A stretch of 64,000 nt of DNA, from NCBI GenBank assembly GCA_002708825.1, contig PAPF01000023.1, positions 62,001 through 126,000 on the forward strand, in the 5' to 3' direction. The DNA is from Phyllobacteriaceae bacterium. Lineage in GTDB: Bacteria; Pseudomonadota; Alphaproteobacteria; Rhizobiales; Rhizobiaceae. Shown piece by piece: positions 1 to 64,000 of this stretch. Positions within the stretch are counted from its first letter, which is position 1. Every line of letters starts with the position of its first letter. Position numbers and translations under genes: made by a program. Below the pieces are notes generated by a model, which was not told the origin of the DNA, searched no databases, and saw only the letters and a list, made by a program, of their open reading frames with translations.

Positions 1-1
1 C

Positions 2-184
2 GCGCTTTGCCTCCTGCTGATCGCCACCATGGCATCTGCCTGCGGACGCCGCTCCACGCTGGAAACGCCCTACGAGGCGTCCGTTCGCGAAGCGAAGGAA
101 GCCCGCAGGACCGGCGAGCAGGCTGCCGCTCCGGAAAAACCGGTTGCCGACAAGCCGTTCATTCTCGATTCGCTCATCGAGTGA
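2..184 (+). CDS. lptM: LptM-like small lipoprotein, 5' truncated by the window edge
   Basis: Frame 2 reads ALCLLLIATMASACGRRSTLETPYEASVREAKEARRTGEQAAAPEKPVADKPFILDSLIE*; lipobox-like MASAC; lies directly upstream of lysA as usual for this family. Not in the ORF track because its start is outside the window. Confidence 0.7.
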   Translation, partial: ALCLLLIATMASACGRRSTLETPYEASVREAKEARRTGEQAAAPEKPVADKPFILDSLIE

Positions 185-215
185 TCCTTCTCCAGGGCCC
201 CGGAACCTTGAACCC

Positions 216-1481
216 GTGAATCACTTCCAATATCGCGACGGCGTGCTGCACGCCGAGGACGTGCCGGTGCCGGACATCGCGCGCGCCGTCGGCACGCCTT
301 TCTACGTCTATTCCACCGCCACGCTGACGCGCCACTACCAGGTCTTCGCCAAGGCTTTCGAGGGACTGGACGCCATGGTGTGCTACGCCATGAAGGCCAA
401 TTCCAATCAGGCCGTGCTGAAGACACTGGCAAATCTGGGCGCTGGCGCCGACGTGGTTTCGGAAGGCGAACTGCGCCGCGCGCTCGCCGCCGGCATCCCC
501 GCCAGCCGCATCGTCTTCTCTGGCGTCGGCAAGACGGCGCAGGAGATCGACTTCGCACTTTCGACGGGCATCTGCTGCTTCAATGTCGAATCCGAGCCGG
601 AACTGGAACTGCTTTCGGCGCGCGCCACGGCGCTCGGCCATGAGGCCCGCGTCTCTCTGCGCATAAACCCGGACGTGGACGCGAAGACCCACAAGAAGAT
701 TTCCACCGGCAAGGCCGAGAACAAGTTCGGCATTCCCTGGCAGCGCGCCCGCGCGGTCTATGCCGAGGCGGCCACCCTGCCCGGCATCCGCGTCTCCGGC
801 ATCGACATGCATATCGGCAGCCAGATCACCGAGTTGCAGCCCTTTGACGACGCCTTCGCCCTGCTGACCGAACTGGTCCAGACCCTGCGTCAGGATGGCC
901 ATGAAATCGAGCATGTCGATCTCGGCGGCGGGCTCGGCATCCCCTACAAGGACGACAACAATCCGCCCCCGCTTCCCGAACACTACGCCGAAGTGGTCCG
1001 CAAGCATGTCACCCAGCTTGGCCTGAAGGCCATCTTCGAACCCGGCCGGCTCATCGCGGGCAATGCCGGCATCCTCGTCACGCAGGTCATCTACGTGAAG
1101 GAAGGCGACGCCAAGAATTTCGTCATCGTCGATGCGGGCATGAACGACCTCATCCGCCCCACGCTCTACGACGCCCATCACGAGATCTATCCGGTCGAAC
1201 AGAAAGCGGCCACCGCATCGCGCATCACCGCCGACATCGTCGGCCCGGTCTGCGAGACCGGCGACTACATGGCGCACGACCGCGAGATGCCGCGTGTCGC
1301 TTCCGGCGACCTGCTGTCCATCGGTTCCGCCGGTGCCTATGGCGCGGTTCAGGCGTCCACCTACAATTCCCGCCCGCTGGTCCCCGAAGTCCTCGTCAAT
1401 GGCGACCGCTTCCACGTCATCCGTCCGCGCCCGTCCCATGACGCGCTGATCGGCCTCGATTCCGTGCCGGACTGGCTCTGA
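216..1481 (+). CDS. lysA: diaminopimelate decarboxylase
   Basis: ORF 144..1481; GTG at 216 gives MNHFQYRDGVLHAEDVPVPDIA; YAMKAN (PLP lysine), HIGSQI, GGGLGIPY motifs. Confidence 0.95.
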   Translation: MNHFQYRDGVLHAEDVPVPDIARAVGTPFYVYSTATLTRHYQVFAKAFEGLDAMVCYAMKANSNQAVLKTLANLGAGADVVSEGELRRALAAGIPASRIVFSGVGKTAQEIDFALSTGICCFNVESEPELELLSARATALGHEARVSLRINPDVDAKTHKKISTGKAENKFGIPWQRARAVYAEAATLPGIRVSGIDMHIGSQITELQPFDDAFALLTELVQTLRQDGHEIEHVDLGGGLGIPYKDDNNPPPLPEHYAEVVRKHVTQLGLKAIFEPGRLIAGNAGILVTQVIYVKEGDAKNFVIVDAGMNDLIRPTLYDAHHEIYPVEQKAATASRITADIVGPVCETGDYMAHDREMPRVASGDLLSIGSAGAYGAVQASTYNSRPLVPEVLVNGDRFHVIRPRPSHDALIGLDSVPDWL

Positions 1482-1590
1482 CCGCCGGCACGGGAAAAGA
1501 CGGAACTTCACGTTTGCGTGCAGCGGCCTCGCCTTTGGCACAATTTCCGCTATCCTCATCGTGTGAGGACCGGCGGATGGCCCGCCGGCA

Positions 1591-4212
1591 ATGCGGAAGG
1601 ACGGCATGGAGACCACGGCAGGCCTCTTGGAACGCCTGAAACGCACACGCGGCATCGTGCGCCTTGTCATGATCGTCGAGCGCCTGTGGCCGCTGGTCCT
1701 GCCGCTCGTCATCATTGCCACGCTGTTTGCCGCTGTCTCCTGGTTCGGCCTGTTCCGGATCGTGCCGGATTGGGCCCGCCTCGCGGTCGCCGGCGTCTTC
1801 GCCCTTGCCGGGCTGGCTTCCCTCTATCCGCTGTCGCACATGCGCTGGCCGCGCGCCGGCGAGATCGACCACCGCATCGAGCGGGCCAACGCCCTGCTGC
1901 ACCGCCCCGTCACCACGCAGACCGACCGGATCGCCGCGGTCAGCCGCGATCCCTTCGCCGAGGCGCTGTGGCGCGAGCACCAGAAGCGCATCGCCGCCGG
2001 GCTTGACCGGCTGTCGTCGGGCGCCCCGCGCACCGGCATTCCCGCCCGCGATCCATGGGCCCTGCGCGCCATTCCGGCCCTGCTGCTGGCCGGTGCCTTC
2101 GCCTTCTCGTTCGGTCCCGGAGGCGGCTCGCTGGTCGATGCCTTTTCGGCGCGTGGCGGCGTGCCCGCCATTCCGCCGCGCGTCGACGCCTGGGTCACGC
2201 CGCCGGCCTATACCGGCCGCGCTCCGGTCTTCCTGACCGCCGAGGCCAACCGTGGCGAAACGCAATTCACGGTGCCCGAAGGCTCGAAGGCCGTCGTCCG
2301 CGTCACCGGCGGGTCGGTTGCCGAGGAACTGACCTTCCTCCGTTCGGGAGCCACGGCAGAACGCATCATCGAGCCGGAGGGTCCGGCCGCGGGCCAGGTC
2401 ACGCCGTCCGGTGCCTCGGGATCCGTCGCGCGCCAGTTCACCCTGACGCTTGAAGACGATGGCGCTCTGCGCCTGTCCACCGGAGAAAGCGCGGTCAATG
2501 ACTGGGCTTTCACCGTCATTCCCGACCAGCCGCCGCAGGTCGCGCTTTCGGGCGATCCCAAGCGTGAACCGAACGGCGCCTTCACGCTCTCCTACACGGT
2601 CAGCGACGATTACGGCGTCCAGTCCGGCGAAACCCTGTTTGAACTGGCCGGCGAACAGGCGCCGAATGCCCGGCCGCTCTACGATGCCCCGGAAATGCCG
2701 CTCACCCTGCCGCGCGGACGCGAGGGCGAGGCCGAGACAACAACGGTGATGGCGGAGCATCCCTGGGCTGGCGCGCCGGCGCGCATGCGCCTGAAGGTGA
2801 CCGATGCCGCAGGGCAGGAGGGCATGTCGGAACCGCTCGCCCTGACCATGCCGGAACGCGTCTTCACCAATCCGCTCGCCCGGGCAGTGATCGAGCAGCG
2901 GCGGATCCTGGCGCTCGATGCCAACCGCAAGCAGAGGGTCCTCCTTCTTCTCGACTCGGTTACCCTCAGGCCCGAGGACACCTTCTCCAACATGTCGCAT
3001 TATCTCGGGTTGATGGCGCTGCGCACCCGCCTGGATCTTGCCGAAAGCGACGATGCCCTGCGCGAAACCGTCGACTACATGTGGGAACTGGCCGTCCAGA
3101 TCGAGGATGGCGACCTGACCGACGCCGAAAGGCGCCTGCGGGATGCCCAGCAGGCCCTGCGCGACGCACTGGAAAACGGCGCCAGCGACGAGGAGATCGA
3201 ACGCCGCATTGCCGAACTGCGCGAGGCGCTCAACGAATTCCTTCGCGAATTCGCCGAGCGCGCGCAGCAGGACCCGAACATGGCGCAGCAGATGCCGCAA
3301 GACATGCAGCAGCTCAACCAGTCCGATCTCGACCGCATGCTCCAGCAGATGGAAGACCTCGCGAAATCCGGGCAGCGCGAACAGGCCGAACAGCTTCTCT
3401 CCCAGCTTGAGAACATGATGCGCAACCTGCAGGCAGGCCGGCAGCAGGAAGGCCAGCAGGGCCAGCAGGGCCAGATGCGCGAGCAGATGAACCGCCTTGG
3501 CGAACTCATGCGCCGTCAGCAGGAAATGATGAACGAGACCTTCCGCCTCGACCAGATGCAGCGCGGCGAACAGGGTCAGCAAGGACAGCAGCGCCAGGGC
3601 CAGCAAGGCCAGAGGGGCCAGCAGGGCCAGCGCAGCGAACAGGGCCGCCAGCAGGGGCAGCAGGGCCAGGGCGGCCAGCAGCCCGGTCAGGGCCAGGGCG
3701 GAATGACGCCGGACGAACTGGCAGAGGCCCTGCGCGGCCTGCAGGAAGGCCAGGGCCGGTTGCGCGGTGAACTGGGCCAGCTCATGGAAGACCTGCGCGG
3801 CATGGGCATCGAACCCGGCGAGGGCTTCGGCGAGGCGCAGGACCGGATGGGCCAGGCCGGCCGGGCACTGGGCGAGGCCGACGGTGAACAGGCCGTCGGC
3901 CGTCAGGGCGAGGCACTCGAAGCCATGCGCCGCGGCGCCCAGGACATGATGAACCAGATGCAGCAGCAGGCCCAGCAGAATGGCCAGGGCGGCGGCGAGC
4001 CGGGCGGCAACAACCGCGCCGACGACCGCGATCCGCTCGGCCGGCCGCGCGCCACCACCGGCCCGGATTTCGGCAACACCGTGAAAGTGCCCGACGAGAT
4101 CGACGCCCAGCGTGCCCGTGAAATTCTCGAAGCCATCCGCAAGCGTCTGGGCAACGCGCTGTCACCCCAGCTTGAAAAGGAATACCTGGAACGGCTGCTG
4201 GACCTGCAATGA
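1591..4212 (+). CDS. TIGR02302/DUF4175 family membrane protein with Gln-rich low-complexity C-terminal region
   Basis: 873 aa ORF; N-terminal hydrophobic segments, then long QQGQQGQ-type repeats; position after lysA as in alphaproteobacteria. Confidence 0.8.
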   Translation: MRKDGMETTAGLLERLKRTRGIVRLVMIVERLWPLVLPLVIIATLFAAVSWFGLFRIVPDWARLAVAGVFALAGLASLYPLSHMRWPRAGEIDHRIERANALLHRPVTTQTDRIAAVSRDPFAEALWREHQKRIAAGLDRLSSGAPRTGIPARDPWALRAIPALLLAGAFAFSFGPGGGSLVDAFSARGGVPAIPPRVDAWVTPPAYTGRAPVFLTAEANRGETQFTVPEGSKAVVRVTGGSVAEELTFLRSGATAERIIEPEGPAAGQVTPSGASGSVARQFTLTLEDDGALRLSTGESAVNDWAFTVIPDQPPQVALSGDPKREPNGAFTLSYTVSDDYGVQSGETLFELAGEQAPNARPLYDAPEMPLTLPRGREGEAETTTVMAEHPWAGAPARMRLKVTDAAGQEGMSEPLALTMPERVFTNPLARAVIEQRRILALDANRKQRVLLLLDSVTLRPEDTFSNMSHYLGLMALRTRLDLAESDDALRETVDYMWELAVQIEDGDLTDAERRLRDAQQALRDALENGASDEEIERRIAELREALNEFLREFAERAQQDPNMAQQMPQDMQQLNQSDLDRMLQQMEDLAKSGQREQAEQLLSQLENMMRNLQAGRQQEGQQGQQGQMREQMNRLGELMRRQQEMMNETFRLDQMQRGEQGQQGQQRQGQQGQRGQQGQRSEQGRQQGQQGQGGQQPGQGQGGMTPDELAEALRGLQEGQGRLRGELGQLMEDLRGMGIEPGEGFGEAQDRMGQAGRALGEADGEQAVGRQGEALEAMRRGAQDMMNQMQQQAQQNGQGGGEPGGNNRADDRDPLGRPRATTGPDFGNTVKVPDEIDAQRAREILEAIRKRLGNALSPQLEKEYLERLLDLQ

Positions 4213-4580
4213 GCGATCTGGCGGCACCGGTGCCCATCCTCCGGATTTTCGACGAGGCCCGGGCGCGCGGTTTCTATTGCAGCTATCTCGGCTTTGAAGT
4301 CGTCTTCGAACATCGGTTCGAACCCGGTCTGCCACTCTATATGGAAGTCCGCCGGGACCAATCAGTGCTGCATCTGTCGGAACATCATGGCGATGCATCG
4401 CCCGGCGCCCATATCCGCATGTCTGTCAGAGATCTCGATGCGCTTCTGCACGACCTTCTGGCGAAGGATTATCGCCACCTTCGTCCGGGCATCATCGCTC
4501 AGCCTTGGGGCATGCGGGAGATGACACTGACCGATCCGTTCGCGAACCGGCTGACCTTTTGCGAGACGATGCAGGGCTGA
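4209..4580 (+). CDS. glyoxalase superfamily (VOC/bleomycin-resistance-like) protein
   Basis: VPILRIFDEARARGFYCSYLGFEVVFEHRFEPGLPLYMEVRR; ATGA overlap with upstream gene. Confidence 0.8.
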   Translation: MSDLAAPVPILRIFDEARARGFYCSYLGFEVVFEHRFEPGLPLYMEVRRDQSVLHLSEHHGDASPGAHIRMSVRDLDALLHDLLAKDYRHLRPGIIAQPWGMREMTLTDPFANRLTFCETMQG

Positions 4581-4584
4581 AGGT

Positions 4585-4950
4585 TCAGGCAGCAAGCGCG
4601 CCGGCAACGGCCAAGCGGATTTCCGCCAGCGTGAACGGCTTCGGCACCACGTCGATGATGACCTCGCTGAGGTCGGATGCCCTTTCCCGCTGTTCGGCAT
4701 AGCCCGTCATCAGCAGGATCTTCAGGCCGGGGAAATCCCGCGCCGCAGTCTTGGCCATCTCGATCCCGTCCAGCACCGGCATGCGGATATCCGAGAGCAC
4801 GAGGTCGAAACCGCCCGATTCGTCTGTCAGGATCGAAAGGCCGATCTCGCCATCCTCGGCCGTTTCCACGTCATGACCGTCGACGCCGAGCGCGCGCGCG
4901 GTGAAGGTACGGACCGAATCGTCATCTTCGACAAGCAGGATCCTGGCCAT
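4585..4950 (-). CDS. single-domain response regulator (CpdR-like receiver)
   Basis: MARILLVEDDDSVRTF...DLVLSDIRMPVLDGIEMA...PKPFTLAEIRLAV; receiver domain only. Confidence 0.85.
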   Translation of the reverse strand: MARILLVEDDDSVRTFTARALGVDGHDVETAEDGEIGLSILTDESGGFDLVLSDIRMPVLDGIEMAKTAARDFPGLKILLMTGYAEQRERASDLSEVIIDVVPKPFTLAEIRLAVAGALAA

Positions 4951-4960
4951 TTTTCGTCTC

Positions 4961-5506
4961 TCAAGCCTCGTCCTTGATGAACCCGACATAGGGCAGTTCG
5001 CGGAAGGCGTGGCCGGCATCCATGCCGTAGCCGACCACGAAATAGTCCGGGCAATCGAACCCGGTGAAATCCGCGTCGATGTCGTTTGTGCGCCGCATCC
5101 GCTTGTCCAGCAGCACGGCGATGGACACCGACCGGGCGCCGCGCGACAGCATCAGGTCGCGGGTGTATTTCAGTGTCTTGCCGGATTCCAGGATATCGTC
5201 GATCAGCAGGATGTCGCGGCCGGAGACATCGTTGTCGATGTCGCGCAGCACCTTGATTTCGCCGGATGTGCGGCCTGCGCCATAGGAGGAGATCATGATG
5301 AACTCCACCTCCGGCGCCACGCCCACGTCATGCATGGCGCGGATCAGGTCCGCGGCAAAGATGAACGAGCCCTTCAGCACCGATATGACAAGCAGGTCCC
5401 TGAAGTCGCGCCCGGCGATCTCCTTGGCCAGTTCCAGATTGCGCCGCGCGATGGTCGATGCGCTGTAGAGCACCTCGATCTGCTTGCCCCTGACCGTCTG
5501 CATCAT
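4961..5506 (-). CDS. hpt: hypoxanthine phosphoribosyltransferase
   Basis: DILLIDDILESGKTLKYTRDLM PRPP motif; VLYSASTIARRNLELAKEIAG. Confidence 0.93.
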   Translation of the reverse strand: MMQTVRGKQIEVLYSASTIARRNLELAKEIAGRDFRDLLVISVLKGSFIFAADLIRAMHDVGVAPEVEFIMISSYGAGRTSGEIKVLRDIDNDVSGRDILLIDDILESGKTLKYTRDLMLSRGARSVSIAVLLDKRMRRTNDIDADFTGFDCPDYFVVGYGMDAGHAFRELPYVGFIKDEA

Positions 5507-6213
5507 CCGTCCCCTGATCTTGCCAGGCGCACCGACACCCGCTCCACGCCCATATTAGGCGCCGCCACGCGGCCGGAAAAGAGGTGGCTGCCACCCGGTG
5601 CCAGCCCTTCGCGGCTTGTCCCCAGCTTGTATTGCGTCAGCGATCCGTCCTTCGCATGCACCGAAACGAGCAGTGCCGGGAGAATTGCCGCGCTTGCGCC
5701 ACGGTTTTCGATCCGCGTATCGATCCGGAGCAACGGCTGACCCTTCTGCGCTTCCATGCGCGAATCGAGCGATGCGATGACAAGCGGCTCGTCCGTTCCG
5801 CCCGTGAAAAGGGCATGCCCGCCATTGATCCAGAAGGCAGCGCCCGCCACGATGAAACCGGTGACCTTGAGGATGCGCCCGGCCAGCGGCTCGCGTGAAC
5901 CGGAATCGTCCGCCGGCGATGGCGCGCTGCGCAGCATGGCCAGGCCGTCGGATGCGGCCGGCGCGCCAGGGCGGCCGATGCGCCGCAAACCCGCCTCGCC
6001 CGCCCTTCGCGAAGCGTTCACTGCACGGTCCGTATTGGTATCGCCCGCCGTTTCGTAGCCCACGAGTTCGGCATCGTCGCGCAAGCCAGGCTCCGCGCGC
6101 CTGGCGGCCCCGCCGTGCAGGTCCAGGATTTCGCCTTCCAGCGGCGGATGCATGGTCCCTTGCGGCATCGTCTGCGCCTGATTCTCCCTTTTTACGATGT
6201 GTCGCGCGGCCAT
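5503..6213 (-). CDS. hypothetical membrane protein with a DUF3426-like C-terminal region
   Basis: One TM segment (ILKVTGFIVAGAAFWINGGHALF), then LDSRMEAQKGQPLLRIDTRIENRGASAAILPALLVSVHAKDG; ATG at 6213. Confidence 0.6.
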   Translation of the reverse strand: MAARHIVKRENQAQTMPQGTMHPPLEGEILDLHGGAARRAEPGLRDDAELVGYETAGDTNTDRAVNASRRAGEAGLRRIGRPGAPAASDGLAMLRSAPSPADDSGSREPLAGRILKVTGFIVAGAAFWINGGHALFTGGTDEPLVIASLDSRMEAQKGQPLLRIDTRIENRGASAAILPALLVSVHAKDGSLTQYKLGTSREGLAPGGSHLFSGRVAAPNMGVERVSVRLARSGDG

Positions 6214-6221
6214 GGTGAACA

Positions 6222-6294
6222 AATGGTTAACGCGGCCTCGAATACGCCATGCTGGCAGAGGATTCTTGACCCCTCCCGTTCGGGACCGTTAACC
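6222..6294. promoter_or_regulatory. putative CtrA-like half-sites in the ftsE / 5503-6213 divergent region
   Basis: AATGGTTAACGC (6222-6233; reverse complement carries TTAACCATT) and GTTAACC (6288-6294), resembling the alphaproteobacterial CtrA half-site. Confidence 0.4.
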
Positions 6295-6366
6295 AAGACA
6301 GGGAACTGATTTGCCCGGCGGCGCAGGGTCGCGGCCGCGGCCCATCCGGTGAAGGAAACAGGCGGC

Positions 6367-7026
6367 GTGATCCGTTTCGAGAACGTGGGACTGAGATACG
6401 GCATGGGACCGGAGATCCTGCGCGATGTCTCCTTCCATCTGCCGGAGAGATCGTTCCAGTTTCTCACCGGCCCGTCGGGCGCCGGCAAGACCACGCTGTT
6501 GCGCCTGCTGTTCCTGTCGCTCAAGCCCACGCGCGGTCTCATCACGGTCTTCGGCAAGGATCGCACCCGCATCACCCGGGCGGAACTGCCGCATCTGCGC
6601 CGCCGCATCGGCGTCGTGTTCCAGGATTTTCGCCTGCTGGACCACATGACGACATGGGAAAACGTGGCGTTGCCCTTGCGCATTCGCGGGCGCGAGGAGG
6701 CAAGCTACCGCAACGACGTCACCGAACTGCTGAAATGGGTCGGCCTGGGCGACCGCATGCACGTGCTCCCCCCCGTTCTCTCCGGTGGTGAGAAGCAGCG
6801 TGCGGCCATCGCCCGCGCCCTCATCGAACAGCCGGAAATCCTGCTCGCCGACGAACCGACCGGCAATGTGGACCCCCCCATGGCGCGGCGCCTGCTGCGC
6901 CTTTTCATCGAACTGAACCGGTCCGGCACGGCGGTTGTCATCGCCACGCACGACCTGTCCCTGATGAACCAGGTGGACGCCCGGCGCATGATCCTCGCCG
7001 ACGGGAGGCTGGACATCTATGACTGA
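6367..7026 (+). CDS. ftsE: cell division ATP-binding protein FtsE
   Basis: GPSGAGKTTLL Walker A, LSGGEKQRAAIARAL signature, DEPTGN Walker B; GTG at 6367 gives MIRFENVGLRYG. Confidence 0.93.
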   Translation: MIRFENVGLRYGMGPEILRDVSFHLPERSFQFLTGPSGAGKTTLLRLLFLSLKPTRGLITVFGKDRTRITRAELPHLRRRIGVVFQDFRLLDHMTTWENVALPLRIRGREEASYRNDVTELLKWVGLGDRMHVLPPVLSGGEKQRAAIARALIEQPEILLADEPTGNVDPPMARRLLRLFIELNRSGTAVVIATHDLSLMNQVDARRMILADGRLDIYD

Positions 7027-8056
7027 AGGGTCAAAGCCGGCAAACCGCCCGCCCGTACCGGCGGGCAAACGCGAGGCGTCCCGCCTGCCGAAACTGCCCG
7101 ACCTGCCCGTGCGCGCCGTCCCGCGCGTGCTCAACACGCGCGCCCGCCGGCCGACGCCGATCGTCCCCTCGGGCAATGTTGCCGGCCGCGCCCTCGTCTT
7201 CGTCATCGCCATCATGACATTCCTGTCATGCCTCACGCTTGGCGCGGTGACCCTCGTTCGCGACACGGCATCGGGCTGGCAGAGCCAGATCGCCCGCGAG
7301 GCGACCATCCAGATCCGCCCCGGCGAGGGTATCGACATGGAGGACGCCCTGGCGCGGGCCGCGGCCATGGCCCAGACCTTCGACGGTGTCCGCGCGGCCA
7401 CGATCGTCGACCGGGAGGCAACCGCGCGGCTTCTGGAACCCTGGCTTGGCAGCGGCCTCGACATCGATGAATTGCCCGTTCCCCGCCTTGTCGTCGTCAC
7501 CATTGACGAGACCGACCCGCCGGATTTCGCGGCCATGCGCGAGACATTGTCCGGCACCATCCCCAACCTGTCGCTGGACGATCATCGCACCTGGGTGGAC
7601 CGGCTGGTCTCCATGGCGCGGACCACCGTTTCCATCGGGGTCGCCGTCCTTGTCCTGATGCTGTCGGCCACCGTCCTGACCGTGGTCTTCGCCACCCGCG
7701 GCGCAATGGCCGGCAATGACCATATCATCGAGGTCCTGCATTTCGTTGGCGCCGAAGGCAAGTTCATCGCCGTGGAGTTCCGCCGCCACTTCCTCGCGGT
7801 GGGTCTCAAGGGCGCGGCGATCGGCGGCATCCTGGCGGTCGCCGTCTTCCTGCTGGGCTCGTGGTGGTCGGCCAGCAACCTGGCCACGCCGGAAGCAGCC
7901 CAGGCGACCGCGCTGTTCGGCTCGTTCGGCATCGGCCTCGCCGGATATCTCGGCGTCATCGCCATTGTCATCCTCATCGCCCTCCTGACCGCGCTGACCA
8001 CCCATTACACCGTGCTGACCAGCCTCAGCGACCTCGACACCACGGCCGGCGAATGA
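7019..8056 (+). CDS. ftsX: cell division protein FtsX (ABC permease)
   Basis: Overlaps ftsE; FtsX-like topology, HIIEVLHFVGAEGKFIAVEFRRHF. Confidence 0.88.
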   Translation: MTEGSKPANRPPVPAGKREASRLPKLPDLPVRAVPRVLNTRARRPTPIVPSGNVAGRALVFVIAIMTFLSCLTLGAVTLVRDTASGWQSQIAREATIQIRPGEGIDMEDALARAAAMAQTFDGVRAATIVDREATARLLEPWLGSGLDIDELPVPRLVVVTIDETDPPDFAAMRETLSGTIPNLSLDDHRTWVDRLVSMARTTVSIGVAVLVLMLSATVLTVVFATRGAMAGNDHIIEVLHFVGAEGKFIAVEFRRHFLAVGLKGAAIGGILAVAVFLLGSWWSASNLATPEAAQATALFGSFGIGLAGYLGVIAIVILIALLTALTTHYTVLTSLSDLDTTAGE

Positions 8057-8144
8057 TCTGCCAGGATTTTCAGCGCCGTCTGATATGCCTGAATTGCCGC
8101 TTTTCCGGCTATTCAATGCCGCAATTGGCCTGTATCGAAGGATC

Positions 8145-8852
8145 ATGAACGCGAACGAGGAGCCCGCCGGCCCGGCCGTGACCGTGGCAGTACAGGGCAG
8201 GATCGAAGGGAGCGGAACGATCCGCCGCCTGCGCCGCATCTGGCGCTACACCTTTCTTGCCACCTTGGTCGTGGCTGCTGTCTTTGTTGCCGGCTTCGCC
8301 TTCTTCGTTGACGCTGTCGGCCGCATGGCGCCACCTGGCGGCATGAGCCGCGCCGACGGGATCATCGTGCTCACCGGCGGCTATCACCGCCTCGACACGG
8401 CCGTCTCCCTGCTGGAAAAGGGCCAGGGCAAGCGCCTGCTCATTTCCGGTGTCAATCCGGTGACGACCCGCACCAGCCTGCGCCAGGCCACCGGCGCCCG
8501 CAGCGCCATCTTCAACTGCTGCATCGACATCGACATCGAGGCGCTCGACACCATCGGCAATGCCGCCGAAAGCGCCAAGTGGCTGGAGCGCAATGGCTAC
8601 AGGAGCGTGATCCTGGTGACCAACAACTACCACATGCCGCGCTCGATGGTGGAATTGAAGCGTACCGCCCGCGACATCGAGATCGTACCCTGGCCCGTGG
8701 TCAACACGCCGATGGAGGATGGCCGCTGGATGACCAAGCCGGCCGCCATGCGCGTGCTCATCACCGAATACGCCAAGTATGTGGCTGCCCTGGCACGCGG
8801 CGTCCTGCCGGTGCGCGATTCCTCGCCCATGATGAGCGCATCGGCGCGTTGA
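8145..8852 (+). CDS. YdcF family (DUF218) protein
   Basis: ADGIIVLTGGYHRLDTAVSLLEKGQGKRLLISGVNP...VTNNYHMPRSMVELKR. Confidence 0.88.
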   Translation: MNANEEPAGPAVTVAVQGRIEGSGTIRRLRRIWRYTFLATLVVAAVFVAGFAFFVDAVGRMAPPGGMSRADGIIVLTGGYHRLDTAVSLLEKGQGKRLLISGVNPVTTRTSLRQATGARSAIFNCCIDIDIEALDTIGNAAESAKWLERNGYRSVILVTNNYHMPRSMVELKRTARDIEIVPWPVVNTPMEDGRWMTKPAAMRVLITEYAKYVAALARGVLPVRDSSPMMSASAR

Positions 8853-8931
8853 CATCGTCCCGCTTTGCCTTTCCCGCGTCATCGTGTAATCCGGACCGAA
8901 TCCCAGTCCTCAAGACCGGTTCTGAAATCTC

Positions 8932-9735
8932 ATGATCCTTCTGCGCTCGCTCCTGTTCAACGCGGCCTTCTACGTGATGACGCTCGTCCAGATGATCGTC
9001 TACACGCCGTTCTACTTCCTGGCCCCGCGCGAAAGGGCATGGTGGGTTCCCAAGACATGGGCGAAGGTCAATCTCTGGCTGCTCGACCGGATCGGCGGCG
9101 TCAGGTCCGAGGTCACCGGCCAGGAAAACCTGCCCGATGGCGGTTATATCATCGCCCCAAAGCACCAGTCGGCATGGGACACCTTCTCCTTGCTGCCCTG
9201 GATCCCCGACGCGCTCTACATCCTCAAGCGCGAGCTGATGTGGATCCCGCTCTTCGGCTGGTATGTTGCCAAGATGCGCATGATCCCCATCGACCGCGGC
9301 AAGCGCTCGGTGGCGCTCAAGAAGGCCGTGAAGGAAGCCCGCGAGAAGATGGCCGAAGGGCGCCAGCTCCTCATCTATCCGGAAGGAACGCGCCGCCCGC
9401 CGGGCGCGGAGCCGGCCTACAAGTACGGGATCGTGGAGCTTTACGTGCAACTGAACGTGCCGGTCGTTCCCGTCGCCCATTGCGCCGGCCTCTACTGGCC
9501 GCGCCGCAAGATGCTGCGCTATCCCGGAACCATTCGCGCCCGCTTCCTGCCGCCCATTCCAGCGGGCCTGCCGCGCGAGGAGTTCCAGGCCCGGCTCCAG
9601 GCCGAGACGGAGGCCGCCTGCGACGCCTATCTCGTGGAAGCTGCGACCGGCGCGAACCCGCCGCCCATGCCCGAGACGGCCATCCGCCGCCTGCAGGAAC
9701 TGGGCATCGAGACCTCCGGGCTCCCGCGCCGCTGA
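8932..9735 (+). CDS. plsC: 1-acyl-sn-glycerol-3-phosphate acyltransferase
   Basis: HX4D motif HQSAWD and YPEGTRRPPG motif. Confidence 0.9.
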   Translation: MILLRSLLFNAAFYVMTLVQMIVYTPFYFLAPRERAWWVPKTWAKVNLWLLDRIGGVRSEVTGQENLPDGGYIIAPKHQSAWDTFSLLPWIPDALYILKRELMWIPLFGWYVAKMRMIPIDRGKRSVALKKAVKEAREKMAEGRQLLIYPEGTRRPPGAEPAYKYGIVELYVQLNVPVVPVAHCAGLYWPRRKMLRYPGTIRARFLPPIPAGLPREEFQARLQAETEAACDAYLVEAATGANPPPMPETAIRRLQELGIETSGLPRR

Positions 9736-9746
9736 CGCGGAACGTG

Positions 9747-10286
9747 TCAGCCTTCGCGCATGTGGTGGGCGACGGCTTCCAGCCAGCGGTCGCGAATGCC
9801 GATGTGGCGCAGATGCTCCACCGTGTTGGCGACATATTCGTCATTGGGACCGGATTGCCCGTGCGCGCCGCGCACATGGCGCGCCGCTTCCTCGATGCCG
9901 AGACGCCCGGCGTACTGATGGTGGTGCTGGTCGACGACATAGCCGAGCGCTTGCACCCGGCGCCCGTCGTCAAGGGCTATGTTGAGCCAGCGTTCGCGAT
10001 AGACATGGGTAACCAGTTCCCGCCCGCGCAGGTAATCGATGGTCGGCGTACGCCGCGTCCCGCAGACACGGAAGGCCACGCCCACGCAGGAGCCGCCCTT
10101 GTCGAGCCCGAGCACGAGACCCGGCCGCTGTTCCGTTCCGCGATGCACGAAGGAGCGCACGCAAAGCGCCCGGCGAAAGCCGTAAAGATGGGCCCGGTGG
10201 CTTTCCAGGTGGTCAAATCCCGGCCGCCACATCAGCGAGCCATAGCCGAAGACCCAAAAATCGCCCATATCGGCGTCAGTGCTCAT
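9747..10286 (-). CDS. gamma-glutamylcyclotransferase (ChaC-like)
   Basis: DFWVFGYGSLMWRPGF...YVANTVEHLRHIGI; ATG at 10286. Confidence 0.88.
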   Translation of the reverse strand: MSTDADMGDFWVFGYGSLMWRPGFDHLESHRAHLYGFRRALCVRSFVHRGTEQRPGLVLGLDKGGSCVGVAFRVCGTRRTPTIDYLRGRELVTHVYRERWLNIALDDGRRVQALGYVVDQHHHQYAGRLGIEEAARHVRGAHGQSGPNDEYVANTVEHLRHIGIRDRWLEAVAHHMREG

Positions 10287-10329
10287 GGCGCCCTTGTCCG
10301 CCCCTGATTGTGAAAGGCTGCTCTCAACC

Positions 10330-11331
10330 ATGTCCCGCCCGGCCAGTCCCGCTCCGCGCAGCACCCGTCGCTTTTTCTTTCTCGCCCTGGCCGTCATTGC
10401 GGCCATCGGCCTCTATACGGCCGGCTGGTTCTATATCGCCGGGCGGCTCGAAGCGCAAACCCGCCTCGCCATGGAACGCCAGGCCGCGCGCGGCATCGAG
10501 GCCGAATGCGCCAGCCCGCAGGCCCATGGCTATCCGTTCCGCATCGGCCTGATCTGTGAAAGTACCGCATGGCGCGAGCCGGCCGGGGGCATCGCCATCA
10601 GCGCCGGTGCCTTGCGCAGCGCGGCCCAGGTCTACGCGCCGCGCCATGTCGTCGGTGAAATCGACGGCCCGGCAGAACTGGACCTGCCCGGCCTCGTGCC
10701 CCTGCGCGCCGACTGGCAAAGCCTTCAGGCCAGCGTCCGTGCCTCCGAACCACTGCCGTCGCGCGCCTCGCTTCAGGCCACCGATGCCCGCCTTTCGGTC
10801 CGCTCGTCCCATGCGCCGGTCATCGCCACCGCCGACGCCGTCCAGGCCCACATGCGCACCGTCGAGGGATCACTGGACCTCGCCGCCGCCCTGACCGGCG
10901 TCAACCTGCCCGAGGGCATGACCAACGGCGTGGACCTGCCGCCTCTCGCCCTGACATCCGACATGACGATCCGCGACGGCGCGCTGCACATGGCTACGGG
11001 CAAACGTTCCCTGCGCGGTCTCGAAGGCACGCTGCGCGATCTCTCGCTCGAGATTGGCGGGTCGGCGGGCGCGCGCCTGACCGGCCCGTTCAGCGTGGAT
11101 GGCGAGGGCCGGCTGAACGGCGACTTCAGCCTGACGCTGCGCAATCCGGCCGAACTCGCCGCCCTGGCAAAACGGCTCTATCCGCGCGAGGAGAAGACGA
11201 TCGGCAGCGCGCTCGCCGCGCTGACGGCCCTCGGCGGCGGCAATGGCAGTCCGGTCATTCCCGTCCGCGTCAGCGATGGCGTCCCGTCGCTGGGCTTCTT
11301 CCGGCTGCAGCCACTGCCGCGCCTGCCCTGA
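10330..11331 (+). CDS. DUF2125 domain-containing protein
   Basis: N-terminal TM anchor, YPFRIGLICESTAWREP...; divergent from the ChaC-like gene. Confidence 0.78.
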   Translation: MSRPASPAPRSTRRFFFLALAVIAAIGLYTAGWFYIAGRLEAQTRLAMERQAARGIEAECASPQAHGYPFRIGLICESTAWREPAGGIAISAGALRSAAQVYAPRHVVGEIDGPAELDLPGLVPLRADWQSLQASVRASEPLPSRASLQATDARLSVRSSHAPVIATADAVQAHMRTVEGSLDLAAALTGVNLPEGMTNGVDLPPLALTSDMTIRDGALHMATGKRSLRGLEGTLRDLSLEIGGSAGARLTGPFSVDGEGRLNGDFSLTLRNPAELAALAKRLYPREEKTIGSALAALTALGGGNGSPVIPVRVSDGVPSLGFFRLQPLPRLP

Positions 11332-11340
11332 CCGGATGGC

Positions 11341-12291
11341 TCAGGGCTTGTGGGCGTGGTCCGCGTGGCGGCCGAAATCCGGCTCCGCCGTATCCTGCCC
11401 GGCCTCGATGATCGAGCGGCGGATGGCCCGGGTGCGGGTGAACAGGTCGAACAGCTTGTCGCCATCGCCCCAGCGGATTGCCCGTTGCAGCGCCGACAGG
11501 TCTTCGGAAAACCGCGCCAGCATTTCAAGGATCGCGTCCTTGTTGTGCAGGCAGACATCGCGCCACATGATCGGATCGGACGCCGCAAGGCGCGTGAAAT
11601 CGCGGAAACCGGAGGCGGAATACTTGATGCCTTCGGACTTGGTCACCGTCTCCAGGTCGTCGGCCGTGCCCACGATGTTGTAGGCGATGATGTGCGGCAG
11701 ATGCGAGACGATGGCCAGCACCCGGTCGTGGTGATCGGCATCCATGGTGTCGACGCGCGAGCCGCAGGCTTCCCAGAACAGGCGCAGGCGGTCCAGTGCG
11801 CCCGCCTCGGTGCCCTCGACGGGGGTCAGGATGCACCAGCGGCCCTCGAAGAGTTCCGCGAAACCGGCATCAGGGCCCGAGCGTTCCGTGCCCGCGATCG
11901 GATGGCCGGGAATGAAATGCACGCCTTCGGGCACATGCGGCGCCATCTGTTCGATGACGGAGCGCTTCGTCGAGCCCACATCGGTGAGGATGGCGCCCGG
12001 TTCGAGCGCCCCGGCGATCGCTTCCGCCACCGCGCCCGATGCCCCGACAGGCACCGAGACGATGACGAGATCCGCGCCGCGCACCGCATCCCCCGCATCG
12101 GCCACATGGCGGTCGCCAAGCCCAAGCTCTTGCGCCCTTGCCAGCGTTTCGGCACTGCGGCTCGAGACGACGATCTCGCCTGCCAGCCCCTCGCGCCGGA
12201 TCACATGGGCCAGCGAGGAACCGATGAGCCCGATGCCGATCAGCGCGATGCGCGCGAACATCGGCGCGCCCGCCCCGGTCTTGCCGTTCAT
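11341..12291 (-). CDS. prephenate/arogenate dehydrogenase family protein
   Basis: IALIGIGLIGSSLAHVIRREG Rossmann motif; FIPGHPIAGTERSGPDAG. Confidence 0.92.
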   Translation of the reverse strand: MNGKTGAGAPMFARIALIGIGLIGSSLAHVIRREGLAGEIVVSSRSAETLARAQELGLGDRHVADAGDAVRGADLVIVSVPVGASGAVAEAIAGALEPGAILTDVGSTKRSVIEQMAPHVPEGVHFIPGHPIAGTERSGPDAGFAELFEGRWCILTPVEGTEAGALDRLRLFWEACGSRVDTMDADHHDRVLAIVSHLPHIIAYNIVGTADDLETVTKSEGIKYSASGFRDFTRLAASDPIMWRDVCLHNKDAILEMLARFSEDLSALQRAIRWGDGDKLFDLFTRTRAIRRSIIEAGQDTAEPDFGRHADHAHKP

Positions 12292-12304
12292 GCCGGACAC
12301 GATG

Positions 12305-13417
12305 CTATCCTTTCAGGAATTCGGTCAGCGCCGCGATCACGCCTTCATTCGCCTCGGCCGTGCCGATGCTCATGCGCAGGGCATTGGGAAAGCCGTAGCC
12401 GGTCACCCGGCGCAGCACATAGCCGCGCGCGCACAGGAAGGCATCCGCCGCCTCCGCCGTATGCACCGGATCGTCCTCGGGGAAATGCACCAGCACGAAA
12501 TTGCCGACCGAGGGCGTGACGCGCAGGCCAAGCCCGGTGAAGGCTTCGGTCAGCCGGGCCAGCCATGCGTCATTGTGCGACACCGCCGCCTCGATGAAGC
12601 CACGGTCGCGGATCGCCGCCGCGCCGGCCCGGATCGCCAGTGCATTGACATTGAACGGCCCGCGCACGCGGTTGATGGCATCGCACACATGGGCCGGCGC
12701 ATACATCCAGCCGATCCTGAGGCTGGCCAGGCCGTAGATCTTGGAAAAGGTGCGCGTCATGACGGTGTTGTCGTTGTTGGCGACCAGTTCCATGCCCGCC
12801 TCGTAGTCGTTGCGGCGCACATATTCGGCATAGGCGGCATCGAGCACCAGCAGCACGTGCGGCGGCAGCGAGGCGCGCAGGCGCTTGACCTCTTCGTAAG
12901 CGATGTAGGTGCCGGTCGGATTGTTCGGATTGGCGAGGAACACGACCTTGGTGCGCCCGGTGACGCAGGCAAGGATGGCATCCACGTCGGCCGTTTCGTC
13001 CTTTTCCGCCGCCACGACCGGCGTCGCTCCATTGGCCAGGATCTGGATGCGGTAGACCAGGAAACCGTGCTCGGTATAGATCGCCTCGTCGCCCTCGCCG
13101 AGATAGACATGGGCCAACAGGCCCAGCAACTCGTCCGAACCGTTCGAGCAGACGATGTTGGCCGGGTTCAGGCCATGCACTTCCGCGATTGCCTGGCGCA
13201 ATTCCTCCGACTGGCCGTCAGGATAGATTTCCAGCCGGGACAGCGAACCCTCGATGGCCTCGCGCACTTTCGGCGAGCAGCCGAGCGGCGTCTCGTTGGA
13301 GGACAGCTTGTAGACCTTCTCCACCCCGTGCACGGTCTCGCGGCCCGGCACATAGGCGGCGATGTCCATCACGCCGGGATTGGGCACGGGACGGGTGGGA
13401 TTGGCGCTCTTGTCCAT
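12305..13417 (-). CDS. hisC: histidinol-phosphate aminotransferase
   Basis: [41 protein letters not shown] at 13417. Confidence 0.92.
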
Positions 13418-13511
13418 GACGGGAAACCCTTGGGTGAAGATTGGCTTGGCCGCGCACAGGCGACCGCGAGCCGACATACAGCCCGCAAGGCAAAATGTCG
13501 AGGCGGTCGGG

Positions 13512-14288
13512 TCAAACGGGGCTGTGGCGTCCCGCCCGGTTTTCGTTTCCGTCCCGGTGCACCCGTGATGCCGCCTGAGGGGCCAGCACCGGGACGAAGA
13601 CGCGGCGCGAGGCCCGCTGGGCGACAGGCCGGCCCTGGTAGAGCCGCTTCTGCGCCTCCACCACCAGAACCCCGGCGAAGAGCGGCCAGATACGCCGGCC
13701 CGCCTGTTCCAGTGACGGCGCGGCGCGGATCAGCCACCGCTTGCGCAACGGCGGGAAGAACAGCGCATCGGCAAAGGCGCCGGGGGTGAAATTGGCATCG
13801 CGCAGCAGCGTGGTCACCTGTCCGCGCGAGAACGGCCGCCCGGAGCCGAAGGGCGTGTGCTCGAACCGCGCCCAGATGCCGCGCCGGTTGGGCACCACCA
13901 CCACCAGCCGCCCGCCCGGCGCCAGCACCCGCCATGCCTCCGTCAGCGTTTCGCGGGGATTCTCCGAATGCTCCAGCAGGTGAACCATCAGCAACCGGTC
14001 GACCGAACTGTCGGGCAGCGGCAGTTCCTCGTCGAAGACCAGCGCCGCCGCGCCCGGTCCTTCCACCGGCCAGTTCACCGCGCCCTGTCCGGCCGGCATG
14101 AAGGCGAAGGTGCGTTCCGCGTCGGGCGAGAACCGGTCCAGCCAGGGCAGCGCATAGCCCAGCCCGACAAGACGCTCATTGGCCAGCGGCTGCCAGACCG
14201 CTGTCAGCGCCCGAGCGATTGAGCGTTCCGCCAGCCGGCCGAGCGTCGAGGCATAAAAGGTTCGCAAATCGACGATGTCGCCATACAT
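13512..14288 (-). CDS. class I SAM-dependent methyltransferase
   Basis: [49 protein letters not shown] at 14288. Confidence 0.85.
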
Positions 14289-14391
14289 GGACGGGACGGT
14301 AGCATGCCGGACGTCGAGCGCAACCGGGCTTGGCAAGTGACAATCCGCCACGCCTCCAATAGGCTCGGCCCCGAAGCAAGGGAGATTGAAG

Positions 14392-15159
14392 ATGCCATTG
14401 CAGATCGAACAGTTCATGTGCCGCAGCGACAACTTCTGTGTCCTGGTTCACGATCCGGACACCGGAGCCACGGCCGCCATCGACGCACCGGAAAACCCGC
14501 CGATCCGCGAGCAGCTTGCCCGCAAGGGCTGGACCCTGACACACATCCTCGTCACCCATCACCACGGCGACCACGTCGAGGCCATCGCGCCACTGAAGGC
14601 CGCCTATGGCTGCGAGGTCATCGGCCCGGCCGCCGAAGCCGACAGGATCGAAGGGCTCGACCGGTTGGTTGGCGACGGCGACCGCTTCGACTGGGCAGGC
14701 CATGCCGTCGAGGTGATTTCCACGCCGGGCCATACGGCCGGCCATGTCTGCTACCATTTCCCCGATGACCGGGTCGTCTTCACCGCCGATACGCTGTTTG
14801 CCCTCGGCTGCGGCCGCCTGTTTGAGCGCGGCCCGCGCGAGATGTTCGCATCCCTGTCGAAACTGGCCGCCCTGCCGCCGGAAACCGCCGTCTATTGCGG
14901 CCACGAATACACGCTGGCCAATGCCCGTTTCGCCGTGACGGTGGACCCGGACAATGCCGTACTGGCAGGCCGCCTGAAGGAAATCGAGGCCTTGCGCGCG
15001 GAGGACAAGCCCACATTGCCAACGACCATCGGCCTGGAATTGCAGACCAATCCGTTCCTGCGCTGGGGCGATACCGCCATCCGCACGCATCTGGGCATGG
15101 AGAATGCCGATGACTGGGAAGTGCTGGGCGAAATCCGTGCCCGCAAGGACAAGGCCTGA
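14392..15159 (+). CDS. gloB: hydroxyacylglutathione hydrolase (glyoxalase II)
   Basis: THHHGDHVE metal motif, [25 protein letters not shown]. Confidence 0.94.
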
Positions 15160-15185
15160 ACCTTGTCCGGCGCGGATCTGCCGGT

Positions 15186-15872
15186 TCAGGTCAGCGCAAC
15201 GAGGAAGGCTGCCTGCGCGAGGTAATAGGTGATCCACACGAAGAGATGCGCCGCGCGCTGGCGCGGATCGTCCTCGCGCATCAGGAACCGCTCGATGGCC
15301 AGCACCGAATCGGAGGCCACGAAGAGCAGCGCCCCCGCCACGACGCCCGGCGACTGGAACAGGAAGGCCGCCGCCGCCATGGCGACGATGGCCGCGACAT
15401 AGACGGCCACCGGCCCGCGCATGGGCTTTTTGACCGCCGGCATCAGGCGCCAGGCCAGGAACAGCGCCCATGCCGCTGTTGCAAGGACAAGGACAAGCGC
15501 CAGGGAGAGGGGCAGGACAGTGACCGGCAGCGCCGATCCGGCAGCCGGATCGTGCAGCGCGAACAGGGCCACAAAGACCAGATGTGCGGTCAGGAAGGCT
15601 CCGAGACCCGCCATGAAGGACCGGTCGTCGTAATGGGCGAGAAAGAAATCGCCGAGTGCGGAGAGTGCCAGCCCCGCGACCAGCAACCAGGGACCGCCCA
15701 CATGCAAGGCGATCAGCGCCAGCAGGCCGGTCGAAAGCGTCTTGACCGCCGTGCGCCGCCAGGACACCGGCTGCGGCAGCAGCAGGGCATAGAGCGCGGC
15801 GGCGACAGCCGACAGCAGGAGGAGGCCGTTGGCGGTTTCCGCAAGTCCGCCAGGCCAGGGCAGCAGGCTCAT
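15186..15872 (-). CDS. lysoplasmalogenase (YhhN/TMEM86 family)
   Basis: Multi-TM; ALGDFFLAHYDDRSFMAGLGAFLTAHLVFVALF; LFVASDSVLAIERFL. Confidence 0.82.
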   Translation of the reverse strand: MSLLPWPGGLAETANGLLLLSAVAAALYALLLPQPVSWRRTAVKTLSTGLLALIALHVGGPWLLVAGLALSALGDFFLAHYDDRSFMAGLGAFLTAHLVFVALFALHDPAAGSALPVTVLPLSLALVLVLATAAWALFLAWRLMPAVKKPMRGPVAVYVAAIVAMAAAAFLFQSPGVVAGALLFVASDSVLAIERFLMREDDPRQRAAHLFVWITYYLAQAAFLVALT

Positions 15873-16759
15873 GGCGATGCCCCGTCTGCCTGCTTGTTAC
15901 CGCTCGTCAGCATCGGCCAGGCGGCCAGGATGGCGCCCCCGGTGATCAGCAGGCAGGCCGCGAGCACGATGACGGTCGCCTCGGCGAATCCGGCGGCGAT
16001 CAGCACCAGCGTGGAGAAGAGTGGCGCGCCATAGCTCGATGCGCCGAGGACCTGGATATTGCCCTGCTTGACGCCGTGATCCCAGAAATAGAAGGCCGCG
16101 CCCACCGGTCCGAGGCCGAGCCCCAGCACCGCCAGCCATTCCAGCGTGGTGGCCGGCCAGACCGTTTCCTCCAGCGCCAGATGGCATCCGAGTGCCAGCA
16201 CCGCCGTTGCCGCGCAGAAGCCGGTCACCGCATCGCTCGGCACATCGGCCAGGCGCCGCGACAGCAGCGAATAGCCCGACCAAAGGAAGGCGCAGACGAA
16301 GGCCATGGCATAGCCGAACCCGTAGGCCGGATCGAAGGAGAGGCCCTGGCCCTTGGTGACGATCAGCGCGGTGCCGGCAAGCCCCATCAGCGTGCCGGCG
16401 ACATGATGGACGCGCAACCGCTCGCCCGGCATCAGCGCGGACCCTGCCACGATGAACAGCGGCCAGAGATAGGCGATCAGGCTGGCATCGACGGCCGGCG
16501 CGTTGCGCAGCGCGGTGAAATAGAAGAAGTGGTAGCCGAACAGCCCGATCACCCCGACAGCCCATGCGCGGCCGTCGGCCTTCAGGGCAGACAAGGGCTG
16601 TCCTCTCACAAGAAGCGCAGCCAGCCCGACAAGGGCGCCGATGGTGAAGCTCATCGCGGCGAGCTGGAATGGCGGTACGGCGCCGGACGCATCGGTAAAC
16701 AGCGCCAGCAGCGCCCACAGCACGACGGCGAGAAAACCGATGAATGTCGCGCGTACCAA
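15869..16759 (-). CDS. DMT/EamA family transporter (YddG-like)
   Basis: About 10 TM segments; GFLAVVLWALLALFTDASGAVPPFQLAAMSF; overlaps downstream gene by 4 bp. Confidence 0.82.
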   Translation of the reverse strand: MVRATFIGFLAVVLWALLALFTDASGAVPPFQLAAMSFTIGALVGLAALLVRGQPLSALKADGRAWAVGVIGLFGYHFFYFTALRNAPAVDASLIAYLWPLFIVAGSALMPGERLRVHHVAGTLMGLAGTALIVTKGQGLSFDPAYGFGYAMAFVCAFLWSGYSLLSRRLADVPSDAVTGFCAATAVLALGCHLALEETVWPATTLEWLAVLGLGLGPVGAAFYFWDHGVKQGNIQVLGASSYGAPLFSTLVLIAAGFAEATVIVLAACLLITGGAILAAWPMLTSGNKQADGASP

Positions 16760-16804
16760 TTCGCCCTCCCGGCCATCAGCCGGATCGGCTCCGGTGCCGT
16801 CGTG

Positions 16805-17605
16805 TCAGTCCGCCGGCCCGAACCGGGTCGCGGCGATCGTCAGCCGCCCGATATAGGTCGGCACCGACGCCTTAACCGGAGCATAAACGTCTGTCGAGCC
16901 TCTGCGCGCGAAGGTGACGCTGATATCGTCATTGGCGCGCAGGTACTGGATGGATTTCCTGTCCGTGCGGTAGCCGGCCACGGGGATGAACTTCGCCTTG
17001 CAGGTGACGGACGGTCCCTTGTAGCTGCCGATGGTCACGTCGCCTGTCTGCGGATTGGACAGCGCGATATCCATGCGCATCCGGCCGTCAAAGACATGCA
17101 GCGTCCGCCCGCAGACCGCTTCCGGGCTCGCCGCGCGCACGATGCTTGCCGTCATCGGATCGCTGACCGCCTTGAGATGCTCGGCGGTGACCGGAACGAG
17201 CTTCTCGTTCTTCCGCGGCTTGGGCGACACGCGGGCCTCGATCACGTTGCCGTCCCGGAAGACGAGCGCCGTGGCGCGCTTCTTCTCGCCCGAGACATAA
17301 TTCATGGCATAGCGGTCGGGCACGACACCGTTGTCCGTCAGGCGGCCTTCGACACGCGAATGGGCGACCGTCTTGTCGAAGACGAGGGCGAGCCCCGAAC
17401 TGCGCACCGACCCTTCCACCGTGAACCGGTTGCCGTCCACCGAACTGCGGAAATGCGACTGGCCGAGGGGCAGACCGAGCAGGGAGAAGGTGTATTCCGT
17501 GACGAAGGTGTCCCTGGCCTCCATGGCTTGGCCCGCAACAGGCAGGGTTGCCAGTGTGGCCGCGCACAATGCGGTTGTCATTCGGATCATCGCGTTCAGT
17601 CCCAT
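16805..17605 (-). CDS. DUF3108 domain-containing protein
   Basis: Signal peptide, then TEYTFSLLGLPLGQSHFRSSVDGNRFTVEGSVRSSGL. Confidence 0.78.
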   Translation of the reverse strand: MGLNAMIRMTTALCAATLATLPVAGQAMEARDTFVTEYTFSLLGLPLGQSHFRSSVDGNRFTVEGSVRSSGLALVFDKTVAHSRVEGRLTDNGVVPDRYAMNYVSGEKKRATALVFRDGNVIEARVSPKPRKNEKLVPVTAEHLKAVSDPMTASIVRAASPEAVCGRTLHVFDGRMRMDIALSNPQTGDVTIGSYKGPSVTCKAKFIPVAGYRTDRKSIQYLRANDDISVTFARRGSTDVYAPVKASVPTYIGRLTIAATRFGPAD

Positions 17606-17840
17606 CTTTGACGTCCCTCGGCCTTGTGGTTATGCGGCGATTCCGGCAAAGTTGTGGTCCGCTCGCCGGTTCCCGCGGACCACCGCCCGGCGAATGCGGG
17701 TTGACGCACGGCGCCAATGACACTATGGAACGCGGGATTTTTCCCACGAGGCAAGCCCGGGAACAGGACGCGGTTCACGCGAGCGGCGTTCACGCTCCCT
17801 TCCGGCTTGCATCGAAAGACACGAACCAAAAGGTGATCAG

Positions 17841-18134
17841 ATGTCCCGTGCTTGCGAACTGACCGGCAAGGCTGTCATGTCCGGTAACAATGTCAGCCAC
17901 GCCAACAACAAGACCCGCCGCCGCTTCCTGCCCAACCTGGTGCAGGTGACGCTGATCTCGGAAGCCATGGGCCAGAGCTACCGCCTGCGCATTTCCGCTG
18001 CCGCCCTGCGCAGCGTCGAGCATCGCGGCGGCCTTGACGCCTTCCTCATGAAGGCGGCCTCCAACGACCTGTCGCAGCGTGCCCGCGTTCTCAAGAAGCA
18101 GATCGCCAAGAAGCTGGCCGAACAGGCCGCCTGA
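17841..18134 (+). CDS. rpmB: 50S ribosomal protein L28
   Basis: [69 protein letters not shown]. Confidence 0.97.
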
Positions 18135-18150
18135 TTTTCCCTTGCTTCGG

Positions 18151-18176
18151 CCCGGCAGGCCATGCGGCTTGCCGGG
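18151..18176 (+). terminator. putative intrinsic terminator hairpin downstream of rpmB
   Basis: CCCGGCAGGCC-ATGC-GGCTTGCCGGG (11 bp stem with one G-U), followed by TTCATCATTTC; U-tract weak. Confidence 0.5.
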
Positions 18177-18208
18177 TTCATCATTTCCCGCCGGTTTCGG
18201 CCGGCCAG

Positions 18209-18238
18209 CTGGTGGCATCACCCAGGATAAAAAAATGC
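18209..18238 (+). ncRNA. candidate preQ1-I-type riboswitch pseudoknot at the yhhQ start
   Basis: CTGG(18209-18212)/CCAG(18222-18225) P1; loop GCAT(18215-18218) complementary to ATGC(18235-18238), which includes the ATG; A-rich tail between; downstream gene is a queuosine-precursor transporter. Confidence 0.5.
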
Positions 18239-18861
18239 GTATGTCGATACGTTCCCTTCTGCCTTTCGTGGCCGCCATGGCGGCTGTCGTCGCCGTTTCC
18301 AACATCCTCGTGCAGTATCCGTTCGCCCATTTCGGGCTGGACGAGATCCTCACCTGGGGCGCCTTTACCTATCCCGTCGCCTTCCTCGTCAACGACCTGA
18401 CGAACCGCCGTTTCGGTGTGGCCGCCGCCCGCAAGGTGGTGCTGGCGGGCTTCGTGCTTGCCGTTCTCCTCTCGGTCTGGCTGGCGACACCGCGCATCGC
18501 CATCGCCTCCGGCTCGGCCTTCCTGGTGGCGCAACTGCTCGATACGGCGGTGTTCGACCGTCTGCGCCGGACGGCCTGGTGGCGCGCGCCGCTCATCTCC
18601 ACCCTGCTCGGCTCGATGATCGACACGGTCATCTTCTTCGCCATCGCCTTTGCCGCGCGCTTTGCCTTCCTCGATGCCGCCTTCGGCTTGGAAGACGGCT
18701 CGCTGGCGTTTCCGGTCGGTTTCATGGGTGCGCAGGTCCCGCTCTGGGTGTCGCTCGCCATCGGCGATTTCTGCGTCAAGATCGCCGTCGGCCTCGTCAT
18801 GCTGGCCCCCTATGGCGCGCTTCTGGCCCGGCTCAAGCCGGTGGCTCCGGAAGCCGCCTGA
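18235..18861 (+). CDS. yhhQ: queuosine precursor transporter (VUT family, YhhQ)
   Basis: MRMSIRSLLPFVAAMAAVVAVSNILVQYPF...LTWGAFTYPVAFLVNDLTNRRFG; LLGSMIDTVIFFAIAF. Confidence 0.9.
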   Translation: MRMSIRSLLPFVAAMAAVVAVSNILVQYPFAHFGLDEILTWGAFTYPVAFLVNDLTNRRFGVAAARKVVLAGFVLAVLLSVWLATPRIAIASGSAFLVAQLLDTAVFDRLRRTAWWRAPLISTLLGSMIDTVIFFAIAFAARFAFLDAAFGLEDGSLAFPVGFMGAQVPLWVSLAIGDFCVKIAVGLVMLAPYGALLARLKPVAPEAA

Positions 18862-18890
18862 GGGCGGCGCCGTCCGGCCTGCCGCCACGC

Positions 18891-19889
18891 CTATTCCGCG
18901 ATGACGAACTCCAGGTAGAGCGTGCGCTGCAGCAGCGACTTGTTGTCGTCGGAAACCAGCGAAAGGCGCAGCGTGCCGTCGCCCGCGCGCCAGACATCCA
19001 TGCCTTCCATGTTGTCGATCTGGTATTCCATCCCGCCGGTGAAAAGGATGTCGCCGTCGAGCACTGCGCCCTTTCCGATCGAGGCACCCGCGATACGCCG
19101 GATCTGCATGCCGACACCGGTCGCCAGCGAATAGCGCCGTTCCAGCAGCAGCAGGTCGCCATCCGGCAGGAAGGCGCAATCGGTGATGTCGTAGACGCCG
19201 GACTTGGCGACCGTGAACATGCCCCGCCTCGGGCCTTCCAGGACGGCGCCGAAGATGTTGCCGTTCCGGTCGAGGCTCTTCTCCGTCACCGCCACGCGCC
19301 CGCCGCCGAGCAGCCCTTCGGCAGGTGAATGGACCACGCATTCGAAGCCGCGATTGGTTCGCAGTTCGCGCGCCGGAACGATGAAGTCGGTGCTGGCCCC
19401 TGCCGGTCCCGGCCGGCCGTTCTCAAGCCGGTAGCTGGTGATCCTGTGATAGCGCTCGAAGCCCACCGTCGCGGTCTGTCCGAAGATCGACAGGCTTTCG
19501 GCATCCGCTTCGTACTTGCTGCCGAGCGGGCGTCCGTCCGGCCCCATGATTTCGCTCATCCAGCCGCCGGAAATGCCCGTGGGGCGCCCCTCGCCGTCGC
19601 GTTCGATACGGCCGCCGAACCAGAAGCCGTTGTCCGTGACGGCCAGGAAACGCGACCCCGGATCGAGGAACCGGAATGACGAAAGGGACCCGAAATGCGA
19701 CAGGCCGGAGGACAGGGACATCCCGCCCACGAAAGTGAACGGGCCGAAACGGGTTTCGTCGGAGCCGATGCGGAAGGCGTCGATGGACCTCGCGGTCACC
19801 GGGGCGTCGAAGTCGCGTGCCGCCGATGCGTCAATTCCTGACAGCATGGCAAGGGCAGCGAGCGCCGCAATGGCCCGGGCGCGCCTCAT
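18891..19889 (-). CDS. esterase-like activity of phytase family protein
   Basis: [64 protein letters not shown]. Confidence 0.82.
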
Positions 19890-21802
19890 CCGGCCCGGCG
19901 CAGGCCCCGGGAGCCGGTCCTGCCGCGCTCGCGCGCACCCTGCTCCTCGAACAGCGCGGCAAGCTGTTCCGTCATGGCACCCGCCAGTTCCTCGGCATCC
20001 ACGATGGTCACCGCGCGGCGGTAGTAACGTGTCACGTCATGGCCGATACCGATGGCCAGCAATTCGACCGGCGACTTGGTCTCGATCAGGTCGATCACCG
20101 CGCGCAGGTGCTTTTCGAGATAGTTGCCGGGATTGACCGACAGCGTGGAATCGTCGACCGGGGCGCCGTCCGAGATCATCATCAGGATCTTGCGCTGTTC
20201 GGGCCGGCCGAGCAGGCGCTTGTGCGCCCAGAGCAGCGCCTCGCCGTCGATGTTCTCCTTCAAGAGGCCCTCGCGCATCATCAGGCCGAGATTGTTGCGC
20301 GCCCTCCGCCATGGCGAATCGGCGGACTTGTAGATGATGTGGCGCAGGTCGTTCAGGCGGCCCGGATTGGCCGGCTTGCCGTCCTTCAGCCATTTCTCGC
20401 GCGATTGCCCGCCCTTCCAGGCCCGCGTGGTGAAGCCGAGGATTTCCACGGAGACGCCGCAACGCTCCAGCGTGCGCGCCAGGATGTCGGCACAGGTCGC
20501 CGCTACCGTGATCGGGCGCCCGCGCATGGAGCCGGAATTGTCCAGCACCAGCGTCACAACCGTGTCCCGGAAATTGGTGTCGCGCTCGCGCTTGAAGGAC
20601 AGCGAGGCGAACGATCCCTTCATCTCGTCGATGACGACGCGCGGCAGGCGCGCGGGGTCCAGATAGCCTTCCTCCAGGTCGAAATCCCACGACCGGTTCT
20701 GTTGCGCCATGAGGCGGCGCTGCAGCCGGTTGGCCAGCCGTCCGACCACGCCCTGAAGGTTGGACAACTGCTTGTCGAGATAGGCGCGCAGACGCTCCAG
20801 TTCCTCCGCGTCGCACAATTCGTCGGCGCCCACCGTCTCGTCGAAGTCGGCCGTGAAGATCTTGTAGTCGAGCTCCGCGGTCATCTGCGAGAAGGGGTCG
20901 TCCTTGCGCTGCGCCTCGCCCGGTGTTTCCGCCTCGTCGTCGTCCTCGGCGAACTCGTCGGCCGTGGCGTCGGCGCTTTCCATCTCGCCGGCCTGCTGCT
21001 CCTCGTCGGAGGCCTGTTCCTCCTCCGATTGCGAGGGCTCGCTGCCGTCGCTTTCCTCCTGGCCGTCCTCGCCCTGGTCCTGCGGTTCCTGCTCCTGCTC
21101 CTCGCTCTCCTCGCTTTCCTCCTGCTGGTCCTCGTCCTGGTATTCGTCCGACATGTTCATGCTGACGAGCATGTTGCGGACGGCCCGGGCGAAGGCCGGC
21201 TGGTCGTCGAGCTTGGCAAGCAGGTCGTCGAGATCGCCACCGGCCTTGCTTTCGATCCAGTCGCGCCACAGTTCCACGACGTTTTCCGCCGATGGCGGCA
21301 CGGGCTGGCCGGTCAGCCGTTCGCGCACCATCATGGCGACGGCTTCCTCGAGCGGCGCTTCCTCGCGCGCGGTCACGGCGGCGAGGTTGGAGCGCTGGTA
21401 CTTGTCTTCCAGCATGGTGGCAATGTTGGCGGCCACGCCGGACATGCGGTTGGAGCCGATGGCCTCGCAGCGCGCCTGCTCCACGGCATCGTAGATGGCG
21501 CGGGCCTGCCGGCCCTCGGGCGCCATGCGCATGTGCACGCGTCCGTCATGGCAGGCCTTGCGCAGAGCCATGGAATCGCCCGTGCCGCGCGTCACCGCCA
21601 CGTCCGTCGCGCTCGGGCGCTTGGGCAGGTCGGGCAGGCGCGCGGCCTTTCCCGTCAGCGCCGGCTTGTCCTTGGAAAAGGACACTTCCAGTTCGCCGTC
21701 ACCGGCAAGCGCGCGCACCGTCGCCGTGATCGAGCGGCGGAACGCCTCGCTCTCGGCCTGCTGCTGCTTGCGTGCGCGCTGGTTGTCTCCGGGTCCGGCC
21801 AT
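19886..21802 (-). CDS. cobT: cobaltochelatase subunit CobT
   Basis: Acidic middle region plus VWA-like [35 protein letters not shown]; adjacent to cobS. Confidence 0.93.
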
Positions 21803-21815
21803 GGTGTTCCTGCGC

Positions 21816-22805
21816 TCAGCTCAGCGTGATGTTGGCCGCGCTCTCCGGCAGTTCCGCGTTGAAGCAACGCTGGTAGAACTCGGCCACGATCGGACGCTCC
21901 AGTTCGTCGCACTTGTTGAGGAAGGTGAGCCGCAGCGCCATGCCCACATCCTTGAAGATGTCGGCGTTTTCGGCCCAGGTGATGACCGTGCGCGGGCTCA
22001 TCACCGTCGACAGGTCGCCATTGACGAAGGCGGCGCGGGTCATACCGGCCATGCGCACCATGCGGTCGACGATGTCGCGGCCCTGCTCGTTGCGGTAATG
22101 GTGCGACTTGGCCAGCACGATCTCGACTTCCTTGTCATGCGGAAGGTAGTTGAGCGTGGTGACGATGGACCAGCGGTCCATCTGCGCCTGGTTGATCTGC
22201 TGGGTGCCGTGATAGAGCCCGGTCGTGTCGCCAAGCCCGATCGTGTTGGCGGTCGCGAACAGGCGGAAGGCCGGATGCGGCCGGATCACGCGGCTCTGGT
22301 CGAGCAGCGTCAGCCGGCCCGAGGATTCCAGCACGCGCTGGATCACGAACATCACGTCAGGCCGGCCTGCATCGTATTCGTCGAAGACCAGCGCCACGTT
22401 GTGCTGGTAGGCCCAGGGCAGGATGCCGTCGCGGAATTCCGTGACCTGCTTGCCTTCCTTGATGACGATGGCGTCCTTGCCGACGAGGTCGATACGGCTG
22501 ACATGGCTGTCGAGGTTGACGCGCACGCAGGGCCAGTTGAGCCGCGCGGCCACCTGTTCGATATGGGTGGACTTGCCGGTGCCGTGATAGCCCGACACCA
22601 TGACGCGGCGGTTGTAGGCAAAGCCTGCAAGGATGGCCAGCGTGGTCTGCTTGTCGAAAATGTAGTCCGGGTCGAGGTCCGGCACGTTGGGATCCGGCGC
22701 GGAGAAGGCCGGAACGACCATTTCCGAATCGAATCCGAAGGTTTCCCTCACCGGCACGGTCGTGTCGGGGAGATTGGCGATGTCGCGATCGACCTTGTTC
22801 ATCAT
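21816..22805 (-). CDS. cobS: cobaltochelatase subunit CobS (AAA+ ATPase)
   Basis: [47 protein letters not shown] at 22805. Confidence 0.93.
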
Positions 22806-22873
22806 GCCTCCAACGGCGCGCAAGCCGGTTCGTTCCGGTTTGCCCGCCGGTCAAATATACGGTTCGGCCCGGC

Positions 22874-23485
22874 TTAGCAGAAACCGGCTTGCTTGAGCAA
22901 TCGGTAAGCCTGGATGACGTTGCGGAAGCGCTCTTCGGAGCCCCGGTCGCCGCCATTGGCGTCCGGATGGTGCTGCTTCACCAGTTCCTTGTAGCGTGTC
23001 TTGATGTCCTTTGCGCCGGCCTTGGCATCCAGTCCGAGCGTCTCGAACGCCTTGGCTTCGAGCGGCTTGAGCCTGCGCTGGCGGACGGGGTCCGGCCGGT
23101 TGGCGTTCTGCCCGAACAGTCCGTGCGGATCGCGCAGCCGGGACCGCGACGCCGCCGATCCGGAACGCATGTCGCTCGACGTCCAGGTCTGGCTGTTGGT
23201 GCCCAGCTTCCAGGTCGGCCTGTGGCCGGTCAGCGCTTCCTTCTGGTAGCGCGCCACGTCGGTATCGGACAGGCCGGAAAAATAGTTGTAGCCCTTGTTG
23301 TATTGCCGCACGTGGTCGACGCAGAAATGGAAATACTCGCCTTCCGCCATGCGTCCCACCGGCGCGCGGTGCGTGCCCGGTTCCTCGCAGCCGTCCCACT
23401 GGCAGGAAGGCGCCTCCGCCCTGGCCGCCGCCTGCGGGTCGGGCCGGACGCGGATGCGCTCGAAATATTTCGAATAGGGCTTCAT
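22874..23485 (-). CDS. J domain-containing protein
   Basis: MKPYSKYFERIRVRPD...TLGLDAKAGAKDIKTRYKELVKQHHPDANGGDRGSEERFRNVIQAYRLLK; C-terminal HPD motif. Confidence 0.88.
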   Translation of the reverse strand: MKPYSKYFERIRVRPDPQAAARAEAPSCQWDGCEEPGTHRAPVGRMAEGEYFHFCVDHVRQYNKGYNYFSGLSDTDVARYQKEALTGHRPTWKLGTNSQTWTSSDMRSGSAASRSRLRDPHGLFGQNANRPDPVRQRRLKPLEAKAFETLGLDAKAGAKDIKTRYKELVKQHHPDANGGDRGSEERFRNVIQAYRLLKQAGFC

Positions 23486-23644
23486 CGTGCGGCTGTTGCG
23501 GTTGCTCTGTTGCGGCGCTTCGTTGTCGAACGGGTGATTATGGGCGCTTCCGCCGCGGATACAAGAATTGACAAGACGGGTTTTATCGCGGTCAAAGGGC
23601 CGATTCACCGCGCCCTGCGCCGAATATGGGAAAGGCACGCCACC

Positions 23645-23947
23645 ATGTCCATGGACGAGACGATCAGGACGAAGCTGAACGAGGCATTCGCGCCGGAGCA
23701 CCTGGACGTCATCAACGAAAGCAGCCTGCATGCCGGCCACCATCACACCGGCCGGCCGCACAACGAACGTTTCCCCCGCGACGGCGAGACGCATTACCGC
23801 GTCCGCATCACGGCCGCCGCCTTTGCCGGCATGAGCAGGCTGGAGCGCCACCGCGCCGTCAATGCGGCGCTGGCCGCTGAACTGGCCGGAACGGTCCACG
23901 CGCTCGCCGTCGAGGCGCGCGCGCCGGGCGAACCGGCACGCCGCTGA
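23645..23947 (+). CDS. BolA family protein
   Basis: INESSLHAGHHHTGRPHNERFPRDGETHYRVRITAAAFAGMSRLERHRAVNAAL; ATG at 23645. Confidence 0.9.
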   Translation: MSMDETIRTKLNEAFAPEHLDVINESSLHAGHHHTGRPHNERFPRDGETHYRVRITAAAFAGMSRLERHRAVNAALAAELAGTVHALAVEARAPGEPARR

Positions 23948-23965
23948 AAATCGCCGGCGGCGCGA

Positions 23966-25243
23966 TCAGGTCTTGGCCGGCTCCAGCGGCCGGATACGCA
24001 GTTTCGTGATCTGGTTCTTCTCCCGCTTGAGCACCACGAAGCGCATGCCGTGAAAGGTGAAGGCCTGCTTCTCGTCCGGGATCAGCTTGGTCTCGTGGAT
24101 GACCAGCCCGGCGATCGTGGTCGCCTCGTCATCCGGCAGGCTCCAGTCCAGCGCCCTGTTCAGGTCACGGATCGGCACGGCGCCGTCCACCACCACGGAT
24201 CCGTCTGCCTCGGTCTTGACGCCCTGCATCTCGACATCGTGCTCGTCGGCGATCTCGCCGACGATCTCTTCCAGGATGTCCTCCAGCGTCACCAGGCCTT
24301 CCACCTCGCCATATTCGTCCACGACGATGGCGATATGCGCCTTGCGGCGAAGGAAGGCGTTGAGCTGGTCGTGCAGCGTCGTCGTGTCGGGCACGAACCA
24401 CGGCTTGGCGGCAACCTTGGCGATGTCGATACGCGACGGCTCGTTGTCCACGTCGTGCAGCGCGCGCAGCAGGTCCTTGGCATGCACCACGCCGACGATG
24501 TTGTCGGTGCTGCCGTGCCACACCGGCATGCGTGTATGGGGTGATTCCAGAACCTCGCGCACCACCTTCTCCGGCGGATCGCCCGCATTCACCATGCGCA
24601 TGCCGGTGCGGTGGATCATCACGTCGGACACTTCAAGGTCGATCAGGTCGAGCAGCCCGCCCAGCCGGTCGCGGTCCTGCTTCACGAAGGCGCCCTCGCG
24701 ATGCAGCACCTCCATCGTGCCGCGCAGTTCCTCATGCGCGCTCAGCATGGATTGGCCGGCATCCAGCCGCACGCCGAAGATCGCCAGGACGTGGCGCACG
24801 ATCCAGTTGACCGCGCTCGACAGCGGGCCGACGACCGCAACATAGACGCGCATGACCGGCGCGATCGCCAGCGAGAAACGGTCCGGGCTGGAAATCGCCC
24901 AGCTCTTGGGCAGCACCTCGGCAAAGATCACCAGCAGCACCGTCATGGCCAGCGTCGCATAGGCCACGCCAGCATCGCCGAACAGCGACAGGAAGGCCGA
25001 GGTCGCCAGTGACGAAGCGAGGATGTTGACCAGATTGTTGCCGATCAGCAGCGCGCCGATCATCCTGTCGCGCCGTTCGATCAGCGCGCTCACGGTTCCG
25101 GCCCGCGCATTGCCGGCATTTTCCATCGAATGCATGCGCGCCCGCGAAACCGCCGTCAGCGCCGTTTCCGAGCCGGAAAACGTTGCCGACAGGAGGATGA
25201 GGCAGAAGACGACGCCAAGAATGATCCAGAGGTCCGGTGTCAT
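23966..25243 (-). CDS. CNNM/CorC (HlyC/CorC) family transporter, CBS-domain protein
   Basis: [19 protein letters not shown]...[16 protein letters not shown]...[27 protein letters not shown]-type motif. Confidence 0.9.
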
Positions 25244-26370
25244 GGGTCCAGTTGCTCCTGAAGGAAGGCCAGCACCTCCGACGCCGGCACGTCCTTCGCG
25301 ATGAAGGACTGTCCGATGCCGCGCGTCAGGATGAAGGTCAGGCTTCCCCGGCTGACCTTCTTGTCCTGCGCTATATAGGCAAGAAGTTGCTCGGCGGAAG
25401 GCAAGCCGCCGGGAACGTCCTGTAGCCGCGTCGGCAGGCCGACGGCCTTGAGATGGGCTTCCACGCGCCGCGCATCGTCGGGGCTGGCCTGGTTGAGCCG
25501 GGCGGAAAAGCGGTGCGCCAGCGCCATGCCGATGGCCACGCCCTCGCCATGGACCAGGCGCGCGCTGTCATAGCGCGTGGCGGCCTCCAGCGCATGGCCG
25601 AAGGTGTGGCCGAGATTGAGCAGTGCCCGGTCGCCGCTCTCGCGCTCGTCGCGCGCCACCACGTCGGCCTTGGACTGGCAGGACGTGGCAATGGCATGGG
25701 TCCGCGCCGGTCCGCCGGCAAAGACGTCACGCCAGTTCGCCTCCAGCCAGGTGAAGAAGTCTGGCCGGTCGATCAGCCCGTACTTGGCGACCTCGGCATA
25801 ACCCGCCCGGAACTCGCGCGGCGGCAGCGTGTCCAGCACATCCGTGTCGGCCAGCACGAGGCGTGGCTGGTGGAACACGCCGACCAGGTTCTTGCCATGA
25901 GCGGAATTGATGCCGGTCTTGCCACCCACCGAACTGTCCACCTGGGCCAGCAGCGTGGTCGGCACCTGCACGAACTGCATCCCGCGCCGGATCACCCCCG
26001 CCACGAAGCCGGCCAGGTCGCCGGTCACGCCGCCGCCAAGGGCCAGCACCGCATCGCCACGCTCGAACCGGCCGGCCAGCACGAAATCGACCGCCTTTTC
26101 GAAGAAGGGAAAGCTCTTGGTCTTCTCGCCCGCCGGCAGCACCAGGCTTTCATGGGCGATCCCGGCTTCCCGAAGGCTCGCCTTGAGCGTGTCGAGGTGA
26201 AGCGCGGCGACGTTCTCGTCGGTGACGATGGCGATGCGGCTGCCGGGCAGCCGTGAAGCGATTTCCAGTCCCGCCGTGGCGACCAGCCCTGAGCCGATCA
26301 GGATGTCATAGGCCCTTTCGCCCAGCCCCACGGCCACCTTCGCTGCGGTTTCACCAATGTCGTTGCTCAT
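25240..26370 (-). CDS. aroB: 3-dehydroquinate synthase
   Basis: [46 protein letters not shown]; overlaps downstream gene by 4 bp. Confidence 0.95.
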
Positions 26371-26375
26371 GCCGT

Positions 26376-26963
26376 TCAGGCTCCGTTTCCCGCTGCTTGA
26401 GCCACCAGGTGGTCATGCAGCGCATCGACCACCACGGCGGCCATTTCCTCCTTGCTGACGTCGCGCGACTGCACCACGAGGTCGGCGAGTTGATAGACCG
26501 GATAGCGCACCTCCATCAGCCGCCGCAGCACGCCGCGCGGATCCGGGTCTTTCAGAAGCGGACGGTTCTGCTTGCGGCTGACCCGTTCCATCAGCAGGTC
26601 GAGATCGGCCTTGAGCCACACCGAAACGCCCCGCGCGGCGATGGCTTCGCGCGTCTGCTCGTTCATGAAGGCGCCGCCGCCGGTGGAAATCACCTGCGGT
26701 CCGGTTTCGATGATGCGCTGGATGACCCGGCTTTCCAGCGAGCGGAATTCCGGCTCGCCATAGGCCTCGAACAGTTCCGGGATGGTCATGCGCGAGACAT
26801 GCTCGATCTCATGGTCGCTGTCGGTGAAAGGCAGCCCGGTGAGTTGCGCGACCCGGCGCCCGACCGCGGTCTTGCCCGCGCCCATCAGGCCGACGAACAC
26901 GATCGACCGGTCGCCGAGCAGCGCCTTGATGTCCGTTTCGGGTCTGGCCTCTTGCATGCTCAT
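26376..26963 (-). CDS. aroK: shikimate kinase
   Basis: [47 protein letters not shown]; adjacent to aroB. Confidence 0.94.
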
Positions 26964-27130
26964 CCGGCAAATGCCCGCCTGTGCAGTGTCTGGCGCGTTA
27001 CGACATGAAAAGCGCCTCAAGGTCAAGCGCCGCACAAGGCCCGAGGCTTCCCCGCTCGCTTGCAATGCGTTTCGCACCGTCCCATAACGGGCCGGCGGGG
27101 CAAGGGCGAGAAAGGGCGAGGTTCGGCGCG

Positions 27131-27280
27131 ATGCCAACACTGTTCCGGTTTCTGGTGACGATCGGCATCCTGGCGGGACTTGCCTATGGCGGCATGTTCG
27201 CGCTCGCCACCTTCGTCAAACCGAACAAGGGCGAGATGCAGGTGCGCATTCCGGCCGAGCGGCTGAAACTGGACGAATGA
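27131..27280 (+). CDS. small single-TM hypothetical protein (49 aa)
   Basis: [53 protein letters not shown] overlap with xerD supports translation. Confidence 0.65.
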
Positions 27281-28182
27281 GCAATTCGGGCGCGCGGATC
27301 GAGGCATTCCTGGAGATGATGGCCGCCGAACGCGGCGCCTCCGCCAACACCCTTGCTGCCTATCGCCGCGATCTGGAAGAGGCCGCTGCCGCCGTGCCAT
27401 CGGGGCTCGTGGACGCCACCTCCGCTGACCTGACCGCCTACCTGGCATCGCTTGCCGCAAGCGGCTTCGCCGTGACGACTCAAGCCCGGCGGCTCTCCTC
27501 GCTGCGCCAGTTCTTCGCATTCCTCTACGGCGAGGGCATGCGCGGTGACGACCCCACCGGCGTGATCGATTCGCCGCGCAGGCAGCGTCCCTTGCCCAAG
27601 GTCCTGTCGGAAGCCGGGGTGACGCGCCTGCTCGATCTCGCCGCCGCCGAAGCCGCTTCCGGCGAACCCGCCGCGCTGCGCCTCCATGCCCTTCTCGAAG
27701 TTCTCTACGCCACCGGCTTGCGCGTCTCCGAACTGGTTGCCCTTCCCGTCAGCGTCGCAAGGCGTGACGAGCGTTTCTTCATCGTGCGCGGCAAGGGCGG
27801 CAAGGACCGCATGGTGCCGTTGTCGGCCAAGGCGCGCGCCGCCATGGCCGCATGGCTTGCCATACGGGATGCCAACGGGGAAATTTCCGGCTCGCGCTTT
27901 CTCTTCCCCTCGCCGGGTTCGGAAAGCGGTCACCTGCCCCGCCAGGTCTTCGCCCGCGACCTGAAGGCGCTGGCCGCCCGTGCCGGGCTGAAGCCGGCGG
28001 CCGTCTCGCCGCATGTGCTGCGCCACGCCTTCGCCAGCCATCTGCTGCAGAACGGCGCCGACCTTCGCGCTGTCCAGCAATTGCTCGGCCACGCGGATAT
28101 CTCGACGACCCAGATCTACACCCATGTGCTCGAGGAACGCCTTGCGGAACTGGTGCGCGCGCACCACCCGCTTGCCGACTGA
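27277..28182 (+). CDS. xerD: site-specific tyrosine recombinase XerD
   Basis: [54 protein letters not shown] (HxxR...H...Y). Confidence 0.93.
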
Positions 28183-28289
28183 CGCCTTGATCGCTATGTG
28201 AGGGACCAGAAAGGCGGGACGCGGCCGCACCGACGGCATGCCGCACCCCATTGCCACGACCAGGCCGCAAGACGCGGGATCAGGGGCGC

Positions 28290-29240
28290 ATGTACAATTA
28301 TCTCGATTTCGAAAAACCCGTTGCCGACCTCGAAGGCAAGATCCTTGAACTCAAGGCATTGATGGAGAGCGGCGAATCCGTCGATGTCGGTGACGAGATC
28401 GCGCGGCTGGAAAGCCGCTCGCAGGAAGCCCTGCGCGATGTCTACAAGGCGCTGACGCCATGGCAGAAGGCGCAGGTGGCCCGCCATCCGGACCGTCCGC
28501 ACTGCAAGGACTATGTCGAGGCGCTGTTCACCGAATTCACCCCGCTGGCCGGCGACCGCAACTTCGCCGAGGACCATGCCGTGATCGGCGGGCTTGCCCG
28601 CTTCAACGGCCGCGCCGTCTGCGTCATCGGTCAGGAAAAGGGCGCCGACACGCAAAGCCGCCTGAAGCACAATTTCGGCATGGCCCGGCCCGAGGGCTAT
28701 CGCAAGGCGGTCCGCCTGATGGACATGGCAGAACGCTTCGGCCTGCCGGTCATCACGCTGGTCGACACCGCCGGCGCCTATCCGGGCATCGGCGCGGAGG
28801 AACGCGGCCAGGCAGAAGCCATTGCCCGTTCCACCGAGAAATGCCTCAATCTGACCGTGCCGGTCGTTTCGCTCGTCATCGGCGAGGGCGGATCGGGCGG
28901 CGCCATTGCCATTGCCACGGCCAACCGCGTCTACATGCTGGAACATTCCATCTATTCGGTGATCTCGCCGGAAGGCGCGGCCTCCATCCTCTGGCATGAT
29001 TCCACGCGTGCCCGCGATGCCGCCACCGGCATGAAGATCACGGCACAGGACCTGCTTGAACTGGGGATCATCGACGGCATCATTCCCGAGCATGTCGGCG
29101 GTGCCCATCGCAACACCTCCAGGGTGATTGCCGCCGCCGGCCAGCAGATCGGCAAGGCGCTGGACGAACTGTCGGCCGACGGGCTCGACCTGCGCGCCGA
29201 ACGCCGCCAGAAATTCCTCGCCATCGGGCGCAATCTCTGA
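28290..29240 (+). CDS. accA: acetyl-CoA carboxylase carboxyltransferase subunit alpha
   Basis: [28 protein letters not shown]...[53 protein letters not shown]. Confidence 0.95.
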
Positions 29241-29307
29241 TTTGCGCGAGGACCCCGGACCGGCCCGCCGCCAGCGCCTGCCATAAATTCGCCAATCCGT
29301 TTGTTCA

Positions 29308-29333
29308 GTGACACTTGCGTGATCGCGTGTCAC
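29308..29333. repeat. inverted repeat (hairpin) in the accA / L,D-transpeptidase intergenic region
   Basis: GTGACAC-TT-GCG-TGAT-CGC-GTGTCAC; perfect arms with a TT bulge. Confidence 0.6.
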
Positions 29334-29439
29334 AGGCGCTTGCGGTAATGGTTTTTCAATGGTTAACGCTTAAGCATCCTGTTGTGGCGGCGTCGTGGCG
29401 CCGCTCTTTCGATGAATGGGAAAACCGGTTGGTCCAGCC

Positions 29440-30612
29440 ATGAAATCCAGGCTTCTCACGGGATTGGCACTTGGCGCCGCGCTGGCGCTGGCAGGCTGCA
29501 ACGATGCGCTCGACAGCGCCGCGAAGGCCGAGCGACCGCTGCCCGACCACCTTGTCCGCGTCATGAAGGCGAAGGGCATGAGCAAGTCGTCGCCGATCGT
29601 CGTGCGCATCTTCAAGGAGGAAGGGCAGCTGGAGGTCTGGAAGCAGAAGGACACCGGCCGGTACGACCTCGTCACATCCTATGAGATCTGCAAGTGGTCC
29701 GGCCAGCTCGGTCCGAAATACATCGAGGGCGACCGTCAGGCGCCGGAAGGCTTCTACACCATCCGCCCGCACCAGATGAATCCGAAGTCCTCCTATTACC
29801 TCGCCTTCAATCTGGGCTACCCCAACGAGTTCGACCGCGCCCACGGGCGCAGCGGCTCCCACCTGATGGTCCATGGCGCCTGCTCGTCGGCCGGCTGCTA
29901 TTCGATGACCGACGAACAGGTGGCCGAGATCTTCGCCTTCGGACGCGACGCCTTCCGTGGCGGCCAGCGCGAATTCCAGGTCCAGGCCTTTCCCTTCCGC
30001 ATGACGCCGGCCAACATGGCCCGCTACAAGGACGATCCGAACATCGGGTTCTGGCGCATGCTCAAGGAAGGCTATGACCATTTCGAGCTGACCAAGGTGC
30101 CGCCCAAGGTGGATGTTTGCGGCCGCCGCTATGTCTTCAACCAGACGCCTGCCGAGGGTCAGTCCTTCCGCGGCGGCAATGCCCCCTGCCCGCAAATGTC
30201 GCAACCCGACAGCCTGCGCATGGCCTATGACGCCCTGAAGCGTGACCACGACGAGGCCTTCTCGGCGCTCCTGTCCAATGGCGAGGCCGCGTCCCGTCCG
30301 CTGAGCCCCTCCATCGACGGCATCAAGGAAGCCCGCCTTGTCGCCGACTGGACCAAGCGCCGCGCCCGTGGCGAGAAGGTCCCGCGCACACCGCCATCGC
30401 TGGAAGACCCGCGCCGTGCGCCCGCCCCCGCCCCGGCGCCCGAGCCGGAACAGGTCGAGGAAGCGGCCGCCGCGCCGGCAACCGCCGCGCCGGCTCCGGT
30501 CACGCCCGCACCGCAGGCCGAGGCCGGTGCCGCGCCCGTCCCCGAAACGCGCCCCGACCAGTCCGCCGAAGCCTCCGCGACGCAGAAGAAGCGCTGGTGG
30601 AATGTGTTCTGA
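29440..30612 (+). CDS. YafK-type L,D-transpeptidase family lipoprotein
   Basis: Signal/lipobox LALAGC; catalytic SHLMVHGACSSAGCYSMTDEQV; Ala/Pro-rich C-terminus. Confidence 0.86.
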   Translation: MKSRLLTGLALGAALALAGCNDALDSAAKAERPLPDHLVRVMKAKGMSKSSPIVVRIFKEEGQLEVWKQKDTGRYDLVTSYEICKWSGQLGPKYIEGDRQAPEGFYTIRPHQMNPKSSYYLAFNLGYPNEFDRAHGRSGSHLMVHGACSSAGCYSMTDEQVAEIFAFGRDAFRGGQREFQVQAFPFRMTPANMARYKDDPNIGFWRMLKEGYDHFELTKVPPKVDVCGRRYVFNQTPAEGQSFRGGNAPCPQMSQPDSLRMAYDALKRDHDEAFSALLSNGEAASRPLSPSIDGIKEARLVADWTKRRARGEKVPRTPPSLEDPRRAPAPAPAPEPEQVEEAAAAPATAAPAPVTPAPQAEAGAAPVPETRPDQSAEASATQKKRWWNVF

Positions 30613-30835
30613 GCCGGAAAGCTACGATCTGCGCGGCCTGAACTGCCCCCTTCCCGTCCTGAAAGCCCGCAAGCGGCTTCAGGCCATGGCGCCGGGCAGC
30701 CGCCTGTGGCTGGAAACGACCGATCCGCTGGCCGTGATCGATATTCCCGCCTTCTGCCTGGAAAACGGCCACGCGCTCATCGAGACGGCAACGGCCGAAG
30801 GCGGTCACCGCTTCCTGGTCGAACGCGGCGGGTAG
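30602..30835 (+). CDS. TusA family sulfurtransferase
   Basis: MCSEPESYDLRGLNCPLPVLKARKRLQAMAPGSRLWLETTDPLAVIDIPAFC; overlaps upstream gene. Confidence 0.88.
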   Translation: MCSEPESYDLRGLNCPLPVLKARKRLQAMAPGSRLWLETTDPLAVIDIPAFCLENGHALIETATAEGGHRFLVERGG

Positions 30836-30859
30836 ACCTGCCGGCGCGCCCCTCGCCCG

Positions 30860-32002
30860 CTACCCCTTGAACCCCGGCACGGCAAGCGGATTGTCGGTCA
30901 CGGCCTGGCGGTCGGGCGTGTCGATGGCCGGCGTATCGGTGAAGGCGGCGAACATGCGCCGCACGAAATCCTCGCCGAGATCCTGCGTGATCAGCACGAT
31001 GCGTGTGCCGCGCGGCCCTTCCGGCCAGGCGTCGAGCCGCGCTGGCGGATGCATGATCGACTGCACGCCATGGATGACGAGCGGACGCTCCGGATCGTCC
31101 TTGAGTTCGACGATGCCCTTCATGCGCAAGAGCTTCTCGCCATGGGCCGAGGCCAGCAGGTCCATGAACATGGCGACCGCCAGCTTGTCGACCGGCCGGT
31201 CATGCACGATCGAGAAGGAGCGGATGCGCGCGTCATGCCGGTTCACATCGTGATTGTGCCCGCCGTGATGATGGTGGTGCCCCTCATGTCCGTGCCCATG
31301 GCCGCCATGATGGCGCCCGTCATGGCCATGCCCCGCGGTCTCCTCGGCGGCAAGCCACTTGCGAACGTCCGCGCTCTTGGTGTCCGGGTTCCAAGCCCCG
31401 CAATCCATGAGCGCCGCAACGGACGGTTCGGCCTGCCCGTCGAGGATGAGCGCATGCGGATTGAGCGCAGCCAGCCGGCCTTTGAGCGTGGCGATGGCCT
31501 CGGCGCCGGCAAGGTCGGTCTTGGTCAGCACGATGCGTTCGGCCACGGCCGCCTGCTTCACCGCTTCCACGTGGTTGTCGAGCGTGCGCATGCCGTTGAC
31601 GGCATCCACCGTGGTCACCACGCCGTCCAGCCGCAGCATCCATTGCAGCGCCGGATGGCCGATCACCGCCTGGAGCACGGGCGCCGGATCGGCCAGCCCC
31701 GTCGTTTCGATCACGATCCTCTTCAGCGCGGCGATCTTGCCCGATTGCACCCGGTCGATGAGATCGGCCAGGGTCAGCACCAGGTCGGAGCGCACCGTGC
31801 AGCACAGGCAGCCGTCGGAAAGCTCGATCACACCGTCGGCGGACTGTTCGACCAGCAGGTGGTCGATGCCCACCTCGCCGAACTCGTTGACGATCACCGC
31901 AGTGTCTTTGAGCGCCGGATCCTTCAGGAGACGGTTGAGCAGCGTTGTCTTGCCCGAGCCGAGAAAGTCGGTGACGACGGTGACGGGAATCTGGTCGGGC
32001 AT
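30860..32002 (-). CDS. CobW-family GTPase (metal chaperone) with His-rich insert
   Basis: VTDFLGSGKTTLLNRLL, GCLCCTVRSDL; HGHDGRHHGGHGHGHEGHHHHHGGHNHD insert. Confidence 0.92.
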   Translation of the reverse strand: MPDQIPVTVVTDFLGSGKTTLLNRLLKDPALKDTAVIVNEFGEVGIDHLLVEQSADGVIELSDGCLCCTVRSDLVLTLADLIDRVQSGKIAALKRIVIETTGLADPAPVLQAVIGHPALQWMLRLDGVVTTVDAVNGMRTLDNHVEAVKQAAVAERIVLTKTDLAGAEAIATLKGRLAALNPHALILDGQAEPSVAALMDCGAWNPDTKSADVRKWLAAEETAGHGHDGRHHGGHGHGHEGHHHHHGGHNHDVNRHDARIRSFSIVHDRPVDKLAVAMFMDLLASAHGEKLLRMKGIVELKDDPERPLVIHGVQSIMHPPARLDAWPEGPRGTRIVLITQDLGEDFVRRMFAAFTDTPAIDTPDRQAVTDNPLAVPGFKG

Positions 32003-32013
32003 GGGGTGTCTCG

Positions 32014-33204
32014 TCAGATGGAGGGGCGCGGCGTCGGCACCGGAATGCCCGGCGCCGGGGTGCCGCGCAACTGCGATGCAGCCGCCTCGCGAGAGGTTTC
32101 TCCCGCGGGTTCCGGCGTCGTGAAGGCCATGACCGGCGCATCCGCCGGGCGCGGGCTTGGCACCGGCACGTCGGCGAAGATGGTGTTGGCCGCCGCCGGT
32201 CCCGTCGCGCCGCCTGTCGAAACGGCCACGGCCACGGGCTCGCGGTTGAGCGGATGGAGGTGCGACGACCGGTAGACCAGCTTGCCGTCGAAATCGCGGC
32301 CATCATAGCGCGCCTGCTGGGCCTTCTGCGTGCAGATGGAGCCGCGGATGTCGGCCACCTTGTCGCGTGCCTCGCCATAGGGCTGCAGGCTCGCCAGCGT
32401 CGGCTTGCCGGCCGGGTCCGTCTCGAAGCCTTGCGCCAGCAGGTCGGCGGCGAGGTCAGCGCGGTCCTCCTGCGTCAGCGCGCCCAGCACGATGGCGACG
32501 ACCGTGCGCCCGCCCCGCGTGGCCGAGGCAGCGAGATTGAAGCCGGAGGCGCAGACATAACCCGTCTTCATGCCGTCCGCGCCGGCAAAGCGGCCGAGCA
32601 GGATATTGTAGTTCGGGATGAGTTCGCCCCCTGCATTGATGCCTTCCAGGGCGAAGAAACCGGCATAGGCCGGGAAATCGCGCCGGGTCGTGACCGCGAG
32701 CAAGGCCAGGTCGCGCGCCGTGGTATACTGCTTGCCATCGGGAAGGCCGTTTGGATTGGCGAAGCGCGTATCGTTCATGCCGAGCGCCCGCGCCTCCTCG
32801 TTCATCATGGCGACGAATTCCATTTCCGAGCCCGCGATCGCCTCGCCGATGGCGACCGACACGTCATTGGCCGATTTCACCAGGATGATCTTGATCGCGT
32901 TTTCCAGCGTCAGCACGGTGCCGACGGGGTAGCCCATCTTGCTCGGCGGTTCCTTGACCGCCCGGCTCGTCATCCGCACCGGGCTCTTCATCGACAGGTC
33001 GCCCGCCTGCACCGCCTTGAAGGCCAGCCGGGCGGTCATGATCTTGGTGACGGAGGCGGGATACCAGCGCTTGAACGCCTTGTTGTGCGCCAGCACGGCG
33101 CCCGTCGTCACGTCGGCGACCACATAAGGGTTCTGCGCCAGCGCCGGGGCGGCAAGGAAAATGGCCAGGACGGCCAGCACGAAACGGATCAGACGAGGGG
33201 GCAT
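32014..33204 (-). CDS. D-alanyl-D-alanine carboxypeptidase (serine-type, PBP5/6-like)
   Basis: SxxK in YPASVTKIM, SAN in VKSANDVS, KTG in GMKTGYVCASGFN. Confidence 0.92.
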   Translation of the reverse strand: MPPRLIRFVLAVLAIFLAAPALAQNPYVVADVTTGAVLAHNKAFKRWYPASVTKIMTARLAFKAVQAGDLSMKSPVRMTSRAVKEPPSKMGYPVGTVLTLENAIKIILVKSANDVSVAIGEAIAGSEMEFVAMMNEEARALGMNDTRFANPNGLPDGKQYTTARDLALLAVTTRRDFPAYAGFFALEGINAGGELIPNYNILLGRFAGADGMKTGYVCASGFNLAASATRGGRTVVAIVLGALTQEDRADLAADLLAQGFETDPAGKPTLASLQPYGEARDKVADIRGSICTQKAQQARYDGRDFDGKLVYRSSHLHPLNREPVAVAVSTGGATGPAAANTIFADVPVPSPRPADAPVMAFTTPEPAGETSREAAASQLRGTPAPGIPVPTPRPSI

Positions 33205-33357
33205 GACGGCTCTGGTTCAGTGTTCAGCGGTCGGGTCCGGCGGCATCGGTTCCGAAACATCCGTGGTATCCGATCCGCCCGGCGAAATCAAAGCGGCAAA
33301 GATTGACGATCCCGTGACCGGCGTGATCAATCATGCGGCCAAACGAGGAAACGTCCC

Positions 33358-34527
33358 ATGCCTGTTCTCAACCGCGCCGCCGAGATCGCCCGCGAGGCCG
33401 CCGAATGGCGCCGCCACCTGCACACCATCCCGGAACTGGAATTCGACCTGCCGGAGACGGCCGGCTTCATCGCCGCGCGCCTGCGCGAGATCGGCGTGGA
33501 CGAACTGCACACCGGCATCGCGAAGACCGGAATGGTCGCGCTGATCCGCGGCAATCTCGGCCCCGGCCCGACGGTCGGCCTGCGCGCCGACATGGACGCC
33601 CTGCCCATTCGCGAGGCGACCGGCCTTCCCCATGCATCGCGCAATGTCGGCCGCATGCATGCCTGCGGCCACGACGGCCACTCGGCCATGCTGCTGGGCG
33701 CGGCCAAGCACCTGGCCGAGACGCGCAATTTCGCCGGCACCGTGGCGCTGATCTTCCAGCCGGCAGAGGAGAACGGCGGTGGCGGCGAGGTGATGGTGCA
33801 GGAAGGCATCATGGACCGCTTCGCCATCGCCAGCGTCTATGGCTTGCACAACGTGCCAGGCGTCCCGGTTGGCCACTTCGCCACGCGGCCCGGTGCGATC
33901 ATGGCATCCACGTCCGAGTTCGACATCACCGTCACCGGGCGCGGCGGCCACGCCGCCCATCCGAACGAAACGGTCGATCCCATCGTCGCCGGCGCGCAGA
34001 TCGTCTCGGCCCTGCAATCCATCGCCGCACGCAACGCCGATCCGGTGGAATCCCTGGTCGTTTCCGTCACCCAGTTCCACGCCGGTGACGCCTACAACGT
34101 CATTCCGCAGACAGCGACGATCGCCGGCACGGTGCGCGCACTGAAGCCTGAACTTGCCGTGCTGGCGGAGGAGCGCCTCAAGGCACTGGTGACGGGCCTC
34201 GCCCAGGCGCACGGCGCGACGGCCGATATCGCCTATGTCACCAGCTACCCGGTGACCGTGAACCACGATGCCGAGACCGCGCTTGCCGCCTCCGTGGCCC
34301 GTGCCTTCGCCGGTGACGAGCAGGTGCGCGACGATGTGCCGCCGACGCTGGGCGGCGAGGATTTCGCCTTCATGCTCCAGGCCCGCCCCGGCTGCTTCAT
34401 GTATGTCGGGAATGGCGAAACCGCCGGCCTGCATCACCCGGAATATGACTTCAACGACGAGACGATCGCCCACGGCATCACCTACTGGGTGAAGCTCGCC
34501 GAGACGGTGCTGGCGGCGAAAGACTGA
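33358..34527 (+). CDS. M20 family aminoacylase/amidohydrolase
   Basis: MHACGHDGHSAMLLGAAKHLAE; EWRRHLHTIPELEFDLPETAGFIAARLREIG. Confidence 0.92.
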   Translation: MPVLNRAAEIAREAAEWRRHLHTIPELEFDLPETAGFIAARLREIGVDELHTGIAKTGMVALIRGNLGPGPTVGLRADMDALPIREATGLPHASRNVGRMHACGHDGHSAMLLGAAKHLAETRNFAGTVALIFQPAEENGGGGEVMVQEGIMDRFAIASVYGLHNVPGVPVGHFATRPGAIMASTSEFDITVTGRGGHAAHPNETVDPIVAGAQIVSALQSIAARNADPVESLVVSVTQFHAGDAYNVIPQTATIAGTVRALKPELAVLAEERLKALVTGLAQAHGATADIAYVTSYPVTVNHDAETALAASVARAFAGDEQVRDDVPPTLGGEDFAFMLQARPGCFMYVGNGETAGLHHPEYDFNDETIAHGITYWVKLAETVLAAKD

Positions 34528-34551
34528 CCGCCGGTTTTTCCACGGCCGTTT

Positions 34552-34576
34552 GGAACCGGAAGCGTGCAGGCGCGTT
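34552..34576 (+). promoter_or_regulatory. candidate EcfG/RpoE2-type general stress promoter
   Basis: GGAAC (34552-34556)-N16-CGTT (34573-34576), i.e. GGAAC-N18-TT, upstream of the NAGGN operon. Confidence 0.5.
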
Positions 34577-34627
34577 TTCCAACGTCGGGGTTTGCCTTTC
34601 GCACAGCCCCCACCTAACAATGCCGCA

Positions 34628-34647
34628 CCGCAATAGCCATATTGCGG
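34628..34647 (+). promoter_or_regulatory. perfect inverted repeat in the NAGGN operon leader
   Basis: CCGCAATA-GCCA-TATTGCGG, 8 bp perfect stem, 70 bp before the ATG at 34717. Confidence 0.55.
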
Positions 34648-34716
34648 CAAGCAGAATGTGAATACGGGGAAATCTTTCTCCGCAAAGAACAACAAGACAG
34701 GAGAATACAACCCGAC

Positions 34717-36492
34717 ATGTGTGGAATAGCCGGGGAAATCCGTTTCGACGAAAAATTTGCCAATTCGGAAGCCGTCTCACGAATAACTGCATCGCTGGCG
34801 CCACGTGGTCCGGACGGATGCGGAATAGTCCAGCAGGGGCGGTTCTGTTTTGGCCATCGCCGGCTCAAGATCATCGACCTGTCGGAACGCGCCGCCCAAC
34901 CCATGGTCGATTCCCAACTCGGCCTGACCATCGCCTTCAACGGTTGCATCTACAACTATCCGGAATTGCGGGCCGAACTGGAAGCCAAGGGCTACAGCTT
35001 CTTCTCCCATGGCGACACCGAGGTCATCCTCAAGGCGTGGCATGCCTGGGGGGCCGAATGCGTCCAGCGCTTCCACGGCATGTTCGCCTTTGTCATCGCC
35101 GAGCGGGATTCCGGGCGCACCGTCATGGCGCGCGACCGCTTCGGCATCAAGCCGCTCTATTATGCCGGACTGCCTGGCGCGATCCGCTTCGCCTCCACCC
35201 TGCCGGCGCTGGTCAGGGGCGGGGAGATCGACACAGGCATCGACCGCGAGGCGCTGCACACCTACATGAGCTTTCATGCCGTCGTGCCGCCGCCGCGCAC
35301 CATCCTCAAGGGCGTGCGCAAGCTGCCGCCGGCCACCATGCGGATCTATGACGCCACCGGCAATTTCACCGAAGAGCGCTACTGGAACCCGCCGCATGCC
35401 CGCCGCATCGAAGACAAGGGCCTGACGCGCGAGGACTGGCGCGACCGGGTGCTCGACGCGCTGCGCGTGGCCGTGCGCCGCCGCATGGTCGCCGACGTTC
35501 CGGTCGGCGTGCTTCTGTCGGGCGGCGTCGATTCCTCCATCATCACCGGCCTGCTGGCCTAGGAAGGCCAGCGCGACCTGATGACCTTCTCCATCGGCTT
35601 CGAGGAGGCCAATGGCGAGAAGGGCGACGAGTTCATCTATTCGGACCTGATTGCCGAACGCTTCGGCACCGATCACCACAAGATCTTCGTGCCGTCCTCC
35701 GACCTGATGACCCATCTGCCCGGCGCCATCGCGGCCATGTCGGAGCCCATGGTCTCCTACGACAATATCGGCTTCTACCTGCTCAGCCGCGAGGTCTCGA
35801 AACACATCAAGGTCGTGCAGTCGGGCCAGGGCGCCGACGAGATCTTCGCCGGCTACCATTGGTATCCGCCGCTGCAATCCTCCAACGACGTCGTGTCGGA
35901 TTATGCCCGGGTGTTCTTCGACCGCGACCACGAGACGCTGAAGACGCAGCTATCCGACGACTGGATTGCCGATACCGACGTCAGCCGCGATCTCGTCGCC
36001 GCCCATCTGATGGCCGATGGTGCCGAGGATCCGGTCGACCGTGCGCTCCGGCTCGACAGCCAGGTCATGCTGGTGGACGATCCGGTCAAGCGCGTCGACA
36101 ACATGACCATGGCCTGGGGGCTGGAAGCGCGCGTGCCCTTCCTCGATCACGAACTGGCCGAACTGGCGGCCACCATCCCGCCCGAATTCAAGCTGAACGA
36201 TGGCGGCAAGGGCGTGCTGAAGGACGCAGCCCGCCTCGTCGTTCCGCATGAGGTGATCGACCGCAAGAAGGGCTATTTCCCGGTTCCCCAGCTCAAATAC
36301 ATCGCCGGACCCTATCTGGACATGGTGCGCGACACGCTGTCGGCCCGCCCGGCCCGCGAGCGCTGCCTGTTCCGCCAGGAATGGCTCGACCGGCTGTTCG
36401 CCGATCCGGCGGCGCACATCACGCCGTTGCGCGGCTCGGAACTCTGGCAGGCCGCGCTCCTGGAAATGTGGCTCCAGGAGCATGCGCTGTGA
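34717..36492 (+). pseudogene. N-acetylglutaminylglutamine amidotransferase (asparagine synthase-like) interrupted by an in-frame amber codon at 35560-35562
   Basis: MCGIAGEIRF Ntn Cys; LSGGVDSSIITGLLA then TAG then EGQRDLMTFSIGFEEANGEKGDEFIYSDLIAERFGTDHHKIF in the same frame (34642 and 35581 are both 1 mod 3). ORF pieces 34642..35562 and 35581..36492. Confidence 0.85.
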
Positions 36493-38285
36493 GCAAGGGC
36501 GCCACACAGAAGGGCAAGACACGCGGACAGGCCGGCCAGCACCGGCTCAAGCGCCTGCGCGAGCAGGGGCTCAAGCCGCCCATCGACCCCCATGACGGCG
36601 GTCCGAACCCGATGAAGGAGAACTTCGCGCTGAACTGCGGCTGGGGCCGCCTCGTCTTCGGCCAGACCTTCAGCGATGCCGCGACGCTGGTCGCATCGCT
36701 GGGCGAGGAACTGCCCGACCGCCGCGACATCGCCATCTATGTCCGCGACCCGCATGTGATCCTGGCCGAGGCTCCGCAGGAACTGTTCCTCGATCCTTCC
36801 CACACCTATCGCCTGGACCTTTCCACCTACCGGCCCTCGCATGACGTTTCGCGCACCTTCTTCGTGCGCCGCCTGACATCCCAGTCGGACGCCGACGCCA
36901 TCAACCGCATCTATGCCGCGCGCGGCATGGTGCCCGTGCCGCCGGATTTCTTCTGGTCGCGCCGCGATGCCCGCGCCATCACCTATTTCGTGGCCGAGGA
37001 CGAGGCCACCGGCGAGATCTTGGGCACCGTGACGGGTGTGGATCATTACCGCGCCTTCAATGATCCCGAGCGCGGCTCGTCGCTGTGGTGCCTGGCCGTG
37101 GACCCGCAGGCCCGCCATCCGGGTGTCGGCGAGACGCTGGTGCGACGCCTGGCCGAGCACTATGCCGCGCGCGGTGCGGCCTTCATGGACCTGTCGGTCA
37201 TCCATTCCAACGAGCAGGCGATCAGGCTCTACGAGAAGCTCGGCTTCCACCGCGTCCACTTCTTCGCCGTCAAGCGCAAGAACCCGATCAACGAGACGCT
37301 CTTCACCGGCGCCGACGCCGACGCCGATCTCAACCCCTATGCCGGCATCATCGTCAAGGAAGCGCGCCGACGCGGCATCCATGTCCAGGTGCTGGATGCC
37401 GATGGCGGTTTCTTCCGGCTCACCCATGGCGGACGCACCATCGACTGTCGTGAAAGCCTGTCGGAACTGACCAGCGCGGTGGCCATGTCCATCTGCGACG
37501 ACAAGACGGTCACACGGCGTTTCGTGGAAAAGGCCGGGGTGGTGGTGCCCGACCAGTTGTCCGCCGGCGCCAGCCGTGCCGAGATCGAGGAATTCCTCGC
37601 CCGCCATGGGGAGGTCGTGGTCAAGCCGGCGCGCGGCGAACAGGGGCGTGGGGTTTCGGTGGGCCTGTCGTCGATGGACGAGGTGGACAGCGCCGTCGAC
37701 CAGGCGCGCACCGTCTCCGACGATGTCATCATCGAGGCCTGCGTGGAGGGCGAGGACCTGCGCCTTGTGGTCATCAACTACCGCGTCGTGGCGGCGGCCG
37801 TGCGCCGCCCGGCCATGATCACCGGCGACGGCCGCTCCACGGTCAGGGAACTCATCGACAAGCAGAGCCGGCGCCGCGCTGCCGCCACCGGCGGCGAATC
37901 GCGCATTCCGCTGGACGGTGAAACGGACCGGGCGCTCGCCCGCGCCGGCTTTGCGCTGGACGACGTGCCGCCGGACGGAAAGGAAATCCAGGTCCGCAAG
38001 ACCGCCAACCTGCACACCGGCGGCACCATCCACGATGTGACCGGCATCGTCCATCCGGTGCTTGTCGACGCGGCAATCAAGGCGGCACGCGCCATTGCCA
38101 TTCCCGTCACCGGCATCGACCTGATGGTACGGTCGCCAACCGGGCCGGATTATGCTTTCATCGAGGCCAATGAACGGCCGGGGCTCGCCAACCACGAACC
38201 CCAGCCGACGGCGGAACGCTTCATCGACCTCTTGTTTCCGCTTTCGGTGCCGGCTTCGGTGCGCCAGACCGTTCTGACGACCTGA
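36489..38285 (+). CDS. ngg: N-acetylglutaminylglutamine synthetase (GNAT + ATP-grasp)
   Basis: GTG at 36489, GTGA overlap; GNAT region VDPQARHPGVGETLVRRLAEHYAARGAAFMDLSVIHSNEQAIRLYEKLGF and ATP-grasp VVKPARGEQGRGVSVGL...FIEANERPGLANHEP. Confidence 0.9.
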   Translation: MSKGATQKGKTRGQAGQHRLKRLREQGLKPPIDPHDGGPNPMKENFALNCGWGRLVFGQTFSDAATLVASLGEELPDRRDIAIYVRDPHVILAEAPQELFLDPSHTYRLDLSTYRPSHDVSRTFFVRRLTSQSDADAINRIYAARGMVPVPPDFFWSRRDARAITYFVAEDEATGEILGTVTGVDHYRAFNDPERGSSLWCLAVDPQARHPGVGETLVRRLAEHYAARGAAFMDLSVIHSNEQAIRLYEKLGFHRVHFFAVKRKNPINETLFTGADADADLNPYAGIIVKEARRRGIHVQVLDADGGFFRLTHGGRTIDCRESLSELTSAVAMSICDDKTVTRRFVEKAGVVVPDQLSAGASRAEIEEFLARHGEVVVKPARGEQGRGVSVGLSSMDEVDSAVDQARTVSDDVIIEACVEGEDLRLVVINYRVVAAAVRRPAMITGDGRSTVRELIDKQSRRRAAATGGESRIPLDGETDRALARAGFALDDVPPDGKEIQVRKTANLHTGGTIHDVTGIVHPVLVDAAIKAARAIAIPVTGIDLMVRSPTGPDYAFIEANERPGLANHEPQPTAERFIDLLFPLSVPASVRQTVLTT

Positions 38286-38286
38286 C

Positions 38287-38330
38287 GCTGTCCCAGCGAA
38301 AGTGGATGCCGGTTTCGCGTCCGGGACAGC
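38287..38330. repeat. long nested palindromic intergenic element between ngg and the M42 peptidase gene
   Basis: GCTGTCCC-A-GCGAAA-GTGGATGCCGG-TTTCGC-GTCC-GGGACAGC; two perfect nested stems (8 + 6 bp). Confidence 0.65.
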
Positions 38331-38395
38331 ATGAAAAAGCAAGAGACAGGGCGCCTGCCTGGTTTCAAGGGACCGGGAGGCGATAGTGGAACCGC

Positions 38396-39541
38396 ATGAC
38401 ACGACTAGCCATCGACACCCGATATCTGGCCAGCACGCTGAAGGACCTGCTCGCGATACCGAGCCCCACGGGATACACTGACACCATTGTCCGGCATGTC
38501 TCGCGCGAACTGAAGACGCTTGGGCTCGAGGTGGAACTGACGCGCCGTGGAGCGATCCGGGCGATCCGGCAGGGGGAGCGCAAGGAAGGCGCGCGCGCCA
38601 TCGTCACCCATGTCGATACGCTGGGTGCACAGGTGAAGGCGCTGAAGCCGAACGGCCGGCTGGAACTGGTCCCCATCGGCCACTGGTCGGCCCGTTTCGC
38701 GGAAGGCGCGCGCGTCACCGTCTATTCCCGCAAGGGCGGCTATCGCGGTTCGATCCTCCCCCTCAAGGCCTCGGGCCACACCTTCAATGACGAGGTCGAT
38801 ACGCTGCCCGTCGGCTGGCAACATGTGGAACTGCGCATTGACGCGCTTGCCCGCAACCCGTCGGAACTGGAACGCCTCGGCATCGAGATCGGCGACATCG
38901 TAGCCGTCGATCCGCAGCCCGAATTCCTCGACAACGGTTACATCGTCTCGCGCCACCTCGACAACAAGGCCGGCGTTGCGCTGAAACTGGCGGCATTGAA
39001 GGCCATGCAGGACGAAGGCGTGACGACGCCCGTCGACATCCATTTCCTCTTCACCATCGCCGAGGAAGTCGGCGTCGGCGCGACATCCGTGGTCAGCCAC
39101 GACGTGGCTTCCATGCTCGCGGTCGACAACGGCACCACGGCGCCCGGCCAGAATTCCAGCGAGTTCGGCGTGACCGTCTGCATGGCCGACCAGACCGGGC
39201 CGTTCGACTACCACCTGACCAAGAAGCTGGTGGAACTGTGCCAGGACAACGACATCCGCTACCAGAAGGACATCTTCCGCTATTACCGCTCCGATTCCGC
39301 TTCGGCCATCGAGGCCGGGCACGATGTGCGAACCGCGCTGATCACCTTCGGCGTGGACGCGTCACACGGCTATGAGCGCATCCACATGCACGCCCTGCGC
39401 TCGATCGCGGAACTGCTGACCGCCTATGCGGTGAGTCCGGTCCAGATCACGCGGGACTTCGAGGAGACCGGGGGCATGTCCGGCTTCACGCGCCAGCCGA
39501 CGGAAGAAGCCGAGCAGGACCTGACGCCCGCGGGCAAGTGA
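38396..39541 (+). CDS. NAGGN-system M42 family peptidase
   Basis: LDNKAGVALKLAALKAMQDEG...TIAEEVGVGATSVVSHDV; third gene of the NAGGN trio. Confidence 0.9.
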   Translation: MTRLAIDTRYLASTLKDLLAIPSPTGYTDTIVRHVSRELKTLGLEVELTRRGAIRAIRQGERKEGARAIVTHVDTLGAQVKALKPNGRLELVPIGHWSARFAEGARVTVYSRKGGYRGSILPLKASGHTFNDEVDTLPVGWQHVELRIDALARNPSELERLGIEIGDIVAVDPQPEFLDNGYIVSRHLDNKAGVALKLAALKAMQDEGVTTPVDIHFLFTIAEEVGVGATSVVSHDVASMLAVDNGTTAPGQNSSEFGVTVCMADQTGPFDYHLTKKLVELCQDNDIRYQKDIFRYYRSDSASAIEAGHDVRTALITFGVDASHGYERIHMHALRSIAELLTAYAVSPVQITRDFEETGGMSGFTRQPTEEAEQDLTPAGK

Positions 39542-39662
39542 GGGCAAAGGCGGGCCTGAAAGGTGCATCGTTTTTGCCAGGCAAGCGCCGCGGAGCGGAC
39601 CTTCTGAAAGCTGAAATCGGGCGTTTGAAATGCCCGCGCCTTCTGCTATCAGGAAGCGTCGT

Positions 39663-39739
39663 GGTCCCGTAGCTCAGCAGGATAGAGCATCAGATTCCTA
39701 ATCTGAGGGTCGCAGGTTCGAATCCTGCCGGGATCACCA
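39663..39739 (+). tRNA. tRNA-Arg (anticodon CCU)
   Basis: GGTCCCGTAGCTCAGCAGGATAGAGCATCAGATTCCTAATCTGAGGGTCGCAGGTTCGAATCCTGCCGGGATCACCA; acceptor pairing, GGTTCGAATCC T-arm, encoded CCA. Confidence 0.95.
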
Positions 39740-39833
39740 CTTTTCAGGTCTTTGCACGAATTTGACGTCGATCCGGCGGCGCATCGGATGATGACGGGCG
39801 GAATGGCCGGCGAACACGACGCCGGTCGTTTTC

Positions 39834-39847
39834 GTGGCAATTGCCAC
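39834..39847. promoter_or_regulatory. 14 bp perfect palindrome upstream of the MBL/rhodanese gene
   Basis: GTGGCAATTGCCAC, 74 bp upstream of ATG 39921; partly extended by GTCGT...ACGAC arms. Confidence 0.45.
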
Positions 39848-39920
39848 ACGACGGCAAGGCGCAGGAACGCAAACGCCTTGAATCGCGTTTCAGATTCGAT
39901 CTGCAAACGGGATTTCAGCC

Positions 39921-41315
39921 ATGACACTTCGATTCGAACAGGTGCTTGCCGACGGCGTGGCGCAGACATCCTATCTCTTCGGCGATGACGAAGCAGGAAC
40001 GGCCGCGGTCATCGATCCGCGCCCCGATGTCGATATCTATCTGGAAATCGCGCGGCACCATGGCCTCTCCATCACCCATGTCTTCGAAACCCATATCCAC
40101 GCCGATTTCATGAGCGGCGCGCGCGAACTCGTCGACCGGCTCGGCGGGTCGGCACGGCTCTGCCTGAGTGTGGAGGGTGGCGCCGATTACGGATTCGACC
40201 ATGATCCGGTGCGCGACGGCGACAGGTTCACGTTCGGAAGCGCGCGCATGGAGGCACGTTTCACGCCCGGCCACACGCCCGAGCACATCGCGTTCCTGCT
40301 GTTCGAGGGCCACAAGGAGGCGCCCTGGGGCGTACTGACCGGCGACAGCTTCTTCGTGGACTCCGTCGGCCGTCCCGACCTGCTTGGCGACGAACAGACC
40401 GGGACGCTGACCGAGGCCCTGTTCCACACCATCCGCGATTTCTACATGAAACTGGATGACGGCGTGATCATCTATCCCTGCCATGGCGCGGGTTCGGAAT
40501 GCGGCCCGGACATCGGCGACCGCATGTCGAGCACGATAGGCCATGAGCGCCGGTTCAACCGCTACTGCCGGATCGGCGATCTGGACGAATTCAAACGGGC
40601 CTTGCTCGACGACGCGCCGCCCGTGCCGACACACTATCCGCACCTCAAGAAGGTGAACGCAGGCGGGCCGCCAGTGCTCGGCAACCTGCCGAAGGCGCCT
40701 GCCCTGACCCCGGAACGGTTTGCGCAGACAATCGAACAGCCGGATGTGCAGCTTCTCGATGTGCGCGACATGCTGGCCTTTGGCGCGGGGCACATTGCCG
40801 GGGCTCTCAACATCGGCGGTCAGCCCAACCTTTCGGTCTGGGCCGGCTGGCTGCTCGATCCGGATCGGCCCATGGCACTCGTCGCGGGAACGGATGACGA
40901 TGTGCCAGCCATCCTCACGCTGCTCTGGCGCACCGGCTTCGTGCGCGTGACCGGCTATCTCGCCGGCGGCATGGCCGCCTGGCAGGAAGACGGGCGCCCG
41001 GTGGAACAGATCCCGCAAATGTCCGTCCATGCGCTGAAGGAGGCCGGCGGCGAAGTGCGCCTCCTCGATGTCCGCAAGCCGGAGGAATGGGAGGGTGGCC
41101 ACATTCCCGGCGCGCAGCACATGTTTCTTGGCGACCTCCCGGGCCGCCTCGGCGAATTGGACCGCGACAAGACTTATGCCACCTATTGCGCCACCGGCTA
41201 CCGCGCCAGCATTGCAGCCAGCCTGCTCAAGGCGAACGGCTTTGAGGATGTCCGAAACGTGCCTGGAAGCTGGAAAGCCTGGAGCGCGGCGGGCTATCCA
41301 GCGTCCACGGATTGA
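39921..41315 (+). CDS. MBL-fold metallohydrolase with rhodanese domains (persulfide dioxygenase-like)
   Basis: ETHIHADFMSGARELVDRLG; TPGHTPEHIAFLLF; rhodanese-like YATYCATGYRASIAASLLKANGF. Confidence 0.88.
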   Translation: MTLRFEQVLADGVAQTSYLFGDDEAGTAAVIDPRPDVDIYLEIARHHGLSITHVFETHIHADFMSGARELVDRLGGSARLCLSVEGGADYGFDHDPVRDGDRFTFGSARMEARFTPGHTPEHIAFLLFEGHKEAPWGVLTGDSFFVDSVGRPDLLGDEQTGTLTEALFHTIRDFYMKLDDGVIIYPCHGAGSECGPDIGDRMSSTIGHERRFNRYCRIGDLDEFKRALLDDAPPVPTHYPHLKKVNAGGPPVLGNLPKAPALTPERFAQTIEQPDVQLLDVRDMLAFGAGHIAGALNIGGQPNLSVWAGWLLDPDRPMALVAGTDDDVPAILTLLWRTGFVRVTGYLAGGMAAWQEDGRPVEQIPQMSVHALKEAGGEVRLLDVRKPEEWEGGHIPGAQHMFLGDLPGRLGELDRDKTYATYCATGYRASIAASLLKANGFEDVRNVPGSWKAWSAAGYPASTD

Positions 41316-41330
41316 GCGTGATGGCGGCGC

Positions 41331-42890
41331 CTATTCGCCCGGCACGGGCTCGGCTTCTTCTGCAACGTTGCGCGAAAGGGGCTCGGGCACCGTGCAGCCC
41401 GTCGTGCAGCAGCGGCCAGGCTGCTGCGTCTTGCGGCTGCCATCGGCCAGCAGGCCCCTGTCCAGCAGGTTCTCCACCAGTTCCGCCTTTTCCATGACCG
41501 GGTAATTGCGCCAGATCTCGCGTTTCATCGCCTCCGGCGACCCGCCACCGTGCAGCGAGATCAGCGAGTACCAGCCGGCCTCGTGCGACACCGTCAGGTC
41601 CTCGATGAAGCGGGCGACCTCGGCGCGGTGTTCGGCGGGTATGTCCGGGCGGCCGCCCATGACGGCGGCAATGGAGGCCCGCGTCTCCGGATTGTGGTCC
41701 TCGTCCGGGCCGGGCAGCGCCGCGATCAGCCCGCCTGAGACGTAATGCGCAACACGGTGCATGTCATAGATTTTCGTGGCGAGCAGCAATTTGCCGATAT
41801 TGGCGAAGACGGCATCGGGCATGACCGAGCCGGCCGGGTCCTTCGTGCCATAGACGGAGGCCGCCACGCCGCAGGCAAAGAAGCTCTCGGTGATGGTGAT
41901 GAGGTCAACCATCGCGTCCCGGATATGGCCATGGCGCCCTGCATCAAGCCCGTTCGCCTCGATCATCAGCGCGCCCGCGCCAATCAGCAGGTCGCCGAAG
42001 CCGGCACGCGCGCCGATGCAGGAATGGCGGTGATGGGTGGCGTAGGACGTGGTCAGGAAACCGCCCTCCTCCGTCTCCCCGGCCAGAAAGACCCGCTCAT
42101 GCGGCACGAACACGTCATCGAAGACGACCATGGCGACGGCCTGCCCGTACTTGCGGGAGAACTTCGCCGAGGCCTGGCCCGGCTGGCCTGCCTGGCGCGA
42201 AATGATCGTCACGCCGGGCGCGTCGCAAGGCACGGCACAGCAGACGGCGAAGTCCGCGTCCTCCGGCGTGTGGGTGCGGCAGGGCATGACAAGGAACTCG
42301 TGCATGTAGGGCGCGCCGGTGACAATGGCCTTGGTTCCGCGAATGACGATGCCATCCTTGCGCCGCTCCTTGATGTGGACATAGACGTCCGGATTGGCCT
42401 GCTGTCCGGGCCGGCGCGAGCGGTCGCCCTTGGCATCGGTCATGGCGACACCGAGGGTCAAATCCCGGTCCTGAACGTCATGCAGATAGGCCTGGAAACG
42501 CTGGCCGTAATCCGTGCCGTGATTTGCGTCGGTTCGCGCCGTCGCCTGGAAAATGCCGTTCAGCGCGTCATGGGTCAGGTAGCGCTGGGCGCACCCCGAT
42601 GCCTTGCAGACCAGGCGCACCGCCTCCAGCTTGGAAAGAAGGTCCTGCGAGGTCTCGTTGATATGGAGCATGCGGTTGACGGTCTTGCCGGACGTGCCCT
42701 GCCGCGCGGTCATGAGCGCACGATGACGCTCCTCCAGCGCGAAGTCATAGGTCACGCCGACAGCGGCAATTCCGGGCGCGAGCAGCGGTTCGTCGGCCAC
42801 GCTTCCCACTACCTGGCCATTGACGAAGACGCGCGGATTGTAGGCGCGCAAGGATTCCCGGTAGTCTGCCGCCGACATCAGCATGAGCAC
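41331..42890 (-). CDS. 4-hydroxyphenylacetate 3-hydroxylase (HpaB)/4-hydroxybutyryl-CoA dehydratase-fold family protein
   Basis: SAADYRESLRAYNPRVFVNGQVV...MTDAKGDRSRRPGQQANPDVYVHIKERRKDGIVIRGTKAIVTGAPYMHEFLVMP...HHRHSCIGARAGFGDLLIGA. Confidence 0.82.
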   Translation of the reverse strand: MLMLMSAADYRESLRAYNPRVFVNGQVVGSVADEPLLAPGIAAVGVTYDFALEERHRALMTARQGTSGKTVNRMLHINETSQDLLSKLEAVRLVCKASGCAQRYLTHDALNGIFQATARTDANHGTDYGQRFQAYLHDVQDRDLTLGVAMTDAKGDRSRRPGQQANPDVYVHIKERRKDGIVIRGTKAIVTGAPYMHEFLVMPCRTHTPEDADFAVCCAVPCDAPGVTIISRQAGQPGQASAKFSRKYGQAVAMVVFDDVFVPHERVFLAGETEEGGFLTTSYATHHRHSCIGARAGFGDLLIGAGALMIEANGLDAGRHGHIRDAMVDLITITESFFACGVAASVYGTKDPAGSVMPDAVFANIGKLLLATKIYDMHRVAHYVSGGLIAALPGPDEDHNPETRASIAAVMGGRPDIPAEHRAEVARFIEDLTVSHEAGWYSLISLHGGGSPEAMKREIWRNYPVMEKAELVENLLDRGLLADGSRKTQQPGRCCTTGCTVPEPLSRNVAEEAEPVPGE

Positions 42891-42906
42891 TCTCCCTCGG
42901 AGCTTT

Positions 42907-42943
42907 TTTCTAACATTGTAAAATTATCGAACAGTGTTAGAAA
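42907..42943. promoter_or_regulatory. putative TetR operator (inverted repeat)
   Basis: TTTCTAACATTGT-N11-ACAGTGTTAGAAA; 13 bp arms, one mismatch, centred between divergent genes. Confidence 0.65.
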
Positions 42944-42979
42944 TGCGTCAAGGGAGCAGATTTGAAAGAAGGCGGCACG

Positions 42980-43615
42980 ATGCCGGAACGTCGGCAAAAC
43001 CGGCGCGCGGCGGTAAGCGAACGCAAGCGGGAAATCATTCTCGATGCCGCACGCGATGTCTTTGCAGAGGAAGGCCTGGACGGCGCCAGCCTGCGGGCCA
43101 TTGCCGTTCGTGCCGGCTATACGCCGGCGGCGCTCTATTTCCATTTCGATTCCAAGGAGGCCCTTTATGCAGCGCTCCTTCATGATTCGCTGGGCGCATT
43201 GGGGAGGGCAGTCGCCGCTGCCGTGAGCCAGGCGAAGGGGCCGGAACAGGAACTCAAGGCCGCCGCCATGGCCTTTTTCGATTTCTATGCGCAAAATCCC
43301 CGCGATCTCGATCTCGGCTTCTATCTCTTCCGGGGCGGCATGAAGCCGGCCGGCCTCGGCCAGGAGCGCGACGTGACGCTGAACGCGGCGCTGGAAGCCG
43401 CGCTTCGCCCCATCGGCGATGCCGCCGTCACGCTCGGCGCGTCGCGGGCACGCGCCAACCTGCTCATGGTCGATTGCTTCGCCCATGCCGCAGGGCTTCT
43501 TCTCCTGCTGCATACGGGGCGTATCCGCATGTTCGGTGCATCGGCGGGGGAGCGGATGAAAGCCTATGTCGAGGAGCGCATTGACCTGCTGCAAGTAGAG
43601 GAGAAGGCATGTTGA
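42980..43615 (+). CDS. TetR/AcrR family transcriptional regulator
   Basis: KREIILDAARDVFAEEGLDGASLRAIAVRAGYTPAALYFHFDSKEALYAALL HTH; divergent from the HpaB-like gene. Confidence 0.92.
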   Translation: MPERRQNRRAAVSERKREIILDAARDVFAEEGLDGASLRAIAVRAGYTPAALYFHFDSKEALYAALLHDSLGALGRAVAAAVSQAKGPEQELKAAAMAFFDFYAQNPRDLDLGFYLFRGGMKPAGLGQERDVTLNAALEAALRPIGDAAVTLGASRARANLLMVDCFAHAAGLLLLLHTGRIRMFGASAGERMKAYVEERIDLLQVEEKAC

Positions 43616-44142
43616 CGATCGACCCGGACCGGTCGCTGCTTCTGGTCATCGATTTCCAGGCCCGGCTGATGCCGGCCATCCACGGCGGCGAAGCCGCGAT
43701 CAGGAACGCCAACCGGCTGATCGAGGCTTCGCGCCTCATGGATGTACCGCGCCTGTTCACCGAGCAGAATCCGAAGGGGCTGGGCGCCACCGTCGCCGAT
43801 ATTGCGGTGCAGGACGATCCGGTTGTGGCAAAGCAGGCCTTCGACGTCTGCCGCGAGCCCGGATTCCTGGAGCGCATCGCGGCAGACCGGCATGTCGTTG
43901 TCGCGGGATGCGAGGCCCATGTCTGCGTGCTGCAGACCGTGCTTGGCCTTCTCGCGGCCGGCCGGTCCGCCTTCGTCGTGTGCGATGCCATCGGTTCGCG
44001 CAATCCTGACAATCGTGACGCGGCCCTTGCCCGCATGGCCGGCCATGGCGCACAGATCGTCACCACCGAAATGGTCCTCTTCGAATGGCTTCGAAGCGCC
44101 GAACACCCTGCATTCCGGGAGACCGTCGCACTCATCAAGTAG
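43609..44142 (+). CDS. isochorismatase family hydrolase
   Basis: SLLLVIDFQARLMPAIHGG...HVVVAGCEAHVCVLQTVLGLLAAG; overlaps the TetR gene. Confidence 0.9.
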   Translation: MLTIDPDRSLLLVIDFQARLMPAIHGGEAAIRNANRLIEASRLMDVPRLFTEQNPKGLGATVADIAVQDDPVVAKQAFDVCREPGFLERIAADRHVVVAGCEAHVCVLQTVLGLLAAGRSAFVVCDAIGSRNPDNRDAALARMAGHGAQIVTTEMVLFEWLRSAEHPAFRETVALIK

Positions 44143-44260
44143 CCCGGTTTTTCCGGGAGCAGAGCCTTGCGAGACCGCGGATGAAGGCGCCTTGAAGAGA
44201 TGTCGACGGGACCCGCCTTTTGTGAGGACGTGACCTCGGCCACCGGTCCGGTCTTGAAGC

Positions 44261-44278
44261 GGCTGCCTTGAGGCAGCC
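44261..44278 (-). terminator. hairpin overlapping the first bases after the quiC-like stop
   Basis: GGCTGCC-TTGA-GGCAGCC, 7 bp perfect stem; no strong U-tract. Confidence 0.35.
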
Positions 44279-46173
44279 TATCGCCGCGGCATGCCCTTGG
44301 GCCTCAGGTGGCGTTTCTGTGCGGCGATCCGGAACTGCGCATTGGCCGCGCCATAGCCGTTGTAGCCGCCGCGCCGCTGCACGATCTCGAAGAAGAAGCC
44401 CTCGCCATAGACCGGGCTGTAGATCTGGAAATACTCCCCGCCCGTCTCGTCGCGGTCGTACAGGATGTTGCCCGCCTTGAGCCGCTCCAGCAGGCTGTCG
44501 TCGAGCCCGAAGCGGGCATCGAGATCGTCGTAGTAGTTGGGCGAAATCTCCAGCGCCCTGAATCCGTTCTGCCGCAGCGCATCGCGCGTGGCGAAGATGT
44601 CGCCGCTCTCGAAGGCGATGTGCTGCACGGCGGAGCCATAGCTTTCGGCGATGAAATGGCCAGCCAGCGTGCGGCGGTTCTCCGCCCCGTTCAGCGTGAT
44701 GCGCAGGCTGCCGTCGTCATTGCCGATGGCCTGGCTGCGCACCAGGCCCGCCGGGTCCACCACGTCCACCATCGGCGTCTTCGCCGTGGCGAAGATGGAG
44801 GTGTAGAACAGCAGCCAGGTCAGCATTTCCTCGTAATTCATCGTCTGCGCGACATGGTCGATGCGGATCAGGCCGGCGCTTGTCGGCGCCTTCTCACCAT
44901 TAACCTTCTCGAACTCGATCTCCCAGACGCGCGCCAGATCGCTCTTGTCGTCGATGAAGTGCATGACGCCGCCGCCGACACCGCGAATGGCCGGGATCTT
45001 CAATTCGCCCGGCCCCACCGCCTGCTCGAAAGGTTCGGCGCCCAGCGCCCGGGCGCGCTGCACCGTGGCGGCCGCATCCTCCACCTTCAGGCCGATATCG
45101 CAGACCGAGGTGCCATGCACCAGATAGGAGGAATGGGCAAAGCCCTCCTGCCCGGTATTGATGACGATGTTGATCCCGCCCTGCTTCCACAGGTCCACTT
45201 CCTTGGAGACGTGCCGTCCGCAGCGTTCGAAGCCCAGCATGCGCAACATGGCGCCCAGTTGCTCCGCCTCGCCGTGGTCGGCGGCGAACTCGGCGAATTC
45301 GACGCCCTTGACCGCGATGCGGTCCGGCATGGCGGGAACGTCGATGGCGATGTCCGGCTCCAGCCGGCGCACCTGGTCCATCAGGTAGACGAGCGAGCGG
45401 TGGCCATCCACCGAGATGGATTTCGGCGACCCGCCCCGGAACTGGTCGTTGAAGATTTCCAGGCTCAGCATGCCGTCATAGCCGGTCGCCGCCACGGCGC
45501 GCATGAAGCCCGTCACGTCGAGATCGCCTTCGCCCGGCATGTTGCGGAAATGGCGCGACCAGTAGAGCAGGTCCATGTCGATCATCGGTGCGTCGGCAAG
45601 CTGCACGAAGAAGATGCGGTCGCCCGGAATGGACCGGATGGAATTGACGTCGATCTTGCGCGCCAGCGTGTGGAAACTGTCGAGGATCAGCCCGACATTG
45701 GCATGGTTGGCGCGGCGCACCACCTCCCATGCGTCGCGATGGTCCGACACATGACGGCCCCATGCCAGCGCCTCGTAGCCGATGCGGATGCCTTTCTTCG
45801 CCGCGCGCTCTCCCAGTTCCGCGAAATCGTCGGCCGCCCGGTCGATACCGCCCAGCGCCAGCGGCGAGCAGTTGGAGCAGACAAGGACCAGGTCCACGCC
45901 CAGTTCGTTCATCAGGTCGAACTTTCGCTCCGCCCGCTCGAAGGCCCGCCCCCGCTGCGGCTCCGGCATGCCCTCGAAATCGCGGAACGGCTGGAACAGG
46001 CAAAGGTCCAGCCCGTGCTCGCGCACCATGCGCCCGACATCCGCCGGGCTGCCGTCAAAAGCCAGGAAATCGTTCTCGAAGATCTCGATGCCGTCGAACC
46101 CCGCCGACGCGATGGCGGCCAGCTTTTCGCGGAAATCGCCGGAGATCGAAACGGTCGCAATCGCTGTCTTCAT
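44278..46173 (-). CDS. bifunctional sugar-phosphate isomerase/4-hydroxyphenylpyruvate dioxygenase-like protein (3-dehydroshikimate dehydratase, QuiC-like)
   Basis: N-terminal AP-endonuclease-2-like TIM barrel (IASAGFDGIEIFENDFLAFDGSP), C-terminal VOC domain (IDHVAQTMNYEEMLTWLLFYTSIF); operon with aroQ. Confidence 0.85.
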   Translation of the reverse strand: MKTAIATVSISGDFREKLAAIASAGFDGIEIFENDFLAFDGSPADVGRMVREHGLDLCLFQPFRDFEGMPEPQRGRAFERAERKFDLMNELGVDLVLVCSNCSPLALGGIDRAADDFAELGERAAKKGIRIGYEALAWGRHVSDHRDAWEVVRRANHANVGLILDSFHTLARKIDVNSIRSIPGDRIFFVQLADAPMIDMDLLYWSRHFRNMPGEGDLDVTGFMRAVAATGYDGMLSLEIFNDQFRGGSPKSISVDGHRSLVYLMDQVRRLEPDIAIDVPAMPDRIAVKGVEFAEFAADHGEAEQLGAMLRMLGFERCGRHVSKEVDLWKQGGINIVINTGQEGFAHSSYLVHGTSVCDIGLKVEDAAATVQRARALGAEPFEQAVGPGELKIPAIRGVGGGVMHFIDDKSDLARVWEIEFEKVNGEKAPTSAGLIRIDHVAQTMNYEEMLTWLLFYTSIFATAKTPMVDVVDPAGLVRSQAIGNDDGSLRITLNGAENRRTLAGHFIAESYGSAVQHIAFESGDIFATRDALRQNGFRALEISPNYYDDLDARFGLDDSLLERLKAGNILYDRDETGGEYFQIYSPVYGEGFFFEIVQRRGGYNGYGAANAQFRIAAQKRHLRPKGMPRR

Positions 46174-46190
46174 CGGATGCGGCCTTTCTG

Positions 46191-46631
46191 TCAGCGGCCG
46201 CCGTTGATCAGGTCGGCCATGGCCTTCACCGCATGGACATAGCCCTTCGGCCCCAGCCCGGCAATCACCGCCGTCGCCACCTTCGAGACCAGCGAGCGAT
46301 GATAGACCTCCTCGCGGCGGTGGATGTTGGAGATGTGCAACTCGATGACCGGACCGGGAAACATCTTGAGCGCATCATAGGCCGGGACGGACGAGAAACT
46401 CAGGCCCGCCGGGTTGATGATGAGGCCGGCGGCACCCGCGTCGATGGCCTCGTGGACCCAGGTGACGATGTCGCCCTCGTAGTTCGACTGCCGGAAGACC
46501 ACGTCGCGTTCGGTGGCCGTGCGGCACCAGCCCTCGATTTCGGTCAGCGTGACCGCGCCGTAGATCTCCGGCTCGCGCGTGCCAAGCCGGTTGAGGTTCG
46601 GACCGTTGAGGATGTGAATGGCGCCGGACAT
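46191..46631 (-). CDS. aroQ: type II 3-dehydroquinate dehydratase
   Basis: IHILNGPNLNRLGTREPEIYGAVTL...DAGAAGLIINPAGLSFSSVPAYDAL; ATG at 46631. Confidence 0.92.
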   Translation of the reverse strand: MSGAIHILNGPNLNRLGTREPEIYGAVTLTEIEGWCRTATERDVVFRQSNYEGDIVTWVHEAIDAGAAGLIINPAGLSFSSVPAYDALKMFPGPVIELHISNIHRREEVYHRSLVSKVATAVIAGLGPKGYVHAVKAMADLINGGR

Positions 46632-46660
46632 GGTAGCCTCCCTTCCCTTGCGCTGACCGT

Positions 46661-48202
46661 TCAGGCCGTGAAGCAGGCCGCATCCATCGTCGCAAGCGTG
46701 TCGGCGACCAGCGGGCGGAAATCCATCTGCTGAAGGACATCGCGCTCCACATCGATGCCCGGCGCGACTTCCGTGAGCATCAGCCCGTCTGCGGTCAGCC
46801 GGAAGACGCATCGTTCCGTGACGTAGATCGCCTCCTGCCCGTCGCGCACCGATTGGGCGCCTGAAAAGGTGATCTGGTCGACAGCGCCCACGAACTTGCG
46901 CACCTCGCCCTGCCGGGTGATGGCGAGCCTGCCGTCCCCGGACGTCATGTCCGTCCCCTTGGCATCGAACGTGCCGCAGAAAACCACCTTGCGCGCGTTC
47001 TGGGCGATGTCGATGAAGCCGCCCGGTCCCACCGGCACGCCGCCCAGTTTCGAGGCGTTGACATTGCCGTGCCGGTCCACCTGGCCAAAGCCGAGAAAGG
47101 CGATATCCAGCCCGCCGCCGGAATAGAAATCGAATTGCGACGGCCCGTCCAGCATGCAGGAGGCATTGCGGGCATAGCCGAACAGCGTGCCCGTCAGCAG
47201 CGTGCCGCCATAGGTGCCATGCTCGATGGTCTGGTAGTAGCGGTCGTGGTCGCCGCGCGCGGCCACGAGGCTGGCAACCTGGTCGGGTATGCCGAAACCG
47301 TAATTGATCACCGCGCCATCGGCGAGTTCATGCCTTGCCCGCTCCGCCACGATGCGGCGTATGGAGAATTCCGGCATCCGCGGCGGCTCTTCCGCCACGC
47401 GGCGCTGTCCGGAAATCGCCGGATCGTAGACGATCTCGTAGCCCTGCCGCTGGCCGGGATCGACCACGATGGCGTCCACGAGCGCCCCGGGAATCCGCAC
47501 CTGCCTTGCACCCAGCGCGCCGGCGGCAACGCGTTCGCGCACCTGGACGATCACCACGCCGCCGCTGTTGCGCACGGCCGCCGCCATGGCATAGCTGTCG
47601 ACATTGGCCGGTTCCTCGTCGAGGCTGATATTGCCCTCATCGTCGGCGATGGAACCCTTCAGCAGGCAGGCGTCCATGCGGAACGGCAGGTAGCGCAGAT
47701 ACTCCCGCCCGGCGATCTCCACCACTTCGCACAGCGGGTCCTTCGCCGCCCGGTTCATCCGCCCGCCGTCCACGCGCGGATCGATGAAGGTGCCGAGCCC
47801 GACATGGGTGAACAGGCCGGGCCGCTTCGCCGCGATCTCGCGCATCAGCTGCATCGCCACGCCGCCGGGCAGGACATGGGCCTCGATCTCGTCCCTGGCC
47901 GCCATCTGCTGCATGCGCGGCGACCATGGCCAGTGCCCGCCGATCACCTTGCGCACCATGCCATGATGGGCGAAGCGGTTGATGCCGGTGTCCTTGCGGT
48001 TGCCGACCCCGAGCGCATGAACGAGCGTCATGCGGTTCGGATGGCCTGTCTCCAGGAAGCGCGTCTCGATGGCCTCATGCAGGGCCATGGCTTCGCAAAG
48101 GCCGCCGCCACCGCCGATCAGCCCGATGGTCGCGCCATCCGGAACGAGGCCCACCGCCTCCGCCGCGCTCATGAACTTTTGCCGCCGCCCGCCTGTCATC
48201 AT
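46661..48202 (-). CDS. fused alpha/beta family I CoA-transferase
   Basis: MSAAEAVGLVPDGATIGLIGGGGGLCEAMALHEAI...QTIEHGTYGGTLLTGT (candidate catalytic Glu); start 48202 overlaps the upstream stop. Confidence 0.88.
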   Translation of the reverse strand: MMTGGRRQKFMSAAEAVGLVPDGATIGLIGGGGGLCEAMALHEAIETRFLETGHPNRMTLVHALGVGNRKDTGINRFAHHGMVRKVIGGHWPWSPRMQQMAARDEIEAHVLPGGVAMQLMREIAAKRPGLFTHVGLGTFIDPRVDGGRMNRAAKDPLCEVVEIAGREYLRYLPFRMDACLLKGSIADDEGNISLDEEPANVDSYAMAAAVRNSGGVVIVQVRERVAAGALGARQVRIPGALVDAIVVDPGQRQGYEIVYDPAISGQRRVAEEPPRMPEFSIRRIVAERARHELADGAVINYGFGIPDQVASLVAARGDHDRYYQTIEHGTYGGTLLTGTLFGYARNASCMLDGPSQFDFYSGGGLDIAFLGFGQVDRHGNVNASKLGGVPVGPGGFIDIAQNARKVVFCGTFDAKGTDMTSGDGRLAITRQGEVRKFVGAVDQITFSGAQSVRDGQEAIYVTERCVFRLTADGLMLTEVAPGIDVERDVLQQMDFRPLVADTLATMDAACFTA

Positions 48203-49374
48203 GCAGCCCAGGGATCGTAGATGGACTTGCCGCCCTTCAGCATGGTCTTGGCGATGACACCGCGATGGATCTCCGAGGCGCCGTCGAAGATGCGGTAGAT
48301 GCGCGCATCGCGGTAGTAGCGCTCTATGGGCAAATCCTTCGAAAAGCCCATGCCACCGAAGATCTGCATGGAACGGTCCACCACCCGGTCGAGCGTCTCG
48401 GACGCCTGCACCTTGAGCATGGAGATCTTGGCGCGCGGGTCGAGCCCGGCGTCGATCTGGTCGGCGCATTCCCAAAGCGCGGTGCGCGCCGCATTGATCT
48501 CGATGGCGCTGTCGGCCAGCATCTGCTGCACCATCTGGAACTCGCCCAGCGACTGGCCGAACTGGCGCCGGTCGTTGGCATGGTCGACGGTCATGTTGAG
48601 GATCTTGGTTGCCTTGCCGACGGCCCGTGCCGCCACCTGGGAAAGGCGCACGCGGCCAAGCACCGAAAGCGCCAGCTTCAGCCCCTCGCCTTCCCGGCCC
48701 AGCAGGTGATCGTCGGTCAGTTCGACATCGTCGAAATGCAGTTCCATGTGGCTGGTGCCGCGCACGCCCATCATCGGCTGGTCGCGGCCCACGGTGAAGC
48801 CCTTCATGCCCTTGTCGACCAGGAACATGGAAATGCCGCGATGGCCCTTGTCCGGATCGGTGACCGCCGTCACGACGAAGAAATCCGAAAACGCGCCGTC
48901 GGAAATGTAATGCTTCGTGCCCGACAGGACCCATTTGCCGTTCTCGCGCCGTGCCCGTGTCCTGATGCCCGCCGCGTCGGACCCGGCGCCCGGCTCGGTA
49001 AAGGCGATCGAACAGACCCGCTCGCCGGAAACCGCCGGCTTCAGCCAGCGCTCCACCTGCGGGCCTTGCGCCGCCAGCAGGACCTCGTAGACATTGCCGA
49101 AGGCGCGCCGGATCAGGATGTCGGTCGTGTGCCCGAACTGTTCCTCGCACAGCATCGTGTCGAGCGCCGAAAGCCCGCCGCCGCCATGCTCTTCCGGAAT
49201 GTTCATGCCGTAGAGGCCAAGCGCCTTCGACTTCTCGAAGATCGCCTGCGCCAGTTCCGGGCGCAACACGCCGGTCCGCTCGATTTCATCCTCCAGCGGC
49301 GTGAGTTCGGCGGCAATGAAGCCGCGAACGGTCTCGACCAGCATGCGCTGCTCGTCGGCAAACCGGAAATCCAT
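48199..49374 (-). CDS. acyl-CoA dehydrogenase family protein
   Basis: MDFRFADEQRMLVETVRGFIA...SIAFTEPGAGSDAAGIRTRA...MQIFGGMGFSKDLPIERYYRDARIYRIFDGASEIHR. Confidence 0.92.
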   Translation of the reverse strand: MDFRFADEQRMLVETVRGFIAAELTPLEDEIERTGVLRPELAQAIFEKSKALGLYGMNIPEEHGGGGLSALDTMLCEEQFGHTTDILIRRAFGNVYEVLLAAQGPQVERWLKPAVSGERVCSIAFTEPGAGSDAAGIRTRARRENGKWVLSGTKHYISDGAFSDFFVVTAVTDPDKGHRGISMFLVDKGMKGFTVGRDQPMMGVRGTSHMELHFDDVELTDDHLLGREGEGLKLALSVLGRVRLSQVAARAVGKATKILNMTVDHANDRRQFGQSLGEFQMVQQMLADSAIEINAARTALWECADQIDAGLDPRAKISMLKVQASETLDRVVDRSMQIFGGMGFSKDLPIERYYRDARIYRIFDGASEIHRGVIAKTMLKGGKSIYDPWAA

Positions 49375-49397
49375 CGTCTTGCTCTCCAGTCGGTCTG

Positions 49398-50120
49398 TCA
49401 GTCGGTTTCGTCCATGTGGCCGCCGAGGAAAAGCTGGCCGACCTTTGGGTCGTTGAGCAGCTTGTCGGCGCGGTCGTGCATGCGTGTCTGGCCCAGTTCC
49501 AGCACCAGGCCGAAATCGGACATCGCCAGCGCCGCCTTGGCGTTCTGCTCCACCATGAGGATGGTGACGCCGCTGTCGCGCAGGCGTTGCAGCGTGCGGA
49601 ACACCTCCTGTACGAGGTTCGGCGACAGGCCGATGGACGGTTCGTCGATCAGGATGAGCTTGGGATCGAGCAGCAGGGCGCGCGCGACTTCCAGCTGCTT
49701 CTGCTGGCCGCCGGACAATTCGATGGCCTTGCGGTCGCGGAACTCGCGCAGCATCGGGAACTGGTCCATGACCACCTCGATGCGCGCCTTCACCCGGTCC
49801 TGGTCCTGCGCCGTGATGCCGCCGAGTTCCAGGTTGTGATAGACTGAAAGCTGCGGCACCACATTGCGGCCCTGCGGCACATAGGTCACGCCGTGGGCGA
49901 TCATGTCGCGCGGCTTGCTCCCCGTCACGTCGCGGCCTTCCAGCAGCACCTGGCCGGAATGGATGTTGAGCAGGCCGAAGATGGCCTTGAACACGGTCGA
50001 CTTGCCGGCCCCGTTCGGCCCGATCACCGTGGTGATGGAGCCTCGCGGGATGGCGAAGGACACGCCGTTGAGGATCGTGATCTTGCCGTAGCCGCCATAG
50101 AGATCTTTCACTTCCAGCAC
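49398..50120 (-). CDS. LivF-like branched-chain-type ABC transporter ATP-binding protein
   Basis: GPNGAGKSTVFKAIFGLL, LSGGQQKQLEVARALLLDPKLILIDEPSIGLSPNLVQEVF. Confidence 0.92.
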   Translation of the reverse strand: MLEVKDLYGGYGKITILNGVSFAIPRGSITTVIGPNGAGKSTVFKAIFGLLNIHSGQVLLEGRDVTGSKPRDMIAHGVTYVPQGRNVVPQLSVYHNLELGGITAQDQDRVKARIEVVMDQFPMLREFRDRKAIELSGGQQKQLEVARALLLDPKLILIDEPSIGLSPNLVQEVFRTLQRLRDSGVTILMVEQNAKAALAMSDFGLVLELGQTRMHDRADKLLNDPKVGQLFLGGHMDETD

Positions 50121-50123
50121 GGC

Positions 50124-50870
50124 TCAGCCCCCCAGATATGCGTCGATGACCTGGGTGTTCGACCGGATTTCCTCCGGCGTCCCCTCCGCGATCACCGCAC
50201 CCTCGGCCAGCACGATGATGCGGGTGCACAGGCTCATGACGAATTCCATGTTGTGCTCGATGACCACGAAGGTCGTGCCGTGCTCGCGGTTGTAGGTGCG
50301 CAGCCGCTCCTTCAGGCTCTCCAGCATGGTCAGGTTCACCCCGCCCGCCGGTTCGTCGAGCAGGACCAGGTCCGGCCCGGCCATGAAGGCCATGGCTGCG
50401 TCGAGCAGCTTCTGCTGGCCGTAGGACAGCGACCCCGCCTTCTCGTCGCGCAGATGGCTCAGCCTGAAGAACGCGATCATCTGCTCGGCCTCCTCCGTCA
50501 GCCCCGCATCGGATGGCCCGAACAGTCGCGACAGCATGGTGCCGTGATGCTCCTGTCCCGCCAGGATGATGTTGTCGAGCACGGTCATTTCGGGAAAGAC
50601 CGACAATTGCTGGAACGTGCGGCCGACACCCAGCCGGTTGAGGTCGCAGGCCCGCATTCCGGACACCGGCGTATCCTTGACGCTCACGGAACCGGAATCC
50701 GGCCGGAGCTGGCCGAGCACGCAATTGAACAGGGTCGATTTTCCCGATCCGTTCGGCCCGATCAGGCCGAGGACTTCGCCCCTGGCAACCTCGAAGCTGA
50801 CATCGCGTACGGCATGGATGCCGCCGAACGACTTGGAGATGTTGCGAACGGAAAGAACGGTCTGGCTCAC
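50124..50870 (-). CDS. LivG-like ABC transporter ATP-binding protein
   Basis: GTG at 50870; GPNGSGKSTLFNCVLGQLRPDSG; LSYGQQKLLDAAMAFMAGPDLVLLDEPAGGVN. Confidence 0.92.
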   Translation of the reverse strand: MSQTVLSVRNISKSFGGIHAVRDVSFEVARGEVLGLIGPNGSGKSTLFNCVLGQLRPDSGSVSVKDTPVSGMRACDLNRLGVGRTFQQLSVFPEMTVLDNIILAGQEHHGTMLSRLFGPSDAGLTEEAEQMIAFFRLSHLRDEKAGSLSYGQQKLLDAAMAFMAGPDLVLLDEPAGGVNLTMLESLKERLRTYNREHGTTFVVIEHNMEFVMSLCTRIIVLAEGAVIAEGTPEEIRSNTQVIDAYLGG

Positions 50871-51841
50871 AGTTTCGATCCTTCCTTCATGTCGCCGCGC
50901 ACCTTGCGCTGCGGGCGCAACCTGGAAAGCAGGCGGTCGCCCAGCCCGATCAGCCCGGATGGCGAATAGACCATCAGGATGATGACCGCGGTGGAATAGA
51001 GGATCAGGTAGTAGCCTTCGGTGAAGCGCAGGAATTCCGGCAGCAGGATGACCACCGCCGCGCCCAGCATCGGCCCGAAGAAATAGCCCGCCCCGCCGAC
51101 CACGACCATGAGCAGGATCTTGAGCGAGTGGATGAGGCCGAAGGAACCCGGCTCGATGAACTGCACCAGGGGCGTCATGATCGCGCCCGCGCCGCCGCCA
51201 AAGGCCGAGCCGATGGCAAAGGCGAGCAGCGTTATGCGCCGCGTGTTCACGCCAAGGCTTTCGGCGCGCACCGGGTTCTCCCGCAAGGCCTTGAAGGCGC
51301 GGCCCCAGGGCGAATGGACGATCCAGAAGAAGATGCCGGCAGAGATGACGAACAGCACCAGGACGAAATAGTAGAACTCCAGGTTCTTCATGGTCGAGAT
51401 GCCGAAGAAGGAGGGCCGCGGCATGCCCACAAGCCCGTGCGAGCCACCGGTCAGCCATTCCTCGTTGCGAAGCACCAGGAAGACCAGCGTGTTGAAGGCA
51501 AGCGTCACGAAGGCAAGGAAGTGGTGCTGCACCCTGAGCGCCGGATAGCCCAGCACAAGCCCGATCAGGAACGTCGCGCCCATGGCCGCCAGCCAGCCCA
51601 GCACCCAGTGATAACCGGCCAGCGTGACCAGCGCCGTGATATAGGCGCCGATGCCCATGAAACTGGCCTGGGCCAGGCTGATCTGTCCGGCATATCCCAG
51701 CGTCAGGTTCAGGCCCATGGCCGCGATGGAAAACATGAGCCAGGAGGCGAGCACGTAAAGGATGTAATTGCCCTGCCCGAGCGGCGCGAGAACGAGCGCC
51801 ACCAGTGCAAGGAGGACGAAGATGACGGTTGCGGGCTTCAT
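50867..51841 (-). CDS. LivM-like ABC transporter permease
   Basis: MFSIAAMGLNLTLGYAGQISLAQASFMGIGAYITALV; ATG at 51841. Confidence 0.92.
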   Translation of the reverse strand: MKPATVIFVLLALVALVLAPLGQGNYILYVLASWLMFSIAAMGLNLTLGYAGQISLAQASFMGIGAYITALVTLAGYHWVLGWLAAMGATFLIGLVLGYPALRVQHHFLAFVTLAFNTLVFLVLRNEEWLTGGSHGLVGMPRPSFFGISTMKNLEFYYFVLVLFVISAGIFFWIVHSPWGRAFKALRENPVRAESLGVNTRRITLLAFAIGSAFGGGAGAIMTPLVQFIEPGSFGLIHSLKILLMVVVGGAGYFFGPMLGAAVVILLPEFLRFTEGYYLILYSTAVIILMVYSPSGLIGLGDRLLSRLRPQRKVRGDMKEGSKL

Positions 51842-52716
51842 ACCGTGCGGCCCTCCGAGGTTCCGAGCAGGCCCTGCGGGCGGACCAGGATGATGAGGAT
51901 GAGCAGGATCATCGGCAGCGCCTGGCGATACTCGGATGAGAAATAGGTGGCTGACAGGTTGTCGATGACACCGATGAGCAGACCGCCGACAAGCGCGCCG
52001 CGGATCTGGTTGAAGCCGCCGACAATGGCAGCGATGAAGGCCACCAGGCCAAGCGTCTCGCCATTGGAGAACTTCGCCAGGTAGATCGGCGTGATGAGGA
52101 TGGAGGCAATGGCCGCCAGCGCACCGTTGATGAGGAAGGTGTAGAGCACCATGCGCTTGATATCGACGCCGAGGATCTGCGCGACATCCGGGTTCTGCGC
52201 CGTCGCCTGCATGGCGCGGCCGGTGCGGGTGCGTCCCAGGAAGAGTTGCAGGCCGATGATGGCACCCATCGCGATGATGAAGTTGGCGATGTCGGGAATG
52301 GACACGGCCGCGCCGAAGACCTGCATGACGTCCTGCGGGAAAAGGCTCGGGAAAGGCTGTCCGAGCGGCGAATAGAATTCCTTGACCAGTTCCTTCAGCA
52401 GGAGGCCGAGCGCGATGGTGGCGATGACCAGCGGCAGGGTTCCGTGCTTGATCATCGGCTCCACGATCAGCCGCTTGAACAGCGCGCCCAGGATGAGCAC
52501 CGACAGGACGATGGCGAGCGGCATGGCCAGCCACAGGGGAAAGCCGAGCTTGACCGAGAGCGCAAGCACGAAGAAGGCAGGCAGCATCACGAATTCGCCC
52601 TGGGCGAAGTTGATGGTCTGCGAGGCCTGCCAGAGGAGGGTGAAGCCGACCGCCGCCAGCGCGTAGATCGACCCCGCCGACAGCCCCGAAATGAAGATCT
52701 GGATGAATTCGGACAT
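51838..52716 (-). CDS. LivH-like ABC transporter permease
   Basis: SGLSAGSIYALAAVGFTLLWQASQTINFAQGEFVML; 4 bp overlap with the LivM-like gene. Confidence 0.92.
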   Translation of the reverse strand: MSEFIQIFISGLSAGSIYALAAVGFTLLWQASQTINFAQGEFVMLPAFFVLALSVKLGFPLWLAMPLAIVLSVLILGALFKRLIVEPMIKHGTLPLVIATIALGLLLKELVKEFYSPLGQPFPSLFPQDVMQVFGAAVSIPDIANFIIAMGAIIGLQLFLGRTRTGRAMQATAQNPDVAQILGVDIKRMVLYTFLINGALAAIASILITPIYLAKFSNGETLGLVAFIAAIVGGFNQIRGALVGGLLIGVIDNLSATYFSSEYRQALPMILLILIILVRPQGLLGTSEGRTV

Positions 52717-52795
52717 GCGCCCGCGCCTCCGCAGGAAGGATATTCAGGTGCAGGATTGGGCGGTGCCGGACAGGCACCGCCCCGCGTCAGACGGA

Positions 52796-53923
52796 TCAGT
52801 TGGCCGGAAGCGTCTTGGTGATCTTCTGGGCGCCGTCCACCACTTCAACCAGGAAGCTCGCCCGGCTCATCTCGCCGGTCTCGTCCCAGCAGGTATCCAT
52901 CAGGATGCCAGGATTCGATGCCGCATCGAGGCACAGGCCGCGAAGCGTTTCGGCGAATTTCTCCCGGTCGAATTCACCGATCTTCTCGGTGACATACTTG
53001 ACCATGTAGGCACCGATATAGCCCTTGATGGCATTGTGGTCGGCACCGTAGCCGTATTTCTGCTGGAACTTGCCGGCCATTTCCTGGATCGCGGGAACCG
53101 GGGCTTCAGCCGTCAGGCCGACATGGCCGAAGGCGCCGTTGGCGGCATCCCCGGCCAGATCGATGACCTTCTGGGAAATGAGCACGGTGTCACCGGCCAT
53201 CGGCAGGCCGAGGCTCTGCTTGGAGGCCTCGATCAGGAAACGGGCGCTTTCCTCTTCCGTCAGGTAGACGAAGACGGCATCCGCGCCCGACGACTTGACC
53301 TTTGCCACGTCGGAGGCAAAGTCGACCTGCGCCTGTTCGGTGGGCACGTCGGCGACGATCTCCAGGCCCATGTCCGCAGCGATCTTCATGAAGGCGTCAT
53401 AGCCGCCCTTGCCGAACTCGGTATTGGCCCATACGACCGCGATCTTCTGCGCGCCGAGACCGTCCTTGAGATAGGTGGCCAGCTTGGGAAGGCCCTTCTG
53501 CGCGCCGAAGGCCGTGCGGAAGATGTAGGGGTTGCCCTTGGCGGTGATGGTCGGGGATTCCGAACCGGTGATCTGCGGCACGCCGTTCTGCTGGGCGACC
53601 AGCATGTTGACCACCGTCGAGGACGAATAGACCGTGCCGAGGAGGACGAAGGCGCCCTCGTCAATGGCCTTCTGCACGAGTGCGCGGCTGACCTGCGGAT
53701 CGGTCTGGCTGTCATACTCGGCCAGGTTGATCTGCTCGCCGAGGATGCCGCCGGCGGCATTGATTTCCTCGACGGCCATCTTGACGCCATCATGCCAGAC
53801 AGCGCCGGCTGCCGCACCCGCGCCCGAAAGTTCGGCCACATCGGCAATCTTCACTTCGGCCATGGCAGCGCCTGCCGAGAGCGCCATGATGGCTGCGGTA
53901 TTCAGAAAAAGCTTCCGGATCAT
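52796..53923 (-). CDS. ABC transporter substrate-binding protein (Leu/Ile/Val-binding family)
   Basis: Signal peptide MIRKLFLNTAAIMALSAGAAMAEVKIADVAELSGAGAAAGAVWHDGVKMAVEEINAAGG. Confidence 0.92.
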   Translation of the reverse strand: MIRKLFLNTAAIMALSAGAAMAEVKIADVAELSGAGAAAGAVWHDGVKMAVEEINAAGGILGEQINLAEYDSQTDPQVSRALVQKAIDEGAFVLLGTVYSSSTVVNMLVAQQNGVPQITGSESPTITAKGNPYIFRTAFGAQKGLPKLATYLKDGLGAQKIAVVWANTEFGKGGYDAFMKIAADMGLEIVADVPTEQAQVDFASDVAKVKSSGADAVFVYLTEEESARFLIEASKQSLGLPMAGDTVLISQKVIDLAGDAANGAFGHVGLTAEAPVPAIQEMAGKFQQKYGYGADHNAIKGYIGAYMVKYVTEKIGEFDREKFAETLRGLCLDAASNPGILMDTCWDETGEMSRASFLVEVVDGAQKITKTLPAN

Positions 53924-53943
53924 CTGTTCCTCCCTTGAATGGA

Positions 53944-54750
53944 TCAATCCGTTTCCAGTGACAGAAGGGCATCGACAAGAAGCCCTTCCTGCGCCGTGAA
54001 CATGCCAAGTCCCGGCATGGTCCGGCATCCCTTCGCCGCCGCCGCCTCGATGAAAGGCGACCGCTCCGGCTTGGTGATCGGGCAGGCCGCGAACTGGCGG
54101 GCCTGCATTTTGTCGACATCCACCGGCAGCGGATCTTCCGGCCGCATGCCGAGCGGGGTTGCATTGGCGATGACATCGAACCCGGACGGATCGGGCGAAC
54201 CCGCCGAAACCTTGCCTGCAAAGGCCTCATCCAGCCGCGCGATCAGCGCATCGCGGCGCATGTGGTCGATATCGTGGATCGCAAGATGGTCAGCGCCCCG
54301 GGCCAGGAACTCGTAGGCAATCGCCGATCCCGCGCCACCGGCGCCGACGAGCAGGACGCGCTTTCCGTCCACCGCGCCACCGGCGGCCAGAATGCCGTCC
54401 ACATAGCCCATGCCGTCGGTGTTGTCGCCGATCCAGCCGGCGCCGGTGCGGCGCATCACGTTCACGGAACCGGCAAAATGGACACGTCTGGTGACCTTCG
54501 CGCAGTAATTCCTGGCCGCCTGCTTGTGCGGAACGGTGATGACGAGACCCGTCACGTTGCGCATCACGTCCAGCCCGGCCATGAACCTGTCGAAATCCGC
54601 GGGCGTGACATGAGCCGGCACGACGACGGCATTCTCGCCCATGGCAGCCAGCCTGACGGAAAGAAGGCCGGGTGATTTCACCTGGGCAATCGGATCGCCC
54701 ACGATGGGAAAGACCCGTGTCTCGCCATTCAACGTGATCGTCACCGCCAT
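53944..54750 (-). CDS. aroE: shikimate dehydrogenase (AroE family)
   Basis: VTVPHKQAARNYCAKVT; DNTDGMGYVDGI; VLLVGAGGAGSAIAYEFLARGA; ATG at 54750. Confidence 0.9.
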   Translation of the reverse strand: MAVTITLNGETRVFPIVGDPIAQVKSPGLLSVRLAAMGENAVVVPAHVTPADFDRFMAGLDVMRNVTGLVITVPHKQAARNYCAKVTRRVHFAGSVNVMRRTGAGWIGDNTDGMGYVDGILAAGGAVDGKRVLLVGAGGAGSAIAYEFLARGADHLAIHDIDHMRRDALIARLDEAFAGKVSAGSPDPSGFDVIANATPLGMRPEDPLPVDVDKMQARQFAACPITKPERSPFIEAAAAKGCRTMPGLGMFTAQEGLLVDALLSLETD

Positions 54751-54955
54751 CCCCTCCGCGCTCCGTCCCACGCCGGATTGCACATTTTCACTGTCTCGCC
54801 GGACTTGTCGCCGACCGGGCGGACTGCTGCCGCCCTGGACTGCGGCCTTTGCCTGACAGCCCTTTTCCCAGCCGGCATGGAGCCTGAAATAGCATCAGGA
54901 GAAAATGGATGAACACACGCATTCATTGGACAATTCGAAAGGGCCGGCCTTGCCA

Positions 54956-55864
54956 TCAGGCTGTCCTCCCCTGCTGGCGCGCGCGATAGAACTCCAGCGT
55001 CAGAGCAATTCCCTCGTTGAGGCCCGTAATTCCGGCCGCAGCCAGTTCGGGCGGCATTTCGCTGGTGGCCAGATCGGCGGGGATGCGAAGCGGCGGCCCC
55101 TCGACGGAGACGGACGCCTGCGGAACCTGCACCTTCAGGGCGGAGACGAAATCGGCCATCTCCGCCGTTTCGCCGCAAAGGGTGTAGGCCTCGGCGCCCT
55201 GCATGGGCGACGAGACCGCAACGGCCATCAGGCGGGCCACGTCGAAAACGTGAACGAAGCCGACGCGTCCGGAAAAGCGGATGGTGGCCGGTTCGCCGCG
55301 CATCGCCGCCCCGAGCGCGATGGACGGTCCGGCGGCAATTCCGGAACTCTGCCCCGGACCGTAGACGATGTAGGGACGGAAGCCGACCGACGGCAGGCCG
55401 TGATCGGCATGATAGGCCCGCGCCGATCCCTCGATGGCCAGTTTCTGCGCACCGTAATGGGTCATGGGTCGCGGGTTCACCCTGTCGTCAGGGCCGAAGA
55501 CCCCGGCGGTCGAGACATAGACCAGCCTGTCGATCTTGTGCCGCAGCGCAGCCTCGAAGACATGCAGGCTGCCCGTCAGGTTGATCGCTGCGGCGCGCAG
55601 CGGATCGGCCGCCGCCTCCACGGTCATGACGCCGGCCAGATGGACAATGCCGTTGCAACCGTCCATGGCATCGGCCACCGAACCGTCGGCGATGTCGCCG
55701 GTCACGAAGGTTACACTGTCCGACATCCCTTGCCGGATCTCGTCCAGGGCCGCCGGATTGGGGCGCGCATCGAAGACGACCACGTCGTCGCCGCGCGCAA
55801 GAAGCTCGGCGACGACCCAGCGGCCGACAAAGCCCGTCCCGCCAGTGACCAGAACCCGGCTCAT
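54956..55864 (-). CDS. NAD(P)-dependent epimerase/dehydratase family oxidoreductase
   Basis: VLVTGGTGFVGRWVVAELLARGDDVVVFDA; MTHYGAQKLAIEG. Confidence 0.88.
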   Translation of the reverse strand: MSRVLVTGGTGFVGRWVVAELLARGDDVVVFDARPNPAALDEIRQGMSDSVTFVTGDIADGSVADAMDGCNGIVHLAGVMTVEAAADPLRAAAINLTGSLHVFEAALRHKIDRLVYVSTAGVFGPDDRVNPRPMTHYGAQKLAIEGSARAYHADHGLPSVGFRPYIVYGPGQSSGIAAGPSIALGAAMRGEPATIRFSGRVGFVHVFDVARLMAVAVSSPMQGAEAYTLCGETAEMADFVSALKVQVPQASVSVEGPPLRIPADLATSEMPPELAAAGITGLNEGIALTLEFYRARQQGRTA

Positions 55865-57603
55865 GCAGCATCCTCCCGCGCAACGCCAGCCCTCGCCGCA
55901 GCATGGCGCCCGGCGATGTAGCCGAAGGTCACGCCCGGCCCGATGGTGATGCCGGGTCCCGGATAGACCCCGCCCATGATCGACTGCATGTCGTTGCCGC
56001 AGGCATAGAGCCCGTCAATGGGCCGGCCCTGTCCGTCCAGCACGCGCGCGTTCGTGTCGCAGACGAGGCCCGTTGCCGCGCCGATGTCTCCGGGTTCCAG
56101 CCGCACGGCATAGAAAGGCGCGGTCCTGACCGGCCCAAGCGTCGGGTTCGGCCCGTGCGACCCATCGCCATTGGCGCGCTCGTAGACGGTTTCGCCCCTG
56201 TGGAAGTCCTCGTCCCGGCCCGTTTGCGCGAAGTGGTTCATGCGCTCCGCCGTGGCACGCAGCCCTCCGGCGTCCACGCCGAGCTTTGCGGCAAGCTCCT
56301 CCAGTGTGGCCCCCTGCACCAGATAGCCGTCGTCCAGATAGGGTTTCAGCCCCTTGCCGCCCGGACGCACCATGCCGAGGCCGTATTTCGTAAGCGTTGC
56401 GGCATCGGCGACCAGGAAGACCGGCATGTGGCTGCCGTCCCGGTTGGCCGCATACATGGCCAGCGTGAATTCGTGATAGGAGCGGCTTTCATTGGTGAAA
56501 CGCCGCCCGTCCCGCCCGACGGCGAATGTGCCGGGCTTCGACCGGTCGAGCACGAAATGCGGGAACACGGCCGTCGTGCCATCGTCCCGCCTGCGCACCG
56601 AGCACGGTGCCCAGTAAACATTCGAGGCCGCGCCGGTGCCATAGACCGCGCCCTTCGCCAGCGCCATGTCGTGCAGCGCCCCGGTGTGGCCGGGCGCCGA
56701 GGGGCTGTTGGCGGCCAGCGGCTCGGGAAGCATCTCGCCGCGCCGTTCAGGATGGCGCGTGAAACCGCCGCTGGCCAAGATGATCCCGCCGGTAACCGCA
56801 ATGGCGCGCTCGGTCCCGCCCTGGCACACTGACAGCCCGGTGACCGCACCATCCGGACCGGCAAACCCGGTCACTTCCGCTTCCGTCGCGATGACGACCC
56901 CGAGGCGGCGCGCGGCCGCCAGCAATTGCCCGATCAGCGCATTGCCCATGACGAGGCGTGTGCCGCGCCCGTACCGAATCTTCTGCGCATAATAGGAACC
57001 GATCAGGCGCATGGAGTAGGCCAGCGATTTCAGCGAACTTGTCATCTTCAGGAGATGCGCGATGTCGTCGCGGTCGATCAGCAGACCGCCCAGGATGGTG
57101 AATTCGGGTATCGTCGGCCGGATCAGCTTCAGGTCCTGTCCCAGTCCGCTGGCATCGAAGGGGACCGGTTCAAGCGCCCGTCCGAAGGAGGTCGAGCCCT
57201 CGATCTCGTGCAGATAGTCGGGATGGAACGGCCGCGCCCGGAAATGCACGCCGGCCCTGTCTTCCAGCGCGTCGATCGCCAGGGGACCTGCATTCAGGAA
57301 GGCATCCCGCATGTCGGCCGAAGACCGGTTGCCGACCGCCCGGTCAAGGTAGCCGCGCACCTTTTCAGGACTGTCGTCCGCGCCGATGGCACGGGCATGG
57401 CGGGGATTGGGTATCCACGTCGTGGCCGCAGAATAGGCCGATGTCCCGCCCAGAAATTCCGTCCGCTCGACAAGAAGGACGCGCGCGCCTTCCAGCGCCG
57501 CGAACACCGCCGCCGCCATGCCCGCCGCGCCCGCGCCAAGCACCGCCACATCGAAGCTCGACGGCTCCTGCAGATCCGCGATGGCACGGCGCGCGTCACT
57601 CAT
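55861..57603 (-). CDS. FAD-dependent oxidoreductase (KstD / fumarate reductase-like flavoprotein family)
   Basis: FDVAVLGAGAAGMAAAVFAALEGARVLLVERTEFLGGTSAYSAATTWIP; YACGNDMQSIMGGVYPGPGITIGPGVTFGYIAGRHAA; ATG at 57603. Confidence 0.88.
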   Translation of the reverse strand: MSDARRAIADLQEPSSFDVAVLGAGAAGMAAAVFAALEGARVLLVERTEFLGGTSAYSAATTWIPNPRHARAIGADDSPEKVRGYLDRAVGNRSSADMRDAFLNAGPLAIDALEDRAGVHFRARPFHPDYLHEIEGSTSFGRALEPVPFDASGLGQDLKLIRPTIPEFTILGGLLIDRDDIAHLLKMTSSLKSLAYSMRLIGSYYAQKIRYGRGTRLVMGNALIGQLLAAARRLGVVIATEAEVTGFAGPDGAVTGLSVCQGGTERAIAVTGGIILASGGFTRHPERRGEMLPEPLAANSPSAPGHTGALHDMALAKGAVYGTGAASNVYWAPCSVRRRDDGTTAVFPHFVLDRSKPGTFAVGRDGRRFTNESRSYHEFTLAMYAANRDGSHMPVFLVADAATLTKYGLGMVRPGGKGLKPYLDDGYLVQGATLEELAAKLGVDAGGLRATAERMNHFAQTGRDEDFHRGETVYERANGDGSHGPNPTLGPVRTAPFYAVRLEPGDIGAATGLVCDTNARVLDGQGRPIDGLYACGNDMQSIMGGVYPGPGITIGPGVTFGYIAGRHAAARAGVAREDAA

Positions 57604-57820
57604 TGCGAGCGCCTCCGTGCGGCCATTCCGTTCCTTTGGCGGTAAGATGCGATCACGTGCCCCTCCCAAGGCATGGAGACGGCCAAAGGCTCGTCGGAGT
57701 CCGGGAATATCGGAAATTGGAAACCCTTTCAAGAATAAAAAAGTTTTCACAAATCCGGAAAATCCTGCTATCCCGATGAGGCGATCCGCAGGCACGGGGG
57801 AGGCAGCGGCGTGGGAGGAC

Positions 57821-58903
57821 GTGAACGTGACTGACAAGCGACTGGCTGTTATTGGCGCCGGCATCATCGGCAGGACCCATCTCGACGCCATCAGCGCGGC
57901 GGATGGATTTCGCGTGTCGGGCATTGTCGAACCAGGACCGGCCGGCGCGGAGATCGCCGCGCGGTATGGCACCATGCTCTACGGCGATTTCGCCGCCATG
58001 CTCGCCGACAGGCCGCAAGGCATCGTCATCGCCACACCCAATGAAAGCCATGTCGAACTTGCCGTACGCGCCGTACAGGCGGGCATCCCCGTCCTGGTGG
58101 AAAAGCCGGTGGCGACCAGCGTGAACGAAGCCCGGAAGCTGCTCGATGCCATCGACCGGCACGGCGTGCCCGTGATGACCGGGCACCACCGCCGTTTCAA
58201 CCCGATCATCCTGAAAGCCCGCGATATTGTGGCAGGCGGGCGCTTCGGCCATCTCGTCCAGGGCTCGGTGCTGTGTTCGCTGCGGAAGGAAGATGCCTAT
58301 TTCGACGTCGAATGGCGCCGCACGCCCGGAATCGGCGGGCCGTTGCTGATCAACATGATCCACGAGATCGACCTTCTGCGCTTTCTGTTCGGCGAAATCG
58401 CCACGGTCACGGGCATCGTCTCCAATGCCGAACGCGGCCTGCCGGTGGAGGACACGGCCGGCGCGATCCTGACATTCAGGGACGGCGGCGCTGTCACGCT
58501 GAGCGTTTCGGACGCCGCCTGCGGCCCCTGGGCCTGGGACATTGCGGCGGGCGAAAATCCCGGCCGCTTTCCCGCCCACAAGGTCCAGTCCCATTTCTTC
58601 GCCGGTTCGGCATGCGGCTTCTCCCTGCCGGACCTCACGGTCTGGACGCATCCCGGCGAAAAGACCTGGTATGACGAGATGCGCCCCACGCGCGAGACGG
58701 TGGAGGACGCCGATTCCTACATCGGCCAGGTCCGGCATTTCGGCGATGTCATCGATGGCAGGGCCGCGCCGCGCTGCTCGGCTCTGGACGGGGCACGCAA
58801 CCTCGCCATCGTCGATGCCATCAAGGCGTCTGCGGAATCGGGCATGCGCCTGCGGCTGGACGCATCGGGACTTGGCGCCGCTGCGCCGGAGGTCGTGCCA
58901 TGA
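57821..58903 (+). CDS. Gfo/Idh/MocA family oxidoreductase
   Basis: KRLAVIGAGIIGRTHLDAISA...VLVEKPVATSVNEARKLLDA; GTG at 57821 (start uncertain). Confidence 0.88.
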   Translation: MNVTDKRLAVIGAGIIGRTHLDAISAADGFRVSGIVEPGPAGAEIAARYGTMLYGDFAAMLADRPQGIVIATPNESHVELAVRAVQAGIPVLVEKPVATSVNEARKLLDAIDRHGVPVMTGHHRRFNPIILKARDIVAGGRFGHLVQGSVLCSLRKEDAYFDVEWRRTPGIGGPLLINMIHEIDLLRFLFGEIATVTGIVSNAERGLPVEDTAGAILTFRDGGAVTLSVSDAACGPWAWDIAAGENPGRFPAHKVQSHFFAGSACGFSLPDLTVWTHPGEKTWYDEMRPTRETVEDADSYIGQVRHFGDVIDGRAAPRCSALDGARNLAIVDAIKASAESGMRLRLDASGLGAAAPEVVP

Positions 58904-59718
58904 GCGGAGTCCTCGAACGGTCGCTTGCCATCATCGAACTGCTCGCGCGCAATCCGGCGGGCTTGACGGTCAGCGCCATTTCCGCCGATCTCGACCTGCC
59001 GGTCAGCGCCGCTCACCGGCTGCTCAACGAACTGGCGAAATTCGGCTATGTCCGCCAGCTCCGCGCGCAGGGCGAATACACGCTGACCATCAAGCTGGCC
59101 GCGCTCGGTCTGGCTTTCCTGGGACAGATGGGCGTGACCGACATCGCCCAGCCGATCCTGGACCGCCTGGCGCGTCTTTCCGGCGAACTCATCCGCCTTT
59201 CCGTCGTCGACGGAAACAACCTGATCTGGGTCGGCGTCTCCCAGGGCGCCACCGGCGGGCTTCGCTACGATCCCAACGCCGAACAGGGCCAGGTCGTCCA
59301 TCTGGCCTGCTCGGCAGGCGGACGCGCCTGGCTCTCGGCGATCAGCGACGAGGAAGCGCTGCAACTGGTGGCGGGGCAGGGCTTGCGCCCGCCGTTCGAA
59401 CCCGGACCGAAAGCGCCGGAAAGCATGTCGCAACTGCTGGAACTACTGGCCGGCGACCGCAAGCGCGGCTATGCCGTGGCCGTCGATTCCTACACGGTGG
59501 GCATGGCCGCCATGGCGGTTCCGATCCGCCACCCCGATGGCGGGCACGTCATCGGCTGCCTGTCGATTGCGGGTCCGGCGGTCCGCGTGACGCCCGACTA
59601 CATGGAGCGCATGGCGCCCGCCCTGAAGGAAGCCGCCGTCGAGATCGCCACGGCCACGCGTGCCTCGCACTTCTTCGATAGTGCCGAACCGGCGGCCAAG
59701 GTGGCAGCGAAACGATGA
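58900..59718 (+). CDS. IclR family transcriptional regulator
   Basis: MSGVLERSLAIIELLARNPAGLTVSAISADLDLPVSAAHRLLNELAKFGYVRQ HTH plus effector domain; 4 bp overlaps on both sides. Confidence 0.92.
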   Translation: MSGVLERSLAIIELLARNPAGLTVSAISADLDLPVSAAHRLLNELAKFGYVRQLRAQGEYTLTIKLAALGLAFLGQMGVTDIAQPILDRLARLSGELIRLSVVDGNNLIWVGVSQGATGGLRYDPNAEQGQVVHLACSAGGRAWLSAISDEEALQLVAGQGLRPPFEPGPKAPESMSQLLELLAGDRKRGYAVAVDSYTVGMAAMAVPIRHPDGGHVIGCLSIAGPAVRVTPDYMERMAPALKEAAVEIATATRASHFFDSAEPAAKVAAKR

Positions 59719-61475
59719 CGTCCGCTCCCGCCGCGCCGATCGAATGCGACGTGCTCGTCGCCGGTTCCGGCGCCGGCGGCCTCGCAGCCGCGGTCGCGGC
59801 CGCTTTTCACGGCCTCTCCGTCGTCGTGGCCGAAAAGGAACCCGTGTTCGGCGGAACGACGGCCTGGTCCGGCGGCTGGCTCTGGATTCCGCGAAACCCG
59901 CTGGCCCGGCGCGCCGGGATCGAGGAAGACCCGGAAGAACCGCTTGCCTACCTGAAGTGCGAACTGGGCAACCGCGTTGCCGATCCGCGCATACCCGCCT
60001 ACCTGGCCAACGGCCCGGACATGGTCGCCTTCTTCGAGCAGAATACCGCCGTCCAGTGGATCGACGGCAACCGCATTCCCGATTTTCACGATACGCCCGG
60101 CAGCCGCCAGGGCGGGCGCTCGGTCTGCGCAAGGCCCTTCGACGGGCGTGCGCTGGGCCAAGACATCGCAAGGCTGAAGCCACCGCTCGATCTTGTCAGC
60201 CTTGCCGGCATGGGCATCGCGGCGGGTGCCGACATGAACCATTTCTTCAACGCGACGCGCTCGGCGCGCTCCGCCCTGCATGTCGCCGGACGGCTTGCCC
60301 GCCATGCCCGCGACCGTGCCCTGCATGGCCGCGCCATGCAACTGGTCAACGGCAATGCCCTCGTCGCCCGGCTGATGAAAAGCGCGCTCGATCTCGGCGT
60401 CACGCTGATGGAGAATGCGCCCATAACCGCGCTGCGGCACGACGGCGACCGTGTCTGCGGCGCAACGCTCGGGTCCGGCGTGGAGATCGTGGCCCGGCGC
60501 GGTGTTGTGCTCGCCACGGGCGGCTTCCCGCATGATCGCGGCCGCATCGCCCGCCTGTTCGACCATGCCCCGGACGGCACCGGCCACTTTTCCGCAGCGC
60601 CGCGCTCCAACACTGGTGACGGCATCCGCCTTGGCGAAACCGCCGGCGCCCGGATCACCGGGGATGAGGCTGCCGCGGGCGCCTGGTGCCCGGTTTCGCT
60701 CGTGCCGCGCAGCGATGGCGGATTTGCCCACTTCCCGCATCTGGTCGACCGTGCCAAGCCCGGCTTCATCGCGGTGACTCCGGATGGGCGGCGTTTCGTC
60801 AACGAGGCCGGCAGCTACCACGATTTCATGACGGCGCTGTTCGCCGCCACGCCCGGGGCAGCCAAGCCCGAATGCTGGCTGATCTGCGATCATCGCGCGC
60901 AGCGGCGCTTCGGCATCGGCTGGGCGAAACCCTTTCCCTTTCCGCTGCGCCCCTATCAGGCCTGCGGCTACCTGAAAAGCGGGCGCACGCTGGAAGCGCT
61001 GGCCGCTCCCTGCGGCCTGCCCGCCGGGGCGCTGGCTGAAACGGTCGCGCGTTTCAACGCCCATGCGAAGGCGGGCGACGACCCGGATTTCGGGCGCGGA
61101 CGCTCCCCCTACAACCGGGTCCAGGGCGATTCCGCCCATGGCCCGAACCCGTCACTTGGTGCCCTTGAAGAAGGCCCGTTCCATGCCGTGCGCCTGGTGC
61201 CCGGCAGTCTCGGCACCTTCGCCGGCATGGCGACCGACGCCGAAGCCCGCGTGCTCGACGTCACCGGCGCGCCGATACCCGGCCTCTACGCGGCGGGCAA
61301 CGACATGGCCTCCATCTTCGGCGGTCACTACCCCTCCGGCGGCATCACCCTCGGCCCCGCCATGACCTTCGGCTACATCGCCGCGCGCCACATGGCCGGC
61401 CTTGCCGGTGCCGGCGCGCAAACGACTGACAACAGGGAGAGATCGGATGAAATTCTACGAACTGGCAACCCTTGA
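59715..61475 (+). CDS. FAD-dependent oxidoreductase (KstD-like), paralogue of 55861-57603
   Basis: CDVLVAGSGAGGLAAAVAAAFHGLSVVVAEKEPVFGGTTAWSGGWLWIP; YAAGNDMASIFGGHYPSGGITLGPAMTFGYIAARHMA. Confidence 0.88.
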   Translation: MTSAPAAPIECDVLVAGSGAGGLAAAVAAAFHGLSVVVAEKEPVFGGTTAWSGGWLWIPRNPLARRAGIEEDPEEPLAYLKCELGNRVADPRIPAYLANGPDMVAFFEQNTAVQWIDGNRIPDFHDTPGSRQGGRSVCARPFDGRALGQDIARLKPPLDLVSLAGMGIAAGADMNHFFNATRSARSALHVAGRLARHARDRALHGRAMQLVNGNALVARLMKSALDLGVTLMENAPITALRHDGDRVCGATLGSGVEIVARRGVVLATGGFPHDRGRIARLFDHAPDGTGHFSAAPRSNTGDGIRLGETAGARITGDEAAAGAWCPVSLVPRSDGGFAHFPHLVDRAKPGFIAVTPDGRRFVNEAGSYHDFMTALFAATPGAAKPECWLICDHRAQRRFGIGWAKPFPFPLRPYQACGYLKSGRTLEALAAPCGLPAGALAETVARFNAHAKAGDDPDFGRGRSPYNRVQGDSAHGPNPSLGALEEGPFHAVRLVPGSLGTFAGMATDAEARVLDVTGAPIPGLYAAGNDMASIFGGHYPSGGITLGPAMTFGYIAARHMAGLAGAGAQTTDNRERSDEILRTGNP

Positions 61476-62064
61476 CACGGTGATCTTCGGCGGCCCGAAG
61501 GCCGCGCCCGCCATCGAGGCCTTCGTCAACGCACCGGACGCGAAAGGCCGCCTGCTGGGCGCCTGGGGCAACGATATCGGCGCCCTGAACAAGGTGCACC
61601 TGCTGCGCGGTTTCGACAGCCATGAAGACCTGCTGGCCGAGCGCGAGCGCGTCCTGCGCTCCTCCAATCCCTTCGGCTGCGCCGACCTGCTGACAGGCAT
61701 GAGCCTCGACAGTTACAGGCCGCTGGATTTCCTGCCGCCCGTGGAGACCGGCAGCTTCGGACCGGTCTACGAGATCCGCACCTACCGCATGAAGGTCAAC
61801 GGCCTGACACCCACCATGGAAAAGTGGGAAGCGGCGGTCCCGGAGAGGCTCGCCTATTCGAAAATGACCATTGCCATGTATTCGATCGACGGCGCGCCGC
61901 GCCTGACCCAGATCTGGCCCTATGAGAGCCTGGAAGCCCGGACCAGGGCGCGCGCGCAGTCGGTCGCCGACGGCAAGTGGCCGCCGAAGGGCGGGCCCGA
62001 CTGGATGACACCGGACATGACATCCACCGTCGCCATGCCGCTGTCCATCTCGCCGTTGACCTGA
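61447..62064 (+). CDS. NIPSNAP family protein
   Basis: MKFYELATLDTVIFGGPKAAPAIEAFVNAPDAKGRLLGAWGNDIGALNKVHLLRGFDSHEDLLAER; VYEIRTYRMKVNGL. Confidence 0.8.
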   Translation: MKFYELATLDTVIFGGPKAAPAIEAFVNAPDAKGRLLGAWGNDIGALNKVHLLRGFDSHEDLLAERERVLRSSNPFGCADLLTGMSLDSYRPLDFLPPVETGSFGPVYEIRTYRMKVNGLTPTMEKWEAAVPERLAYSKMTIAMYSIDGAPRLTQIWPYESLEARTRARAQSVADGKWPPKGGPDWMTPDMTSTVAMPLSISPLT

Positions 62065-62072
62065 GGCCGGGC

Positions 62073-62879
62073 ATGAAACGGCTCTATTCCATGGCCTACC
62101 TGACGGCCAATGGCGCCGGCCCGGTCGAATCGGTTGAGCTTGCCGCCGCCTGCGGCTTCGACATGGTGAGTTTCCGCCTGCTCCCGGCAGGCGGCGAGCC
62201 GCTGGCCGACCTGATGGGCGACGACCGGCTCCTGCGCGAGGTCACGGCCGCCATGGACGCCACTGGCGTGACGATGGCGGATGCCGAGATGATCCGCCTG
62301 AAGCCCGATACCGATCTCGCCGCTTTCGATCCCTTCCTCGACAGGATTGCCGAACTCGGTGCGAAACATATACTCGTGGCCGTGGACGACACGGACGAGG
62401 CCCGCGCCACCGATGCCTATGGCCGGCTTTGCGGCCGCGTCGAACCCTACGGTTTCAGCGCGGACCTGGAGTTCATGCCCTGGACCGGGGTGAAGACGCT
62501 TGGCCATGCGAGGCGGATGGTCGAAGCCGCCGCCAGTCCGGCCGCCGCCGTCCTGTTCGATACGCTGCATTTCGACCGGTCCGCCTCGTCCCTCGACGAC
62601 CTGGCGGACCTGCCGCCCGGCATGATGAACTATGTCCAGATATGCGACGGACCCGTGCCCTACGACCCCTCCGACGCGGGCCTGATCCATGTTGCGCGCC
62701 AGGCCCGGCTGATCCCCGGCGATGGCGGCATCGATTTCGCGCCCATCGTCGCCCGCCTGCCTGAAGGCATCACGGTCAGCGTCGAGGTCCCGAACCGGCC
62801 GCAGGCCGAGGCCATGGGCCTGGAGCGCTTCGTCCGCACCGCGCTGGAGAGGACGAAAGCGGTGATGGGCGACGCCTGA
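62073..62879 (+). CDS. sugar phosphate isomerase/epimerase (AP endonuclease 2-like TIM barrel)
   Basis: SVELAAACGFDMVSFRL...VLFDTLHFDRSASSLDDLADLPPGMMNYVQICDGPVPYD. Confidence 0.82.
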   Translation: MKRLYSMAYLTANGAGPVESVELAAACGFDMVSFRLLPAGGEPLADLMGDDRLLREVTAAMDATGVTMADAEMIRLKPDTDLAAFDPFLDRIAELGAKHILVAVDDTDEARATDAYGRLCGRVEPYGFSADLEFMPWTGVKTLGHARRMVEAAASPAAAVLFDTLHFDRSASSLDDLADLPPGMMNYVQICDGPVPYDPSDAGLIHVARQARLIPGDGGIDFAPIVARLPEGITVSVEVPNRPQAEAMGLERFVRTALERTKAVMGDA

Positions 62880-62909
62880 CCGGGCCGCGAAAGCGGGATC
62901 CGGAGCGGT

Positions 62910-63860
62910 TCAAGGAAAACCGGAAGTGCCCTGGCCCATGTCCGGCAGGCGCGCGCCGGTCCACTCGCCGCGGGCGACCAGGCCGGGAACCGTGTCCTGC
63001 AAAAGGGCGCGGACAGCTTCCTGCGCGCGCGAGCCGGGGCCGGCGGCGGGTTGCACGAGATGCACGCTGCGCCACAGCCCCGGTCCGGTGATGCGGCTGA
63101 CGGCAAGCCCCCCCGCGCGCACCTCGTCGCGCACGGTGTTCAGCGGCAGGATGGAGGCGCCGAAGCCGGAAGCGACGAGCCGCTTGATATTGGCATAGGA
63201 ATCGATCTCGACGGCCACATTGGGCGCAAAACCGGTCTCGCGCAGCACGGCCTCGATCTGGATGCGCAACCCGTGTTCCGCGCTCGGCAGGACCAGCGGC
63301 ACGCCGCGCAGGCCCGAAAGGCTCATCTCGGGCAGGCACTCCAGCCCGCCGCGCCACAGCACCACGAGTTCTTCCTCCAGCAGCAGTTCGGATGCGAGGT
63401 CCCGCGTGGACGCCTTGTTGTAAAGCACGGCAAGGTCGACGCGCCCTTCCGCCAACCAGCCGGAAATGAAACCGCTCATGCCCTCCACGATGTTGAGGCG
63501 GATACCGGGATAGGCATCGCGTACTGCCTCGAGCAGCGGCAATGCGACAATGCCGCCGATCGTGCCCGGCAGGCCGATGCGCACGAGGCCGGAAGGGTCC
63601 CTGTCCAGCGTGCGGATGTCGTCCTCCGTTCGCGCCAGATCGTCGAGGATGGTCCGCGCGCGGCGCGCCAGCAGCGCACCGGCCTGCGTCGGTACCGTGC
63701 CGGAGCGGCTGCGCACCAGCAGCCGTGTGCCCAGTTGCTCCTCCATGTTCTTCACATGCAGCGAGAGCGCAGGCTGCGCGACGTTGAGGCTCTGCGCGGC
63801 CCCGGTGATGGAGCCGCGCTCCACGATTTCCAGAAAATAGCGCATGTGCCTGACATCCAT
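62910..63860 (-). CDS. LysR family transcriptional regulator
   Basis: MDVRHMRYFLEIVERGSITGAAQSLNVAQPALSLHVKNMEEQLGTRLLVRS. Confidence 0.93.
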   Translation of the reverse strand: MDVRHMRYFLEIVERGSITGAAQSLNVAQPALSLHVKNMEEQLGTRLLVRSRSGTVPTQAGALLARRARTILDDLARTEDDIRTLDRDPSGLVRIGLPGTIGGIVALPLLEAVRDAYPGIRLNIVEGMSGFISGWLAEGRVDLAVLYNKASTRDLASELLLEEELVVLWRGGLECLPEMSLSGLRGVPLVLPSAEHGLRIQIEAVLRETGFAPNVAVEIDSYANIKRLVASGFGASILPLNTVRDEVRAGGLAVSRITGPGLWRSVHLVQPAAGPGSRAQEAVRALLQDTVPGLVARGEWTGARLPDMGQGTSGFP

Positions 63861-63973
63861 GGAAAGGCCTGCTCTCTCTTATAAGGAATTGTTCTGGTTT
63901 CTATCCAAAACATATATTTGCGCAATGCATGGGCTTTGGCTAGTCAGGCCTGACGAAAGCCGGAGACCCGACA

Positions 63974-64000
63974 ATGAACTTCCTCGAAGACGACTACCAG
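63974..64000 (+). CDS. start of an unidentified gene, 3' truncated by the window edge
   Basis: ATGAACTTCCTCGAAGACGACTACCAG (MNFLEDDYQ...), divergent from the LysR gene. Confidence 0.4.

Follow-up and report, generated by a model that had tools for sequence, protein, structure and literature searches.

A preQ1-I-like pseudoknot on the yhhQ start codon in a family of alphaproteobacteria: a probable translational riboswitch derived from type III

Can a riboswitch use the start codon of the gene it controls as one strand of its own ligand-gated helix? The question is raised by the leader of a gene in a 64,000-nucleotide stretch of a Phyllobacteriaceae genome (contig PAPF01000023.1; hereafter, the window), for which a sequence-only reading had proposed a pseudoknot of the preQ1-I type. 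The site, GCCAGCTGGTGGCATCACCCAGGATAAAAAAATGCGTATG, lies on the forward strand, and the proposed coordinates of CTGG/CCAG, GCAT/ATGC, AGGA, and ATG were all confirmed when rechecked. The first helix (P1) pairs CUGG (18209–18212) with the complementary CCAG (18222–18225), and the second helix (P2) pairs GCAU (18215–18218) with AUGC (18235–18238), i.e., the start codon and the first base of codon 2. These strands are connected by L1 (18213–18214), which is UG in the window and UU in most relatives, L2 (CAC, 18219–18221), and L3 (GAUAAAAAA, 18226–18234). The Shine–Dalgarno (SD) sequence AGGA (18224–18227) is located 7 nt before the ATG, with its first half within P1. The ATG at 18235 begins a 208-codon ORF ending at 18861 on the forward strand. 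Matches to PF02592 (90.1 bits) and TIGR00697 (104 bits), both above the cut-offs, identified it as yhhQ, the proposed target, which encodes a queuosine precursor transporter (Vut_1).

The pseudoknot layout alone is unremarkable; conservation and covariation lift the site above chance. A loose version of the layout (a 4-bp P1, CAT in the loop, and ATG 6–12 nt after P1) occurred at 36 of the 2349 ATGs on both strands of the window (1.5%), and P1 was predicted to be weak (−3.5 kcal/mol). The pattern CTGGTNNCATNACCCAGGATAAAAAAATG, with three or fewer mismatches, was found in 343 of the 398 genomes of the window's family, nearly always at a single site, and the reversed pattern was found in none of them. 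None of 384 alphaproteobacteria from outside the family had the pattern. In tblastn searches, yhhQ lay downstream of the motif at 134 of 135 loci, and the remaining fragment also matched yhhQ. Related yhhQ leaders diverged freely in the part preceding CTGG, while the motif was nearly fixed. When the start-codon form (GGTTCCATCACC, a spacer, and AATG) was sought elsewhere in the phylum, 17 matches were obtained in 399 genomes, of which only one, in a genome of the same family (G067), had an A-rich spacer; judging from the matched strings, the other 16 look like chance occurrences.

The 151 distinct leaders fell into three loop classes: TTC-CAT (n = 74), TG-GCAT (n = 64, including the window), and TG-CCAT (n = 13). 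The base after the ATG was C in 64/64 TG-GCAT leaders and G in 13/13 TG-CCAT leaders, and in the TTC-CAT class it was A (42), C (17), or T (15). A fourth P2 pair, either G-C or C-G, therefore occurs exactly where L1 is UG. The second codon of TG-GCAT leaders specifies Leu, Arg, Gln, or Pro. Over the YhhQ tree, no change was counted at its first base, against at least 11 at the second base and at least 14 at the third. The loop class changed nine times on this tree, and the independent pairs (three to five) never ran in the opposite direction, their number being too small for a sign test to reach 0.05. In P1, two compensatory variants were found in relatives, CTAG/CTAG (L158) and CCGG/CCGG (L144). 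Across 65 aligned leaders, the pseudoknot pairs were present in 95% of cells, compared with 23–45% for slid controls, and the covariation score exceeded those of all 500 shuffles, although kinship among leaders can inflate this score. Three of the four P2 pairs are invariant within the family and thus carry no covariation signal.

These comparisons bear out the proposed H-type layout, with conservation in 343/398 genomes and covariation in both helices, and they support both the position of the start codon within P2, with CAU/AUG throughout the relatives, and the overlap of the SD with P1. In this comparative sense, the evidence demonstrates the pseudoknot, its location on the start codon, and its association with yhhQ. 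The expectation that GCAT/ATGC would remain complementary in relatives held: CAU/AUG was universally kept and the fourth pair covaried (G18215 with C18238), whereas the G18215–C18238 pair itself was limited to the window's subgroup. A simple hairpin, GGTG-GCAT-CACC, had been suggested as an alternative source of the local symmetry; it was not conserved and had no covariation support, and was rejected.

The P2 ATG was in the yhhQ frame at 127 of 134 loci and +1 out of frame at seven (L161, L243–L246, L253, and L254), six of which belong to one genus (two of them to one genome) and one to another. At these loci, the upstream AGGA is gone (CCAGCC, with AGCC in the place of the SD), and ATGGA(G) places GGA(G) before a downstream in-frame start, a position suggesting that GGA(G) serves as the SD. 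The CCAU/AUGG helix was retained at all seven loci even though the AUG is out of frame, indicating that the complementarity is maintained at the RNA level and does not simply follow from the presence of a start codon. With GGA(G) as the putative SD, the switch would be able to close on the SD instead. In these lineages, the expression platform appears to have been switched and the aptamer retained.

The yhhQ leader of E. coli is itself a preQ1-I riboswitch of type III whose crystal structure has been solved (PMC10622847; reviewed in PMC11625349), and it reads TTGGG-TTC-CCT-CAC-CCCAA...AAAAAGG. Its P2 consists of C9-G30, C10-G29, and U11-A28; A27, directly before P2, contacts preQ1, the specificity cytosine, the L1 uridine, and the P1-closing guanine complete the pocket, and U7 and C8 are also contacts (PMC10622847). 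The commonest leader in the window's family, CUGG-UUC-CAU-CAC-CCAG-GAUAAAAAA-AUG, agrees with this switch (GGG-UUC-CCU-CAC-CCC...AAAGG) in L1, L2, and register and differs in P2 by a single exchanged pair. Replacing C10-G29 with A-U turns AGG into AUG, so that P2 closes on the start codon (CAU/AUG) and not on the SD (CCU/AGG). The two also share the target gene, the H-type pseudoknot, the UUC-NNU-CAC register (in most relatives), an AC preceding the 3′ strand of P1, an A-rich L3, and an adenine just before P2. By position, G18212 matches G5, U18213 matches U6, C18221 matches the specificity cytosine (role as in PMC10622847), and A18234 matches A27. U18213 was invariant across the 151 leaders, for which the search pattern required that U, and in alignment A1; C18221, the last base of L2, stood directly before the P1 3′ strand in every aligned leader; and L3 was 9 nt long in 148 of 151 leaders and A-rich in all, with a conserved adenine before P2. 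The single-stranded positions of L1, L2, and L3 were conserved as strongly as the helices, as expected for a ligand pocket. Unlike in the E. coli switch, P1 here has 4 bp, with the SD overlapping its 3′ strand, and in the window's subgroup, UG replaces UU, G occupies the U7 position, and the C8 position is used in a 4-bp P2 extending into codon 2. None of the 74 UUC-class leaders has a G after the ATG, a base that could pair with the loop C corresponding to the ceiling of the E. coli pocket.

In terms of class traits, the window has those of preQ1-I (an H-type pseudoknot, the specificity cytosine before the P1 3′ strand, and an A-rich L3 with an adenine before P2), and of those of type III, it has the position upstream of yhhQ. 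The UU in L1 atop P1 is replaced by UG in the window and occurs in 74 of the 151 relatives. The pyrimidine-rich loop of E. coli (UUCCCUCAC) corresponds to UUCCAUCAC in most relatives and to UGGCAUCAC in the window, whose subgroup has purines in the loop. In place of AAGG (the SD), the P2 3′ strand is AUG(C), with GGA(G) as the putative SD at the seven loci only. Rfam scans of the window, its leader, and the leaders of 18 relatives gave no match (E ≤ 10), nor did RF00522 over the whole window genome, so the check suggested by the sequence-only reading gave no Rfam assignment to preQ1-I. However, at the same threshold, Rfam also missed the E. coli type III leader, which has been validated by crystallography; RF00522 is therefore an unsound test for the subtype, and its miss is uninformative. 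A covariance model built on the 65 leaders found the window and the diverged leader L144 and did not detect the E. coli leader. Neither Rfam nor this model joins the E. coli leader with those of the family, so that homology between them, as opposed to convergence, is likely rather than certain. Two other systems share parts of the design. The type II preQ1-I switches of T. tengcongensis and B. subtilis resemble it in their H-type pseudoknot, in the AC at the specificity base, and in an A-rich L3, but differ in their larger loop, their queC operon or queT targets, and their use of partial SD burial or termination (PMC11625349). The SAM-II element of metA in S. meliloti, also a rhizobial alphaproteobacterium, has a predicted ligand-closed pseudoknot at the ribosome-binding site, but its ligand and aptamer differ, its AUG comes after the aptamer, and the study addressed the SD (PMC9373788).

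From these sequence comparisons, we consider it highly probable that the leader is a preQ1-I-type riboswitch acting on translation, a type III derivative that shuts off yhhQ when the precursor is plentiful. We infer the ligand (preQ1), the direction of control, and the pocket geometry, with repression by preQ1 proposed by analogy with the E. coli precedent. PreQ1 would dock between P1 and P2, where it would be read by U18213, C18221, and A18234. Docking would lock P2, whose 3′ strand comprises the start codon and the first base of codon 2, and would steady the 4-bp P1, whose 3′ strand carries half of the SD, with L3 lying along P1. Since the stretch from the SD to the start codon is the 3′ half of the aptamer, the ribosome would have access to neither in the bound state. 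In the absence of ligand, the weak P1 and the 3–4-bp P2 would open, the ribosome would enter, and YhhQ would be made.

Three other explanations were weighed. In the UG-loop subgroup to which the window belongs, if not more widely, the same pseudoknot and start-codon occlusion might respond to a ligand other than preQ1, for example preQ0, queuine, or a different 7-deazaguanine. The altered U7 and C8 positions in this subgroup, both of which are contacts in the E. coli pocket, and the import by YhhQ of preQ0 as well as preQ1 (PMC10622847) are consistent with this reading, but the nucleotides by which class I switches read their ligand (U6, G5, the specificity C, and A27) have matching bases here, and for preQ0 in particular, the window genome shows no QueF, so the known route from preQ0 to preQ1 is absent; overall, we regard another ligand as unlikely. 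Even less probable is a ligand-free cis element, in which the pseudoknot merely lowers yhhQ translation or the leader is the site of an RNA-binding protein or a small RNA: P1 is short and preQ1 binding is argued by analogy, but the register closely matches that of the validated preQ1 switch of E. coli yhhQ, and the loops are conserved like the helices, as a pocket would be. Finally, the SD, spacer, and AUG do form part of the motif, and the loose layout arises by chance at 1.5% of window ATGs, but a DNA operator, or conservation of a ribosome-binding site and N-terminal codons mistaken for a pseudoknot, is highly implausible because it leaves unexplained why CTGG and CAT are conserved, why changes in P1 are compensated, why G-C and C-G are exchanged with differing codon-2 amino acids, and why CAT/ATG is retained where the ATG is out of frame, and because the interleaved arms do not form one dyad.

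A preQ1-responsive switch on yhhQ would suit the queuosine physiology of the window genome, in which tgt, queA, and queG scored well above the cut-offs (on contigs C40 and C10, with tgt and queA adjacent on C40). In the same genome, queC and queF were not detected above the cut-offs, with only 21–27-bit matches. This combination suggests that the organism probably relies on imported precursor, i.e., that it is a queuosine-precursor salvager. Some motif-bearing members of the family do carry queC and queF, which means that the switch is not confined to salvagers.

The element is, in our assessment, a new preQ1-I variant in which start-codon occlusion takes place inside the aptamer. No published description of it was found in the literature searched; the alignments of the 2014 study by McCown, which reportedly defined type III, lay outside this comparison. 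We also think it likely that the leaders constitute a preQ1-I subtype shared across the family: the start codon would serve as the P2 strand that the ligand gates, the pairing would constrain the first base of codon 2, and the platform would have flipped between start codon and SD in a few lineages with the pseudoknot unchanged. The preQ1 control modes reviewed to date, namely SD occlusion, docking, and termination, all leave the start codon unused (PMC11625349). In the present case, the SD-closing and start-codon-closing forms of the same aptamer are one compensated base pair apart, and with the few lineages that show the SD form again, they make up an evolutionary series in which a change of expression platform can be followed. 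The family would add hundreds of rhizobia, agrobacteria, and Brucella relatives to the likely carriers of a preQ1 switch, one that RNA family searches miss and that is testable with RNAs of approximately 36 nt. Symbiosis in S. meliloti reportedly requires queuosine synthesis (PMC3568095).

Fifteen leaders were read from family genomes that have yhhQ without a match to the pattern. Six carried small variants (CAAC in L2, a shorter L3, or CCAGCCC), one (L144) was a diverged copy with CCGG/CCGG as P1 and its ATG in the yhhQ frame, one (L150) was a decayed copy, and in seven no copy was found. The motif was lost or decayed and yhhQ kept in L149, L153, and L156, from a genus (g91) with genomes of approximately 1.5 Mb, and in L150, from another genus (g7). 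The loss in small-genome relatives is possibly linked to altered precursor use, by analogy with that reported for Bartonella (PMC11570991).

Upstream of the switch, and outside it, rpmB (encoding L28; 17841–18134, forward strand) is a conserved neighbor, found on the same strand 31–201 nt upstream at 85 loci. In the region 18149–18205, a GC-rich hairpin 3′ of rpmB (18149–18178, forward strand), probably the rpmB terminator, stands shortly before the switch, and a terminator-like hairpin directly abuts the switch in many relatives. In the window, the palindrome CCAGCTGG at 18205–18212 offers the CTGG of P1 a competing partner just upstream, a feature that most relatives lack.
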